The position numbers were made by a program, and so were the translations under genes. Below are positions 1 through 64,000 of a stretch of DNA of 64,000 nucleotides, in pieces. Under the pieces are notes generated by a model. It searched no databases, was not told the DNA's origin, and saw nothing but the letters and a program-made list of their open reading frames with translations. How positions within the stretch are numbered: position 1 is the first letter of the stretch; the number at the start of each line of letters is the position of its first letter. Source of the DNA: Alphaproteobacteria bacterium. Its GTDB lineage: Bacteria; Pseudomonadota; Alphaproteobacteria; Acetobacterales; Acetobacteraceae. The stretch is taken from NCBI GenBank assembly GCA_026400815.1, contig JAPLOI010000009.1:1-64000 (forward strand), read 5' to 3'.

Positions 1-2
1 CG

Positions 3-152
3 GACCTGTTCGTCGAACACGGGCCGCCGGACCACATCCGGTCGGACAACGGCCCGGAATTCGCCGCCAAGGCGGTGCGCACCTGGCTCGGCCAGGTCGG
101 GGTGAAGACCCTGTTCATCGAGCCCGGCAGCCCATGGGAGACCGCCGCATGA
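3..152 (+). mobile_element. IS3-type transposase (integrase core), 3' fragment
   Basis: The frame is open from the window edge and encodes the end of an rve/DDE integrase core as found in OrfB of IS3-family elements. The SDNGPEF motif carries the second catalytic Asp, and the frame ends at the motif GSPWE. In intact members that motif is followed by N-G-x-x-E with the catalytic Glu; here the frame reads T-A-A and stops. The stop TGA overlaps the ATG of the next gene (ATGA). The catalytic Glu and the C-terminus are therefore missing and this end is inactive. Whether the 5' part is intact lies outside the window. Confidence 0.8.
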
Positions 153-1330
153 CCGACATCACACCTTCCGACACCCAGCACCGTGCCATCGCGGCCATCA
201 AGGAGTGGTTCCAATTCGGCACCAAGAACCAGCCGGTGTTCAGGCTGTTTGGCTTTGCCGGTACAGGAAAGTCCACCGTCCTGAAGTTCGCCCTGCAGGA
301 ACTCGGCCTTGAACCCCATCGCAGCGGCAGCGAGGGCGTTCCCTGCGTGCCAGGCGTGGTCACCGCCACGTTCACCGGCAAGGCCGCCTTGGTGCTGCGG
401 CGCAAGGGCACGCCGGCGCGCACCATCCACAGCCTGATCTACAGCGTCATCGAGGCCACCGAGGAGGAGGTGGAGAAAGCCGAAGAGAAGATCGACGAGG
501 CCAAGGCGGAGGCACGGAAGCTGACCGGCTTCGACCGCACCATGGCCGAAGCAACGATCGAGGCGATGCGACAGGCGGTCTCCGAAATGAAGCGCCCCCG
601 CTTCGCCCTCAATCCAAAAAGTGACGCGGCGCATGCCGAACTCATCGTGCTCGATGAAGTATCGATGGTCGGCGAGGACATGGCGCGCGACCTGATGAGC
701 TTCGAGAAGCCGATCCTGGTGCTGGGCGACCCCGGCCAGCTGCCGCCGATCGAGGGGACCGGCGCCTTCACCAACGACCCGCCCGACATCATGCTCACCG
801 AGATCCATCGCCAGGCCGCCGAAAGCGCCATCATTCGGCTGGCGACCATGGCCCGCCAGGGCCAGGCGATCGGCTTCGGCCAGTACGACGCGCATGTCTG
901 GAAGATGCGCAAGATGGACGTGACACCTGAGCAGGCGCTGCGCGGCGGCCAGGTCATCTGCGGCCTCAATGCCACCCGGTTGCAGCTGAACAATGGCATG
1001 CGCCACGCAGCCGGGTTCTCCGGCAGCCTGCTGCCGAGCGGCCCGGGCGAAAAGATCATCTGCCTGAAGAACCAGAACGATCTCGGCCTGATCAACGGCA
1101 TGTTCATCACGCTGGAGGACGTGGTCGACGAGAACAGCCTCTACTTCTCCGCCGCCGTCAACCGCTCCAACCGCCCCTCGATCCGGCCGGCCATCTCCGA
1201 AGTCACATCCATCGAACTCTCCCAGGAACCATCCCTCTCCCCGCGGGGGGAACAGGCGGGCAGGGGGCTCACGCTCCCCCCAAGCCAAACACCATACCGC
1301 CCCTCCCCGCCGTCATTGCGAAAGCAGTGA
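149..1330 (+). CDS. RecD-like ATP-dependent helicase, C-terminally truncated
   Basis: 393 codons. It resembles the AAA/UvrD-like helicases of the RecD/exonuclease V alpha type found in phages and mobile DNA. Walker A is GFAGTGKST (residues 35-43), Walker B is LIVLDEVSMV with D169-E170, and a GDPGQLPP motif III lies at 193-200. The expected C-terminal UvrD_C_2 domain (ITCHKSQG-type motif) is missing. After about residue 340 the frame runs into low-complexity sequence and ends inside a GTCATTGC...GCAATCC repeat. The ATG at 149 is preferred over the in-frame ATG at 134 because the protein aligns from MTDITPSDTQ. Adjacent to a cut transposase, this is probably a decaying, non-functional helicase. 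Domain identity is secure; function is doubtful. Confidence 0.7.
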   Translation: MTDITPSDTQHRAIAAIKEWFQFGTKNQPVFRLFGFAGTGKSTVLKFALQELGLEPHRSGSEGVPCVPGVVTATFTGKAALVLRRKGTPARTIHSLIYSVIEATEEEVEKAEEKIDEAKAEARKLTGFDRTMAEATIEAMRQAVSEMKRPRFALNPKSDAAHAELIVLDEVSMVGEDMARDLMSFEKPILVLGDPGQLPPIEGTGAFTNDPPDIMLTEIHRQAAESAIIRLATMARQGQAIGFGQYDAHVWKMRKMDVTPEQALRGGQVICGLNATRLQLNNGMRHAAGFSGSLLPSGPGEKIICLKNQNDLGLINGMFITLEDVVDENSLYFSAAVNRSNRPSIRPAISEVTSIELSQEPSLSPRGEQAGRGLTLPPSQTPYRPSPPSLRKQ

Positions 1331-1340
1331 AGCAATCCAG
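1312..1340. repeat. Short interspersed palindromic repeat (GTCATTGC type)
   Basis: The sequence has the form GTCATTGC-N-GAAGCAATCC, with inverted arms ATTGC (1315-1319) and GCAAT (1332-1336). Short repeats of this general type recur in many bacterial genomes. The stop codon of the truncated helicase (1328-1330) lies inside it, so the last residues of that frame are repeat-encoded. Confidence 0.45.
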
Positions 1341-1665
1341 GAAAAGGCGCCACCACCCCGAAGCAGAAAGCAAGCGCGTTCTTTCTTGAAAGAAAGAACC
1401 AAAGAACTTTCCTCGACGGAAATTCGAATCTTCCCTCCCCTCGCACTTGGTGAGGGAATTGAGCCGTGAAGCGGATCAATGAGGTGGCTCTTCTGAACCT
1501 ACGGCAAATCTGGAATTCAGGTCTTGCCCACAGGTCATGCACCAGCGCCTCTCAACCGCGCCTCCCGCCAGGCTCCTTCTCCCCCACCTCTTCGTCCTGA
1601 CCCGCCTCATTCCCCTATCCCTCGGCATTGCCAAATCGCGCGGCCGTTCGGGGCAGTACGCCGCG
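1331..1665. other. Non-coding stretch with repeat debris
   Basis: I see no credible gene here. It holds the end of the GTCATTGC repeat, a degenerate copy of the window-wide terminator-like module (1378-1410), and an inverted pair TTCCCTC/GAGGGAA around 1432-1457. The region lies between the truncated helicase and the convergent TPR gene and looks like a graveyard of short repeats. Confidence 0.5.
1378..1410 (+). repeat. Solo, degenerate A-module of dispersed terminator-like repeat
   Basis: It reads GTTCTTTCTTGAAAGAAAG followed by AACCAAAGAACTTT: the same inverted-repeat plan as the A-modules at 9378, 14630, 18626 and 41513, but with the T and A runs interrupted symmetrically so that the stem is kept. 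No B-module follows. Confidence 0.6.
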
Positions 1666-3090
1666 CTACCGAAGCAAACCCCAGCGAGCGATTTCGTCAT
1701 CGATGTCCGACTGCAATGTGCGCGCTGCGCCGATATCGGCCCGTCCGCCCTCGTCATCCCCCAGGCGCTGCCTGACCAGTCCACGCCCAAAAAGCGATGT
1801 CGCAAGCCGGGGATTCAGCCGAAGAGCGGCATCGAAGTCCCTCAGCGCATCCGCCGGCCGGTTCAAGGAGAGATAGGCCCAGGCACGCGAGCCATGCATC
1901 TGCGCCACCTGGGGGGAAAGCCTGATCGCTTCGTCGCAGTCAGCCATTGCCCTGCCGGGTTGGCCCATCAATACCCGTGTCCAGCACCGGCCGTTGAACG
2001 CGAAGGCATCGTCGTGCCACCGCTCAAGAACACGGTCAAAGTCACTCAACGCCGCCTCGAAGTCCCGCCCCGCAATCCATGTCGCGCCGCGGCCGATCAG
2101 TGCGTCCACCCGGTCCGGTTGCACCAATAGCACTGAGTCGAAATCCTTTTTCGCGGCAACGATACGGCCGGCGTCCAAGGCCACCTGGCCACGGGTGAGC
2201 AGCGCTTCCACATCGCCGGGATTGCGTCGGAGCACCTCAGTAAAGTCCGCGATGGCACGGTCATATAGTCCAAGCTCGGCAAGGCTCAGGCCTCGGTTGA
2301 AGTACCCCCGCGCACCGGTGGGGTCCAGGCGAATCACCGCGTCGAAATCGGCCATTGATCTTTCCGCCTGCCCCATCCTCGCATGCACAATGCCGCGCCC
2401 GATCAGGGCGTCCACCAGGTCGGGCGCCAGTCGCAGCGCTTGGTCCTGATCCGCCAATGCGAGGTCGAGCCGATCCAGCCTGGCCCAGGCAAGCCCACGG
2501 TTGGAAATGGCAATGGCCGAGTCCGGTTGCAGCCGGATGGCTTCATCGAAATCCGCCCGCGCCAGTTCAACCTGTCCGACCCGCAGACGGGCCGTCCCTC
2601 GGTTGATGTAGGCGTTGGCGCGGCCGGGGTCCTGCTGGATCACCCGGCTCAGTTCGGCAATGGCCTCGTGATATCGGCCCGTGCGGCCAAGAAGGCTGCC
2701 GAGATTGTAGCGTGCATCCAGATGCAGTGGGTCCCGGCGCAGCACCTCCTGGTAGTCCTCCAGCGCCTTGTCTGTCTCGCCTTGGGCCGCACGTATGTTG
2801 CCGCGCGCGAACACGGCATCGACAAAAAGCGGATCGAGCCGAATGGCATCCTCGAGATCCGCCAGCGCGAGGTCCAGCCGGCGCTGGTCCCCATGGATCA
2901 GGCTGCGATTGTAGTAGGACATGGCACGGGTCTGTCGCGTCTCCGCTGGCGACCGGATCAGCGCATTGCAAGCCTCCAGGGAGGCTGGGGATCGCGACGG
3001 ATGTCGGCAAAGCTGGGGCAGCGACTGCCCATCCTGCCCTGGCGCCTCGCCAGCGGGCCAGGATACGCCCACCAATAGCAGCGGCAGCAT
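1666..3090 (-). CDS. Secreted or periplasmic TPR-repeat protein
   Basis: 474 residues from the ATG at 3090. The N-terminus is a hydrophobic signal-like segment (MLPLLLVGVSWPAGEA), and the rest is about twelve consecutive 34-residue tetratricopeptide repeats. Most repeats show the pattern N/G-R-G...A-x-A-D-F-D-x-A-I-R-L-x-P. TPR arrays are protein-binding superhelices, and no enzymatic domain is visible. The frame stays open upstream to 3345 but would then overlap the brnA coding end (3177). In-frame GTG codons at 3150, 3159 and 3165 are alternatives that would add basic residues before the hydrophobic core. The gene lies just downstream of brnTA on the same strand and may be co-transcribed. 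The partner and biological role are unknown. Confidence 0.75.
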   Translation of the reverse strand: MLPLLLVGVSWPAGEAPGQDGQSLPQLCRHPSRSPASLEACNALIRSPAETRQTRAMSYYNRSLIHGDQRRLDLALADLEDAIRLDPLFVDAVFARGNIRAAQGETDKALEDYQEVLRRDPLHLDARYNLGSLLGRTGRYHEAIAELSRVIQQDPGRANAYINRGTARLRVGQVELARADFDEAIRLQPDSAIAISNRGLAWARLDRLDLALADQDQALRLAPDLVDALIGRGIVHARMGQAERSMADFDAVIRLDPTGARGYFNRGLSLAELGLYDRAIADFTEVLRRNPGDVEALLTRGQVALDAGRIVAAKKDFDSVLLVQPDRVDALIGRGATWIAGRDFEAALSDFDRVLERWHDDAFAFNGRCWTRVLMGQPGRAMADCDEAIRLSPQVAQMHGSRAWAYLSLNRPADALRDFDAALRLNPRLATSLFGRGLVRQRLGDDEGGRADIGAARTLQSDIDDEIARWGLLR

Positions 3091-3176
3091 GATCGCCAGC
3101 CGTACGATCCAGGCGGGGATACCCTGCCTCCCCGCCCCTGGGGCAGGCACTATCGGCACTGGCACGATGGTCGGCC

Positions 3177-3437
3177 CTACCCCACCTTCTCCGCCAGCCA
3201 CATCTTGATCAGCGACTGGTAAGGCACATCCCGTCGGTTCGCCTCCACCTTGATGCGCTCCAGTACCCCCACCGGCATCCGCAGCGAGATCGAAACCGTC
3301 GAAGGCTTCAAGTTCGGCAGACGCACCCGCCGCGCCCGGCTCCAATCCACCGCTTCGCTGGAATCATGCGTCTCCCAATACGCCCGTTCCTCCGCCTCGC
3401 TGGCGAAGTCCGGCACCGCCTCAGGCTTCCTCGGCAT
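3177..3437 (-). CDS. brnA: BrnA-type antitoxin (CopG/RHH family)
   Basis: 86 residues. An acidic N-terminus with a Tyr-Trp segment (AEERAYWETHD) leads into a C-terminal ribbon-helix-helix region: STVSISLRMPVGVLERIKVE, then RDVPYQSLIKMWL. This order is typical of BrnA antitoxins that neutralise BrnT and bind their own promoter. The gene overlaps the upstream toxin gene by 17 nt, so the two are translationally coupled. The toxin-first order is characteristic of BrnTA. It probably represses transcription through the palindrome at 3728-3746. Confidence 0.85.
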   Translation of the reverse strand: MPRKPEAVPDFASEAEERAYWETHDSSEAVDWSRARRVRLPNLKPSTVSISLRMPVGVLERIKVEANRRDVPYQSLIKMWLAEKVG

Positions 3438-3723
3438 AGCGCATCCTCTCCTTCCGGCTCATGTCCCGCACCGAAATCACCCGGAGCAACCGTCCCTCGG
3501 CCCGCACGGTGAACGTCGCGTGCAGCAAACGCCCGTCATCTGTATGCCCCAGCGCATGATAACGCGGCTCATCCCGGCTATGCCGCGCATCGTCCACGAC
3601 CAGCAGCGGATCGTTGAAGAATATCTGCTCCGCCACGGCCTGGCTCACGCCATGCTTCGCCTCGCTCTTGCGGGCGTTTCCCTCATCCCAGTCGAAGCCG
3701 GCAATGCGTTCCAGGTCGAGCAT
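3421..3723 (-). CDS. brnT: BrnT-family toxin (RelE-fold ribonuclease)
   Basis: 100 residues, the usual BrnT length. Family features are FDWDEGNARKSEAKHGVS near the N-terminus, a central FNDPLLVVDDARHS segment, and a C-terminal VISVRDMSRKERMRY that carries the basic catalytic surface. BrnT toxins are RelE-superfamily RNases that block translation. The initiator ATG (3723) lies only 4 nt from a perfect operator-like palindrome, and no Shine-Dalgarno sequence is visible in the very short leader. brnA overlaps its 3' end. Nothing obvious is broken, so the pair looks functional. Confidence 0.85.
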   Translation of the reverse strand: MLDLERIAGFDWDEGNARKSEAKHGVSQAVAEQIFFNDPLLVVDDARHSRDEPRYHALGHTDDGRLLHATFTVRAEGRLLRVISVRDMSRKERMRYAEEA

Positions 3724-3727
3724 GGCT

Positions 3728-3746
3728 GTATATGTCTGTCATATAC
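3728..3746. promoter_or_regulatory. brnTA operator palindrome
   Basis: A perfect inverted repeat, GTATATG-TCTGT-CATATAC, lies directly upstream of brnT and overlaps the predicted transcription start. The size and dyad symmetry suit a ribbon-helix-helix repressor such as BrnA. Binding by BrnA is inferred. Confidence 0.6.
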
Positions 3747-3774
3747 ATATATCCGCGGCGTCAGGCTACGCAAA
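3746..3774 (-). promoter_or_regulatory. Probable brnTA promoter
   Basis: Read on the minus strand: -35 TTTGCG (3774-3769), a 17-nt spacer, and -10 TATATG (3751-3746). Transcription would begin within the operator and give a leader shorter than 20 nt. Confidence 0.45.
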
Positions 3775-3850
3775 CCGGCCGCTATCCGCCCCAAAAAATT
3801 TCCTACCACCCCCTTGCACCGCCACCGCCGACGCGTTAAATAACTAACAA

Positions 3851-4393
3851 ATGTCATTCATCCACGGACAGGCCCAGCACGCCGCCACACCCCCCAACGA
3901 CCACGCGCCGGGACTCTCTCTCGCGCAAGACCTGCTGGAACGCCTCATCTGCGCCCTCTTCGGCATCCTCATCGTCCGCCAGATCAACCGCATCCTCGCC
4001 AGGTTCGAGGCGATGATGAACCTCTGGCTCGAAGGCAAACTCCCGGCCCTTCCCCCGCTGCCGAAGCGCACCGCGCCCACCACCCCCCGCCCCACCCGGC
4101 ACCCCCACGCCCGCCGCGCGCCCCGAATCCGTCTCGCACTCGCCACCCCCTCGCCGATGCAACCCGCCCCGGCTACCCCCACGCCGCCCACCCCCATCGC
4201 GCCGCCCGTATTCCCATTCGCCCACCCCGTCGCCCACCCTGGCACCCCAAGCCCGGCCCAACGCCCCGCGCGCGCCCTCCCGCACCCCCCATTCCGTTTT
4301 TTCGCCCTCCAGGCCCCCAAGCCCAACTGCGCCCCCAATGTTCCACTATCGAACCATTACATTAAAATAGGAAAATCCCCCGCAACCCCTTGA
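3851..4393 (+). CDS. Pro-rich orphan protein, function unknown
   Basis: 180 residues. Residues 1-70 look structured, with an amphipathic or hydrophobic helix (LLERLICALFGILIVRQI) and a second helix ending in MMNLWLEGKLP. Residues 70-150 are almost entirely Pro/Ala/Arg/Thr, and the end (PFRFFALQAPKPN) is again less biased. I recall short proteins of this plan from Acetobacteraceae but cannot name a family. The start is the ATG right after an AT-rich run (TTAAATAACTAACAA); no Shine-Dalgarno sequence is seen. It could be membrane-associated. It is preferred over antisense frames because the N-terminal part is not low complexity. Confidence 0.45.
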   Translation: MSFIHGQAQHAATPPNDHAPGLSLAQDLLERLICALFGILIVRQINRILARFEAMMNLWLEGKLPALPPLPKRTAPTTPRPTRHPHARRAPRIRLALATPSPMQPAPATPTPPTPIAPPVFPFAHPVAHPGTPSPAQRPARALPHPPFRFFALQAPKPNCAPNVPLSNHYIKIGKSPATP

Positions 4394-4462
4394 AAATTCC
4401 TCCACCTTCAGGCTTCCTGGCACTCTCAAAGCCGCCCCAGCCCACCCGGAGGATGCCTCGCC

Positions 4463-5440
4463 ATGAAAGTCGCCATTTTCGGTGCCGGCGCCATCGGCGG
4501 CATGATGGGCGTAAAACTCGCCTCAGCCGGCGCCGACCTCTCCGTCGTCGCCCGCGGCCCCCACCTCGCCGCCATGCAGGCGAACGGCCTCACCCTCGTC
4601 GAAGGCGAAACCCGCACCACAATCCACCCCCGCGCCACCGCCAACGCCGCCGAACTCGGCCCGCAGGACTACGTCATCGTCACCCTCAAGGCCCACTCCC
4701 TCCCCAGCGCCGCCCCCGACATCGCGAAGATGATGGGCCCCCACACCGCCCTCATCACCGCCATCAACGGCGTCCCCTACTGGTATTTCCACGGCCTCGA
4801 AGGCCCCCACCGCAACCGCCCCGTCGAATCCGTGGACCCCGGCGGCACGCTCTGGTCCATCCTCCCCCCCAGCCAAGCCATCGGCTGCGTCGTCTACCCC
4901 GCCGCCGAGGTCACCGAGCCCGGTGTCATCACCCACGGCTACGGCGACCGCTTCTCCCTCGGCGAGCCCGACGGCACCCGCTCCGAACGCGTCGAAGCCC
5001 TCTCCAAGCTCCTGATCGCCTCGGGCCTGAAAGCCCCCATCCGCCCCCGCATCCGCGACGAGATCTGGGTCAAGCTCTGGGGCAATCTCTGCTTCAACCC
5101 CGTCTCCGCCCTCACCGGCGCCACCCTGGCCACCATCACCGGCAGGCCGGACCTGCGCGCCCTGTGCAAGTCCATGATGATCGAAGCCCAGGCCGTCGCG
5201 GAATCCTTGGGCGTCCGCTTCGCCGTCAGCGTGGAAAAGCGCATCGACGGCGCCGCCGAAGTCGGCGAGCACAAAACCTCCATGCTGCAAGACCTCGAAC
5301 GCGGCCGCCCCATGGAGATCGACGCCCTCCTGGGCGCCGTGGTGGAACTGGGCGCCATCACCGGCCACCCCATGCCCATCTGCGAATCCGTCCTCGCGCT
5401 GGTCCGCCAGCGCGCCAGGGAGGCAGGCTGCTACGAGTAG
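4463..5440 (+). CDS. panE: 2-dehydropantoate 2-reductase family (ApbA/PanE)
   Basis: 325 residues, typical for the family. The N-terminal Rossmann motif is GAGAIGGMMG (residues 7-16). The C-terminal helical domain carries the conserved D-E-I-W-x-K-L-W-G-N-L segment, where Lys is the catalytic candidate, followed by the NPVSALTGAT motif. PanE reduces ketopantoate to pantoate with NADPH in pantothenate and CoA synthesis. Many paralogues in this family act on other 2-oxo acids, and no pan genes are nearby, so the substrate is uncertain. A GGAGG lies 10 nt before the ATG. Codon choice is strikingly C-ending on this strand. The gene is convergent with the following MFS gene. Confidence 0.8.
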   Translation: MKVAIFGAGAIGGMMGVKLASAGADLSVVARGPHLAAMQANGLTLVEGETRTTIHPRATANAAELGPQDYVIVTLKAHSLPSAAPDIAKMMGPHTALITAINGVPYWYFHGLEGPHRNRPVESVDPGGTLWSILPPSQAIGCVVYPAAEVTEPGVITHGYGDRFSLGEPDGTRSERVEALSKLLIASGLKAPIRPRIRDEIWVKLWGNLCFNPVSALTGATLATITGRPDLRALCKSMMIEAQAVAESLGVRFAVSVEKRIDGAAEVGEHKTSMLQDLERGRPMEIDALLGAVVELGAITGHPMPICESVLALVRQRAREAGCYE

Positions 5441-5482
5441 CGTGATCGTCGGAGGCGGAACCGCCAGAGACGTGAATCACGC
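5440..5482. terminator. Possible hairpin between convergent genes
   Basis: Outer arms GCGTGAT (5440-5446) and ATCACGC (5476-5482) enclose an inner GGCGG-AA-CCGCC pairing. There is no T-run on either strand. It may separate panE from the convergent MFS gene. Confidence 0.3.
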
Positions 5483-5496
5483 GACCAGATAAAGGC

Positions 5497-6690
5497 CTAA
5501 GCCGCCGCGGTCTTCCGGCTGCTGGCACTCAGCCACGCCACCGCCGCCAGCGCGATCACCACCAGCGTCAGCCCAATCCAGTTGATCGCCGCCCAACCCA
5601 GCTTCTCCTCCAGATACCCGGCGAGGAAGCTGGAAATGGCTGTCACGCCAAAGATCAGGAAGTCGTTCAACGCCTGCGCCTTGCCGCGCTCGCTCGGCCG
5701 GTACGTCGTCGTCACCAGCGTCGTGGCCCCCACGAACATGAAGTTCCACCCGAGCCCGATCAGCGTCAGCGAAATCCGGAAATTCCACTCCCCCACGCCC
5801 ATCAGCGCCGGAATGATCCCCAGGATCAGGATCACCCCGCCAATGGTCATGATCCGCATCGTCCCGTAGCGCTGGATCAGATTGCCCGTGAACAGGGAGG
5901 GCACGAACATCCCCATCACGTGCATGAAGATCACCAAATGCGCTTCCGTCTGCGGCAACCCGCACGCCACGATCGCCAACGGCGAGGCACTCATCAGGAA
6001 GGACATGGTGCCAAACGCGATCATCGCGGTGATCACCGAAACCGCGTAGTTCGGCTGGATCGCGATCTGCCACAGCGGCCGCTGCGGCCCCGCCGGCGCC
6101 GCCGTCTCCCCGGGCTGCACCGTGGGGAAGCGGATCAAGGACATGATGATGAACACCACCACGTGCATCACCACCATGGTGGCGTAGGTGCCGAGATACA
6201 CCGGCACCATCGTGTCGTAGGTGAGGTTGGTCAGCGACGGCCCGATGATCCCCGCCACGATCCCGCCCGCCGTCACCCAGGAGATCGCCTTGGCCCGCAT
6301 CGCGCCCGGCACCAGTTCCACGGCAGCGAAGCGGTACATCTGCAAACTGGCCACCGCATAGCCCTGGATCAGCCCGCCCACGCACATGATCAGGATGCTG
6401 CCCTGCACCAGCCCATAGGCGCAGATGCCCGCCCCGATCATCCCGGTAACGGAGCCCACCCGGAACCCAAGCCTGCGGCCAAACCGCTGCATCAGCAGCG
6501 CCGTGGGAAACACCGACAGCATCACGCCCAGGTGCTGCATCGTCACCGGCAGCGTCGCCAGTTCACGGTGCTGCGGCAGGAACGTGGCCACCGACAGCGC
6601 CGTGGCCGCGAACATCATCGTGTTCACCGCCTGGCCCATCGCCTGGCATGCCGCCAGCAACAGCAGGTTGCGCCGCATCTGGGTGTTCAT
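5497..6690 (-). CDS. MFS transporter
   Basis: 397 residues with about 12 hydrophobic segments and the MFS loop 2-3 signature as MQRFGRRLGFRVGS, which is basic and Gly-rich. The start is the ATG at 6690 (MNTQMRRNLLLLAACQAM); the upstream in-frame extension is Arg/Gly-rich and not membrane-like. Substrate specificity cannot be read from sequence. The protein resembles the drug/unknown-solute MFS groups of Proteobacteria. It is convergent with panE. The gene upstream on the same strand is the exporter-independent radical SAM protein, about 100 nt away. Confidence 0.8.
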   Translation of the reverse strand: MNTQMRRNLLLLAACQAMGQAVNTMMFAATALSVATFLPQHRELATLPVTMQHLGVMLSVFPTALLMQRFGRRLGFRVGSVTGMIGAGICAYGLVQGSILIMCVGGLIQGYAVASLQMYRFAAVELVPGAMRAKAISWVTAGGIVAGIIGPSLTNLTYDTMVPVYLGTYATMVVMHVVVFIIMSLIRFPTVQPGETAAPAGPQRPLWQIAIQPNYAVSVITAMIAFGTMSFLMSASPLAIVACGLPQTEAHLVIFMHVMGMFVPSLFTGNLIQRYGTMRIMTIGGVILILGIIPALMGVGEWNFRISLTLIGLGWNFMFVGATTLVTTTYRPSERGKAQALNDFLIFGVTAISSFLAGYLEEKLGWAAINWIGLTLVVIALAAVAWLSASSRKTAAA

Positions 6691-6789
6691 TGCCTGTATT
6701 TCTCCGGCGCCCCACTCAACCGCCGAGATACGCCGAGCCCACCGATCCTTACAACCGCGGCACGGCATGCCTGCCGCGCGCGGCCCCGG

Positions 6790-8091
6790 TCAGAACAGCG
6801 AAAGCTGCGCCTCCGCCATGCCGGCCTTCGCCCCCGGCGGGGCCGCGAAGGCGGCGCAGTCCAGCGGTTCGGCCTTCTCCATCCCCCATTGCCGCGCCGC
6901 ACGGGTAAAGCGGCTGGCGAGCATGTCGGCATACACGCCGGTGCCGGTGAAGCGCTGGCCATACTTCACATCGTTCAACGCCCCGGCCCGGGTCTGGCGG
7001 ATCAGCTCCAGCACCCGCGTCGCCCGATCGGGGAAGTGGGTGGTCAGCCAGTCCTCGAACATCTGCTTCAGCTCATGCGGCAGCCGCAGCAGGATGTAGC
7101 CCGCCGTGCGCGCCCCGGCCTGGGCGGAGGCCTCCAGAATCTTCTCCAGCTCCGCGTCGTTCAGGCCGGGGATCATCGGCGCCGCCATCACAGAGCAGGG
7201 AACACCAGCGCGGGTGAGCTCCTTGATCGCCTGCAGGCGCCGATGCGGTGCGGCGGCACGAGGCTCCATCGTGCGGGCCAGCGCGTTGTCCAGCGTGGTG
7301 ATCGAAAGGCACACCCGCACCAGGTTGCGCTGCGCCAGCGGCACCAGCAGGTCGAGATCGCGCAGCACCAGCGCCGATTTCGTCACGATGGTCACGGGGT
7401 GGTTGAAGCGGTCCATCACGCCGAGGATACTGCGCGTGAGCTTCAGCGTGCGTTCCACCGGCTGGTAGGGGTCGGTGTTGCTGCCCAGCGCGATCGGGCG
7501 CGGCACGTAGCCGGGCTTGCGCAGCTCCTTCTCCAGCAGCTCCGCCACATCGGGTTTGTAGACAAGCTTGGTCTCGAAATCGAGGCCGGGGGAGTAGCCG
7601 AGATAGGCATGCGTCGGCCGGGCGAAGCAGTACACGCAGCCATGCTCGCAGCCGCGATACGGGTTGATGGCGCGGTCGAAGCCGATGTCGGGCGACTGGT
7701 TGTAGGCGATCGCGCTGCGGGTGGTGTCGCGCAGCAGCGTGGTGGGCAGCGGCGGCAGGTCGGCGAAATCCGCGGCCTGCGTGCCCCAGCCATCGTCGAA
7801 GGCACCGCCCGTCTGCGCGTCGAACCGGCTCGGTGGGTTGGTAACGGCACCGCGCCCCTTGCGCGCCAAGGGCGGAGTGGACGACTCTTCCTCCATGGCG
7901 GGAGCAGGCACCACCTTGGCACCAACGCGCACCGGCGGCGGCGGGATCATCAGGGCGGCCACCTTGGCCGCACGGGCGCGCATGCCAGCCGGCATGTCCG
8001 GCTCGCCGGCGCGATCCAGGGCCGCAATCTCCTCCGGATCGATCTCGCGCGCGAAGTCGTCGGCCTGCTGTGCCATGTGGTTTCCACGCAT
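6790..8091 (-). CDS. Radical SAM protein, PA0069/SplB-like family
   Basis: About 433 residues. The 4Fe-4S binding motif is C148-x3-C152-x2-C155 (GCEHGCVYC), preceded by SPDIGFDRAINPYRG. That context and the following ARPTHAYLGYSPGLDFE are typical of PA0069-family radical SAM proteins, which are related to spore photoproduct lyase-like enzymes. Downstream are TDPYQPVER and the APMIPGLND motif. The biochemical reaction is not established for this family. Three in-frame ATGs (8106, 8091, 8076) are possible starts; 8091 is a compromise with GGGG 9 nt upstream. The gene is divergent from the glycosyltransferase gene at 8166. Confidence 0.8.
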   Translation of the reverse strand: MRGNHMAQQADDFAREIDPEEIAALDRAGEPDMPAGMRARAAKVAALMIPPPPVRVGAKVVPAPAMEEESSTPPLARKGRGAVTNPPSRFDAQTGGAFDDGWGTQAADFADLPPLPTTLLRDTTRSAIAYNQSPDIGFDRAINPYRGCEHGCVYCFARPTHAYLGYSPGLDFETKLVYKPDVAELLEKELRKPGYVPRPIALGSNTDPYQPVERTLKLTRSILGVMDRFNHPVTIVTKSALVLRDLDLLVPLAQRNLVRVCLSITTLDNALARTMEPRAAAPHRRLQAIKELTRAGVPCSVMAAPMIPGLNDAELEKILEASAQAGARTAGYILLRLPHELKQMFEDWLTTHFPDRATRVLELIRQTRAGALNDVKYGQRFTGTGVYADMLASRFTRAARQWGMEKAEPLDCAAFAAPPGAKAGMAEAQLSLF

Positions 8092-8165
8092 GTTCGTGTT
8101 CCCCATCCGTTCCTGGCCTAAAGTGGCGCCCCTCGCCGCCTTGGTCAAGAACGAATAGCGAACGC

Positions 8166-8828
8166 ATGTCCCTCTCGGTTGTGATCCCGGCCCTGAACGC
8201 TGCCGCCACGCTGCCGGCCTGCATCGGCGCCCTGGCCCGCCTGCCCGGCGAGGTGGTGGTGGTGGATGGCGGCAGCACCGACGGCACCGCGGAGCTGGCC
8301 GCCCGGCTGGGCGCGCTGGTGGTGCGTGCCCCGCGCGGGCGCGGGCGCCAGATCGCGGCGGGGATAGCCGCGGCACGCGGCGAATGGCTGCTGCTGCTGC
8401 ATGCGGACACCGTGCTGGCGCCCGATTGGGCGGCCGCCGCCTATCCCCACATGGCGCGGGACCCTGGGCGGGCGGCCTACTTCCGCTTCACGCTGGATGG
8501 CGAGGAGCCGCAGGCACGGCGGCTGGAACGGATGGTCGCCTGGCGCTGCCGCCGCTTCGGCCTGCCCTATGGCGACCAGGGGTTGCTGGTGGCGCGCCCA
8601 CTGCTGGAAGAGGTCGGCGGCATGCGCGACCTGCCGTTGATGGAGGATGTGGACCTGGTGCGGCGCATCGGCCGCGCCCGGCTGGTGCAACTGCCCGCCG
8701 ATGCCGTCACCTCCGCCGCGAAATGGCGCCGCGACGGCTGGACCGCACGTTCCGCGCGCAATCTGGGCTGCCTCAGCCTGTATTTCCTGGGCGTCCCGCC
8801 CCGGCTGATCGCGCGGCTCTATGGCTAA
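8166..8828 (+). CDS. TIGR04283-type family 2 glycosyltransferase
   Basis: 220 residues with a GT-A fold. It shows the N-terminal SVVIPALNAAATL, the DGGSTDGT nucleotide-binding motif, and LLLHADT in place of the usual DxD. The central PYGDQGLLV and the PLMEDVDLVRR segment hold the likely catalytic acidic residues. Proteins of this type usually pair with a DUF2064/TIGR04282 partner, exactly as here: the next gene starts inside this one (8 nt overlap), so the two are coupled. The pair has been associated with arsenosugar or other glycolipid-like products, but no arsenic genes are visible here, so the substrate is open. Confidence 0.82.
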   Translation: MSLSVVIPALNAAATLPACIGALARLPGEVVVVDGGSTDGTAELAARLGALVVRAPRGRGRQIAAGIAAARGEWLLLLHADTVLAPDWAAAAYPHMARDPGRAAYFRFTLDGEEPQARRLERMVAWRCRRFGLPYGDQGLLVARPLLEEVGGMRDLPLMEDVDLVRRIGRARLVQLPADAVTSAAKWRRDGWTARSARNLGCLSLYFLGVPPRLIARLYG

Positions 8829-9414
8829 AGACACCGTGTTCGTCTTCACCCGGGCTCCCCGCCTGGGCCGGGTGAAGCGCCGCCTCGCGCGCGAGATCGG
8901 CGACCGGGCCGCCCTGCGCTTCCACCTCGCCGCGCTGCACCGCCTGGTCCGCGATCTCGCGCACAACCGCCGCTTCCGCACCGTGCTCGCCGTCACCGGC
9001 GGGTTCATCCCCGGCCTGCGCGGCGTGCCACGCGTGGAGCAGGGGCCAGGAGACCTCGGCGCACGGATGGCCCGGGTGCTGGCACTGTCCCGCCGCGCGG
9101 TGATCGTCGGCAGCGACATCCCCCGGGCCAGTGCCGAGGACGCGCTGGCCGCCTTCGCGGCGCTGGGCCGGGCGGATGCGGTGTTCGGGCCGGCAGCCGA
9201 TGGCGGCTACTGGCTGGTGGGCTTTGGGCCCAAACGGGTGGCGAGGCCCTTCGCCGGGGTGCGCTGGTCCACGGAACATGCGCTGGCGGATACGCTGGCC
9301 AACTTTGGCGGGCGGAAAGTGGCCAGGCTACGGACGCTGAGCGATGTGGATACCGTCGAAGATTACAAGAAAGAATATTCGTTTTTGAAAAAAAGAACCA
9401 AAAAACTTTCATGA
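8821..9414 (+). CDS. TIGR04282/DUF2064 glycosyltransferase-like protein
   Basis: 197 residues. The N-terminus VFVFTRAPRLGRVKRRLA matches the DUF2064 nucleotidyltransferase-like fold. The internal GSDIPRASAEDALAAF and FGPAADGGYWLVGF motifs are diagnostic. It overlaps the GT2 gene by 8 nt and almost certainly works with its product. The C-terminus is odd: the last ~12 residues (SFLKKRTKKLS) are encoded by the A-module of the dispersed repeat that begins at 9378, and the repeat supplies the stop codon. The ancestral C-terminus was therefore probably replaced or extended by the element. Confidence 0.82.
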   Translation: MAKDTVFVFTRAPRLGRVKRRLAREIGDRAALRFHLAALHRLVRDLAHNRRFRTVLAVTGGFIPGLRGVPRVEQGPGDLGARMARVLALSRRAVIVGSDIPRASAEDALAAFAALGRADAVFGPAADGGYWLVGFGPKRVARPFAGVRWSTEHALADTLANFGGRKVARLRTLSDVDTVEDYKKEYSFLKKRTKKLS

Positions 9415-9503
9415 CTTCGAGGTGGGAAGATCCGATCTCTCCGCCTCAAACGAATGAAGTCTTTTTTGCTTCTTTTTTCTTCAGAAAAAAGAAGACCCTT
9501 CCT
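9378..9503 (+). repeat. Dispersed terminator-like repeat, composite copy (A-arm-B)
   Basis: The A-module spans 9378-9409 (TTCGTTTTTGAAAAAAAG then AACCAAAAAACTTT). The B-module spans 9457-9503 (GTCTTTTTTGCTTC, TTTTTTCTTC, AGAAAAAAGAAGA). Between them are partly complementary arms (TTCGAGGTGG / CCGCCTCAAACGAA). It sits between convergent genes. Its left end overlaps the upstream coding end and its right end abuts the moaB stop, consistent with termination in both directions. Confidence 0.75.
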
Positions 9504-10049
9504 TCACTCCGCCGCCTTCAGATGCTCCTGCAATCTTGGCATCAGCTCCACCAGGTTGCACGGCCGGTGCCGGTTATCCAGCTGCCAGACCAGGATATCG
9601 TCCCACCCGTCCTTCACCGCGCCGGTGCTGCCGGGCAGGGCGAACAGATAGGTACCCCCGGCCACGCCGCCGATCGCGCGGGACTGGATCGTGGAGGTGC
9701 CGATCTTCTGGTAGCTGAGCATGCGGAACAGCTCGCCGAACCCTTCGATGCGCTTTTCCAGCACGCGGTCAAAGGCTTCCGGCGTCACGTCCCGGCCGGT
9801 GATCCCGGTGCCGCCGGTGGTGATCACCACGTCCACGGCCGGGTCGGCGATCCAGCGGCGCAGATGGGCTTCGATCAGGTCCGGCTCGTCCTTCTCGATC
9901 GCACGCTCGGCCACGCGGTGGCCGGCCTTACCGATGCGCTCGGCCAGCGTGGCGCCCGAGGTATCGGTCTCCAGCGTGCGCGTGTCCGATACCGTGAGCA
10001 CGGCGATGTTCACGGGCAGGAAGGGGCGGGATTCGTCGAGCTTGGCCAT
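9504..10049 (-). CDS. moaB: Molybdenum cofactor biosynthesis protein MoaB/MogA type
   Basis: 181 residues of the MoCF_biosynth (MPT-binding) fold. Hallmarks are the N-terminal [12 protein letters not shown], the [16 protein letters not shown] motif that binds molybdopterin, and [14 protein letters not shown] near the C-terminus. MoaB/MogA proteins act in adenylylation of molybdopterin before Mo insertion. Start ATG at 10049 with GGGGAG about 6 nt upstream. Its stop directly abuts the B-module of the repeat at 9457-9503. The lytic transglycosylase gene ends 30 nt upstream on the same strand. No other moa genes are nearby. Confidence 0.88.
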
Positions 10050-10078
10050 GGTGGCACTCCCCTGGGGCGGGGCCTGTA

Positions 10079-11938
10079 TCAGTGGAGCGTGGCCGCCGCG
10101 GTGCTGTCCCAAGCGTAGCGCGGCCAGGCGCCGGCGGCCAGTTCGTCGAGCGAGGGCGTGGGCAGGCCGAGGCGGTTGGCATAGAGCCAGGTATGCGCCA
10201 GCACGCGCGGCACGAAGGCGCGGGTCTCATCCACCGGGATGGCCTCCAGGAACAGGAACGGGTCGCCCTGGTCGCGGATGGCGGCCCCCCAGCGGGAGAA
10301 GGCGCCGGGGCCGGTGTTGTAGCTGGCGAGCAGGCGCAGCTTGTCGCCGCTCACGATATCGATCGCAGCTAAGAAATTGAGGTAGCGCTGGCCCAGGCTG
10401 AGGTTCACGGCGGGGTCGTGCAGGGCCGGCAGGCGCTCAGAATCCTCGGCCAGCCCGGCCAGGAAACGGGCGGTGCCGGGCATGATCTGCATCAGCCCGC
10501 GCGCCCCGGCGGGGGAGACGGCGGCGGCATCGAAGTTCGATTCGATGCGCGCGATGGCATAGACCAGCGCGGGATCGGTGGTGAAGCCGCCGGCGGGGCG
10601 CAGGCGCGGCACGGCGAAGCGGGTGCGGTCGCGCGGGCGGCCATCGGCGGCCTCGGCCAGTTCGGCGAGCTGGGCGGCCAGGGCGGGCAGCCCAGCGCGT
10701 TCGGCCACCAGCATCACGGCGCGGGTAAGGCCGGGGGAGGCCTGGGCCTCGGGCCAGAGCAGGCGGAGCTCCGCCTCGGCCCGGTCGCCCTGGCCGATCT
10801 GCAGCAGGGCAAAGGCGCGCAGCCCGGCGGGGTGGGCGGCCACGGCCTCGATATCCGCCTCGCCCAGGGTTTCGCGGGGCAGGGGATCGCCGTCGAGCGA
10901 AAGGCCGAGCATCCGCCGGGCCAGCAGGCCGTGGAACGTGCGCGGCTGCTGGGCGGCGCGGGAGAGCCAGAGGCGATGCGCGCCCTCCTCGCCAAGCCGC
11001 AATTGGGCGCGGGCGGCCCAGAAGGCGGCGGCGGCGCGCTGGGCCGGGGTGGCGACATCGGCGTTCCAGGCCAGGCGGAACATGTCCCTCGCATCGGGGA
11101 TGCGGCCCGTGCGCCAGGCGGCCAGGCCAGCCCAGTGGCCAGGCAGGGCAACCGTGACGCAGCTGGGCGATTCGGCGCGCTGGCATGCCTCGGCGCCGGT
11201 GGCGGCAATGTCCCATGCCTCCTTGTCCCGGTTCAGGGCGAACAGGATCTGGGCGGCCTCGCCGCGCAGCAGGGCGGCATAGCCCGGCGGCAGGGGGCCG
11301 GCGGAGCGGATGGCGCGGGCGGCGGCGCCGGTGGGGCCGCTACGGGCGGCGTCGCGCACCACACGGTCGATCTCCGGCAGGCGGGCCAGGCGACGGCCGG
11401 CCGGCTCGGTTTCCTCAGGGATCGGCGCGGGGTCGGCCCAGGAGAGGGTGGCGAGCACGGGGGCGGCGGGAATGGCGGTGCCACGCGCGAGGCGGCGCTT
11501 CAGCAGGGCATGGATCGCCGGCGCGTCGGGCAGGGTGGGCCAGCGCACCAGCCAGGCCTGGAGGTCCTCGGCAGAGGTGCGGGTATGCGGGCCCAGATGC
11601 CGGTCGGCCAGGAGATGGCCGTGGAGTTCCTGCACCAGCGGGGTTTCGAGGTCGAGATGCAGGGCCTGGCGCACCGCCTCGGCAATGTCGCCGCGGGCCT
11701 GCAGCGCGAACAGCCGGCGCAGCCGGGCAGCCTCGCTGGGCGGCAGGGGCTGCAACAGGGAGGCGCCGCCGGCGCCAGGGCCGTAGAGGGACACGCGGGG
11801 CACGGCGAGCGCCGTATCCTCGTTGGGCTGGGCTTGTGCATACGCCTTCGGCACCGCAGAAGCGGCGAACACCGCGGCACCGAGCATCAAGGCCCGGGCG
11901 GCGGGAAGGCGGGAGAACGTAGGTCCGATCCCTCGCAT
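10079..11938 (-). CDS. slt: Soluble lytic murein transglycosylase
   Basis: 619 residues. The signal peptide is in the first ~45 residues (...[20 protein letters not shown], cut after AYAQA). A long Ala/Leu/Arg-rich superhelical region follows, then a C-terminal GH23 domain. The catalytic Glu is E466 in IARIESNFD, followed by [16 protein letters not shown] and [14 protein letters not shown]. Slt enzymes cleave the MurNAc-GlcNAc bond of periplasmic peptidoglycan and form 1,6-anhydroMurNAc. The ATG at 11938 with AGGGG 4 nt upstream is preferred to an in-frame ATG at 11977. A hairpin-forming inverted repeat lies in the leader (11950-11979). Confidence 0.88.
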
Positions 11939-11949
11939 GCCCCTGGAAT

Positions 11950-11979
11950 AGGTGTTGGAAAGGCAATCCTTCAACACCT
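11950..11979. promoter_or_regulatory. Hairpin in the slt leader
   Basis: AGGTGTTG (11950-11957) pairs with CAACACCT (11972-11979), and an inner AAGG/CCTT closes a CAAT loop, with a 2-nt bulge. It begins about 11 nt upstream of the slt start codon and includes sequence next to its ribosome-binding site, so it could affect initiation. A role is inferred only. Confidence 0.35.
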
Positions 11980-12060
11980 ACAAATGGGACACGGATGCCC
12001 GTTTGAGACGGGCCGTTGTCAATCAGTTGTTTACGAAGCTGTGTGACGAGTAAGGTTTAT

Positions 12061-12855
12061 TCACGTTTCGTCGAGGGTGCGGCGCAGCAACACCAGATCG
12101 GCCCAGGCCTCCCGCTTGGCGCCTGGGGTGCGCAGCAGATAGGCCGGATGCAGCGTGGGCAGGGCGGGCAGGGGGGCTTCGAGCCCCGGCACCTGCACCC
12201 GTACCCATTTCCCGCGCGAGCGCAGGATCCCGGCCGGGTTGCCGGTGAGCGCCTTGGCCGAGAGGCCGCCAACCAGAACCAGGCGCTTCGGCCGCACCAG
12301 CGCAATCTGGCGATACAGGAACGGCAGGCAGGCCTGCACCTCCGCATCCGTGGGCGTGCGGTTGCCCGGCGGGCGCCAGAAAACCACGTTGGTGATCAGG
12401 CACTTGGTGCGGTCCAGCCCGATGCTGGCCAGCATGCGATCGAGCAACTGGCCGGATTTGCCGACGAAGGGCTTGCCGGCGCGGTCCTCATCGGCCCCCG
12501 GGCCCTCGCCGATCAGCATCAGCTCGGTCTCGGGGTTGCCGTCGTTGAACACCAGGTTGGTGGCGGTGGCCGAAAGCGGGCAGCCATCGAACGCAGCCAG
12601 GGCGGCGCGCAGTTCCTCCAGCGTGCTGCAGGCGGCGGCGATGTCGCGCGCGCGCTCGGCCTGGGCCATGCCGGGCACCGGCAGGATGGCGGGCTGGGAC
12701 GGCGCGGGGCGCATGGGCTGCGCGGCGGGGCGCGCGGCCGGTGGCGGGGCAGGGGCGCGCGGCGGCGGCGCGGCGAGGCGGTCCAGCGGAAGATCCGCCA
12801 GCGCCTCGTCGGCTCCCCATTCGATCTGCAGGCGCAGCGCCTCGAGCACGTCCAT
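12061..12855 (-). CDS. udg: Uracil-DNA glycosylase, family 4 type
   Basis: 264 residues. An Ala/Pro-rich N-terminal stretch (30-70) precedes the catalytic domain, with motif 1 as [10 protein letters not shown] (116-125), GKPFVG (127-132), [16 protein letters not shown], and the C-terminal [11 protein letters not shown] motif. C76, C92, C152 and C176 are candidates for the 4Fe-4S ligands of this family. The enzyme removes uracil from DNA in base excision repair. The ATG at 12855 is chosen because the upstream in-frame extension to 12975 is not conserved-looking. It is divergent from the ETF-QO gene and upstream of slt on the same strand, 122 nt away. Confidence 0.85.
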
Positions 12856-12984
12856 GGTCGCATTGTAGCCCGGCGAGCGGATTTTGCGCATTCCTGCGTC
12901 TGTCCGTAATTTGAAGGCAGGCCCATATTGCGGGCAGTGATGATTCGGCCGGCGGGCGGCGGTTTGCCGGACCAAGGAGGATGC

Positions 12985-14625
12985 ATGTCAGACGCAGCTG
13001 CGCGCGAGCAGATGGAATTCGATGTCGTGATCGTCGGCGCCGGGCCTTCCGGCTTGGCCGCGGCGATCCGGCTGAAACAGCTCGCCCCCGATGCCGCGGT
13101 GTGCGTGGTGGAGAAAGGCGGCGAGGTCGGCGCGCATATCCTCTCCGGCGCGATCATCGAGCCGCGGGCGCTGGATGAGTTGCTGCCGGATTGGCGCACC
13201 AGCGATGGCCTGCCTGAGATGACCCCGGCCGGGACGGACAAGTTCCTGTACCTCACGCCGGTGGCCGATATCCGCCTGCCGACGCCGCCCACGATGCACA
13301 ACCACGGCAACTACATCACCTCGCTGGGCAACGTATGCCGCTGGCTGGGCACGCAGGCCGAGGCGCTGGGGGTGGAGATCTACCCGGGCTTCGCCGCCGC
13401 CGAGGTGCTGGAGGAAGATGGCCGCGTGGTGGGCATCGCCACCGGCGACATGGGCATCACCCGCGAGGGCGAGCAGGGGCCGAACTACGCCCCCGGCATG
13501 GAGCTGCGCGCCCGCTACACCATCTTCGCCGAGGGCTGCCGCGGCTCGCTGACCAAGAAGCTGCTGGAGCGCTACAATCTGCGCGAGGGGCGAGACCCGC
13601 AGACCTACGGCATTGGGATCAAGGAGCTGTGGGAGATCCCGGCCGAGAACCACAAGCCCGGCCTGGTGATCCATACCATCGGCTGGCCGGTGGATAGCGA
13701 CACCTATGGCGGCTCCTTCCTCTATCACTGGGGAAAGAACCTGGTGAGCTACGGCTATGTGGTGGGGCTGGACTACACCAACCCGTACCTCTCGCCGTTC
13801 GAGGAGATGCAGCGGCTGAAGACGCATCCTTCCATGCGGCCGCATTTCGAGGGCGGGCGCCGCATCGCCTATGGCGCGCGCGCCATCAGCGAAGGCGGCA
13901 TCCAGAGCCTGCCGAAGCTGACCTTCCCCGGCGGCTGCCTGGTGGGCGACACGGCCGGGTTCCTGAACGTGCCGAAGATCAAGGGCACGCACACGGCGAT
14001 GAAGTCCGGCATGCTGGCCGCCGAAGCCGTGGCGCTGTGCCTGGCCGATGAGAGCAACCCGGCGGAGCCCGCCACCTACGAGGAAGCCTTCCGCGAAAGC
14101 TGGCTGCACGACGAGTTGCAGAAGGTGCGCAACATCCGGCCGAGCTTCGCCAAGTGGGGCCTGTTCGGCGGGCTTGCCAGCTCCGCCGTGGATGCCCTGC
14201 TGTTCCGCGGCCGCGCCCCCTGGACGCTGCATCACCCGCACCCCGACCACACCACGCTGAAGACGGCGGCAGTGAGCACGCCGATCGAATACCCCAAGCC
14301 GGACGGCAAGGTGACCTTCGACCGCAACTCCTCGGTGTTCATCAGCAACACCAACCACGAGGAGAACCAGCCGGTGCACCTTCAGCTGCGCGACCCCGCC
14401 AAGGCGATCGCGGTGAACTGGGACAAGTACCGCAGCCCGGAAACCCGCTACTGCCCGGCCGGCGTGTACGAGATCGTGGGCGCCGAAGAAGGGAACCCGA
14501 AGCTGCAGATCAACGCGCAGAACTGCGTGCACTGCAAAACCTGCGACATCAAGGACCCGACGCAGAACATCGACTGGGCCACGCCCGAAGGTGGCGGCGG
14601 GCCGGCTTATCCCGGCGGGATGTGA
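12985..14625 (+). CDS. Electron transfer flavoprotein-ubiquinone oxidoreductase
   Basis: 546 residues, the usual length. The FAD-binding motif is GAGPSG (18-23). A central domain includes [17 protein letters not shown] and [18 protein letters not shown]. The C-terminal 4Fe-4S cluster uses C490, C514, C517 and C520 ([13 protein letters not shown]). The enzyme sits on the inner membrane and passes electrons from ETF (acyl-CoA and amino-acid dehydrogenases, and sarcosine or dimethylglycine oxidation in some organisms) to ubiquinone. AAGGAGG lies about 6 nt before the ATG at 12985. A composite terminator-like repeat follows the stop within 5 nt. Confidence 0.93.
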
Positions 14626-14629
14626 AGCG

Positions 14630-14754
14630 GTTCTCTTTTGAAAAAAAGAACCAAAAAACTTTTATTTGCTTGCGCCCGTGCCAGACCGGCTGAACGAGGC
14701 GCAAGTGAATAAAGTCTTTTTGCTTCTTTTTCTTCAAAAAAAGGAGAGCCTTCC
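14630..14754 (+). repeat. Dispersed terminator-like repeat, composite copy (A-arm-B)
   Basis: A-module 14630-14663; arms ATTTGCTTGCGCC and GGCGCAAGTGAAT (11 of 13 positions complementary); B-module 14711-14754, with shortened T and A runs. It lies 5 nt after the ETF-QO stop, between two co-directional genes. Confidence 0.75.
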
Positions 14755-14973
14755 TTGCTTGAGGAGCCGATGCCGGCGGAATGGGATCGCTGCCCACCGT
14801 CGGGGCGGTGATGGAGACAGTTTCGCTGGTGCCCGGCGCATTGCTGCGCCTGGGTGGGGCCGCAACCCACGCGCGCAGCACCATTGTAGTGATGCGGGTG
14901 CGGCGTATGGTATCATCCGCAACCGTAGGCCGGCCGTGATGCCGGTGCGCACAGACCGCGAGGAACGGACACG
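14755..14973 (+). promoter_or_regulatory. Upstream region of the monooxygenase gene with a possible promoter
   Basis: 219 nt without a gene. A plausible sigma-70-like pair is TTGTAG (14885-14890), a 16-nt spacer, then TATGGT (14907-14912), about 60 nt before the ATG. The leader ends in GAGGAACGGACACG, which supplies GAGGA as ribosome-binding site. Confidence 0.35.
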
Positions 14974-16479
14974 ATGAACGACACCGCCACGATTGCCGTC
15001 CGGCCGCCCGTGCAGGCGGCGGAGCATTTCGACGTTCTGATCGTCGGCGCCGGCATCTCCGGCATCGGCGGCGCCTACCACCTGCAGCAGCAATGCCCCG
15101 GCACCAGCTACGTGATCCTGGAAATGCAGGACAATTTCGGCGGCACCTGGTGGACGCACAAATATCCCGGCATCCGCTCCGACAGCGACCTCTACACCTT
15201 CGGCTACCGCTTCAAGCCCTGGGTTGGCCCGCCGATCGCCACCGCTGAGGAAATCCGCACCTATATGGGCGACGTGATCGCGGAGAACGGCATCGGCCAG
15301 CACATCCGCTACCACCACCGCATCGGCAACGCCTCCTGGTCCAGCGCCACCAAGCGCTGGACGGTGCAGGCCACCAACACGCAAACAGGCGAGGCGCGCG
15401 CCTTCACCTGCAACTTCCTCTACATGTGCCAGGGCTACTACAACCACGACGAGGGCTACACGCCCGAGTGGGCCGGCATGGAGAACTTCAAGGGCCAGAT
15501 GATCCACCCGATGAAGTGGCCGGAGGATCTCGACTACACCGGCAAGAAAGTGGTCGTCATCGGCTCCGGCGCCACGGCGGCCACGCTGATCCCGGCCATG
15601 GCCGAGAAGGCCGGCCACATCACCATGCTGCAGCGCTCCCCCACCTTCTTCCGCACCGGCCGCAACGCGATCGAGATTGCCGACGAGCTGCGTAAGCTGA
15701 AGGTGGACGAGATGTGGGTGCACGAGATCGTGCGCCGCAAGATCACCTATGAAGGCGCCGCCTTCACCCAGCGCTGCCTGGATGAGCCGGAAAAGGTGCG
15801 CGAAGACCTGCTGGGCATGGTCACCGCCGTGCTGGGCACAGACTACGACATCGAGAAGCACTTCAACCCCAAATACCGCCCGTGGCAGCAGCGCATCGCC
15901 TTCATCCCCGATGCCGACCTGTTCAAGGGCATCGCATCAGGCAAGGCCAGCGTCGTCACCGACGAGATCGAGCGCTTCACCCAGGGCGGCATCGAGCTGA
16001 AAAGCGGCGAGGTGCTGGAGGCCGACATCGTCGTCACCGCCACCGGCTTCCACATGAGCGTGATGGGCGGCATCACCTTCGAGGTGGACGGCAAGCCGGT
16101 CGATTGGTCGGAGACGATCACCTATCGCGGCATGATGTTCACCGGCGTGCCCAACCTGGTGTGGGTGTTCGGCTATTTCCGCGCCAGCTGGACCCTGCGG
16201 GCCGACATGGTGGGCGATTTCGTCTGCCGCCTGCTGAACCACATGAAGACCACCGGCACCCAGCAGGTGGAAGTGGGCCTGCGCGACGAAGACCGGGATA
16301 TGAAGGTCCTGCCCTGGATCGACGAGGACAACTTCAACCCGAACTACCTGAAGCGTTCCCTGCACCTGCTACCGAAGCGTGGCGACAAGAAGGACTGGGC
16401 CCACACCCAGGACTACTGGAACGAAAAGGAAGAGTTCCCGAAGCTGGACCTCACCGACACGGCGTTCCACTACGCCTGA
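14974..16479 (+). CDS. Flavin-containing monooxygenase, Baeyer-Villiger type
   Basis: 501 residues. It has two Rossmann dinucleotide motifs, GAGISG (25-30, FAD) and GSGATA (197-202, NADPH). Between them is FKGQMIHPMKWP (172-183), which fits the FxGxxxHxxxW fingerprint of Baeyer-Villiger/FMO monooxygenases. The FGGTWW segment after the first motif is also typical. Such enzymes insert oxygen into ketones or oxidise heteroatoms; the substrate is not inferable. The gene stands alone between a terminator-like repeat and a clear downstream hairpin (16504-16531), so it is probably monocistronic. Confidence 0.85.
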   Translation: MNDTATIAVRPPVQAAEHFDVLIVGAGISGIGGAYHLQQQCPGTSYVILEMQDNFGGTWWTHKYPGIRSDSDLYTFGYRFKPWVGPPIATAEEIRTYMGDVIAENGIGQHIRYHHRIGNASWSSATKRWTVQATNTQTGEARAFTCNFLYMCQGYYNHDEGYTPEWAGMENFKGQMIHPMKWPEDLDYTGKKVVVIGSGATAATLIPAMAEKAGHITMLQRSPTFFRTGRNAIEIADELRKLKVDEMWVHEIVRRKITYEGAAFTQRCLDEPEKVREDLLGMVTAVLGTDYDIEKHFNPKYRPWQQRIAFIPDADLFKGIASGKASVVTDEIERFTQGGIELKSGEVLEADIVVTATGFHMSVMGGITFEVDGKPVDWSETITYRGMMFTGVPNLVWVFGYFRASWTLRADMVGDFVCRLLNHMKTTGTQQVEVGLRDEDRDMKVLPWIDEDNFNPNYLKRSLHLLPKRGDKKDWAHTQDYWNEKEEFPKLDLTDTAFHYA

Positions 16480-16503
16480 ACGGCCAGCCGGGATGAATGA
16501 AGC

Positions 16504-16531
16504 AAAGGGCGGTGCTTCGGCGCCGCCCTTT
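16504..16531 (+). terminator. Rho-independent-like terminator of the monooxygenase gene
   Basis: Stem AAAGGGCGGTGC / GCGCCGCCCTTT with one T-G wobble closes a TTCG tetraloop, followed by a short T-containing run (TTTCTCGTT). Confidence 0.6.
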
Positions 16532-16612
16532 CTCGTTCCGGGCCCGCCACGGGCGATGGCGGGGCGGGTGGGTGGCGTGGCATGCTGGGGTCTGGATACG
16601 AGGGTTGCCCCG

Positions 16613-18613
16613 ATGCGCATGAGCCGACTGATATTCGCCGCGGCGATGGTGCTGGCGCCCGCCGCCGCGTGGGCCCAGCAGGGCGAACCGGTGCTCAAGC
16701 GCGTGATGCTCTCCTCCGGCGGCGTCGGCTACGTCGAATACGCCGCCCGCGTCACCGGCGAGGCCCTGCTGCGCCTGCCGGTGCCGCTGGACCAGGTGGA
16801 CGACGTGCTGAAGTCCCTGGTGGTGTTCGACAGCCAAGGCGGCGTGGGCGGCGCAACCCTGCCGGGCCGCGACGGCGCCCAGGCCGCCTTCGGCGACGTG
16901 CCGTTCGGCCCGGAAGCGCTGGAGGATCCCCTCGCCTTCCTCAACGCCCTGCGCGGCGTGGAGTTGGAAGTGCGTGGCGCCCGCCCGATGGCCGGAAAGC
17001 TCCTGCGCGCCGAGCGCGTCCCGGAAATGGCCAGCCGTGATGGCGCCGTGGAACGCACCCGCGTCACGCTCCTCACCGCCGAAGGCCTGCGCCAGTTCGT
17101 GCTGGAGGACGCCGAAGCCGTGCAGGTGGCAGACCCCGCCCTGCGCGCCCGCATCGGCCGTGCGCTGGAGGCCCTGCGCCGCGACGCCGGCCAATCCGCC
17201 CGCGTGCTGAGCCTGCGCGCACCCGGCCAGGGCGAACGCGAAATCCGCGTCGGCTACGTCGTCGGCGCCCCGCTGTGGAAGATCAGCTACCGCCTCGTGC
17301 TACCCGCGAAAGATGGCGACAAGGCCCGCCTGCAAGGCTGGGCGGTGCTGGAAAACGCCACCGGGGCCGACTGGTCCGGCGTGGAGGTCGCCCTGCAACA
17401 TGGCAACCCCGTCACCTTCCGCCAGGCGCTCTACCGCACCTATTTCGTGCCGCGGCCGGAAGTCCCGGTGGAGGTGCTCGGCCGCATCCTGCCCGGCGTG
17501 GACACACGCGCGATGGCACCGGTGCCCAGCCCGCCGCCCCCGCCGCCGCCCGCCCCCGCGGCGCTGGCCATGGCCCCCGCCCGCGCCGTCATGGAGCGTG
17601 CCGCCGCCCCGGCACCGGTCATGGCCGCCCCCTCCGAAGCCGCCACCGCCAGCGAAGGCGCGCAGGAGACAGTCTTCACCCTCCCCACCCCCGTCACCCT
17701 CGCCGCCGGCCACACCGCCACGGTGCCGATCCTGGACCGCGAGGCCACCGCGCGCCGCATCGGCCTGGTCCAGCAAGGCCGCGCCCATCCCCTGGCCGCT
17801 GTCCGCCTGCTGAACGACACGCCAACCACGCTGCCCGCCGGCGTCCTCACCCTCTACGACCCCGCCTCCCCCGCCATGTTCGCCGGCGACGCCCGCCTCG
17901 GCGGCCTGCCCGCCGGCGAAACCCGCCTGCTCTCCTTCGCCGAAGACCTGCGCACCCAAATCCGCTGGCAGCAAGACGACGCGGCCACCCTCTCCGCCGT
18001 CGGCGCCAGCCAGGGCGTGCTGCGCATCGACGAACGCCTGCGCACCACCACCCAGGTCACGCTGATAGCCCCAGCGCAGGAAGAGCGTGTGCTGCTGGTC
18101 GAAATCCCCAAGCGCCCGCAAGCCACGCTGGTGCCCGATGCCGCGCTGGCCCCCACCGAGGAAACCGCCGCCGCCTGGCGCTTCGAAATCACCCTGAAAC
18201 CCGGCGAACGCCGCACCCTCGCCGTCCGGCAAGACCGCATCCTCCGCCAGAGCGTGGCCCTGCTCGAAGGCGAACAAGCCATCGCCCGCGTCCTGGGCCT
18301 GCAAGGCCTCGATCCCACCGCCCGCACCGCCCTGCAACGCCTGGTGGACCTGCGCGCCGCCCGCGCCGGCCGCACCGCCGAAGTGGAAAAACTCAAGGCC
18401 CAGGCAGCGGAAATTGAAACCGACCAGGAACGTGTGCGCCGCAACCTCGGCTCCGTCCCCACCACCGACGCACTGCACGGCCGCCTGCTGCGCCAGCTGG
18501 AAGCGCTGGAAACCCGCATGGAGGCGCTGCGCAAGGCGCAGGACCAGGCGCGCGGCGCGGTGGAACAGGCACAGCGCGAGCTGGAAGCGGCGATCTCGCG
18601 GTTGGCGCTTTAG
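16613..18613 (+). CDS. Secreted DUF4139-type protein
   Basis: 666 residues. The signal peptide is MRMSRLIFAAAMVLAPAAAWA, with cleavage before QQGEP. An N-terminal domain (MLSSGGVGYVEYAARV) is followed by a segment typical of DUF4139 proteins (VGAPLWKISYRLVLP, then WAVLENATGADWSGVEVAL). A Pro-rich linker (PSPPPPPPPAPA, about residue 305) precedes a second beta-rich half, and the last ~100 residues are a charged, probable coiled coil (RTAEVEKLKAQAAEIE). The biochemical function is unknown. The start is the ATG at 16613 with a weak GAGGG upstream; the ATG at 16619 is an alternative. It stands alone between a terminator and a repeat. Confidence 0.75.
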   Translation: MRMSRLIFAAAMVLAPAAAWAQQGEPVLKRVMLSSGGVGYVEYAARVTGEALLRLPVPLDQVDDVLKSLVVFDSQGGVGGATLPGRDGAQAAFGDVPFGPEALEDPLAFLNALRGVELEVRGARPMAGKLLRAERVPEMASRDGAVERTRVTLLTAEGLRQFVLEDAEAVQVADPALRARIGRALEALRRDAGQSARVLSLRAPGQGEREIRVGYVVGAPLWKISYRLVLPAKDGDKARLQGWAVLENATGADWSGVEVALQHGNPVTFRQALYRTYFVPRPEVPVEVLGRILPGVDTRAMAPVPSPPPPPPPAPAALAMAPARAVMERAAAPAPVMAAPSEAATASEGAQETVFTLPTPVTLAAGHTATVPILDREATARRIGLVQQGRAHPLAAVRLLNDTPTTLPAGVLTLYDPASPAMFAGDARLGGLPAGETRLLSFAEDLRTQIRWQQDDAATLSAVGASQGVLRIDERLRTTTQVTLIAPAQEERVLLVEIPKRPQATLVPDAALAPTEETAAAWRFEITLKPGERRTLAVRQDRILRQSVALLEGEQAIARVLGLQGLDPTARTALQRLVDLRAARAGRTAEVEKLKAQAAEIETDQERVRRNLGSVPTTDALHGRLLRQLEALETRMEALRKAQDQARGAVEQAQRELEAAISRLAL

Positions 18614-18625
18614 GGAAGCAAGCAT

Positions 18626-18729
18626 GTTCTTTTTTGAAAAAAAGAACCAAAAAACTTTTATACGTTTGAAGCGGGTCTCCGTGGCCGGCGAACGTATGAA
18701 GTCTTGTTAGAGAAAAGAAGAATCCTTCC
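18626..18729 (+). repeat. Dispersed terminator-like repeat with degenerate B half
   Basis: Canonical A-module at 18626-18659; arms ATACGTT and AACGTAT; degenerate B-module GAAGTCTTGTTAGAG...CCTTCC at 18698-18729. The B end runs straight into the TTG start codon of soxB at 18730. Confidence 0.7.
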
Positions 18730-19983
18730 TTGAGGCGCTTCTCCCTCGCCACCCTCCTGCGCGAAGCCCTGCGCGGCCACACCGGCTGGGCCCCGCAATG
18801 GCGCGATGCCACGCCCAAGCCCGCCTACGACGCCATCATCGTCGGCGCTGGCGGCCATGGCCTCGCCACCGCCTACTACCTCGCCGCCGAATGCGGCGTG
18901 CGCAATGTCGCTGTGGTCGAGAAGGGCTGGCTCGGCGGCGGCAACACCGCCCGCAACACCACCATCATCCGCAGCAACTACCTGTGGGAGGAAAGCGAGG
19001 CGATCTACGAGCACAGCCTCAAACTGTGGGAGGATCTGTCGCACGCGCTCAACTACAACACCATGTATTCCCCACGCGGCGTCATGATGCTGGCCCATAC
19101 CGTGCACGACGAGCAGGTGCTGAAACGCCACATCCACGCCAACCGCCTCGCCGGCATCGACAATGAATGGCTGTCCCCCCGCGAGGCGCAGGAATTCTGC
19201 CCGATCCTCAACACCGACCCCGCCCTGCGCTACCCCGTGCTCGGCGCCGCCCTGCAACGCCGCGGCGGCGTGGCACGGCACGATGCCGTCGCCTGGGGCT
19301 ATGCCCGCGCGGCCTCCGCGCTGGGCGTGGACATCATCCAGAACTGCGCCGTCACCGGCATTCGCCGCGGCGCGGATGGCGCGGTGCAGGGCGTGGAAAC
19401 GGAACGGGGCTTCATCGCCGCACCGCAGGTGGGCGTCGTCGCCGCTGGCCACACCTCCGTGCTGATGGCCATGGCCGGCGTGCGCATGCCGCTGGAAAGC
19501 TTCCCGCTGCAGGCCCTGGTCAGCGAGCCGGTCAAGCCCGTGATGCCCTGCGTCGTCATGTCCAACACCATCCATGCCTACATCTCGCAGTCAGACAAAG
19601 GAGAGTTGGTGATCGGCGCCGGCACGGATGTCTACACCTCCTACTCCCAGCGCGGCGGCCTGCACATCGCCAGTGACACGCTGGAGGCAATCTGCGAGCT
19701 GTTCCCCACCGTCCGCCGCCTGCGCATGCTGCGCAGCTGGGGCGGCATCGTGGACGTAACCCCCGATCGCTCGCCGATCATCGGCACCACCCCGGTCCCC
19801 GGCCTGTTCGTGAATTGCGGCTGGGGCACAGGCGGCTTCAAGGCCACGCCCGGCTCCGGCCACGTCTTCGCCCACACCATCGCCAAGGGCACACCCCACC
19901 CCATCGCCGCCCCCTTCGCGCTGGACCGTTTCAGAACCGGAAGACTCATCGACGAAGCGGCCGCCGCCGCGGTGGCGCACTAA
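18730..19983 (+). CDS. soxB: Sarcosine oxidase beta subunit
   Basis: 417 residues, standard for the heterotetrameric enzyme. The FAD-binding motif is GAGGHG (39-44), followed by EKGWLGGGNTARNTTIIRSNYL. GGVARHDAVAWGY contains H184, the likely site of covalent FMN attachment by analogy with characterised enzymes. The subunit catalyses oxidative demethylation of sarcosine to glycine. The start is unusual: the conserved N-terminus MRRFSLATLLREAL begins at a TTG, and no ATG or GTG fits. That TTG abuts a degenerate copy of the dispersed repeat, and no good Shine-Dalgarno sequence is visible. It is the first gene of soxBDAG. Confidence 0.92.
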   Translation: MRRFSLATLLREALRGHTGWAPQWRDATPKPAYDAIIVGAGGHGLATAYYLAAECGVRNVAVVEKGWLGGGNTARNTTIIRSNYLWEESEAIYEHSLKLWEDLSHALNYNTMYSPRGVMMLAHTVHDEQVLKRHIHANRLAGIDNEWLSPREAQEFCPILNTDPALRYPVLGAALQRRGGVARHDAVAWGYARAASALGVDIIQNCAVTGIRRGADGAVQGVETERGFIAAPQVGVVAAGHTSVLMAMAGVRMPLESFPLQALVSEPVKPVMPCVVMSNTIHAYISQSDKGELVIGAGTDVYTSYSQRGGLHIASDTLEAICELFPTVRRLRMLRSWGGIVDVTPDRSPIIGTTPVPGLFVNCGWGTGGFKATPGSGHVFAHTIAKGTPHPIAAPFALDRFRTGRLIDEAAAAAVAH

Positions 19984-20053
19984 TGGTAGAGCCGGCCTGC
20001 TTGTCCCCTGCGTCCGCCGCAAGGGGCGTCGAACTCCGGGGGCAGGACGGCTG

Positions 20054-20329
20054 ATGCTGATCATCCGCTGCCCCTATTGCGAGGCAAACCGTCCGGAGCC
20101 GGAATTCCGCCACGCCGGCGCCGCCCACATCGTCCGCCCACTTGATCCCTCGGCCACCACCGATGCCGAATGGGCCGAGTTCCTCTACCACCGAGACAAC
20201 CCGCGCGGCACGGTCGCAGAACGCTGGCGCCACATCCACGGCTGCGGCCGCTTCTTCAACGCCCTGCGCGACACGGTGAGCGACCGCATCCTGTCCACCT
20301 ACCCCGCCGGTCAGGGGCGCCCGGAATGA
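20054..20329 (+). CDS. soxD: Sarcosine oxidase delta subunit
   Basis: 91 residues. Zn-binding features are CPYC (C6, C9) and the C-terminal HIHGCGRFFN. It is a structural subunit of the heterotetramer. It follows soxB after a 70-nt spacer that holds nothing recognisable, and its stop overlaps the soxA start (ATGA). Confidence 0.92.
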   Translation: MLIIRCPYCEANRPEPEFRHAGAAHIVRPLDPSATTDAEWAEFLYHRDNPRGTVAERWRHIHGCGRFFNALRDTVSDRILSTYPAGQGRPE

Positions 20330-23300
20330 TCGGCGCCTCCCGCCAGGAAGGGATGATGCAGCGCCTGCTGGTCGGGCGCATGTTCCAGGGCCGGCTGGTG
20401 CCGGATTCCATGCGCACCGAAGCCGGCGGCCGCATCGACCGCGCCCGCGACCTCCGCTTCCGCTTCGACGGCGTAGACTATCTGGGCTGCGAGGGAGACA
20501 CGCTGGCCTCGGCCCTGCTTGCCAACGGCATCCACCTGGTCGGCCGCTCCTTCAAATACCACCGCCCCCGCGGCATCCTCTCCGCCGGCGCCGAGGAACC
20601 AAACGCCCTGGTCACGCTGCGGCGCGATGGCGGCCGCACCACCCCCAACCTGCGCGCCACGCAGATCGAACTCTACGAGGGGCTGGAAGCCACCAGCCAG
20701 AACCGCTGGCCCTCGCTCAGCACCGATTTCGGCGCCCTCGCCTCCCTGGCCGCCCCGCTGCTGCCGGCCGGGTTCTTCTACAAGACCATGCTCGGCCCGC
20801 GCGGCTGGAAGCTCTGGCACCGCCTCTTCGAGCCCCTGCTCCGCCGCGGCGCCGGCCTCGGCCACGCGCCGACCCAGCCCGACCCCGACCGCTACGCCCG
20901 CTACCACGACCACTGCGACGTCCTCATCGTCGGCGCCGGCCCGGCCGGCCTCGCCGCAGCCCTGGCCGCCGGCCGCGAAGGCCAGCGCGTCATCCTGTGC
21001 GACGAGCAGGCCGAACCCGGCGGCACCCTGCTCACAGAAATCCGCGCCCTAGTCGATGGCATCCCCGCCCGCGAATTCCTCGCCCGCAGCCTGGCAGAAC
21101 TGTCGGCAATGCCGAACGTCCGCGTCATGCCGCGCACCACCGCTTTCGGCCTCTACCCGCACAACCACGCGGGCCTGGCCGAACGCGTCACCGACCATCT
21201 CGCCGCGCCAGGCCAAGACCTCCCGCGCGAGCGCCTCTGGCAAATCCGCGCCGCCCGCGTGGTGCTGGCCACCGGCGCCATCGAACGCCCATTGCTTTTC
21301 CCCAACAACGACCGCCCCGGCGTGATGCTGGCCGGCGCCGCGCGCGACTACCTGCTGCGCTACGGCGTGAAGGTCGGCAACCACGTGGTGATCGCCACCG
21401 CCTGCGACAGCGCCTACCTCACCGCCCTCGACCTCGCCGCCGCCGGCGTGGAGGTGAAGGTGGTGCTCGATCTCCGCTCCAGCGCCGAGGGCCCGCTGCC
21501 AGAGGCCGTCCGCAAGGCCGGCATCCCCATCCTGACGGGCGGCCGCGTCCTCGGCACCCATCTGCGCCGCCTGCGCCTCGATTCCGTGCTGCTCGGCCGC
21601 GCCGATGGCCGCACCCGCTGGTTCGATTGCGACGCCCTGCTGGTCAGCAACGGCCACACCCCCACCGCCCACCTCGCCGCCCACGCCCGCGCCCCGATGC
21701 ACTGGAACGACACCTGGGGCGCCTTCCTGCCCGGCTCCATCGAAGGCGTCGCCAGCATCGGCGCCTGCGCCGGCGCCACCACCCTCGCCGAAGCCCTCGC
21801 CCAAGGCGCGGCCCTCTTCGCCGCCGTCCCCCCGCCCGTGGAAGCCGAACTCCCCATTGCCCCCGCCCCCGGCACGCTCCAGGGCGCCGAAACCGGCTGC
21901 GTTTTCGTCGACCTCCAGAACGACGTCACCGCGCAGGACATCCGCATGGCCGTCGGCGAGGGCTTCCGCAGCGTGGAGCACGTCAAGCGCTATACCGCCG
22001 GCGGCCTTGGCACAGACCAGGGCAAGACCGGCAACATGGCCCTCTTCGCCCTCACCGCCGCCGCAAGCGGGCTAGCCCCGGCCCAGGTCGGCACCACCAC
22101 CTTCCGCCCCCCCTACACCCCCGTCACCTTCGGCACCCTCGCCGGCCCCGCCCGCGGCGACCTGTTCGACCCCGTGCGCACGACGCCCCTCCACGACAAA
22201 GCCGTGGCCGAAGCCGCGGTGTTCGAGGATGTCGGCCCCTGGAAACGCGCCCGCTACTTCCCCCGCAAGGGCGAAACCATGCACGAAGCCGTCGCCCGCG
22301 AGGTCGCCGCCACCCGCGCCACCGCTGGCATGTTCGATGCCTCCACCCTCGGCAAGATCGAGGTGATGGGCCCCGATGCCGCGGAATTCCTCAACCGCCT
22401 CTACGTCAACGCGCTCACCGGCCTGAAACCGGGAAGCTGCCGCTACGCCGTCATGCTCAGCGAAGCCGGCTTCGTGATGGATGACGGCATCGTGGCCCGC
22501 CTGGCGGAGAACCACTTCCACGTCACCACCACCACCGGGGGCGCGGCCCGCGTGCTGCACCACATGGAAGACTACCGCCAAACCGAATGGCCCGATCTCC
22601 GCGTCTGGCTCACCTCCACCACCGAGCACTGGGCCGTCATCGCCCTCCAGGGCCCAAAGGCGCGCGAAATCCTCATCCCCCTCTGCGAGGCCGACATCTC
22701 CGCCCTGCCGCACATGGCGGTGCGCGATCTCACCATCGCCGGCGCTCCCGCCCGCCTGATGCGCGTCAGCTTCACCGGCGAGCTGGGCTTCGAAGTGAAC
22801 GTCCCGGCCCGCCACGCCCCGCCGCTCTGGGATGCACTGCGCGCACGCCTCGCCGCCATCGGCGGCACGCTCTACGGCACGGAAGCGATGCACGTGATGC
22901 GGGCGGAGAAGGGCTACATCATCATCGGCCAGGAAACCGACGGCACCGTCACCCCCGGCGATCTCGGCCTGCCGGAAGGCCGCGCCAAGCCCGATTTCGT
23001 CGGCAAGCGCTCCCTCACCCGCCCCGACATGCTGCTCCCCGATCGCCGCCAACTGGTCGGCCTGCTCACAGAGAACCCGGCCGTCATGCTGGAGGAAGGC
23101 GCGCAACTCGTCACCGAAGCCAGCCCGCCACCGGGCACCCCCGCCCTCGGCCACGTCACCTCCGCCTACCACAGCCCGGCCCTGGGCCGCTCCATCGCCC
23201 TGGCCCTCCTGGCCGGCGGCCGCACCCGCCTCGGGCAACGCCTGTTCGTTGCCGGCCCGCGCGGCGGCATCGCGGTGACAGTAGCGCCCCCGGTGTTCCT

Positions 23301-23331
23301 CGACCCGGAGGGAGCACGCCTGCATGGTTGA
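20326..23331 (+). CDS. soxA: Sarcosine oxidase alpha subunit
   Basis: 1001 residues. The N-terminal 2Fe-2S-like/ferredoxin-type domain contains GVDYLGCEGDTLASALLANG and SFKYHRPRGI. An NAD(P)-binding domain has GAGPAG (203-208), and the C-terminal half is a T-protein (GcvT)-like folate-binding domain that transfers the methyl group to tetrahydrofolate. The ATG at 20326 overlaps the soxD stop by 4 nt; an in-frame ATG at 20353 behind AGGAAGGG is equally possible. The order beta-delta-alpha-gamma matches characterised operons. Codons are markedly C-ending. Confidence 0.92.
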   Translation: MIGASRQEGMMQRLLVGRMFQGRLVPDSMRTEAGGRIDRARDLRFRFDGVDYLGCEGDTLASALLANGIHLVGRSFKYHRPRGILSAGAEEPNALVTLRRDGGRTTPNLRATQIELYEGLEATSQNRWPSLSTDFGALASLAAPLLPAGFFYKTMLGPRGWKLWHRLFEPLLRRGAGLGHAPTQPDPDRYARYHDHCDVLIVGAGPAGLAAALAAGREGQRVILCDEQAEPGGTLLTEIRALVDGIPAREFLARSLAELSAMPNVRVMPRTTAFGLYPHNHAGLAERVTDHLAAPGQDLPRERLWQIRAARVVLATGAIERPLLFPNNDRPGVMLAGAARDYLLRYGVKVGNHVVIATACDSAYLTALDLAAAGVEVKVVLDLRSSAEGPLPEAVRKAGIPILTGGRVLGTHLRRLRLDSVLLGRADGRTRWFDCDALLVSNGHTPTAHLAAHARAPMHWNDTWGAFLPGSIEGVASIGACAGATTLAEALAQGAALFAAVPPPVEAELPIAPAPGTLQGAETGCVFVDLQNDVTAQDIRMAVGEGFRSVEHVKRYTAGGLGTDQGKTGNMALFALTAAASGLAPAQVGTTTFRPPYTPVTFGTLAGPARGDLFDPVRTTPLHDKAVAEAAVFEDVGPWKRARYFPRKGETMHEAVAREVAATRATAGMFDASTLGKIEVMGPDAAEFLNRLYVNALTGLKPGSCRYAVMLSEAGFVMDDGIVARLAENHFHVTTTTGGAARVLHHMEDYRQTEWPDLRVWLTSTTEHWAVIALQGPKAREILIPLCEADISALPHMAVRDLTIAGAPARLMRVSFTGELGFEVNVPARHAPPLWDALRARLAAIGGTLYGTEAMHVMRAEKGYIIIGQETDGTVTPGDLGLPEGRAKPDFVGKRSLTRPDMLLPDRRQLVGLLTENPAVMLEEGAQLVTEASPPPGTPALGHVTSAYHSPALGRSIALALLAGGRTRLGQRLFVAGPRGGIAVTVAPPVFLDPEGARLHG

Positions 23332-23818
23332 AATCATGGTGCTGCCGCCCGCCCGGCGCATGGTGCTGTGGGGCGATACCGCGGTGGCCGACCGTGCCGG
23401 CGCCGCCTTCGGCCTGGCACTGCCGCACCAGCCATGTCGCGCGGTGGAGGCAGGCACGCGGGCGGCCCTCTGGCTCGGCCCCGGCGAATGGCTGCTGCTG
23501 GGCCCAGACGGCGACGATCCTCCCCTGGCCCCCGCCCTGGCCGACCTGCCGCACAGCCTGGTCGAGATATCCGACGGCTTCGCCGCCCTGGCGCTGCACG
23601 GCCCCGGCGCCGCCCGGGCGCTCTCGGCCGGCTGCCCGCTGGACCTGCATGAGGCCGCCTTCCCCGTCGGCATGGTCACCCGCACCGTGCTGGGCCGCAT
23701 CGGCATCACGCTGTGGCGCCGCGCGGCCGCGGAATGGCGGCTGGAAGTCCCCCGCTCCCACGCCGCCTACGCCGAGGATTTCCTGGCCGAGGCCACACGC
23801 GGCATGCCTGGGTTCTAG
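23324..23818 (+). CDS. soxG: Sarcosine oxidase gamma subunit
   Basis: 164 residues. The gamma subunit resembles a small GcvT-like domain: WLGPGEWLLLG and VEISDGFAALALHGPGA are typical. It stabilises the heterotetramer. It overlaps soxA by 8 nt and ends the operon. The 147 nt that follow, before gltB, contain no clear terminator. Confidence 0.9.
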   Translation: MVEIMVLPPARRMVLWGDTAVADRAGAAFGLALPHQPCRAVEAGTRAALWLGPGEWLLLGPDGDDPPLAPALADLPHSLVEISDGFAALALHGPGAARALSAGCPLDLHEAAFPVGMVTRTVLGRIGITLWRRAAAEWRLEVPRSHAAYAEDFLAEATRGMPGF

Positions 23819-23965
23819 GCATCCACGGCGCCGGGCGGGCAATTGCCTCTTGCACGCCGCGCCATTGCATGATTTGGCAACACCTTCGCGCTGCGTGCCA
23901 CCGGCCAGCCGCGCGAGGTGAACAAGAGCCATCCGCCCACCAGGGCGGACCGGGGAGCGACTGCG

Positions 23966-28568
<4,603 letters not shown>

Positions 28569-28581
28569 AGGGGAGCGAGAC

Positions 28582-30033
<1,452 letters not shown>

Positions 30034-30058
30034 GGGAAGCAAAACACGTCCCCTCTGC

Positions 30059-30099
30059 GCGACCCGCCTACGTAGGGCGGGTCGCGAAGCGGACCCGCC
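30059..30099. repeat. REP-like GC-rich palindromic repeat
   Basis: GCGACCCGCC (30059-30068) and GGCGGGTCGC (30076-30085) form a perfect 10-bp stem around TACGTAG, followed by a third related unit, GCGGACCCGCC. Sequences of this GGGTCGCGAAGCGGACCC type are widespread short repeats in Proteobacteria. It may act as gltD terminator, but no T-run follows. Confidence 0.55.
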
Positions 30100-30204
30100 A
30101 TCTCCCCACCGCTCCCGCCCATCCACCCAACCGCCGCACCGAGCGAAGCCGACGCACCGCGCCCCTGGGCGCGGGCGATCCTGCACGCCCAAATTCCGGC
30201 GCCG

Positions 30205-30492
30205 TTGAAGCTCCTGCTGCTGGCCCTGCTCGCCGCCCTCTCCATGGCGGAAGCCCCGCGCCGCATGCAGCACCTCCTGCGCAAGGACTGGTTCTTCGCC
30301 GCGAACCCCGAGTCCGGCGAGGACTCGGATTCCCTCCTCGACTGGTACACCCTGCGCCGCATCCGTCGCCTGCGCGCCCGCCTCGGCTGGCTTCTGCGCT
30401 GCGACTGCGCCGAGGGCATGGCCCTGTCCGGCCATTGCGCGCCGGCACTCTGCCCGCCGCAAGCCGCCCGCGCGCCTCCCTGTGCGGCATGA
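30205..30492 (+). CDS. Small orphan protein, possibly 5'-truncated
   Basis: 95 residues from TTG 30205. A hydrophobic start ([18 protein letters not shown]) is followed by [41 protein letters not shown] and a Cys-containing tail. The frame is open further upstream to a TAG at 30073 and there encodes [16 protein letters not shown], which looks like real protein, but no ATG or GTG is available. The REP-like repeat sits exactly where a start would be expected. It may therefore be a decapitated remnant. No domain is recognised. Confidence 0.35.
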
Positions 30493-30586
30493 GGCCGTTT
30501 TCACCCCGAATCCGTCGCCAAAACCCCGCCTCCAGCGGCGATGACTCATGCCCAAACGTCATCACCCAGACGAAGCGCCAAGTCAG

Positions 30587-30629
30587 AAAGTCTTTTTTGC
30601 TTCTTTTTTCTTCAGAAAAAAGAAGACGC
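30587..30629 (+). repeat. Solo B-module of the dispersed terminator-like repeat
   Basis: AAAGTCTTTTTTGCTTC, TTTTTTCTTC, AGAAAAAAGAAGACGC. No A-module is found to its left. The right end abuts the stop codon of the minus-strand dioxygenase gene (30630), where it can act as terminator. Confidence 0.7.
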
Positions 30630-31439
30630 TTACTTCAACCCCGAAGCCCCCCACCCAAACACATCCATCCGCAACGCCGCATGCGTCACGCTGGCATGCA
30701 GATGCTCCGCCTTCCCCCCGCCACCGGCCCCCATCGCCACGAACAGCGGCACCAGGTGCTCTTCGGTCGGATGGTTGCGCGCCCCGAAAGGCGCCAGGCG
30801 CCGGTACGCCAGCAACTCTTCCTGCCGCCCGTCTTCCAGCGCCGCATCGGCCCAGTCGGCGAAGCCGCGCACCCAGTCCGGCTCCTCGGTGATCCCCGCC
30901 TGCCGCAGCCCGCGCAGTTCCATCAGGTTGTGGGTATAGGCGCCGGAGCCCAGCACCAGGATGTCGTCCTCGCGCAGTTCCTGCAGCGCCTCGCCCATGC
31001 GCAGATGGTGTTCCGGCCCCAGATGGGTCTGCACGGAAAGCTGCGCCACCGGGATATCGGCATCGGGATACATCAGCCGCAGCGGAATCCAGGCGCCGTG
31101 GTCCAGCCCGCGCTCCAGGTCGATCGTGGCGCGGAACCCGGCCTTGCGCAGCAGGCCAGAGGTCGCGGCGGCCACGCCGGGCGCGGAGGGGGCGGGGTAG
31201 CGCATTTCGTACAGCGCCTGCGGGAAGCCGCCGAAATCATGGATGGTCTCGTTCACCGCCGGCGCGCTCACTTCCGGCGTCGCGGTCTCCCAATGGGCGG
31301 AGGCGACCAGAATGGCACTCGGCCGTCCATAGGCCGCGTCGATCCGCGCGCCGAGGCCGGAGAGGAAGCGCCGCGCCGCCACGTCGTCCAGCGGCAGGGT
31401 TGGCGAGCCATGGCTGAGGAAGATGGCAGGCTGGGTCAT
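30630..31439 (-). CDS. LigB-superfamily extradiol dioxygenase (DODA/YgiD type)
   Basis: 269 residues. The N-terminal IFLSHGSPTLPLDD supplies one metal His, and SAHWE, GLDHGAWIPL and the C-terminal RNHPTEEHLVPLFVAMGA supply the remaining conserved His and Glu residues of class III (LigB) extradiol ring-cleavage enzymes. These open catecholic rings with Fe(II) or Zn(II). Bacterial YgiD-like members act on DOPA-type substrates in some studies; the substrate here is unknown. The upstream neighbour on the same strand is a DoxX protein, about 70 nt away, a frequent pairing. Confidence 0.85.
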   Translation of the reverse strand: MTQPAIFLSHGSPTLPLDDVAARRFLSGLGARIDAAYGRPSAILVASAHWETATPEVSAPAVNETIHDFGGFPQALYEMRYPAPSAPGVAAATSGLLRKAGFRATIDLERGLDHGAWIPLRLMYPDADIPVAQLSVQTHLGPEHHLRMGEALQELREDDILVLGSGAYTHNLMELRGLRQAGITEEPDWVRGFADWADAALEDGRQEELLAYRRLAPFGARNHPTEEHLVPLFVAMGAGGGGKAEHLHASVTHAALRMDVFGWGASGLK

Positions 31440-31506
31440 GGCAATGCTCCATCGCCGGCGGGCAGGCGGCCCACCGGCGTCGGGTTACAGTGAGGAGGGG
31501 ATCGTA

Positions 31507-31938
31507 TCAGGCCTGGGCGCTGGCCGCACGGCGGCCCAGCAGGGCGGCCAAATCCGGCACCTTCAGCGCGAAGGCACCGGGGCCGATCAGCGCCTGGGCG
31601 ATCAGCGCCACGGTCCAGAAGGCCGGGAACTCCCAGCCGCCGCGGGGGTTGGAGAACATCCAGCCATTGCCGGCATGCACCCACAGCGCGCCCAGCAGCA
31701 CCGGCACCATGGCCAGCGACACCAGCCGGACATAGGCGCCCGCGATCAGCAGCAGCCCGCCACCCACCTCGGCGGCGATCACGGCATAGGCGGCGATCTC
31801 CGGCAGGCCGAGCGAGGCAAAGAACTTCACCGTCCCCGCCGGGGTGAAGACCAGCAGCTTCAGCAGCCCATGGGCGAGGGCAGCCACACCGAGCGCGAGA
31901 CGAAGGGCGAAGGCACCATAGGGGGCAGTGGCGGGCAT
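31507..31938 (-). CDS. DoxX-family membrane protein
   Basis: 143 residues with four hydrophobic segments: GAFALRLALGVAALAHGLLK, then IAAYAVIAAEVGGGLLLIAG, then VSLAMVPVLLGALWVHAGNG, then the C-terminal helix. The HGLLKL motif in helix 1 and GGGLLLIAG are typical of DoxX/DoxD-like proteins. The ATG at 31938 has AGGAGAACCCC directly upstream. It probably shares a transcript with the dioxygenase gene downstream. Molecular function is poorly defined; links to thiol or thiosulfate oxidation apply to other members. Confidence 0.82.
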   Translation of the reverse strand: MPATAPYGAFALRLALGVAALAHGLLKLLVFTPAGTVKFFASLGLPEIAAYAVIAAEVGGGLLLIAGAYVRLVSLAMVPVLLGALWVHAGNGWMFSNPRGGWEFPAFWTVALIAQALIGPGAFALKVPDLAALLGRRAASAQA

Positions 31939-32061
31939 TGGGGTTCTCCTGGCAGGGGGCGCGCGGTGTGTCCGCGCTGATGCCGAAGATCTAAACCTCT
32001 CGCGCGGGCTTATCGTCGCCACTGTTGCGGCAACACTATTCGGTGATGCCGGACAATCCCG

Positions 32062-32967
32062 TCAAACGCGATCCCAATAGGGGTCCGGCCCGAAGCAGGC
32101 CGCCAGGTGGTCGATGAAGGCCCGGGTCTTGAACGGCAAATAGCGGCTGGGCGGCCACACCGCATGCACCCCCAGCGGCGGCACGCTCCAGCCCGGCAGC
32201 GCCGGCACCAGCCGCCCGTCACGCAGCGCCTCGCCCACGATGAAGGTCGGCTTCAGCGCAATGCCCAGCCCGGCAATGGCGGCATAGGCCAGCGCCTCGC
32301 CATTGTTGGACCAGATGCGGCTGCCCACCCGCACATTCTCCTGCTGGCCGTCACGCTCGAAGCGCCACAGATCGCCAGCGGCGGCATAGGCATAGGAAAG
32401 GCAGTCATGCTTCACGAGATCGGCCGGATGCTCCGGCATCCCCCGCGCCGCGAGATAGGCCGGCGCGGCACATACAATGCTGCGGCACGGTGCCAGCCGG
32501 CGCGCGACCAGGGAGGAATCCTCCAGCCGCCCGATCCGCACCGCCACGTCCACCTGCTCCTCCAGCAGGTTCACCCGCCGGTCGGCCAAGGTCAGCTCCA
32601 CGCCCAGCTCGGGATGGGCGGCCAGAAAACTGGCCACCGCCGGCGCCACATGCCGCGCCCCGAACGTCACCGGCGCGTTCACCCGCAGCACCCCGCGCGG
32701 CCGGCCGGTCAGCGTGCTCGCCTCCTGCTCCGCCTCCTCCAGCGTCGCCAGCGCCAGCCGCGCCCGGTCCAGATACGCCAACCCCGCCTCGGTCAGGCTC
32801 ACCCGCCGCGTGGTGCGATTGAGCAGCTTCACCCCCAGCCGCGCCTCCAGCTGCATCACCCGGTCGGAGGCAACAGTGCGCGAGATCCCCAATGCCGAAG
32901 CCGCCGCGGTGAAGCTGGCCAGCTCCGCCACCCGCACAAAGGTGGCGATCACATCCAGGCGGTCCAT
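32062..32967 (-). CDS. LysR-family transcriptional regulator
   Basis: 301 residues. The N-terminal winged helix-turn-helix is typical: FVRVAELASFTAAASALGIS and LEARLGVKLLNRTTRRVSLT. A LysR substrate-binding domain follows from about residue 90. The ATG at 32967 shares its A with the stop of the upstream enolase-superfamily gene (TGATG), so the regulator is translated from the same mRNA rather than being divergent from its target as in most LysR systems. Its inducer is unknown; the coupled gene suggests a sugar acid or a related compound. Confidence 0.88.
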   Translation of the reverse strand: MDRLDVIATFVRVAELASFTAAASALGISRTVASDRVMQLEARLGVKLLNRTTRRVSLTEAGLAYLDRARLALATLEEAEQEASTLTGRPRGVLRVNAPVTFGARHVAPAVASFLAAHPELGVELTLADRRVNLLEEQVDVAVRIGRLEDSSLVARRLAPCRSIVCAAPAYLAARGMPEHPADLVKHDCLSYAYAAAGDLWRFERDGQQENVRVGSRIWSNNGEALAYAAIAGLGIALKPTFIVGEALRDGRLVPALPGWSVPPLGVHAVWPPSRYLPFKTRAFIDHLAACFGPDPYWDRV

Positions 32968-34157
32968 CAGTCGAAGAAACCCTTGTCCGCCTCGGCCAGG
33001 TACTGCTGCGCCTTGCCGATATCGAACGTCACCCCCAGCCCCGGCGCATCCGGCACTTCGATGAACCCGTCCTTCACCTCCGGCACCCCCGTCATGATCT
33101 CCGGCCACCACGCCCCACGGATCGCCGGCAGTTCGAAGGCGATATAGTTGTCCGGCAGCGCCGCACACACCTGCACCAGCGCCGCCGTGCCCAGCAGCCC
33201 ATCCGCGATCCCATGCGGCGCCATCATCACCCCGTGCAGGTCAGCGTATTCCGCCACCCATTTCAGCTCCGCCAACCCGCCGATATCGCAGGGATCGGGC
33301 CCGATCACCCGCACCGCCTTGGTCTCGATGAGTCGGGAAAAATTCTGCCGCAGGTAGATCTGCTCCCCGGTATGCGTGGGCGTAGAAGTCGCCCGTGTCA
33401 CCTCGGCATACAGATCCGCCCCGGCATGCGTGGAATAGTCGCCAGTGATCATGTCCTCCAGCCACACCAGGTTGAAGGGCTCCATCGCCCGCGCAAACCG
33501 GATCGCATCCGGCACCGTCATGCCCGGCCCGCAATCCAGCGCCAGCCCCACCTCGTCGCCCAGCACCGCCTTCATCGCGGCCACGCACTCCACCATGTGC
33601 GACAGCCCACGCTCCGTCAGCAGCCCGCGGTCGATCCAGGAATGGAACGGCGTCGTCCGGCTCTCGCCCATGTGGAACCCCGGCACCGCGTTGCGCATGC
33701 CGGAATGGAACCCGATGCCCTGCTTCACGAAGCTGAACCCATGCGGCGCCGCCTTCATGTCCGCCACGGCCTTCGCGAAATCCTCCGGCTGGAACCCCGG
33801 CATCGCGCCCCGCACCCCGCCATTGTACACCCGCACCCGGTCACGCACCTTGCCGCCCAGCAGCTTGTGCACCGGCACGCCAGCCGCCTTGCCCGCGATG
33901 TCCCACAGTGCGATCTCGATGGCGCTCACCGCCGCCCCCCATGGCTTGAACGCGCCCCTTGGCCGCAGCGGGATCATCGCCCGCTCCACCAGCGTTGGGT
34001 CCACGCCGATCAACGCCTCTCGCAGCATGGCGACATGCGCCTTGATATAGGGCTTGGTGTATTCCACCGGCCCGAAGCCGCTCAGCCCGGCATCGGTGCA
34101 AACGCGAACAACGGGATTCTCGCCGATGATGGCGCAGCGGATATCGGTGATCTTCAT
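32967..34157 (-). CDS. Mandelate racemase/muconate lactonizing enzyme family protein
   Basis: 396 residues of the enolase superfamily. An N-terminal capping domain is followed by a barrel with the metal-ligand candidates LALDCG, WLED and GPDPCDIGGL, and a HGIAD segment near the C-terminus (MMAPHG) with a possible catalytic His. FSFVKQG may supply the Lys base. Members are acid-sugar dehydratases, racemases or cycloisomerases; the exact reaction cannot be assigned. Stop TGA overlaps the LysR ATG. The ATG at 34157 is divergent from the ABC exporter gene, with 80 nt between them and no clear promoter. Confidence 0.83.
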   Translation of the reverse strand: MKITDIRCAIIGENPVVRVCTDAGLSGFGPVEYTKPYIKAHVAMLREALIGVDPTLVERAMIPLRPRGAFKPWGAAVSAIEIALWDIAGKAAGVPVHKLLGGKVRDRVRVYNGGVRGAMPGFQPEDFAKAVADMKAAPHGFSFVKQGIGFHSGMRNAVPGFHMGESRTTPFHSWIDRGLLTERGLSHMVECVAAMKAVLGDEVGLALDCGPGMTVPDAIRFARAMEPFNLVWLEDMITGDYSTHAGADLYAEVTRATSTPTHTGEQIYLRQNFSRLIETKAVRVIGPDPCDIGGLAELKWVAEYADLHGVMMAPHGIADGLLGTAALVQVCAALPDNYIAFELPAIRGAWWPEIMTGVPEVKDGFIEVPDAPGLGVTFDIGKAQQYLAEADKGFFD

Positions 34158-34237
34158 GGGGCCAGTCGCTCCGGCGGCAGGGGTGCCCACTCTGCCACCA
34201 CCGCCAAACCGTGCGAAGCACCGCCGGAAGCCGCTTC

Positions 34238-35992
<1,755 letters not shown>

Positions 35993-36049
35993 CTTGCGCC
36001 CGCCACCCGCCTGCCGTGAACTGCGGGAACCGTGAAGGAGGAATGGCCC

Positions 36050-37672
36050 ATGAAGGGTGTTGTCGTCTGCCCGCAGCCCCGCGCCGCCGATGTGGGGGCC
36101 GCCATCCTGGCCAAGGGTGGCACCGCCTTCGATGCCGCCGTCGCCACCGCCTTCAGCCAGATGGTGAACGACCCCTTTATGTGCGGCATGGGCGGCATGG
36201 GCACGCTGCAGGTGTTCCGCGCCGCGGACGGCAAACACGAGATGATCGACTTCCACACCCGCGGCGGAGCCAAGGTCACGCCCAGCATGTGGGCCGCCGA
36301 CCAGACCGGGCGCAGCGAGATCAGCGGTTATTCCTTCTTCGCCGACAACCGTTCGGAGCTCGGCTACACCGCCGTCATGATCCCCGGCACGGTGCGCGGC
36401 TTCCATGAGTTCCACGCCCGCTACTGCACCATGGACTGGGCGGACCTGCTGGCCCCCGCCATCGCCCAGGCCCGTGCCGGCGTGACCGTCACGCCCTTCT
36501 ACAGCGGCTTCCTCTCCGGCACGCCCATGGCCGGCGTGCCCAACGGCCACACCCGCATCAGCCGCACGCCAGAATCCGCGCGCATCTTCCTCAACGCCCA
36601 GGGCAAGGTACACGCCGTCGGCGAGACGCTGGTGCTGAGCGACATGGCCGACACGATGGAGCGCGTGGCCAGGGGCGGGGCGGATGAGTACTACACCGGC
36701 GCGCTCGGCCAGCAGATCGCCGCCGACTTCGCCGCCAACGGCGCCTTCATCACCGCCGATGACCTGAAGAACTACAAAGTCCGCCAGGGCATGCCTGTGA
36801 TCGGCAGCTATCGCGGCTTCGAAGTTGCCTCCAACCCGCCGCCTGGCTCCGGCGCCGTGCTGATCGAGATCCTGAACATCCTGGAGAATTTCGACCTCGG
36901 CCGCCATCCGCCCGGCGGGGTGGAGCACATGGACCTGCTCGCCCGCGCGCTCGCCGCCGCCCATGTCGATCGCGAGGCCTGGCTCGCCGACCCCGAGTTC
37001 GTCGATGTTCCCGTGGAGACGATGATCTCCAAGGACCGCGCCGCGCATTGGGCCGCCGAGATCCGCAAGGGGTGGCTGCCCGGGCATCGCCAGGGCTCGC
37101 CCCCCTCCTGCACCACGCATCTCTCGGTGATGGACGCCGCTGGCAATGCCGTCTCCGTCACCCACACGCTGGGCACCGGCGCTGGCGTGGTAACGCCCGG
37201 CCTCGGCTTCCAGTGGAACAACGCGATGAAGCTGTTCGACCCGCAGCCGGGCCGCGCCAACTCCATGGCGCCCGGCAAGGCGCGCACCACCGGCATGGTG
37301 CCGACCATGCTGCTGAAGGACGGCAAGCCGGTGCTGGTGGTGGGCGCACCGGGCGGCTCCGTGATCATCACCGCCGTGCTCACCACCATCCTCAACATCG
37401 TCGATTTCGGCATGACGGCGGCGGAGGCCGTGGCGTTGCCGCGCATCCACTGCGAGGCCGGGCCGGTCTTCGCCGAGGCGCGCGTGCAACAATCCGTGGT
37501 GGATGCGCTCCGCGCCCGCGGCCACGAGGTGCGCCACAGCCCGCACAGCTTCGACCCCACGATGAGCCGGGCGCATGCCATCTGGCTCGGCGGCGGCAGC
37601 CGTGGCGCGCTGGGGAACTGGCAGGCCGGTGCCGATCCGCGCGGCGGGGCAGGGGTGGCCTGGGCCTGGTAG
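36050..37672 (+). CDS. ggt: Gamma-glutamyltransferase (Ntn hydrolase)
   Basis: 540 residues. The autoprocessing site and nucleophile is T355 in CTTHLSVMDAAGNAVS, which divides the proenzyme into ~354- and ~186-residue subunits. NPPPGSG, ARTTGMVPT and the GAPGGS oxyanion region are conserved. The enzyme hydrolyses or transfers gamma-glutamyl groups. No signal peptide is present, unlike the classical periplasmic E. coli enzyme, so it may be cytoplasmic; this fits members of the cephalosporin acylase-like subgroup. GGAGG lies 9-10 nt before the ATG at 36050. An ABC importer follows 79 nt downstream on the same strand. Confidence 0.88.
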   Translation: MKGVVVCPQPRAADVGAAILAKGGTAFDAAVATAFSQMVNDPFMCGMGGMGTLQVFRAADGKHEMIDFHTRGGAKVTPSMWAADQTGRSEISGYSFFADNRSELGYTAVMIPGTVRGFHEFHARYCTMDWADLLAPAIAQARAGVTVTPFYSGFLSGTPMAGVPNGHTRISRTPESARIFLNAQGKVHAVGETLVLSDMADTMERVARGGADEYYTGALGQQIAADFAANGAFITADDLKNYKVRQGMPVIGSYRGFEVASNPPPGSGAVLIEILNILENFDLGRHPPGGVEHMDLLARALAAAHVDREAWLADPEFVDVPVETMISKDRAAHWAAEIRKGWLPGHRQGSPPSCTTHLSVMDAAGNAVSVTHTLGTGAGVVTPGLGFQWNNAMKLFDPQPGRANSMAPGKARTTGMVPTMLLKDGKPVLVVGAPGGSVIITAVLTTILNIVDFGMTAAEAVALPRIHCEAGPVFAEARVQQSVVDALRARGHEVRHSPHSFDPTMSRAHAIWLGGGSRGALGNWQAGADPRGGAGVAWAW

Positions 37673-37751
37673 ACGCCTTGGAATCTTGTCTGGACCGCGC
37701 CGCCAAGTTGCGGCAATCCCACCCGCAACCGCATGCAAGGAGCCCGCGCGT

Positions 37752-38732
37752 ATGAACCGTCGCAACATGATGGCCCTGACCGGTGCCGTGAGCCTCGCCG
37801 CAGCCCTGCCGGTGCGGGCGCAGGCGGGCCAGGTGGTGGCCTATACCGCGTTTGCCGAATCCGTCACCGCCATGACCCCGCCCTTCAAGGCCCGGGCCGG
37901 CATGGATATCCAGCTGGTGGCCGCCGGCTCCGGCGAGCTGGTGCGCCGCATAACGGCCGAGCGCGCCCGCCCGCTGGCCGATGCGCTGATCTCCGTGGGC
38001 GGTGAGTCGATCGACGGCAACCCGACCCTGTTCACCAAATTCGCGCCGAAGGAGGATGCCGCGATCCTGCCGGTGCTGAAGGTCAGCCCGAACTGGACTC
38101 CCTTCTCCGTCACGCTCGCCACCGTGCTCGCCGTGAACACCCGCCTGGTGCCAGAGGCCGATATCCCCACCACCTGGGAGCAACTGGCCGACCCCAAGTG
38201 GAAGGGGAAGATCGCCTATGCCGGCGCCGACCGCTCCGGCAGCGCGCTGATCCAGCTGCTGCAGATCCTGCACAATTTCGGCGAGGAGCGCGGCTGGCAG
38301 CTGTTCGAGCGCATGGTGGAGAATTTCGTGATCACCGGCAGCTCCGGCGCCGTGTCGCGCGGGGCCGCCCAGGGCGAATACGCCATCGGCATCACGCTGG
38401 AAGACAACGCCCAGCGCTTCATCGATGGCGCCGCGCCGCTGCGCATCGTGTACCCGAAGGAAGGGATCAGCTTCGCCGCCGACGCCATGGCGGTGGTGGC
38501 CGGCGGCCCCAACCCGGCCGGCGCCCGCGCGCTGATCGACTTCATCGTCTCCACTGAGGGCCAGGGCATCATCGTGGAGAAGTTCGGCCGCCGCCCGATC
38601 CGCGCCGACGTGCCGCAGCCCAAGGGCGGCGTGGACGTGGCCACCCTGCCGGTCAACAACCCGCCGGTGGAGTGGACCAACGCCCGGCAGAAGGACATCC
38701 TGGCCCGCTACCTCCGCCTCGTCCGCCGCTGA
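37752..38732 (+). CDS. ABC importer substrate-binding protein (Fbp/iron(III)-like)
   Basis: 326 residues. The signal peptide is MNRRNMMALTGAVSLAAALPVRAQA. The mature protein begins GQVVAYTAFAESVTAM, and motifs such as IPTTWEQLADPKWKGKIAYA and FIVSTEGQGIIVEKFGRRP are typical of the FbpA-like cluster, which includes ferric iron, phosphonate and thiamine or spermidine-type binding proteins. The conserved Tyr pair that binds iron in FbpA is not evident, so a ligand other than Fe(III) is possible. AAGGAG lies 10 nt upstream. It leads a three-gene importer operon. Confidence 0.85.
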   Translation: MNRRNMMALTGAVSLAAALPVRAQAGQVVAYTAFAESVTAMTPPFKARAGMDIQLVAAGSGELVRRITAERARPLADALISVGGESIDGNPTLFTKFAPKEDAAILPVLKVSPNWTPFSVTLATVLAVNTRLVPEADIPTTWEQLADPKWKGKIAYAGADRSGSALIQLLQILHNFGEERGWQLFERMVENFVITGSSGAVSRGAAQGEYAIGITLEDNAQRFIDGAAPLRIVYPKEGISFAADAMAVVAGGPNPAGARALIDFIVSTEGQGIIVEKFGRRPIRADVPQPKGGVDVATLPVNNPPVEWTNARQKDILARYLRLVRR

Positions 38733-38743
38733 CCCCGCCCCAC

Positions 38744-39832
38744 ATGACCGAAGCGCATCTGAAGGCCACCGGCATCAAGGTGCGCTTCGGCGCCTTCACC
38801 GCGCTGAACGGGGTGGACCTGGCCGTTCGGCGCGGGGAGCTGGTGACGCTGCTCGGCCCCTCCGGCTGCGGCAAGACCACGCTGTTGCGCGTGATCGCCG
38901 GCTTCCAGCGCCAGACCGAGGGGCGCATCGAAGTCGGCGGCCGCAATTTGGGCGACGTGCCGCCGGAAGGGCGCAATTTCGGCATGGTGTTCCAGAGCTA
39001 TGCCGTGTTCCCGCACATGTCGGTGGCCGACAACGTCGCCTACGGTCTGGCCGCCCGCGGCGTGCGCGGCGGCGATCGTGCCAGGCGCGTGCAGGCGGCG
39101 CTGGAGCGGGTGCAGCTCGGCGCGTTGGCCGGGCGCTTCCCCGATGCGCTCTCCGGCGGGCAGAAGCAGCGCGTGGGCCTGGCGCGGGCCATGGTGATCG
39201 AGCCCGATTTGCTGCTGATGGACGAGCCGCTCTCCAACCTCGATGCCCTGCTGCGCATCGAGATGCGGCGCGAGATCCGGCTGATGCAGCGCGAGCTGGG
39301 CATCACCACGCTCTATGTCACCCACGACCAGGAGGAGGCGCTGGCCATCTCCGACCGCATCGCGGTGATGCGCCAGGGCGAGCTGCTGCAGATCGCCCCG
39401 CCGGAAGAGGTGTTCGAGGCCCCGGCCCACGCTTTCGTCGCGGACTTCATCGGCGGCTGCAACTGGTTCGATGCCACGCTGGCGCCGGGCGATGCCGTCA
39501 CTCTCGCCGAAGGCCCAAGCTTCGTGCTGCCGCGGCGCGAGGGCCGCCCCGCCGGCCCGGTGCGTCTCGCTTTGCGCAACGAGGATCTGCGACTTTGCGG
39601 CGGGCCGGGCGCGTTGCCCTGCCTCGCAGGCCAGGTGCTGATGCGCGCCTATATGGGTCATCGCACCCGGCTGCATCTGCGCCTGCCCTCCGGCGCCACG
39701 ATGGATGCCGACGTGCCCAGCGGCACCGCCCTGCCGGCCGAGGGTGCCACCGTGCACCTGGAATTCCACCCCGACCGCGCCCGCCTGTTCACATGCGGGG
39801 CCGGGCCGGCTGATGGTTGGCGCATCGCGTGA
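38744..39832 (+). CDS. ABC importer ATP-binding protein (PotA/FbpC-like)
   Basis: 362 residues. Walker A is GPSGCGKTT (38-46), the signature LSGGQKQRVGLARA starts at 136, and Walker B is LLLMDEPLSNLD followed by VTHDQEEALAISDRI. A C-terminal TOBE-like regulatory domain covers about 240-360. It powers the permease next to it. The start is 11 nt after the SBP stop; its own stop overlaps the permease GTG (GTGA). The clustering makes a FbpABC- or PotABCD-like importer; the cargo is not known. Confidence 0.9.
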   Translation: MTEAHLKATGIKVRFGAFTALNGVDLAVRRGELVTLLGPSGCGKTTLLRVIAGFQRQTEGRIEVGGRNLGDVPPEGRNFGMVFQSYAVFPHMSVADNVAYGLAARGVRGGDRARRVQAALERVQLGALAGRFPDALSGGQKQRVGLARAMVIEPDLLLMDEPLSNLDALLRIEMRREIRLMQRELGITTLYVTHDQEEALAISDRIAVMRQGELLQIAPPEEVFEAPAHAFVADFIGGCNWFDATLAPGDAVTLAEGPSFVLPRREGRPAGPVRLALRNEDLRLCGGPGALPCLAGQVLMRAYMGHRTRLHLRLPSGATMDADVPSGTALPAEGATVHLEFHPDRARLFTCGAGPADGWRIA

Positions 39833-41505
39833 GTGCCGCGGCCCGCCTGTTGCGCGACCCCTGGCCGCTGGTGGCGCTGCTGGTGGTGGCGATCATGCTG
39901 GTGTTCGTCGCCTGGCCGCTGGCCGAGCTGGCCCGCCAGAGCCTGATCGGCCAGGAGAGCGGGCGCTTCGGGTTGGAGAACTACGTCGCCTTCTTCGAAT
40001 CCCGCTACTTCCGCCGCGCGCTGACCAACAGCCTCACCATCGCGGCCCTCGGCACTGCCATCTCCCTGCTGCTCGCCGTGCCGCTGGCGCTGGCCTTTGC
40101 GCGCTACGATTTCCGGGGCAAGCGCTGGATCGAGGTGGCGATCCTGATGTCCATGCTCTCGCCGCCCTTCGTCGGCGCCTATGCCTGGATCCTGATGTTC
40201 GGCCGCAGCGGCATGGTGCGCCAGGCGCTGGCAAGCATCGGCATCGACATCCCGCCGATCTACGGCACCTTCGGCATCGCCCTGGCCACCGCCTTCAGCC
40301 ACTACCCCGTGATGTTCCTGGTGGTGCGCAGCGGCCTCTCGCGCGTGAATGTGGGGCTGGAGGAAGCCGCCGCCAGCCTGGGTCGCGGGCGGCTGGCGGT
40401 GATCCGCACCGTGACCCTGCCGCTGGTGCTGCCGGCACTGGTAACGGGCATCCTGCTGGTGTTCCTCGGCATCCTCGCCGATTTCGGCACGCCGAGCATC
40501 CTGGGCGAGGGCGAACGCTTCCCGGTGCTCGCCACGCTGGCCTTCTCGCTCTACCTCTCCGAAATCGGCGCCGAGCCCGGCATGGCCGCCACCACCGCCG
40601 CCATCCTGGTGCTGCTGGCCATGACGCTGGTGATCTTCGCCCGCTGGCTCGCCGCGCGCCGCACCGTCTCCAACGACACTTCCGGCACGCGCGTTGCCAC
40701 CAAGTTGCGCGGCGGGCGCGGGGCGCTGATGTCGCTCGGCACCGCCACGCTGGTGCTGCTGGCCAACATGCCGCTGATCGTTGTCGTCGGCTCCTCCTTC
40801 CTGGAGGTGCGCGGCGTGGTGTTCCAGCCCGCGCTGACGCTGGCGAACTACCACAATGCCTTCGCCGCCCTGGGCGACGCGCTGTGGAACAGCCTGCGCT
40901 ATGCCGCGATCGCCCTGGTGATGATCCTCGTGCTCGGGTCGCTCGCCGGCTACCTGATCGCGCGGCGCAGCGGGCTGCTCTCCCGCCTGGCGGATTTGCT
41001 GATCATGGTGCCCTACGTGGTGCCCGGCACGGTGCTGGGCATCGGCTATGCTTCCGTGTTCAACCAGCCGCCGCTGATGCTCACCGGCACCGCCAGCATT
41101 ATCGTGGTGATGTACGTCATCCGCCGGCTGCCCTTCGTCGCCCGCGCCTCGGCCAGCATCGTCTACCAGATCGACCGCGGGCTGGAGGAAGCCTCCCAAA
41201 GCCTCGGCGTGCGCCCGCTCGGCGGGTTCCGGCGCGTGATGCTGCCGCTGATGCGCCCGGGCCTGCTCGCCGGGGCCGCGATCGCCTGGGTGGAGGTGTT
41301 CAACGAACTCTCCGCCTCGATCGTGCTCTACACCGGCGGGACAAGAACCCTGCCGGTGGCGGCCTACCAGCAATCGCTGGCCGGCGACGTGGGCATGGCG
41401 GCAGCCTATGCCACGATGCTGATTGCCATCACCGCCGGGGCGCTGGCGTTGTTCATCCTGCTGCGGGGGCGGGGGCGGGGGGATGGGGATGTCGGCGTGC
41501 TATAG
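39829..41505 (+). CDS. ABC importer permease, two fused MetI-like domains
   Basis: 558 residues with about 12 transmembrane segments. EAA-loop motifs occur twice: EEAAASLGRGRLAVIRTVTL and EEASQSLGVRPLGGFRRVML. This shows the FbpB-like fusion of two permease domains in one chain. The start is taken as GTG 39829 (overlapping the ATPase stop, GTGA); TTG 39817 is an alternative. A composite terminator-like repeat begins 7 nt after the stop, closing the operon against the convergent prfB. Confidence 0.88.
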   Translation: MSAAARLLRDPWPLVALLVVAIMLVFVAWPLAELARQSLIGQESGRFGLENYVAFFESRYFRRALTNSLTIAALGTAISLLLAVPLALAFARYDFRGKRWIEVAILMSMLSPPFVGAYAWILMFGRSGMVRQALASIGIDIPPIYGTFGIALATAFSHYPVMFLVVRSGLSRVNVGLEEAAASLGRGRLAVIRTVTLPLVLPALVTGILLVFLGILADFGTPSILGEGERFPVLATLAFSLYLSEIGAEPGMAATTAAILVLLAMTLVIFARWLAARRTVSNDTSGTRVATKLRGGRGALMSLGTATLVLLANMPLIVVVGSSFLEVRGVVFQPALTLANYHNAFAALGDALWNSLRYAAIALVMILVLGSLAGYLIARRSGLLSRLADLLIMVPYVVPGTVLGIGYASVFNQPPLMLTGTASIIVVMYVIRRLPFVARASASIVYQIDRGLEEASQSLGVRPLGGFRRVMLPLMRPGLLAGAAIAWVEVFNELSASIVLYTGGTRTLPVAAYQQSLAGDVGMAAAYATMLIAITAGALALFILLRGRGRGDGDVGVL

Positions 41506-41512
41506 GAAGCAT

Positions 41513-41638
41513 GTTCTTTTTTGAAAAAAAGAACCAAAAAACTTTTCCGACTGGCACGCGTGCCGGTCGTCCAGCACGCGTGCCAGCAAATGAAGTCTTT
41601 TTTGCTTCTTTTTTCTTCAGAAAAAAGAAGACTCTTCC
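41513..41638 (+). repeat. Dispersed terminator-like repeat, composite copy with perfect arms
   Basis: A-module 41513-41546; perfect 13-bp arms CTGGCACGCGTGC (41551-41563) and GCACGCGTGCCAG (41574-41586); B-module 41592-41638, ending exactly at the prfB stop codon. It is located between convergent genes. Confidence 0.8.
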
Positions 41639-42770
41639 TTACTGCGCCTGAGAACTCGCATCGCTGCGCGTTGCCCCCACCCGCTGCGCCAGCGCGGCGG
41701 CCATGAACGCATCCAGCTCCCCATCCAGCACCGCCGCCGGGTTGCCCTTTTCCACGCCGGTGCGCAGATCCTTCACCATCTGGTACGGCGCCAGCACATA
41801 GCTGCGGATCTGGTGGCCCCAGCCGATATCGGTCTTGGCGGCTTCCTGCGCATTGGCCACGGCCTCGCGCTTCTGCAGCTCGGCCTCGTACATGCGGGCC
41901 TTCAGCATCTCCATCGCGGTGGCGCGGTTGCGATGCTGGCTGCGGTCGGTCTGGCAGGCCACCACGATCCCGGTGGGGATGTGCGTGATGCGGATGGCCG
42001 ATTCGGTCTTGTTCACGTGCTGCCCGCCGGCGCCGGAGGCGCGGTAGGTGTCCACGCGGAGATCGGAGGGATCGATCTCGATCACGATCGTGTCGTCCAC
42101 CACCGGATACACCCACACCGAAGCGAAACTCGTCTGCCGCCGCGCGGCAGCGTCAAAGGGCGAGATGCGCACCAGGCGGTGCACCCCGGCCTCGGTCTTC
42201 AGCCAGCCATAGGCGTTCGGCCCGGTGACCTGCAGCGTGGCGGACTTGATGCCGGCCTGCTCGCCCTCGCTCTGCTCGATCAGCTGGATCTTGTAGCCGC
42301 GCGCCTCGGCCCAGCGATTGTACATCCGCACCAGCATCTCGGCCCAGTCCTGGGCCTCGGTGCCGCCGGCGCCGGCGTTGATTTCCATGTAGCAGTCGCG
42401 GCCATCGGCCTCGCCGGACAGCAGCGACTCGATCTCGCGCCGCTTGGCCTCCTCGGCCAGCAGCTTCAGCGCGGCGATGCCTTCATTGGCCATGGCGGTA
42501 TCGCCATCGGCCTCGGCCATCTCGATCAGCTCGCTGGTATCGGCGACGTCCTGCTCCAGCTTCTCCACGCCCTCGATGGCGGAGGCGAGCCGGTTGCGCT
42601 CGCGCATCAGCGCCTGCGCGGCGGCGGCGTCGTTCCAGAGGGTGGGGTCTTCGACCCGGTGGTTCAGTTCGTCCAGGCGGGCGCGGGCGACATCCCAGTC
42701 AAAGATGCCTCCTCAGCAGCGCGACGGACTGCTTGATCTGCTCGTTGAGGGCGATGGATTCGGCGGACAT
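41639..42770 (-). CDS. prfB: Peptide chain release factor 2, with programmed +1 frameshift
   Basis: 376 residues when read through the shift: 23 codons from ATG 42770 ([20 protein letters not shown]...) up to CTT, then skip one T and continue at GAC (D-W-D-V-A-R). RF2 marks are SPF (203-205, UGA/UAA recognition) and GGQ (248-250, peptidyl-tRNA hydrolysis). The in-frame TGA at 42701-42699 is the autoregulatory site: scarce RF2 favours the shift. It is the last gene of amiC-mrcA-prfB, 40 nt after mrcA. The other strand carries a long open frame here, which is a shadow. Confidence 0.95.
42699..42713 (-). promoter_or_regulatory. RF2 programmed frameshift site
   Basis: On the minus strand: AGGAGG (42713-42708), a 3-nt gap, then CTT-TGA-C. 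This is the classical arrangement of internal Shine-Dalgarno sequence, slippery CTT and UGA stop that drives +1 frameshifting in prfB. Confidence 0.95.
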
Positions 42771-42810
42771 GATGGCCCTGCGCTGAGGTTTGGAGGGATC
42801 AGGGGCCGGG

Positions 42811-45537
42811 TCAATACAGCCCGCCCAGCCCGCTGTCGACTCCGCCGGCGGCGGGGCGGGGCGGGGCGGGCGTGCCGTCGGCACCCGGGGGGGCGGCCAC
42901 GCCGATGATCGGCGCGGAACCCCCGGGCTCCTGCCCGGGTTTGAAGGCGTCGGTGACGGTGCCGTTGCCGGCGTCCCAGCCGGCCATCGACACGCCCGGC
43001 GGAGCGATGAAGCGCAGCGCCGGGCGGTTCTGCTGGGCCACGGCCATGAAGTTGCGGAAGATCGGCGCCGCGTTGCCGCCGCCGGTCTCGTTGTCGCCCA
43101 GGCTGGAGGGGGTGTCGAAGCCCACCCACACGATCGCCACCATGTCGGGCGTGAAGCCGCCGAACCAGTTGTCCTGGAAATCCTGGCTGGTGCCAGTCTT
43201 GCCGGCCACCGCGGTGCGGATGCCCTGGCCGGCCGCGTTGCCGGTGCCGCGCTGCACCGCGCCCTGCAGCATGCCCACCAGCTGGTAGGTGCTCTGCGGG
43301 TCCACCACCTGCGGCCGGGTATCACGCAGCAGGGGGCGCCGGCCGGGGTCGTCGCAGCCCTCGCAGGCCAGTGCGGGCGCGCGCCAGACCACGCGGCCCT
43401 CGCGGTCCTGCACGCTGTCGATCAACGTCGGCACCACGCGCTTGCCGCCGGCCACGAAGCTGGCATAGGCGCCGGCCTGGCGCAGCACCGTGGTTTCCAC
43501 CGCGCCCAGGGCGGCGGGCAGCACGCGCGGCATGTCGTCCACCACGCCCAGCCCGATGGCCAGCTGCGCCACGCGCTCCATGCCGATCTTGTCTGCCACG
43601 CGCACGGTCACGAGGTTGAGCGACTTCTCCAGCGCCACGCGGAGTGAGACGGGGCCCGAAAAGCTCTGCTCGAAGTTGCTCGGCCGCCACTTCCCCGCCG
43701 CCCCCTGGTCCACCACGAAGGGCGCATCGAGGAAGCGCTGGGAGGGCGAGATGCCGGATTGCAGCGCGGCCAGATATACATAGGGCTTGAAGCTGGAACC
43801 GGGCTGGCGCAGCGCCTGGGTGGCCCGGTTGAACTGGCTGGTCTCGAAGCTCCAGCCGCCGGCCATCGCCAGCACCCGCCCCGTGGCGGGATCCAGCGCC
43901 ACCAGCGCGCCCTGCACCTGCGGGATCTGGCGCAGCGCCAGGCGTTCCGGGCGGGCGGGAGTGCGGCCCTGGGCGGCGGTGGCGGCCAGCGGCTCGGCCA
44001 TCACCACATCCCCGGGCTTCAGCACATCGCCCATGCGGCGCGGGGCGGGGCCTGGCTTGTCGTTGACCAAAGGCCGCGCCCAGGTGGTTTCGGCCAGCGG
44101 CATCGCCAAAAGGCGGGGCGTGGCCGGCGCGTTGGGCGGGGCGCCGACGGCGCGCTCCAGGAAGCCCAGCTTCGCCTCCGCGTCCGTGGTCTCCAGCACC
44201 ATCGCCAGGCGCCACTCCACCAGCATACCGGGCGGCCGTGCCACGCCGCCCAGCAACCCGGCCCAGGTGGGCGGCGCATTGGCGGGCGGCGGGGGGGCAT
44301 TGGCAGGGCGCACCGGCAGCTCCAGCTTCGCCACCGGCCCGCGCCAAGTGCCCTTCCGCTGGTCGTATCGGATCAGCCCCTCGCGCAGCGCCCGGTCGGC
44401 GGCCAGCTGCAGCGTGGGATCGACGCTGGTGCGAACGGTGTAGCCGGCCTTGGTGACCTCATCAGCGCCGAACCGGTCGATCAGCTGGCGGCGCACCTCC
44501 TCGGCGAAATACTCCGCCCCGGTCACCGATTCCGGCCTGCGGAACGGGGAGACGATGATCGCCTGCGCCCGGGCCTCCGCCGCCTGCTGGGCCGTGACGA
44601 CGCGGTCCTCCTCCATGCGCCCGATCACCCAATCGCGCCGCGCGCGGCCGGCCTCGGGGAAGCGGAACGGGTTGTAGTTGTTCGGCGCCTTGGGCAGCGC
44701 GGCCAGGAAGGCGGCTTCCGGCAGGGTCAGCTCGTCCAGCGACTTGTTGAAATAGGTCTGCGCCGCAGAGGCCACGCCATAGGCCTGCAGGCCCAGGTAG
44801 ATCTCGTTCAGGTACAGCTCCAGGATGCGTTCCTTGGAGAGCGACTGCTCGATGCGGAAGGCCAGGATCGCCTCGCGCACCTTGCGCCGGATCGAGACCT
44901 CGTTGCTCAGCAGCATGTTCTTCGCCACCTGCTGCGTGATGGTCGAAGCGCCGATCGGCCGCCTGCCGGAGCCGTACTGCATCACGTCGAACAGCGCCGC
45001 GCGGGCGATGGCGATCGGGTCCACGCCCTTGTGGTCGTAGAAATTCTGGTCCTCGGCGGAGATGAAGGCGCGCTTCACCAGCTCCGGCACGGCGGCATAG
45101 GGCACGAAGATGCGCCGCTCTGTGGCCAGTTCCGACAGCAGCCGGGAATCCGCGGCATAGACGCGGCTCATCACCGGTGGCTGGTAGTGCGTGAGTGTCT
45201 CGTGGTCCGGCAGGTCGGCGCCGAAATGCTGCACCACCAGCACCAGCCCGGCCGCCGCCGCCACGCCGCCAACCACGGCGAGCGAGAACAACCAGGCGAA
45301 CAGGCGGCCCAGCAGGCTGCGCCGGCGCTTCGGCCGCGGCGCCCGCTTCTGGCGCGGCGGCGGGGCGCGGCCGCCCTCGCCCGGTGCCGCTTCGGGGGTG
45401 CCCTCGGCCGGCAGTGGATCGGCCGGTGGAGCCGGCGTGGGGGCCGGGGCTGCGGTACGGCCACGCGGGGCGAGCCGCTCGCCAGCAGTCAGCCGTGGGG
45501 CGGCTGGCTCGGTCGGGGGTGTCACGGGGTCGCTCAT
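42811..45537 (-). CDS. mrcA: Penicillin-binding protein 1A (bifunctional)
   Basis: 908 residues. A long Pro/Ala/Arg-rich cytoplasmic tail (1-75) precedes a single transmembrane helix (about 78-103). The GT51 glycosyltransferase domain has EDQNFYDHKG from E162, and the transpeptidase domain has S581-x-x-K584 (SSFK), S639-L-N641 and KTGTS (780-784). It polymerises and cross-links peptidoglycan in the periplasm. The C-terminal tail is Pro/Gly-rich. It follows amiC after 70 nt and precedes prfB. The start follows the reading from MSDPVTPP. Confidence 0.93.
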   Translation of the reverse strand: MSDPVTPPTEPAAPRLTAGERLAPRGRTAAPAPTPAPPADPLPAEGTPEAAPGEGGRAPPPRQKRAPRPKRRRSLLGRLFAWLFSLAVVGGVAAAAGLVLVVQHFGADLPDHETLTHYQPPVMSRVYAADSRLLSELATERRIFVPYAAVPELVKRAFISAEDQNFYDHKGVDPIAIARAALFDVMQYGSGRRPIGASTITQQVAKNMLLSNEVSIRRKVREAILAFRIEQSLSKERILELYLNEIYLGLQAYGVASAAQTYFNKSLDELTLPEAAFLAALPKAPNNYNPFRFPEAGRARRDWVIGRMEEDRVVTAQQAAEARAQAIIVSPFRRPESVTGAEYFAEEVRRQLIDRFGADEVTKAGYTVRTSVDPTLQLAADRALREGLIRYDQRKGTWRGPVAKLELPVRPANAPPPPANAPPTWAGLLGGVARPPGMLVEWRLAMVLETTDAEAKLGFLERAVGAPPNAPATPRLLAMPLAETTWARPLVNDKPGPAPRRMGDVLKPGDVVMAEPLAATAAQGRTPARPERLALRQIPQVQGALVALDPATGRVLAMAGGWSFETSQFNRATQALRQPGSSFKPYVYLAALQSGISPSQRFLDAPFVVDQGAAGKWRPSNFEQSFSGPVSLRVALEKSLNLVTVRVADKIGMERVAQLAIGLGVVDDMPRVLPAALGAVETTVLRQAGAYASFVAGGKRVVPTLIDSVQDREGRVVWRAPALACEGCDDPGRRPLLRDTRPQVVDPQSTYQLVGMLQGAVQRGTGNAAGQGIRTAVAGKTGTSQDFQDNWFGGFTPDMVAIVWVGFDTPSSLGDNETGGGNAAPIFRNFMAVAQQNRPALRFIAPPGVSMAGWDAGNGTVTDAFKPGQEPGGSAPIIGVAAPPGADGTPAPPRPAAGGVDSGLGGLY

Positions 45538-45607
45538 GGCGGCGTTCTAGCCCGAAACCGGGGCGGCGCGACAGGTTGCGTGCCAGACGGGCAAGCCCTT
45601 GGGGCGA

Positions 45608-46468
45608 TCAGCCGGCGTAGCGCTCGCCCCCGGCGGCGAAATAGCCGTCGATCGCGCGCAGCATCGCGCTGGCCAGCTGGGCCCGGTGCCCCGGCCGGCG
45701 CAGCGCCGCCTCGTCCGTGCGGTTGGACATGAAGCCCATCTCCACCAGCACGCTGGGGATATCGGCCGCCTTCAGCACCATGAAGCTGGCATGGCGCGAC
45801 GGGTTGGGCAGCAACGGCACCTCCCGCCCCAGCGCATGCACCACGGAGCGCGCCATGCGGGTGGAGCCCACCCGCGTTTCCTGCCGCACCAGGCTGATCA
45901 GGATGCGCGCCACCTCCGGCGGGGTACCCTGGAAATTCGGCGTGCCGAAGCGGTCGGCGGCATTCTCGCGCTGTGCCAGGGCGGCCGTCTGCCGGTCCGA
46001 CGCCGTTTCGTTCAACGTGTACACGCTGGCGCCGCGCACCGAGCTGTCGTTCAGCGCATCGGCGTGCAGGGAGACGAACAGCGCCGCCTGCCGCCGCCGC
46101 GCCATCGCCACGCGCTCCTCCAGCGCCACGAACGTGTCGCGCCCGCGCGTCATTTCCACCCGGTAGCGCTTGGTGGCCAGCAGCAGGCGCCGCAGCTCCT
46201 GCGCCGAGGCGAGGGCGACGTGTTTTTCATAGGTGCCGGAAAGGCCGATCGCCCCAGGATCCTTGCCGCCATGGCCGGGATCCAGCATCACCAGCGGCAA
46301 CCGGCTTGCCGGCGCGGCATTTCCCGGCCGCGGGCCGGGCGTGCGCTCCGGCGCCGCGGAGGCGGGGCCCGACGGCAGCAGGAAGCTGAGCGACAGGCCA
46401 GGAAACAGGAGTCGGCGAGAGATCACGGGCGTACCCTGGAAAAGGCCGGAGGCGGTATCCGCCGGCAT
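45608..46468 (-). CDS. amiC: N-acetylmuramoyl-L-alanine amidase (Amidase_3)
   Basis: 286 residues. A signal-like hydrophobic segment lies near residues 18-38. The catalytic domain begins at LPLVMLDPGHGGKDPG (H66 is a Zn ligand). SLHADA and the VEMGFMSN motif with the catalytic Glu follow. The enzyme cleaves the amide between MurNAc and L-Ala during daughter-cell separation. A GTG at 46426 (VISRRLLF) is an alternative start with a more canonical signal peptide. It is first of amiC-mrcA-prfB and divergent from rne across a long non-coding region. Confidence 0.88.
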   Translation of the reverse strand: MPADTASGLFQGTPVISRRLLFPGLSLSFLLPSGPASAAPERTPGPRPGNAAPASRLPLVMLDPGHGGKDPGAIGLSGTYEKHVALASAQELRRLLLATKRYRVEMTRGRDTFVALEERVAMARRRQAALFVSLHADALNDSSVRGASVYTLNETASDRQTAALAQRENAADRFGTPNFQGTPPEVARILISLVRQETRVGSTRMARSVVHALGREVPLLPNPSRHASFMVLKAADIPSVLVEMGFMSNRTDEAALRRPGHRAQLASAMLRAIDGYFAAGGERYAG

Positions 46469-47202
46469 GGCTGCCGGCTAGGGTGTTCATTCCTCGCACA
46501 GCACCTTTGGAAAGTCATCTTAATAATTGATATCGGCTACTTCCTATCGCGCAGGTGGGTTGCCGCGTAGCCGGCTGCGCCGCTGCTGCTTGCAGTGGCA
46601 CTGGCTTTGCTCCATGTTCCCCGGGCTTCGGTGGCGCGCCGGGGCCGGCATGTGCCGGTTCCGCGCCGAACCGGCGGACAAGACGAAGTCCCGAGCACGC
46701 GCCGCACCAGCCCCCGCCGCAACCGGCCCGGGTTGCCGGCGCCGAGGGTGGCCCCAGCCGCCCGCACCGGGAGGACGCCCGCCGGGCCTCGCACCACCGG
46801 GCCGCGCCGCGCTCCCAGTTCCAGCCGCGACATCGTCGCAGCACAGGGTGGCCGCACCGGCGCGGAGATGGATCGTCCGTGCGCCGCCTTTCGGGGCCTG
46901 GCGCGGCAGATGGGCCATCAGCACCGATATCCACCGGGGCGGCGCCTTCCTTGGAGGCTCCAGCCCGCAGTTTCAGGGTCCGATGGCCGACGCGATGACG
47001 CTCCCCCCGCAGACCGAAGAAGCCGCTTCCGCGGCTTTTCCGGCGTTTGCGCGGGGTGGGGCGCGGCCGCGACGGTCGCTTGCCATGCTCGCTCCCCTGG
47101 GTCTCCTGCGGTCAGGTCTGCCGCCTCTCCCTGCAAGCCTATCGAGCCACCCCCGCCGCGCAGTGGCGCGCGGGCAGGCGGCGCTGCGGAGTTCGCGACC
47201 CC
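46469..47202. other. Long intergenic region / rne leader
   Basis: 734 nt without a convincing gene between divergent amiC and rne. An AT-rich patch near 46518-46535 (CTTAATAATTGATATC) is the only promoter-like sequence and would give rne a 5' leader of about 650 nt. A terminator-like hairpin (47020-47039) lies inside that leader. Open frames here are low-complexity and carry no recognised domain. Autoregulation through a long rne leader is known in E. coli; extension to this organism is inference. Confidence 0.5.
47020..47039 (+). promoter_or_regulatory. Terminator-like hairpin in the rne leader
   Basis: AAGCCGC and GCGGCTT pair around a TTCC loop and run into TTTTC. In a transcript heading for rne this could be an attenuator, as it lies 164 nt upstream of the start codon. 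The stem is only 7 bp. Confidence 0.35.
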
Positions 47203-50200
47203 ATGACCAAGCGTATGCTGATCGATGCCACACACGCGGAAGAAACCCGCGTGGTGGTGCTGGACGGTAACCGCCTCGAAGATTTCGACGTCGAGGCCTC
47301 CACCAAGAAACAGCTCAAGGGCAACATCTACCTGGCCAAGGTGGTCCGGGTGGAGCCGTCCCTCCAGGCTGCCTTCGTCGAATACGGCGGCGGCCGCCAC
47401 GGGTTCCTCGCCTTCGGCGAAATCCACCCGGACTACTACCAGATCCCCATCGCCGACCGGCAGCGCCTGCTGAAGCTGCAGGAGGAAGATGCCCGCGCCG
47501 CCGAGGCCGAGGAAGACGCCGAGGACGAAGCCCGCGCCAGCCGCGCCGCCCCGGCCGAAGCCGCCCCGCAGCCCCAGGTGCCCTCCGGCCGCGATGGTGG
47601 CCGCGATGGTGGCCGGGATGGAGGGCGTGACGGCGGGCGCGACCAGGCCCGTGGCCGCCGCCGCCGCCGTGGCGGCCCGCGCGAGGCCGCGCTGGAGGCC
47701 CCCGCCAGCGCCACCGCCTATGGCGAGATCGATTTCGGCGAAGTCACCCATGGCGCCTTCATCGTCGGCCAGGACGCGCCGGAGATCGACGGCGTGGCCG
47801 AGCCCGAGGCCGAGCCCCAGTCCCAGGCCCTGGAAGCCCCCGCCTACGCCGAGACCGAGTCCTTCGACGCCGCCGACAGCCAGTCCGACACCGGCGGCGA
47901 CTCCGATCTCGACGAGGTCGAGTCCGACGAAGCCCCACCCGAGGCGCTCGGCGGCAGCGACGACGTGTTCGAAGGCAATGGCGCCGACGAGGCCTCCGAA
48001 CGCCGCATGGCCCGCTTCCTGCGCAACTACCGCATCCAGGAAGTGATCCGCCGCCGCCAGATCATGCTGATCCAGGTGGTGAAGGAAGAGCGCGGCACGA
48101 AGGGCGCCGCACTCACCACCTACATCTCGCTCGCCGGCCGCTTCTGCGTGCTGATGCCCAACTCGCCCCGTGGCGGCGGCATCTCCCGCAAGATCACCTC
48201 CGCCGCCGATCGCCGTCGCCTGAAGGAGATCACCGCCGAGCTGGAGATCCCCTCCGGCATGGGCCTGATCGTCCGCACCGCCGGCGCCAACCGGCCGAAG
48301 CCGGAGATCAAGCGCGACTGCGAATATCTGATGCGCCTGTGGGACGACATCCGCGAGCTGACCATGCGCTCCATGGCCCCCGCGCTGATCTATGAGGAAG
48401 CCAGCCTCATCAAGCGTGCCATCCGCGACGGCTACTCGCGCGATATCGACGAGGTGGTGGTGGATGGCGAGGCCGGCTGGCGGGCGGCGCGCGACTTCAT
48501 GCGCATGCTGATGCCCAGCCACGCCCGCAAGGTGCAGCTCTGGCGGCCCGAGGGTGTCGGCCAGCCGCTGTTTGCCAAGCATGGCGTGGAAGACCAACTC
48601 GATTCCATGCTGGTCCCGAACGTCCAGCTCAAGAGCGGCGGCTACCTGATCATCAACCAGGCCGAGGCGCTGGTGGCGATCGACGTGAACTCCGGCCGCT
48701 CCACCCGCGAACGCGGCATCGAGGAAACCGCGCTGCGCACCAACCTGGAGGCCGCCGACGAGGTGGCCCGCCAGCTGCGCCTGCGCGACCTCGCCGGCCT
48801 GATCGTGATCGACTTCATCGACATGGAGTCGCGCAAGCACAACGCGATGGTGGAACGCCGCCTGAAGGATGCGCTGAAGCACGACCGCGCCCGCATCCAG
48901 ATCGGCAATATCAGCCATTTCGGCCTGCTGGAGATGAGCCGCCAGCGCCTGCGCCCCAGCCTCACCGAAACCAGCTTCGTCACCTGCCCGCATTGCGCCG
49001 GCCTCGGCCTGGTCCGCACCACGGAAAGTGCCGCGATCCACGTGCTGCGTGAGATCGAGGAAGAGGGCGGCAAGGCCCGCGCCGGCCACATCATGGTCCA
49101 TGCCGCCTCCTCCGTGGCCATGTACCTGCTGAACAACAAGCGCGACCGCCTGGCCGAGATCGAGGTTCGCTACGGCATGCGGGTGCACTTCAGCGCCGAC
49201 GAGTCGCTGATGCCGCCCGCCATCCGCATCGACCGCCTGCGCCCGCCGCTGTCGGAGGCCGAGCGCATCGCCCTGCTGCCGCCGGCGTCCGTCGTGCCGG
49301 TTCCGCCGCCGGCCTTCGAGGCGGACGAGGACGACGACATGGCCGAGGATGCGCCGGACGTGGCCGAGGCCGTCGCCCCGCCCCCGAAGCCTGTTGCAGC
49401 CCCCGTGGTGACTGCCCCCGTGGTTGCCGCCCCCGTGGTTGCCGCCCCCGTGGTCGTGGTCGCCGCCGATGACAGCGACTCCGAGGACGAGCGTGAGGAA
49501 GGCGAGCCGGGGCAGGAGGCTGCCACCTCTGCCGAGGACGCCGAGCGCCGTCGCCGCCGTCGTCGCCGCCGCCGTGGCGGTCGCCGCGAGGATGGCGAGG
49601 AAAGCCCGGCTGCTGCTGCCGAGGCCGAAGCCCCGTTGGATCCCGATGCCGAGCAGCCCATCCCCGCGCTGCCGCCCGTCCTCGCCGAGGTCGAGCCGGC
49701 CGTCGCCGAGGCCGTGGTGGACCCGGCGGAGCAGGAACAGCCTGCGCTCGATCCCGAGGAGCTGGACGAGAACGGCCTGCCCAAGGCGCGCCGCCGAGGC
49801 CGCCGCGGTGGCCGTCGCCGGCGTCGCGACGACGGCACGGCCGACGAATCGGCCGAGGCTGCCCCGCCGGCAGAGCCTGCACCTGTTGCTGCCGCGCCCG
49901 TGCCCGCCCCGGTGCCGGCCCCCGCACCTGCGCCGCGTCCGGCACCCGCGCCGGCCTATTCCGGCCCCACGCCCGCCGATCCCTTCGGCGGCCTTCCGTC
50001 GGACATCTTCGACATCCTCGAACGGGCGGAAATGGCCGAGCAGGCCCCGCCGCCCCGGCGCGCCCCCGCGCCAGCCCCCGAGGAGCTGAAGATCCCGCCA
50101 GTTCCGGCCGATGCCACGCCGCCGGCGGACATCATCCCGGAGCCGGCGCCCGAGCCAGTGCCGGAGCCAGTACCGGAGCCCGTCGCCGTGGTCGTGGCGC

Positions 50201-50412
50201 CCGCGCCGGAGCCGGTTGTCGCTGCCCCCGTGGCCGTGGAACCGCCTCCTGCCGCCGTCGTGCCCCCGCCGGCCGCACCCGAGCCTGCGCCGGAGCCCGC
50301 CGCGGCGCCCGACTCGGCCGCACCCGCGGTTGGCCCGGCGATCAAGCCGATCGTCCTCGGTGCCGATCCCGTGCCCGTGGCGGCCCCCAAGCGCGGCTGG
50401 TGGAAGCGCTGA
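47203..50412 (+). CDS. rne: Ribonuclease E/G
   Basis: 1069 residues. The S1 domain begins near residue 35 and is split by a charged insert of ~180 residues (about 95-270) that contains a GRDG tandem repeat (~129-147). The catalytic DNase I-like domain has D494 (AIDVNSGRST) and D537 (IVIDFIDM). The Zn-link is C595-P-H-C598. The C-terminal third is an unstructured Arg-rich and Pro/Ala/Val-rich scaffold for the degradosome, ending PKRGWWKR. RNase E cleaves single-stranded RNA in mRNA decay and rRNA/tRNA maturation. Start is ATG 47203 (MTKRMLIDATH). A strong hairpin follows (50446-50488). Confidence 0.93.
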   Translation: MTKRMLIDATHAEETRVVVLDGNRLEDFDVEASTKKQLKGNIYLAKVVRVEPSLQAAFVEYGGGRHGFLAFGEIHPDYYQIPIADRQRLLKLQEEDARAAEAEEDAEDEARASRAAPAEAAPQPQVPSGRDGGRDGGRDGGRDGGRDQARGRRRRRGGPREAALEAPASATAYGEIDFGEVTHGAFIVGQDAPEIDGVAEPEAEPQSQALEAPAYAETESFDAADSQSDTGGDSDLDEVESDEAPPEALGGSDDVFEGNGADEASERRMARFLRNYRIQEVIRRRQIMLIQVVKEERGTKGAALTTYISLAGRFCVLMPNSPRGGGISRKITSAADRRRLKEITAELEIPSGMGLIVRTAGANRPKPEIKRDCEYLMRLWDDIRELTMRSMAPALIYEEASLIKRAIRDGYSRDIDEVVVDGEAGWRAARDFMRMLMPSHARKVQLWRPEGVGQPLFAKHGVEDQLDSMLVPNVQLKSGGYLIINQAEALVAIDVNSGRSTRERGIEETALRTNLEAADEVARQLRLRDLAGLIVIDFIDMESRKHNAMVERRLKDALKHDRARIQIGNISHFGLLEMSRQRLRPSLTETSFVTCPHCAGLGLVRTTESAAIHVLREIEEEGGKARAGHIMVHAASSVAMYLLNNKRDRLAEIEVRYGMRVHFSADESLMPPAIRIDRLRPPLSEAERIALLPPASVVPVPPPAFEADEDDDMAEDAPDVAEAVAPPPKPVAAPVVTAPVVAAPVVAAPVVVVAADDSDSEDEREEGEPGQEAATSAEDAERRRRRRRRRRGGRREDGEESPAAAAEAEAPLDPDAEQPIPALPPVLAEVEPAVAEAVVDPAEQEQPALDPEELDENGLPKARRRGRRGGRRRRRDDGTADESAEAAPPAEPAPVAAAPVPAPVPAPAPAPRPAPAPAYSGPTPADPFGGLPSDIFDILERAEMAEQAPPPRRAPAPAPEELKIPPVPADATPPADIIPEPAPEPVPEPVPEPVAVVVAPAPEPVVAAPVAVEPPPAAVVPPPAAPEPAPEPAAAPDSAAPAVGPAIKPIVLGADPVPVAAPKRGWWKR

Positions 50413-50445
50413 TCCCGCGCTGACGCCACCGTCCAACGCCGACCC

Positions 50446-50488
50446 ATCGGCGGCCATGGCGAAAAAATCGCCATGGCCGCCGATTTTT
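50446..50488 (+). terminator. rne rho-independent terminator
   Basis: A perfect 17-bp stem, ATCGGCGGCCATGGCGA / TCGCCATGGCCGCCGAT, encloses an A5 loop and is followed by TTTTTCTT. It is one of the clearest intrinsic terminators in the window. Confidence 0.9.
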
Positions 50489-50540
50489 CTTGTGCGGCGC
50501 AGCAGCGAAGGGGCACGCTGCCCTTGGTCTTCAACAACTG

Positions 50541-50556
50541 AAAGGAGGTGATCCAG
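50541..50556 (+). promoter_or_regulatory. Extended ribosome-binding site complementary to the 16S 3' end
   Basis: AAAGGAGGTGATCCAG matches the reverse complement of the bacterial 16S rRNA 3' terminus (CTGGATCACCTCCTTT) over 16 nt. The core AGGAGG is 7 nt from the GTG start at 50556. Such length is unusual; most genes here show 4-6 nt. Confidence 0.8.
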
Positions 50557-50627
50557 TGTCTCATTGCTCTTGGTGCCGTATGACTGGCGCGACCTGGGTC
50601 TCTGTCTCCCTCACGGTGGCAGGGTAA
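50556..50627 (+). CDS. Candidate 23-residue small protein, function unknown
   Basis: The frame reads MSHCSWCRMTGATWVSVSLT plus VAG, starting at GTG. It holds a C4-x2-C7 pair with an adjacent Trp and a hydrophobic end. Support: the 16-nt anti-SD-complementary site with ideal spacing, a preceding strong terminator (50446-50488) that separates it from rne, and its own terminator 36 nt downstream. No downstream gene on this strand could be regulated by it, so it is unlikely to be a leader peptide. Alternatives are a small RNA that sequesters the 16S tail, or a chance frame. No family is recognised, and conservation was not tested. Confidence 0.5.
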   Translation: MSHCSWCRMTGATWVSVSLTVAG

Positions 50628-50662
50628 TCTCCGTCCGACAGCTTACGGCTGCCAGACAATGG

Positions 50663-50697
50663 AAGGCCTCGGGGGCAACCCCGGGGCCTTCGCTTTT
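50663..50697 (+). terminator. Rho-independent terminator of the small gene
   Basis: AAGGCCTCGGGG pairs with CCCCGGGGCCTT (one T-G wobble) around a GCAA tetraloop, followed by CGCTTTT. It defines the 3' end of the 50.54-50.70 kb unit. The remaining 50698-50833 holds nothing recognisable. Confidence 0.8.
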
Positions 50698-50833
50698 GGT
50701 GGGCTGTGGATGCGGCACGGCTCGCTTCTCGTCTCGCTTCCACCCCGGCCGGTAGGGGGCGTCATGCCCGAAGCACCAGCGTCCCGCACCGCCGTTCCAC
50801 CAGGCCTGTGCCCCATGCCGGCGCGCAAACACG

Positions 50834-50863
50834 AAAAAGGGCGGCCCCTGCGGGCCGCCCTTT
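50834..50863 (-). terminator. atp operon rho-independent terminator
   Basis: AAAGGGCGGCCC / GGGCCGCCCTTT is a perfect 12-bp stem with a CTGC loop. On the minus strand it ends in TTTTT, 25 nt after the atpF stop. Confidence 0.85.
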
Positions 50864-50887
50864 CGTCGTTCGATCAGTCGTGGTGGG

Positions 50888-51403
50888 TTAGGCCGCGCGC
50901 TTCGGCGCCAGGGCCGTCGGCAGGCTCGCAATCGCCCGATCCACCAGCGCGCCGCCGGCTTCCGGGGTCAGGCTCGCGCGAATCACGTTCTCGGCGGCAA
51001 CGGCAGCCACTTCGGCAGCGATGCTGCGAACATCGTCCACAGCCGCCTTCTCCGCGGTCGTGATCCGGTCCACGGCCATCTTCTCGCGCCGCGCTGCAGA
51101 GGCTTCCGCCTCGGCCGCCGCACTTGCCGCGAGCTGCTGCGCCTGCGCCCGGGCACCGTCCAGCAGCGCCTTGGCATCGGCCATCGCCTGCTCGCGGCGC
51201 TTCTTCGCATCCGCCAGCAACGCCTCAGCCTCGCTGCGCAGCTTCTGCGCCTCGGCCAGTTCGGTGCGGACCTGATCGGCGCGCTTGTCCAGGATCGCGG
51301 TCAGCGCCGCCCAGATCTTCGAGCCGAACAGGATGAAGAAGATGAAGAACGCCGCGGCGACCCACGTCTTCGGATCGTCCCAGAACCCGTATTGGTGATC
51401 CAT
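50888..51403 (-). CDS. atpF: ATP synthase F0 subunit b
   Basis: 171 residues. A single N-terminal transmembrane helix (WVAAAFFIFFILFGSKIW) precedes a long Ala/Glu/Lys-rich coiled coil. It is the peripheral stalk that couples F1 to F0. The ribosome-binding site (GAGGAGGGG) overlaps the stop of atpF' 10 nt upstream. It is last in atpI-B-E-F'-F. F1 genes are not in the window, consistent with the split atp loci of Alphaproteobacteria. Confidence 0.93.
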   Translation of the reverse strand: MDHQYGFWDDPKTWVAAAFFIFFILFGSKIWAALTAILDKRADQVRTELAEAQKLRSEAEALLADAKKRREQAMADAKALLDGARAQAQQLAASAAAEAEASAARREKMAVDRITTAEKAAVDDVRSIAAEVAAVAAENVIRASLTPEAGGALVDRAIASLPTALAPKRAA

Positions 51404-51413
51404 CGTCCCCTCC

Positions 51414-52046
51414 TCAGCCGCGCCGGGCCGCGAGTGCCGCGTCCACCGCCTGCTCCACCGAAGCCGAGGCCGGCGCCGCACCCACAAGGCGGGTGACAAC
51501 GGCGGAAGCGGTATCGGTCGCCACGTTGCGCAGCGCCCCCATGGCAGAGGCGCGGGCGGCGGCAATGCGCTGCTCGGCTTCGGCCAGCTGCTTCTCCAGG
51601 CGCGCGTTCAGGCTTGCGGCCTGCGCGGCGGCTGCCTGGGTGGCGGCGGTCACGGCGGTGTTGATCTCGGCCTGCGCCGTTGCCTGCGCCTCACGCGTTG
51701 CCGCGGTCAGCTCCGCCACCGCCGCATCGGCCGAAGCCTTGGCGGCATGCGCGGCCTGAAGGTCGGCCTGGATCCGGTTGGCACGCATCTCCAGCACCGC
51801 ACCCACCTGCGGCAGTGCCCAGCGGGACAGCAGCAGGTAGAGCACGAAGAAGATGATCGCCAGCCAAACCACCTGCGAGATGGTCAGCGGGTTGGCGAAG
51901 TCGAGCTGCGGCATGCCGCCCTTCTTCTCGCCAGCCGCCGCGGCCGCAAGCGCCGTATGCGCGGCGCCCATGCCGGCCAGGAGCGCGGCAGTCGCCGCGC
52001 CCCCGAGGGCAAGCTTCCCAAGCGGGAATGTCATCGGGCGGAGCAT
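51414..52046 (-). CDS. atpF': ATP synthase F0 subunit b'
   Basis: 210 residues. An N-terminal signal-like or hydrophobic stretch (LALGGAATAALLAGMGAAHT) precedes MPQLDFANPLTISQVVWLAI and a coiled coil. The second b-type subunit, a divergent duplicate, is typical of photosynthetic and many alphaproteobacterial ATP synthases, where b and b' form a heterodimeric stalk. Start ATG 52046 is preceded by GGAGGGGAG. Only 17 nt separate it from atpE. Confidence 0.92.
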   Translation of the reverse strand: MLRPMTFPLGKLALGGAATAALLAGMGAAHTALAAAAAGEKKGGMPQLDFANPLTISQVVWLAIIFFVLYLLLSRWALPQVGAVLEMRANRIQADLQAAHAAKASADAAVAELTAATREAQATAQAEINTAVTAATQAAAAQAASLNARLEKQLAEAEQRIAAARASAMGALRNVATDTASAVVTRLVGAAPASASVEQAVDAALAARRG

Positions 52047-52063
52047 GTCCGCTCCCCTCCGGA

Positions 52064-52288
52064 TCAGGTGAAGAGGATCAGGAACGCGATCAGCAGCGCG
52101 AACAGCGCCACGGCTTCCGTCACGGCGAAGCCGAGAATGCCGATGCCGAAAACCTGGTCGCGGGCAGACGGGTTACGGGCAACGCTCGCCACCAGCGAAG
52201 CGAAGATGTTGCCAATGCCGATGCCGACACCCGCGAGCGCGAGCATGGCGATACCGGCACCGAGAGCCTTGGCGGCAGCAACTTCCAT
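52064..52288 (-). CDS. atpE: ATP synthase F0 subunit c
   Basis: 74 residues forming two transmembrane helices joined by a polar R38-N39-P40 loop. The proton-carrying carboxylate is E58 ([10 protein letters not shown]). The Gly-rich helix 1 (GVGIGIGN) is conserved. It forms the rotor ring in the inner membrane. It lies in the operon between atpB and atpF'. Confidence 0.95.
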
Positions 52289-52343
52289 GGGAGTCAGTCC
52301 TTCCTAGTTCAGAAGAGAGGTTGGGGTCTGTTCAGCCGGCAGA

Positions 52344-53099
52344 TCAGTGCAGGTGCACCGAGTCGTGCAGGTAGATGCAGGTCAGGATGGCGAACACATA
52401 AGCCTGCAGGAACGCCACCAGGAATTCGAAGCCGATCAGGATCACGTTCAGCGCCAGCGGCGCCGCGGCCCCGATCACCCCGATCGTGCCCGCGCCGGCC
52501 ATCATCACCACGAAGGTGGCGAACACCTTCAGCATCACGTGGCCGGCCACCATGTTGGCGAACAGACGGACAGAGAGGCTGAGCGGACGCGAGAGATAGG
52601 AGATCACCTCCACCGGGATGATCAGCGGCGCCAATGCCTTCGGCGCGCCCGGCGGGAAGAAGTAGCTGAAGAAGTGCAGCCCGTGGATGCGCAGCGCCAC
52701 CACCGTCACCACCGTGATCACCAGGAGCGCCAGCGCCATCGTTACCGCGATGTGGCTGGTGTAGGTGAAGGCCCAGGGCAGCATGCCCAGCAGGTTGCCC
52801 ATCAGCACGAAGAAGAACAGCGTGAACACGAAGGGGAAGTAGCTGCGCCCTTCCGGCCCGATCTGGTCCGTGCACATCTTGAGGATGTTCTCGTAGGCCA
52901 GCTCGGCCAGCGCCTGCAGCCGGCCCGGCACGATGGCGCGCGGCTTGGCACCCAGCACCAGCATGCCGATGGTCAGCAGGCCGGCGATCACCATGAACAG
53001 GTTCGCCTGGGTGAAGTTCACCGAGCTGCCCACCACGCCCAGAGCGGGCGTAAGAGTGAACTGGCTGAGCGCGTCGATCGCTTGTCCCTGGGCGGCCAC
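52344..53099 (-). CDS. atpB: ATP synthase F0 subunit a
   Basis: 251 residues with about six membrane helices. The essential Arg is R178 in PLSLSVRLFANMVAGH, and a conserved C-terminal helix contains EFLVAFLQAYVFAIL. It forms the proton half-channels against the c-ring. The start is taken as GTG 53099 with AAGGA 8 nt upstream, because the N-terminus MAAQGQAIDALSQF fits the family; a GTG at 53153 would add 18 residues. Confidence 0.93.
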   Translation of the reverse strand: MAAQGQAIDALSQFTLTPALGVVGSSVNFTQANLFMVIAGLLTIGMLVLGAKPRAIVPGRLQALAELAYENILKMCTDQIGPEGRSYFPFVFTLFFFVLMGNLLGMLPWAFTYTSHIAVTMALALLVITVVTVVALRIHGLHFFSYFFPPGAPKALAPLIIPVEVISYLSRPLSLSVRLFANMVAGHVMLKVFATFVVMMAGAGTIGVIGAAAPLALNVILIGFEFLVAFLQAYVFAILTCIYLHDSVHLH

Positions 53100-53201
53100 C
53101 GCAACGTCCTTTGCGCCACACGGCCGCCGGAGCGGCCGAAAGATCCTACTCACGCTTCCATTACGGCGGGCACGGCCCGCGCGGCAACGGCTAGTCCGAA
53201 T

Positions 53202-53576
53202 TCATTTGGCCGGAGGCTTGGGCGGCGACACCAGCCGCCACACATTGGCCACCCCGGCCGCACCCCCCAGCACGAAGAACAGCATCAGCAACCAAGGGCG
53301 GGTGCCAAGCCATCCGTCCAGGAACCAACCGATGGCAACCGCCACGGCCAGTGCAGAGACAAGCTCGATCCCTACACGCATACCCATCCCGAGCGCGCTG
53401 CCCTGAGATGCCGACAGGCCAACGCCCGCGTTTGCGGCCGCCTCGTCCTGCCGTGGAGCCTCCAGCCCCTGTTTGCGCCGGGCAGCCGACAACCGGTCCT
53501 CGAACGACGAACCCTGGCCGGCTGGGCCGGAGGATACATCGCGGGGCCGATCAATGGCGTCCCGTTCTTCGCTCAT
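53202..53576 (-). CDS. atpI: AtpI, ATP synthase assembly-associated protein
   Basis: 124 residues. A polar N-terminus (about 1-60) is followed by two transmembrane segments (VGIELVSALAVAVAIGWFLD and LLMLFFVLGGAAGVANVW). AtpI proteins assist c-ring assembly or Mg2+ uptake near ATP synthase. It is the first gene of the F0 operon, and its promoter is part of the symmetric element at 53596-53647. Confidence 0.88.
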   Translation of the reverse strand: MSEERDAIDRPRDVSSGPAGQGSSFEDRLSAARRKQGLEAPRQDEAAANAGVGLSASQGSALGMGMRVGIELVSALAVAVAIGWFLDGWLGTRPWLLMLFFVLGGAAGVANVWRLVSPPKPPAK

Positions 53577-53595
53577 ACGTTCTCCACCCGGCAGG

Positions 53596-53647
53596 TTGAC
53601 ATGCCGGAAGGCGGTCGGTTGCTACCGTCAGGGCAGGGGAGTGTCAA
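53596..53647. promoter_or_regulatory. Symmetric divergent promoter of atpI and the aminotransferase gene
   Basis: Plus strand: TTGACA (53596-53601), a 17-nt spacer, then TTGCTA (53619-53624). Minus strand: TTGACA (53647-53642), a 17-nt spacer, then TAGCAA, which is the same hexamer read backwards. The two -35 boxes are exactly equidistant from one shared -10. The -35 matches are perfect; the -10 is weak on the plus strand and moderate on the minus strand. Confidence 0.55.
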
Positions 53648-53728
53648 GGACGGTTGAACCCACTTTCCCACAGGCGCAAGCTGCCCTTGCCGAATTCCAC
53701 GCCGCCGCTTTCGCCCCGGAGAGACAAG

Positions 53729-55060
53729 ATGAGCCGCATCCTGCACCGCAGCCAGCACGCCACGCCGCCCATCGCGGTCTCCGGCAAGGGCATGTACCTC
53801 ATCGGCGCCGACGGGCGACAGATCATCGACGGTTCCGGCGGCGCCGCCGTCGCCTGCCTTGGCCATGGCGATGCGCGCGTGAACGCGGCCATCAAGGCGC
53901 AGCTGGACCAGGTTGCCTATGTTCACACCGCCCTCTTCACCAACCAGGCCGCCGAGGACCTGGCCGACATCATCCTGGATGGCGCCCCGGGCGGCCTCTC
54001 GCATGCCTATATCTGCTCCTCGGGCTCCGAGGGCGCGGAAGCCGCCATCAAGATGGCGCGTCAGTACTTCCTGGAAATCGGCCAACCCCAGCGCACCCAG
54101 TACATCGCCCGCCGCGGCAGCTACCATGGCAACACCCTGGGCGCGCTTTCGGCCGGAGGCAACATGATGCGCCGCGCGCCCTACGCACCCCTGCTCTCGC
54201 CCAACTTCCACCATGTCTCCCCCGCCTTCGCCTACCGCTTCCAGGGCGAGGCCGAAACCGAGGCCCAGTATGTCGATCGCCTCGCCGCCGAGCTGGAGGC
54301 GGAATTCCAGCGACTCGGCCCGCAGAACGTCATCGCCTTCATGGCGGAGCCCGTCGTCGGCGCCACCACCGGCTGCGTCGCCGCCCCCCCGGGCTACTTC
54401 AAGAAGGTGCGCGAGATCTGCGACCGCCACGGCGCGCTGCTGATCCTCGATGAGGTGATGTGCGGCATGGGGCGCACCGGCACCATGCATGCCTGGGAAC
54501 AGGAAGGCATCACGCCCGACATCCAGATCGTCGCCAAGGGCCTGGGCGGCGGCTACCAGCCGATCGGCGGCATCCTCATCGGCGGCAAGGTCGTGGATGC
54601 CCTGCGCGCCGGCTCCGGCGCCTTCATGCATGGCCACACCTACCAGGCCCACCCCGTTGCCTGCGCCGCCGCACTCGCCGTGCAGAAGGTGATCCGCGAA
54701 GACAACCTGGTGGAAAACGTCCGCATCCAGGGCGAGCGCCTGTCGATGATGCTCACGGAGCGCCTGGGCAACCACCGCCATGTGGGCGACATCCGCGGCC
54801 GTGGCCTGTTCTGGGCCATCGAGCTGGTGCAGGACCGCGCCACCAAGCAGGTCTTCGACCCCGCCCTGAAGGTCAACGACCGCATCAAGCGCGAGGCGTT
54901 CGACCGTGGGCTGGCCATCTACCCAATGTCCGGCACGATCGACGGCAAGAACGGCGACCACGTGATCGTGGCCCCGCCCTACATCGCCCAGGCGACGGAT
55001 ATCGACGCCATCGTCGCCCGGCTGGGCGATGCGGTGGATGCGGCGGTGGCCTCGGTCTGA
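53729..55060 (+). CDS. Class III (PLP-dependent) aminotransferase
   Basis: 443 residues. The PLP Lys is K270 (IVAKGLGGGYQPIGG), with the preceding LLILDEVMCGMGRTG containing the Asp that binds the pyridine ring. SSGSEGAEAAIKMARQY and GSYHGNTLGALS are typical of omega-aminotransferases. Possible substrates include omega-amino acids, polyamines or aminoketones. It lies 97 nt downstream of the shared promoter's predicted start and 96 nt upstream of a peptide-type binding protein, perhaps as one transcript. Confidence 0.88.
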   Translation: MSRILHRSQHATPPIAVSGKGMYLIGADGRQIIDGSGGAAVACLGHGDARVNAAIKAQLDQVAYVHTALFTNQAAEDLADIILDGAPGGLSHAYICSSGSEGAEAAIKMARQYFLEIGQPQRTQYIARRGSYHGNTLGALSAGGNMMRRAPYAPLLSPNFHHVSPAFAYRFQGEAETEAQYVDRLAAELEAEFQRLGPQNVIAFMAEPVVGATTGCVAAPPGYFKKVREICDRHGALLILDEVMCGMGRTGTMHAWEQEGITPDIQIVAKGLGGGYQPIGGILIGGKVVDALRAGSGAFMHGHTYQAHPVACAAALAVQKVIREDNLVENVRIQGERLSMMLTERLGNHRHVGDIRGRGLFWAIELVQDRATKQVFDPALKVNDRIKREAFDRGLAIYPMSGTIDGKNGDHVIVAPPYIAQATDIDAIVARLGDAVDAAVASV

Positions 55061-55156
55061 GTCCGCGCCCGCGCCGTCACCGCCGTATCCACGGCAGTTG
55101 CGGCCGCCGATCCGATCTGACACGATCCCTGTAATCAACAAACAGGGAGCCTTTCG

Positions 55157-56737
55157 ATGAAGCGGCGCACATTCCTTGGTGCCGGTGCGGCCGGCGTGGC
55201 CACCACGGCCTTGCCGCGCGTGGCCGTCACCCAGCCCGCCAGCGCGCGGGTGCTGAAATTCGTTCCGCAGGCCAATCTCACCCTGCTGGACCCGATCATC
55301 ACCACCGCCGCCGTCACCTACAACCACGCCTACATGGTGTGGGACCTGCTGTACGGCGTGAACAGCAAGCTGGAAGCCAAGCCGCAGATGGCCGAGGGCC
55401 ACACGGTCTCGGCCGACGGGCTCACCTGGCTTATCCGCCTGCGCGAGGGCCTGAAGTTCCACGATGGCGAGCCGGTGCGCGCCCAGGATTGCGCCGCCAG
55501 CCTGGAACGCTGGTCGATTCGCGATCCCTTCGGCCAGACGCTGCGCAAGGTTCTGGACAGCTTCGGCCACCAGGACGACCGCACGATCCGGGTGAAGCTC
55601 AAGAAGCCCTTCCCGCTGCTGATCGACGCGATCGCGCTGCAGGGCAGCTACATCATGCCGGAGCGCATGGCCAAGACCGACCCGTTCAGGCCGATCACCG
55701 AATTCGTCGGCTCCGGCCCGTTCCGGTTCATGGACAAGGAATTCGTCGCCGGCAGCAGCGCCGCCTGGCAGAAATTCGACGGCTACGTGCCCCGCCAGGA
55801 ACAGCCGGATTGGTTCACCGGCGCCAAGATCGCCCATTTCGACCGGATCGAATGGAAGATCATCCCGGATGCCGCCACCGCCGCCGCCGCCCTGCAATCG
55901 GGCGAGGTGGATTGGTACGAGCAGGTGCAGGCCGACCTGGCCCCTATGCTCCGCCGCAACAACGCCATCCAGTTCGGGCCCTCGAACCCTATGGGCTATA
56001 TCGGCGGCATGCGCTTCAACCACCTGAACGCGCCGTTCAACGATGCGCGCATCCGCCGTGCCGTGCAGGTTGCCGTGAACCAGGAAGACTACATGCAGGC
56101 GATCAACGGGGCAGACCGTTCGTCCTGGCAGGTCTGCCGGTCCCAGTTCCCGTGCGGCACCACCTACGGTAACCAGGTCAACCTCCCCAACGTCCAGTCC
56201 GGGAACATCGAGCTGGCCAGGCGGATGATCCAGGAAGCCGGCTACAAGGGCGAGAAGGCGGTCATCATCAACCCGACCGACTTCCACACCATCGGGCCGC
56301 TGGGCGACATCACCTTCGACATGCTGAAGAAGATCGGCATCAACGTGGAACTGGCCGCGACCGATTGGGGCACCGTGGTGCAGCGCCGCAGCAGCAAGGA
56401 AACGCCGGACAAGGGTGGCTGGAGCATCTTCCACACCTGGTTCACCGGCGCCTTCATCCTGAACCCGATCATCACGCCGCCCTATCGTGGGCTCGGCGCG
56501 GCCGGCTGGTTCGGCTGGTACGACAACCCCAAGGTGGAGGAACTCACCCAGGCCTGGCTCGACGCACCAGACGAGACCGGGCGCCTGCGCATCGCCAATG
56601 AGATCCAGGTGGAGAACTACACCCAGGTGCCCACGGTCACGCTGGGCCAGTTCCAGATCCCAACGGCGTGGCGCAAGAGCCTCACCGGCAAGCTGGAAGC
56701 CACCGGGCCGTTGTTCTGGAATGTGAAGCGAGCCTAA
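55157..56737 (+). CDS. ABC-type peptide/nickel-like substrate-binding protein
   Basis: 526 residues of the SBP_bac_5 (DppA/OppA) family. A probable Tat signal, MKRRTFLGAGAAGVATTALP, carries the RRTFLG pair. The mature protein has LREGLKFHDGEPVRAQD and GSGPFRF, both typical. No permease or ATPase genes of the Dpp type accompany it, so it is an orphan receptor that may use transport parts encoded elsewhere. GGGAG precedes the ATG by 9 nt. A composite terminator-like repeat begins at its stop. Confidence 0.87.
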   Translation: MKRRTFLGAGAAGVATTALPRVAVTQPASARVLKFVPQANLTLLDPIITTAAVTYNHAYMVWDLLYGVNSKLEAKPQMAEGHTVSADGLTWLIRLREGLKFHDGEPVRAQDCAASLERWSIRDPFGQTLRKVLDSFGHQDDRTIRVKLKKPFPLLIDAIALQGSYIMPERMAKTDPFRPITEFVGSGPFRFMDKEFVAGSSAAWQKFDGYVPRQEQPDWFTGAKIAHFDRIEWKIIPDAATAAAALQSGEVDWYEQVQADLAPMLRRNNAIQFGPSNPMGYIGGMRFNHLNAPFNDARIRRAVQVAVNQEDYMQAINGADRSSWQVCRSQFPCGTTYGNQVNLPNVQSGNIELARRMIQEAGYKGEKAVIINPTDFHTIGPLGDITFDMLKKIGINVELAATDWGTVVQRRSSKETPDKGGWSIFHTWFTGAFILNPIITPPYRGLGAAGWFGWYDNPKVEELTQAWLDAPDETGRLRIANEIQVENYTQVPTVTLGQFQIPTAWRKSLTGKLEATGPLFWNVKRA

Positions 56738-56864
56738 GGAAGAGCCTTCTTTTTTCTGAAGAAAAAAGAAGCAAAAAAGACTTCATTCGCTTGTGCCCGT
56801 GCCGGGTAACTGGCGCGGGCACAAGCGAATAAAAGTTTTTTGGTTCTTTTTTTCAAAAAAGAAC
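56738..56864 (-). repeat. Dispersed terminator-like repeat, composite copy in reverse orientation
   Basis: B-module (56738-56784, reversed), arms ATTCGCTTGTGCCCGTGCC (56785-56803) and GGCGCGGGCACAAGCGAAT (56812-56830) with a single mismatch, then A-module (56831-56864, reversed). It lies between convergent genes, starting directly after one stop and ending 3 nt before the other. It is the best-preserved copy of the palindrome. Confidence 0.82.
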
Positions 56865-56867
56865 CGC

Positions 56868-58655
56868 TTAGTCTTTCTTGACCTTCGGCGGCAACGCCAG
56901 CGCCAAAGAAAGCTCCTTCAACCGCGCCGGCGGCACCTCGGCGGGCGCCCCCATCATCAGGTCTTCGCCCTGCTGGTTCAGCGGGAACAGGATCACCTCG
57001 CGGATATTCGGCTCATCGGCCAGCAGCATCACGATGCGGTCGATGCCCGGTGCCGAACCGCCATGGGGCGGCGCCCCATACCGAAATGCGTTCAGCATGC
57101 CGCCGAAGCGGGATTCCACGTCGGCCTGGGTGTAGCCGGCAATTTCGAACGCCTTCACCATGATGTCGGGCCGGTGGTTGCGGATGGCGCCGGACGAAAG
57201 CTCGATGCCGTTGCAGACGATGTCGTACTGGTAGGCCTTGATGGTCAGCGGGTCCTGCGTCAGCAGCGCCTCCATCTCGCCCTGCGGCATGCTGAACGGG
57301 TTGTGGCTGAAGTCGATCTGCTTGGTTTCCTCGTTCAGCTCGTACATCGGGAAATCCGTGATCCAGCAGAAGCGGAACTCGCCCTGGGAGATCAGGCCCA
57401 GCTCGTTGCCCAGCTTGGTGCGCACCAGGCCGGAGAACTTCGGCGCCTCGTCCTTTTTGCCGGCCACGAAGAAGATGCTGTCGCCGGGCTTGGCACCGGC
57501 GGCCACGCGGATGGCCTCCGCACGGTCGGCTTCCAGGTTGCGGGCGATCGGGCCCTTGGGGCCGTCGGCCTCGTACTGGATGTAGCCCAGGCCGCCCTGG
57601 CCCTCGCTGCGCGCCCATTCGTTCAGCTTGTCGAAGAAGCTGCGCGGGTTGCTGGCGGTGCCGGGGGCGGGCACGGCGCGGATGATGCCGCCGCTGGCCG
57701 CGATCTTGGCGAACAGCCCGAAGCCGGAGCCGGCGAAATGCTCCGTCACGTCGGTGATCTCGATCGGGTTGCGCAGGTCCGGCTTGTCGGAGCCGTATTT
57801 CAGCATCGAGGTGTCGTACGGGATGCGCACGAAGGGCGGCTTGGTCACGGCGCGGCCGTTCGCGAATTCCTCGAACACCCCGGCGATCACGGGCTCGATC
57901 GTGTTGAACACGTCTTCCTGCGTCACGTAGCTCATCTCGAAATCGAGCTGGTAGAACTCGCCGGGCGAGCGGTCGGCCCGGCTGGCCTCGTCGCGGAAGC
58001 AGGGGGCGATCTGGAAGTAGCGGTCGAAGCCGGCCACCATGGCCAGCTGCTTGAACTGCTGCGGCGCCTGCGGCAGGGCGTAGAACTTGCCGGGGTGGTT
58101 GCGGGCCGGCACCAGGAAGTCGCGCGCGCCCTCGGGGCTGCTGGCGGTCAGGATCGGCGTCTGGAACTCGGTGAAGCCCGATTCGATCATACGGCGGCGG
58201 ATGCTGGCGATCACGCCCGCCCGCAGCATGATGTTGCGGTGCATCTTCTCGCGCCGCAGGTCGATGAAGCGGTATTTCAGGCGCAGCTCGTCGGGGTATT
58301 TCTCCTCCCCGGCCACCTGCAGCGGCAGCACCTCGGCGGCGGATTGCACCGCCAGCGTCGCGGCGCGCAGCTCGATCTCGCCGGTGGGCAGGCGGGGGTT
58401 CACCGTGCCGTCCTGGCGCACCACCACGCTGCCGGTCACGGTGATCACGCTTTCCGGCCGCAGCTTGTCGATGGTCTCGAACGGCGCGGAGCCGGCGGCG
58501 AACACGATCTGGGTGATCCCGTAGTGGTCGCGCAGATCGACGAACAGCAGCCCGCCATGGTCGCGCTTGCTGTGCACCCAGCCCGAAAGGCGCGCGGTGC
58601 TGCCGGCATCGGTGGCGCGGAGCGCGCCGCAGGTATGTGTGCGGTAGGCGTGCAT
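56868..58655 (-). CDS. aspS: Aspartyl-tRNA synthetase
   Basis: 595 residues, bacterial type. It comprises an N-terminal OB-fold anticodon domain ([20 protein letters not shown]), the class II core with motif 2 ([20 protein letters not shown]), an inserted bacterial GAD domain, and motif 3 ([11 protein letters not shown]). It charges tRNA-Asp; in organisms without AsnRS it may also charge tRNA-Asn. ATG 58655 is preferred over ATG 58670. It is convergent with the binding-protein gene. Confidence 0.95.
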
Positions 58656-58792
58656 GGTCGGGAACCCCATCGGTCGAGCGGCGGCACAACAAGCGGCGGG
58701 GCGCGCGGGTGTCAAGTCGTGCGATCCACGGGGGCGATGGACCCGGGGGGCGGGTTGGGTGATTTTGCCCTCTTGGAGTGATGGAGTGGGCG

Positions 58793-59608
58793 ATGCAGGT
58801 GATCGAGGCGAACGGGATGCGGATGCCCAAGCTGGGGCTGGGCACGTGGCGGCTGAGCGGCGCGGAATGCGAGCGGGCGGTGGCCGGCGCCCTGGGGCTG
58901 GGCTACCGCCACCTGGATACGGCGCAGATGTACGGAAATGAGGAAGCGGTGGGCGCCGGCATCAAGGCGGGCGGGGTGGCGCGCGAGGCCATCCACCTCA
59001 CCACCAAGGTCTGGCCGGAGAACCTGGCCCCGGCGGCGATGCGGCGCGCGATGGAAGACAGCCTGCGCAAGCTGGGCATCGAGTATGTGGATCTCTACCT
59101 GATCCACTGGCCATATCCCGACATGGACCTGCCGGCGGCGCTGGAAACGCTGGGGGCGTTGCAGCGCGAGGGCAAGGCCAAGGCGATCGGCGTTTCCAAC
59201 TTCACCGTGGCCCTTCTGAAGCAATGCGAGGCGCTGGGCACCAAGGTGGCCTGCAATCAGGTCGAGTATCACGTGCTCCTGGACCAGGCGAAGCTGCTGT
59301 CCTACGCGCGCGGCAAGGGCATCGTCACCACCGCCTATTGCCCGCTCGCGCAGGGGCGGCTGGCCGGGCATGCGGCGCTGGATGCCATTGCCGCCAAGCA
59401 TGGCTGCACCGCGGCCCAGGTGGCGATCGCATGGCTGCTGGAGCAGGACATGGTGGCGGCGATTCCGAAGGCAGGGCGGCCAGAGAGCCAGTCGGCCAAT
59501 CTCGCCGCGCTGGAGATCCGGCTGGACGCGGCCGATCGGGCGGCCATCGCGGCGCTGCCGAAGGACCAGCGCTGCGTCTCGCCCAGCTTTGCGCCCGCCT
59601 GGGACTAG
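58793..59608 (+). CDS. Aldo/keto reductase
   Basis: 271 residues. The catalytic tetrad is visible: D42 and Y47 (DTAQMYGNE), K72 (LTTKVW) and H105 (YLIHWP). The C-terminal PKAGRPES segment binds NADPH phosphate. It reduces aldehydes or ketones, in the 2,5-diketo-gluconate reductase-like group. ATG 58781 is an alternative start. Its TAG stop overlaps, as CTAG, the TAG stop of the convergent GH1-like gene. Confidence 0.88.
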
Positions 59609-60924
59609 CCCGCCAGCTTCAGCTCCTTGTGGAAGCGGTCTTCGTTCTGCCACCACCCCGGCGCATGGGCGGCGGGGTCCTCGATGCGGCCATGGTGGCC
59701 CAGCGCGTGGACGGCGTCGCCCAGCCGGGTGCGGCGCGGGGTGGTGCCGCTGATGTCAAAGCATCCGGGCTCGTAGCGATTGGTGCGGCGGGTCATCAGG
59801 CTGCACCAATCCACCGCGCCGAACAGCGTCCAGGGGGTGATCGCCAGTAGGTCGCCCCCCTCGCCGCGCAATGTGGCGACAGCGTTCCAGCATTCGGCGA
59901 GCCAGCGAACCTGATGGGCCGGGTCCTCGCAGCCGAGATGCGCCTCGGTCACGGCCAGCGGCAGGCCGGGGTAGCGGGCCACCGCCTCCCGCAGGCGCGG
60001 CAGCCAGCCGGTCTGGCCGGCAACGGCGGGAACGCGCACGGCCTCGGTATCGGCATAGGCCTCGCGCCCGTTGCCGCCATGGGTGTGGGGCGGATAGAGC
60101 GCGGTGCGGTGGTCCAGGAACCGCTCGCTGGTGATGTAGTGGTTGAACCCGAGCACCACCGGCCCGGGCACGCCTTCCCGCAGGGCTTCTAGCGTGGCGA
60201 GCGGCACCCCGGCGTGCCGCAGGCAGGCATGGAAGGGGTGGGCTTCATCCACCTTGCCCAGCACCAGGTCGAGGCTGAGCCAGCGGCGTTCGTTCTCATA
60301 GGCAGCCTGGTCGTGCAGCCTCCCGGTCGCGAAGGTCCGGCCGAGGTCTTCGGTCTGCACCAGCCGGGCATGCGGGATCTCCCGGCGGATGGCCTGCATG
60401 GCGCGCTGGATGGCGCGGCATTGCAACGCGAGCATGCGCAGGAAGGCGGATTCGCTGGCCTGGTGCGGCGCCCAGTGGCCATAGAGGCCGGAAAAGCGGG
60501 CGGTGGTCAGCGGCTCGTTCACCGGGGTCCAGTCGGTCACCCAGGGGTAGCGCCGTGCCGCACGGCCGGCGAAGACGGCAAGCTTCTCGGGCAGGGCGTC
60601 ATCCAGCAGGCAGGTATAGCCGGGCCCGCTACCGTGATGCATCAGCCCGGCAATGGGGGCGATGCCAAGGCGCCGGAGCGCGCCCAGCCGCTCGTCATGC
60701 CACGCCCAGTCGCAATCGCCGGGCTGGTCCGGGGCGATGCGTTCCCAGCTGATCGGGTAGCGCAGGCGGGTAAGGCCAAGCCCGGCCACGGCGTCGAGAT
60801 CGGCGATGCGGTCATGATGCCCGGTTTCGCGGAACTGGTCGCGCAGGGTGCGGCCGACCAGGACAACACTGCATTCCAGGCCACCCCAAAGCTCGGCGGG
60901 GGGGAGTTGAGCGGGCGGGGTCAT
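59605..60924 (-). CDS. GH1-like (clan GH-A) glycosidase-type protein
   Basis: 439 residues. It begins ELWGGLECSVVLVGRTLRDQ near the N-terminus and carries candidate catalytic acid/base E137 (PVNEPLTT) and nucleophile E327 (AVTEAHLG), consistent with a GH1/clan A barrel. I recall that related domains sometimes occur fused to an SDR (sugar-nucleotide reductase-like) domain; here it stands alone. The start is ATG 60924 with AGGAGG about 10 nt upstream; the open frame upstream is antisense to corA-coding DNA and is not real. The substrate is unknown. Confidence 0.75.
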   Translation of the reverse strand: MTPPAQLPPAELWGGLECSVVLVGRTLRDQFRETGHHDRIADLDAVAGLGLTRLRYPISWERIAPDQPGDCDWAWHDERLGALRRLGIAPIAGLMHHGSGPGYTCLLDDALPEKLAVFAGRAARRYPWVTDWTPVNEPLTTARFSGLYGHWAPHQASESAFLRMLALQCRAIQRAMQAIRREIPHARLVQTEDLGRTFATGRLHDQAAYENERRWLSLDLVLGKVDEAHPFHACLRHAGVPLATLEALREGVPGPVVLGFNHYITSERFLDHRTALYPPHTHGGNGREAYADTEAVRVPAVAGQTGWLPRLREAVARYPGLPLAVTEAHLGCEDPAHQVRWLAECWNAVATLRGEGGDLLAITPWTLFGAVDWCSLMTRRTNRYEPGCFDISGTTPRRTRLGDAVHALGHHGRIEDPAAHAPGWWQNEDRFHKELKLAG

Positions 60925-61031
60925 GCCGTCTTGGCCTCCTGCGGCAGGCGGAGCGCGTGGTGCAGCAGGCGTGCTAAGTCCGTGGTTCCCGCCGGGTTGC
61001 GGCATGTGACGGGAAATCGCGCATCCGGCAG

Positions 61032-62012
61032 CTACAGCCAGCCGCGAACCCGGAACCAGACGATCGGCAGCACGGCAGAAAGGACAATCGTCATCAGGGC
61101 CATCGGGTAGCCGAAGGCCCAGTCCAGCTCCGGCATGTTCCGGTAGTTCATGCCCCACATGCTGGCGAAGAAGGTCGGCGGCACGCCCACCACGCTCACC
61201 ACCGTGAGCACGCGGATGATGTTGCTCTGCTCGATGCCGATGAAGCCGATGGTGGCCTCCAGCAGGAACTGCACCTTGTTGGCCAGATGCCCGTCGTAAT
61301 CCGTCAAGGAGGCGATGTCCGCCCGCAGGATCTTGAACCGGGATTTGTGCTCCGGGGCGATCCAGGCGGCATTGGCCAGCACGAACGGGATCATCCGGCC
61401 GAGGCCGAGCAACATGTCCCGCACCTTGGAAACAAGGTCGCCGACCCGGCCGACATTGCGCAGCTGCGCGCGCAGCTCCGTCTCCGCCCGGCGCGGGCGC
61501 ACGCGCCGGGCATCGCTGGGCCGGAACACGCGGCGGGAGACGGCGTCCAGCTCCTCCCCTTCGCGTTCCAGCATGTCCGCGATGCGCTCCACCAGCGCTT
61601 CGCACAGGCCGAGCAGCAGCGACATGCTGTTGCGGTCGCCGTTCTGGCTCAGGCGGCAGCGTGCCGCATAGGTATCGAAGGCCGGCACCGCGGCAAACCG
61701 AACCGTCAGCAGCCGTTCGGGCGAGAGAACAAAGCCGATCGGCGAGGTGCGGGATTCGCCCGCCTCCCCACGCACCAGCCCGGGCAGCGAGAGCGTGAGG
61801 GTCTCGCCCTCGCGCCACAGGCGGCTGGAGGTCTCGATCTCCGACAATTCCTCGCGGGTGGGCACGTGCAGGCCGGTCGTCGCCTCAACCAGCTGGCGGG
61901 TGGGCTCATCGGGGTTGACCATGTCGATCCACAGCGCCGCGTCGTGCAGGGCGCCATGGGGCGCGCCACCTTCGGCATGGGCCTGGGAGGGCGCGGGGAA
62001 GACGCTGAGCAT
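61032..62012 (-). CDS. corA: CorA-family Mg2+/Zn2+ transporter
   Basis: 326 residues. It has a cytoplasmic alpha/beta N-terminal domain, a long helix rich in charged residues, and two C-terminal membrane helices. The GMN filter is at 287-289 (WGMNYRNMPEL). The family assembles as a pentameric divalent cation channel. ZntB-like members carry Zn2+ or H+, and the distinction is not possible here. It lies between the GH1-like gene and rnd, divergent from rnd. Confidence 0.88.
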   Translation of the reverse strand: MLSVFPAPSQAHAEGGAPHGALHDAALWIDMVNPDEPTRQLVEATTGLHVPTREELSEIETSSRLWREGETLTLSLPGLVRGEAGESRTSPIGFVLSPERLLTVRFAAVPAFDTYAARCRLSQNGDRNSMSLLLGLCEALVERIADMLEREGEELDAVSRRVFRPSDARRVRPRRAETELRAQLRNVGRVGDLVSKVRDMLLGLGRMIPFVLANAAWIAPEHKSRFKILRADIASLTDYDGHLANKVQFLLEATIGFIGIEQSNIIRVLTVVSVVGVPPTFFASMWGMNYRNMPELDWAFGYPMALMTIVLSAVLPIVWFRVRGWL

Positions 62013-62098
62013 GGGGGCTCCTCCTCTCGGCAGGCCTGCTGACGGCTGGTTGTGCCCGATGGCTTCCGGGGGCGCCAGCGTGCGTGTATGACGGTGCC

Positions 62099-63280
62099 AT
62101 GCCCCGTACCCCTCGGCCGGAATTCCCGGCGCCTGTACTGATCACCGACACCGCCGCGCTGGAGGCCCTGTGTACGCGATTGCGTGCCGAGGCGATGGTG
62201 ACGGTCGACACCGAGTTCATGCGCGAGCGCACCTACTGGCCAGAGCTGTGCGTGGTGCAGCTGGCCAGCGACACCGATGTGGCGGTGGTGGATACGCTGG
62301 CGCCGGGCATCGATCTCGCACCGCTGGGCGAACTGCTGGCCGACACCAACGTGATGAAGGTGTTCCACGCCGCCCGCCAGGATATCGAGATCTTCGTGCT
62401 CCGCTTCGGCGACGTGCCGCGGCCGATGTTCGACACCCAGGTGGCCGCCATGGTGGCCGGCTTCGGCGACCAGGTCGGCTACGATTCGCTGGTGGCGGCC
62501 ACCACGGGCGGCCATATCGACAAGGCACACCGCTTCAGCGACTGGGCGGCCCGGCCGCTGAGCACCGCGCAGATCAACTACGCCGCCGCCGACGTCACCC
62601 ATCTGCGCCGTGTCTACGAAAAGCTGCAGGCGCGGCTGGAAAAGGAAGGCCGGCTGGACTGGGTGGGCCAGGAGATGGCCGTGCTGGCCGACCCCGCCAC
62701 CTACCGCGCCGACCCGGAGCTGATGTGGGAGCGGCTGCGCCCGCGCACCAGCAACCGCCGCATGCTCGGCGTGCTGCGCGCCATCGCCGCGTGGCGTGAG
62801 CGCGAGGCGCAGCGCTCCAACATCCCGCGCGGCCGCATGCTGAAGGACGAGGCGCTGCTGGAGATCGCGGCCAGTGCCCCCGATTCGATCGACTCGCTCA
62901 GCCGCATGCGCGGCGTCACCCGCGGCTTCGCCGAAGGGCGGATGGGCGAAGGCCTGCTGGCAGCCATCGCCGAGGCCAAGGCGATGCCCGAGGCGGAACT
63001 GCCCGAGGTGCCGAACCACCGCGACGGCCCCAAGCCCTCGCCGGCGCTCGTCTCCCTGCTGAAGGTCCTGCTGGCGGCGAAGTGCGAACAGCACCACGTG
63101 GCACCGAAGCTGGTGGCCAACAGCGAGGACATCGACCGCATCGCGGCGGAGGATGCCCCGGATGTGCAGGCGCTGCAGGGCTGGCGGCACGAGGTGTTCG
63201 GCGCCGATGCGCTGGCGCTGAAAGCCGGCGGCGTGGCGCTGGGCGTGGATGGCAAGCGGATCCGCCTGATCCGAACCTAG
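62099..63280 (+). CDS. rnd: Ribonuclease D
   Basis: 393 residues. The DEDD exonuclease domain begins VTVDTEFMRERTYWPEL (D37, E39), and FHAARQDIEIF and the YAAADVTHLRRVYE segment carry the later metal ligands. HRDC helices follow from about residue 205. It trims 3' ends of tRNA precursors and other stable RNAs. The ATG at 62099 is preceded by GTG 62084, an alternative. It lies near aspS, a frequent arrangement in this class. Confidence 0.9.
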   Translation: MPRTPRPEFPAPVLITDTAALEALCTRLRAEAMVTVDTEFMRERTYWPELCVVQLASDTDVAVVDTLAPGIDLAPLGELLADTNVMKVFHAARQDIEIFVLRFGDVPRPMFDTQVAAMVAGFGDQVGYDSLVAATTGGHIDKAHRFSDWAARPLSTAQINYAAADVTHLRRVYEKLQARLEKEGRLDWVGQEMAVLADPATYRADPELMWERLRPRTSNRRMLGVLRAIAAWREREAQRSNIPRGRMLKDEALLEIAASAPDSIDSLSRMRGVTRGFAEGRMGEGLLAAIAEAKAMPEAELPEVPNHRDGPKPSPALVSLLKVLLAAKCEQHHVAPKLVANSEDIDRIAAEDAPDVQALQGWRHEVFGADALALKAGGVALGVDGKRIRLIRT

Positions 63281-63284
63281 GGCC

Positions 63285-64000
63285 TTACCCGGGCCGCCTT
63301 GTCATCGCCAGCGTGGCCAGCGCGAACACGGCCAGCTGCCCGGCCGCCAGGCCGAAGGCCAGCGTGTAGCTGCCGGTCCATCGCACCACCACGGTGAAGG
63401 CAATCGGGCCGCAGACCGAGCCGAGGAAGCCGAACAAATTGGCCGCCGAGGTTACCTCCCCCACCATGCGCGGCGGGGCAACACGCGCCAGCTCCGCCAT
63501 GTGCACCCCCACCCAGCCGAAACCGCACAGCCCGGCGGCGGCAACGCAGACCGGCAGCGTCCAGTTGCCATGGTCCGCCACGGTCACCAGCGCCAGCACC
63601 GCCAGCGCCGCCGCCAGCGCCTGGGCGGTGAGCAGCTGAAGCGCGCCGCCGGCCATCCGGTCCGACAGCCAGCCGAGGCCGATGCGCCCGGCAAGGCTCG
63701 CCGCCTGCATCAGGGCCACAAGCCGGCCGGCCTCGGCCAGCGTGGCGGCATGCTGGGTCACGACATAGGTGGCCATGAAGCTGCCAAGGCAGGCCTGGAC
63801 AATGGAGAACGAGGCCCCCAGCGCCGTGAGCAGCGGCAACGAGGGATGGGCCCGCAGGCTGCCCAGCGAGCGCACCAGCACCCTGGGCGAAAGCAGCGCA
63901 CGGCCCCAGGCGGCGTTGGCCCCAGGCGCCGGGCCCGGTCCGTCCAGCCGGCGGCGGAAGGGCTGGATCGCCAGCATCGCCGCCAGCGCCAGGGCGATGA
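63285..64000 (-). CDS. MFS transporter, cut by the window end
   Basis: The reading frame is open through the right edge and continues upstream as IALALAAML, so the first visible Met at 63977 is internal. Visible residues form about six hydrophobic segments (SFSIVQACLGSFMATYVV; LVALMQAASLAGRIGLGWLS with the MFS loop signature as GWLSDRMAGG; FGWVGVHMAELAR). It is an MFS protein of the YbfB/CynX-like or monocarboxylate type. The substrate is unknown. It ends 4 nt from the convergent rnd stop. Confidence 0.8.
   Translation of the reverse strand, partial: IALALAAMLAIQPFRRRLDGPGPAPGANAAWGRALLSPRVLVRSLGSLRAHPSLPLLTALGASFSIVQACLGSFMATYVVTQHAATLAEAGRLVALMQAASLAGRIGLGWLSDRMAGGALQLLTAQALAAALAVLALVTVADHGNWTLPVCVAAAGLCGFGWVGVHMAELARVAPPRMVGEVTSAANLFGFLGSVCGPIAFTVVVRWTGSYTLAFGLAAGQLAVFALATLAMTRRPG

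Follow-up and report, generated by a model that had tools for sequence, protein, structure and literature searches.

A small RNA of Alphaproteobacteria with a conserved open reading frame and a ribosome-binding site complementary to the 16S rRNA tail

What could be the role of a very short gene, enclosed between two terminators, whose ribosome-binding site complements the 3′ tail of 16S rRNA far beyond the few nucleotides usual in the same DNA? The question was raised by an initial annotation, made from sequence alone, of a 64,000-nucleotide stretch of an Acetobacteraceae genome (assembly GCA_026400815.1, contig JAPLOI010000009.1, positions 1 to 64,000; the window). It proposed either a highly translated micropeptide or an RNA that titrates 30S subunits. 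We compared the gene with ~255 homologues.

The locus, its ribosome-binding site and its family

The gene occupies ~170 nt of the plus strand between the rne terminator and convergent ATP synthase genes (Table 1). The rne gene ends at 50412 and is closed, as had been claimed, by a strong terminator (stem 50446-50484); the second intrinsic terminator is present too, and so are the GTG start and the 23-codon frame behind the anti-Shine-Dalgarno match. The elements follow each other in the order putative promoter, CAACAACTGAAAGGAGGTGATCCAG, GTG-started ORF with the product VSHCSWCRMTGATWVSVSLTVAG, and intrinsic terminator, which supports the description of a self-contained gene with a translated-looking ORF. 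The CxxC pair pointed out in the peptide lacks conservation, most relatives retaining the first Cys codon only, or none.

Table 1. Features of the gene in the window
Feature	Position	Strand	Basis or remark
Putative own promoter: TTGTGC 50490-50495, 18 nt, CACGCT 50514-50519	50490-50519	+	Inferred only
CAACAAC of 5′ leader, conserved	50532-50538	+	Column profile; Rfam CC2171 consensus cAAcaA
Extended Shine-Dalgarno (SD) block GAAAGGAGGTGATCCAG	50540-50556	+	Perfect complement of 16S 3′ tail
Small ORF, 23 codons: GTG start 50556-50558, TAA stop 50625-50627	50556-50627	+	
P1 helix, 5′ strand CATTG (codons 3-4)	50562-50566	+	Compensatory changes with 50657-50661
16S-tail mimic CTGGGTC (codons 13-15, peptide TWV)	50594-50600	+	Could pair with GATCCAG 50550-50556
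P1 helix, 3′ strand CAATG, immediately 5′ of terminator	50657-50661	+	Compensatory changes
Intrinsic terminator: stem 50662-50691, T-rich tail	50662-50697	+	
Full-length match to the Rfam RF01867 (CC2171) model	50532-50689	+	72.8 bits, E 4.8e-15

Terminator-like sites were found 3′ of the ORF in 197 of the 255 homologues (32 of 255 for shuffled sequences). A near-copy of the gene's terminator hairpin (97%, 30 bp) is located elsewhere in the host assembly (G000:C84:36995-37024) and occurs also in sister genomes; a separate strong terminator at 50835-50864, T-tailed on the minus strand, belongs to the convergent ATP synthase b-subunit genes. For the putative promoter, the −10-like CACGCT reads CAGGCT in genus relatives, CTTGTG or CTTGCG together with GGCAGGCT is kept in the genus 3′ of the rne terminator, and the class-level column profile shows, at the distance seen in the genus, a weak −10-like peak rich in A/T; a sigma-70 consensus scan of the locus did not find a promoter.

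The match to the 16S tail, initially given as 16 nt, extends to 17 nt, and its last G also opens the GTG start codon. Exact copies of the 16-mer are limited to this one, both in the window and in the whole 5.1-Mb assembly. The 16S 3′ end is absent from the host assembly (G000), and the reference tail was that of a sequenced alphaproteobacterial 16S (L308, confirmed by cmscan; 3′ end GGCTGGATCACCTCCTTTCT) from a genome that also has a homologue of the gene (L237). The duplex between SD block and tail has an energy of −32 to −35 kcal/mol, whereas among 39 other long ORFs in the window the strongest duplex reaches −19.5 kcal/mol and the median is −9.7 kcal/mol; the claim that this SD is out of the ordinary for its DNA is thus borne out. 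A stray piece of 16S could be ruled out, as the match stops after 17 nt and the flanks are not rRNA. Among the homologues the block that complements the free 3′ tail of 16S rRNA, GAAAGGAGGUGAUCC, is almost invariant; in 138 of them we counted 28 substitutions in the SD block, 20 of which preserve pairing via G-U, while seven of the eight that break pairing fall at the two ends of the block. Changes of this kind fit pairing with 16S, or with the mimic of its tail described below, alike. Both the near-invariance of 15-17 nt that complement the free tail in full, with their large pairing energy, and the retention of pairing as G-U would suit a ribosome-binding RNA that acts without elongation, either by sequestering 30S subunits or by pairing with the 16S 3′ end in maturation or hibernation, the ORF being tolerated; the reading frame, considered in the next section, bears on this possibility.

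The segment matches Rfam family RF01867 (CC2171), listed as a 'Caulobacter sRNA' of unknown function, and spans the complete model (positions 1-159 of 159). Its score is under the gathering cut-off of 75 bits, so that the Rfam search of the window at the gathering threshold gave no match and the family was seen in E-value mode only. The cut-off is a strict one, since just 13 of the 85 genomes with a class-level match pass it. The window copy carries the feature set of the family, namely the invariant 5′ block (CAACAA..GAAAGGAGGUGAUCCAGUGUCUCAUUG), the P1 helix and the terminator behind it. The Rfam entry describes a non-coding sRNA, whereas we find a conserved ORF, a complement of the 16S tail and potential pairing between SD and mimic. 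The family reportedly originates from work by Landt in 2008.

RF01867 detects 85 of the 385 alphaproteobacterial genomes sampled; a simple pattern detects 91, with a single copy in each, one genome excepted. G310 has two copies (G310:C1:805112 and G310:C1:2922049) with different peptides, MSHCHALN.. and MSHGSAKG.. No paralogue or repeat of the gene was found in the host genome, and a plasmid search produced no match to it. Carriers belong to Sphingomonadales, Rhodobacterales, Rhizobiales, Caulobacterales and Rhodospirillales/Acetobacteraceae. The RNA is nearly absent from other Pseudomonadota and from outside Alphaproteobacteria, where matches to AAGGAGGTGATCTGATG stand 5′ of ordinary genes. 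Rare look-alikes exist in Gammaproteobacteria (L325, L327 and L329, which form one family, and L326); they have UAAGGAGGUGAUC, which fits the gammaproteobacterial 16S tail (...CCUCCUUA), followed by ATGTC, an ORF of 18 or 11 codons and a terminator, most of them with a CCCCTT-like anti-SD behind the stop. The later look-alikes came from a T-anchored pattern, and the tail match there is partly due to selection of the hits.

In the literature searched, CC2171 appears only as a name; translation, 16S complementarity and switching are undescribed. According to Schrader 2014 (PMC4117421), Caulobacter ncRNA regions are mostly untranslated, with two of the earlier predicted ncRNAs being translated; CC2171 could be one of these two.

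Selection on the frame and on the peptide

To characterize the frame we used 68 class-level homologues gathered without regard to start codon. The start position is occupied by ATG (33), GTG (31) or TTG (4). The frame runs to a stop at codons 14-36 in 67 of the 68 sequences; the same holds for 19 sequences in each of the other two frames, and for 22.8 shuffled sequences on average (maximum 33). In 51 of 64 disjoint close pairs the stop is at the same codon, 22 of those with a different stop codon (binomial p ~4e-8 versus 20%), and in 12 more pairs the stops are no more than three codons apart. UAA, UAG and UGA are therefore swapped at one position. The motif CTGG[AG][TC]C, situated at nt 35, 38 or 41 from the start, is in one frame in 52 of 54 cases, so that indels comprise whole codons; in a seeming exception (L216) an inserted A turns GTG into ATG and leaves the frame unchanged. 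The ORF has 14 codons in Bradyrhizobium and 18 in Sphingomonadales and Rhodobacterales; most Acetobacteraceae and many Rhizobiales have 21-26. These comparisons are good support for translation of the ORF in nature. The kept stop position, the exchange of stop codons and the in-frame indels are left unexplained by ribosome binding without elongation, which we consider unlikely.

Selection on the peptide looks different. Changes in 71 disjoint pairs are distributed nearly equally over codon positions (193/200/159), and the synonymous fraction is 0.317 versus 0.277 for random placement (p 0.14). By group this fraction scatters around the expectation (0.20 versus 0.285 in Sphingomonadales, 0.35 versus 0.28 in Acetobacteraceae). 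The amino-acid sequence thus has no sign of purifying selection; what selection keeps is the start, the frame and the stop. The micropeptide proposed initially stands in part: its frame is kept across the class, but the synonymous excess expected of it is missing.

An ordinary small gene, strongly translated into a micropeptide of ~14-30 residues that has a lineage-specific sequence and acts in the cell, would account for the conserved start, frame and stop and for the lineage-typical peptides that can be recognized (VSHC..TWI, MSHGSA..RR, VSRVILERGVGT, MSSDF, VSxxKRCHLAGIAR). Still, no group has a synonymous excess, several of the seemingly conserved motifs overlap segments paired in the RNA, and searches of Pfam and NCBIfam returned no match; we regard such a gene as improbable. 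By inspection the peptides are short, mostly polar and non-conserved, unlike the hydrophobic membrane peptides of type I toxins. The gene resembles dual-function sRNAs (SgrS/SgrT, RNAIII/hld, SR1, Spot 42) in being a small terminator-ended RNA with an ORF that selection holds as a frame; in those the peptide acts, whereas purifying selection on the amino-acid sequence was not found here.

RNA structure and neighbouring genes

Since automated alignment of the variable middle yielded poor consensus folds, both pairings described here were tested by words, without a global alignment. The P1 helix forms between codons 3-4 and the stretch immediately 5′ of the terminator. The partners correspond in 98 of 103 cases for CATTG-CAATG, 35 of 38 for CATGG-CCATG and 10 of 13 for CATCG-CGATG; the sixth pair is T-A in 53, C-G in 24 and T-G in 11, and is mispaired in 8. 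Conservation of P1, with clear compensatory changes, is well supported at the level of sequence comparison.

The second, potential pairing is between the SD-to-start region and a copy of the 16S tail (the mimic) that most lineages have inside or behind the ORF. The partner differs between lineages: CUGGAUC..GCCUCC within the ORF in Acetobacteraceae and many Rhizobiales, CGGAUUGCCUU in Mesorhizobium relatives, CUGGGAUCGCC in Bradyrhizobium, and CUGG..CAUCUCCUUG behind the ORF in Rhodobacterales. Compared with shuffles, the pairing energy has a mean z of −1.3 to −2.1 in five of six groups and is weak (−0.5) in Sphingomonadales. Covariation with the mimic motif is seen for the base preceding the start codon, which is paired in 72 of 112 sequences (permuted mean 56, maximum 69); neither the permutation nor the Fisher tests account for shared ancestry, which inflates them, and the direction is consistent. 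In the minimum free energy fold of the window RNA much of the SD is unpaired and the mimic hairpin is absent. If formed at once, mimic hairpin and P1 would make a pseudoknot. A cis-paired ribosome site with a possible pseudoknot at the start is found also in SD-sequestering mRNAs and pseudoknotted ribosome sites of the rpsO entrapment type; the difference is that here no ribosomal protein gene follows and that the complementarity of the site extends over the whole 16S tail.

A classical trans-acting base-pairing sRNA with incidental ORF-like features would agree with the cataloguing of the family as an sRNA in Rfam, with the terminator and with the conserved structure. The statistics of frame, start and stop argue against it, and inspection of the variable middle revealed no class-wide seed except the SD or 16S-mimic segments; we give this explanation very little credence.

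The next gene in the window, for ATP synthase b, converges on the RNA, and by rough gene calls the downstream neighbours of the homologues are on the same strand in 82 cases and on the opposite strand in 89, and differ in kind. Such mixed neighbours rule out a leader of a shared downstream gene, in agreement with the earlier remark that there is no downstream gene to regulate. A gene placed behind the RNA on its own strand, as an attenuator would need for a target, is seen only for many Rhodobacterales: arfB, for the alternative ribosome-rescue factor with a GGQ motif, follows the RNA directly or ~1 kb on in 16 of 20 loci of this order (L127, L158, L161 and L080 among them). In one Hyphomonadaceae locus (L114) arfB is divergent and on the other side of the RNA. 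A leader-peptide attenuator of the next gene would draw on the succession of ORF, terminator and arfB in Rhodobacterales and on the arfB adjacency in Hyphomonadaceae; elsewhere, the variation of downstream genes in kind and strand and the convergent neighbour in the window speak against it, and we think it quite improbable. Attenuators of the trpL type do share with the gene a strong SD, a very short ORF, an intrinsic terminator and a structure that translation would rearrange; they differ from it in that here there is no common downstream gene, there are no runs of regulatory codons and P1 is clear of the terminator stem. The arfB neighbourhood in Rhodobacterales hints at a connection with ribosome supply or stalling.

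A possible reader of 30S availability

The reading that we favour, with a probability of roughly 0.5, is that CC2171 is a stand-alone RNA of ~170 nt which is translated, whose ribosome site switches between the RNA's own 16S mimic and the real 30S subunit, and which in this way reads 30S availability. Comparative evidence supports its translation and structure well; the output in the cell is what we infer. As to how it would operate, a tentative suggestion, which we hold with less confidence, is that the RNA senses free 30S subunits through strand invasion by the 16S tail and subsequent translation of an ORF with a meaningless peptide, being a complement and, in most lineages, also a mimic of the tail. 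The 5′ part of the SD, left open, could be a toehold for the tail; the 3′ half with the start codon, bound by the mimic, could be the branch-migration arm. A free 30S subunit would invade by its 3′ tail, oust the mimic and then translate, melting P1. In lineages with the mimic inside the ORF, a ribosome at the fixed stop would sit near the mimic and hold the RNA open. As there is no common downstream gene, the output has to lie in the RNA itself or in ribosome occupancy; it could be the state of the RNA, through its stability or the exposure of anti-SD/3′ segments. The peptide would be a by-product of switching, translation being the switching act.

A family catalogued as 'non-coding' is thereby re-read as translated, and it would offer a rare clear case in which the act and the end point of translation are under selection and the product is not. 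Its class-wide SD of 15-17 nt, far past what initiation needs, amounts to a natural test of strong SD pairing. The gene is single-copy and present in model genera, which makes it easily tested, and its RNA may act as a reporter of ribosome supply.
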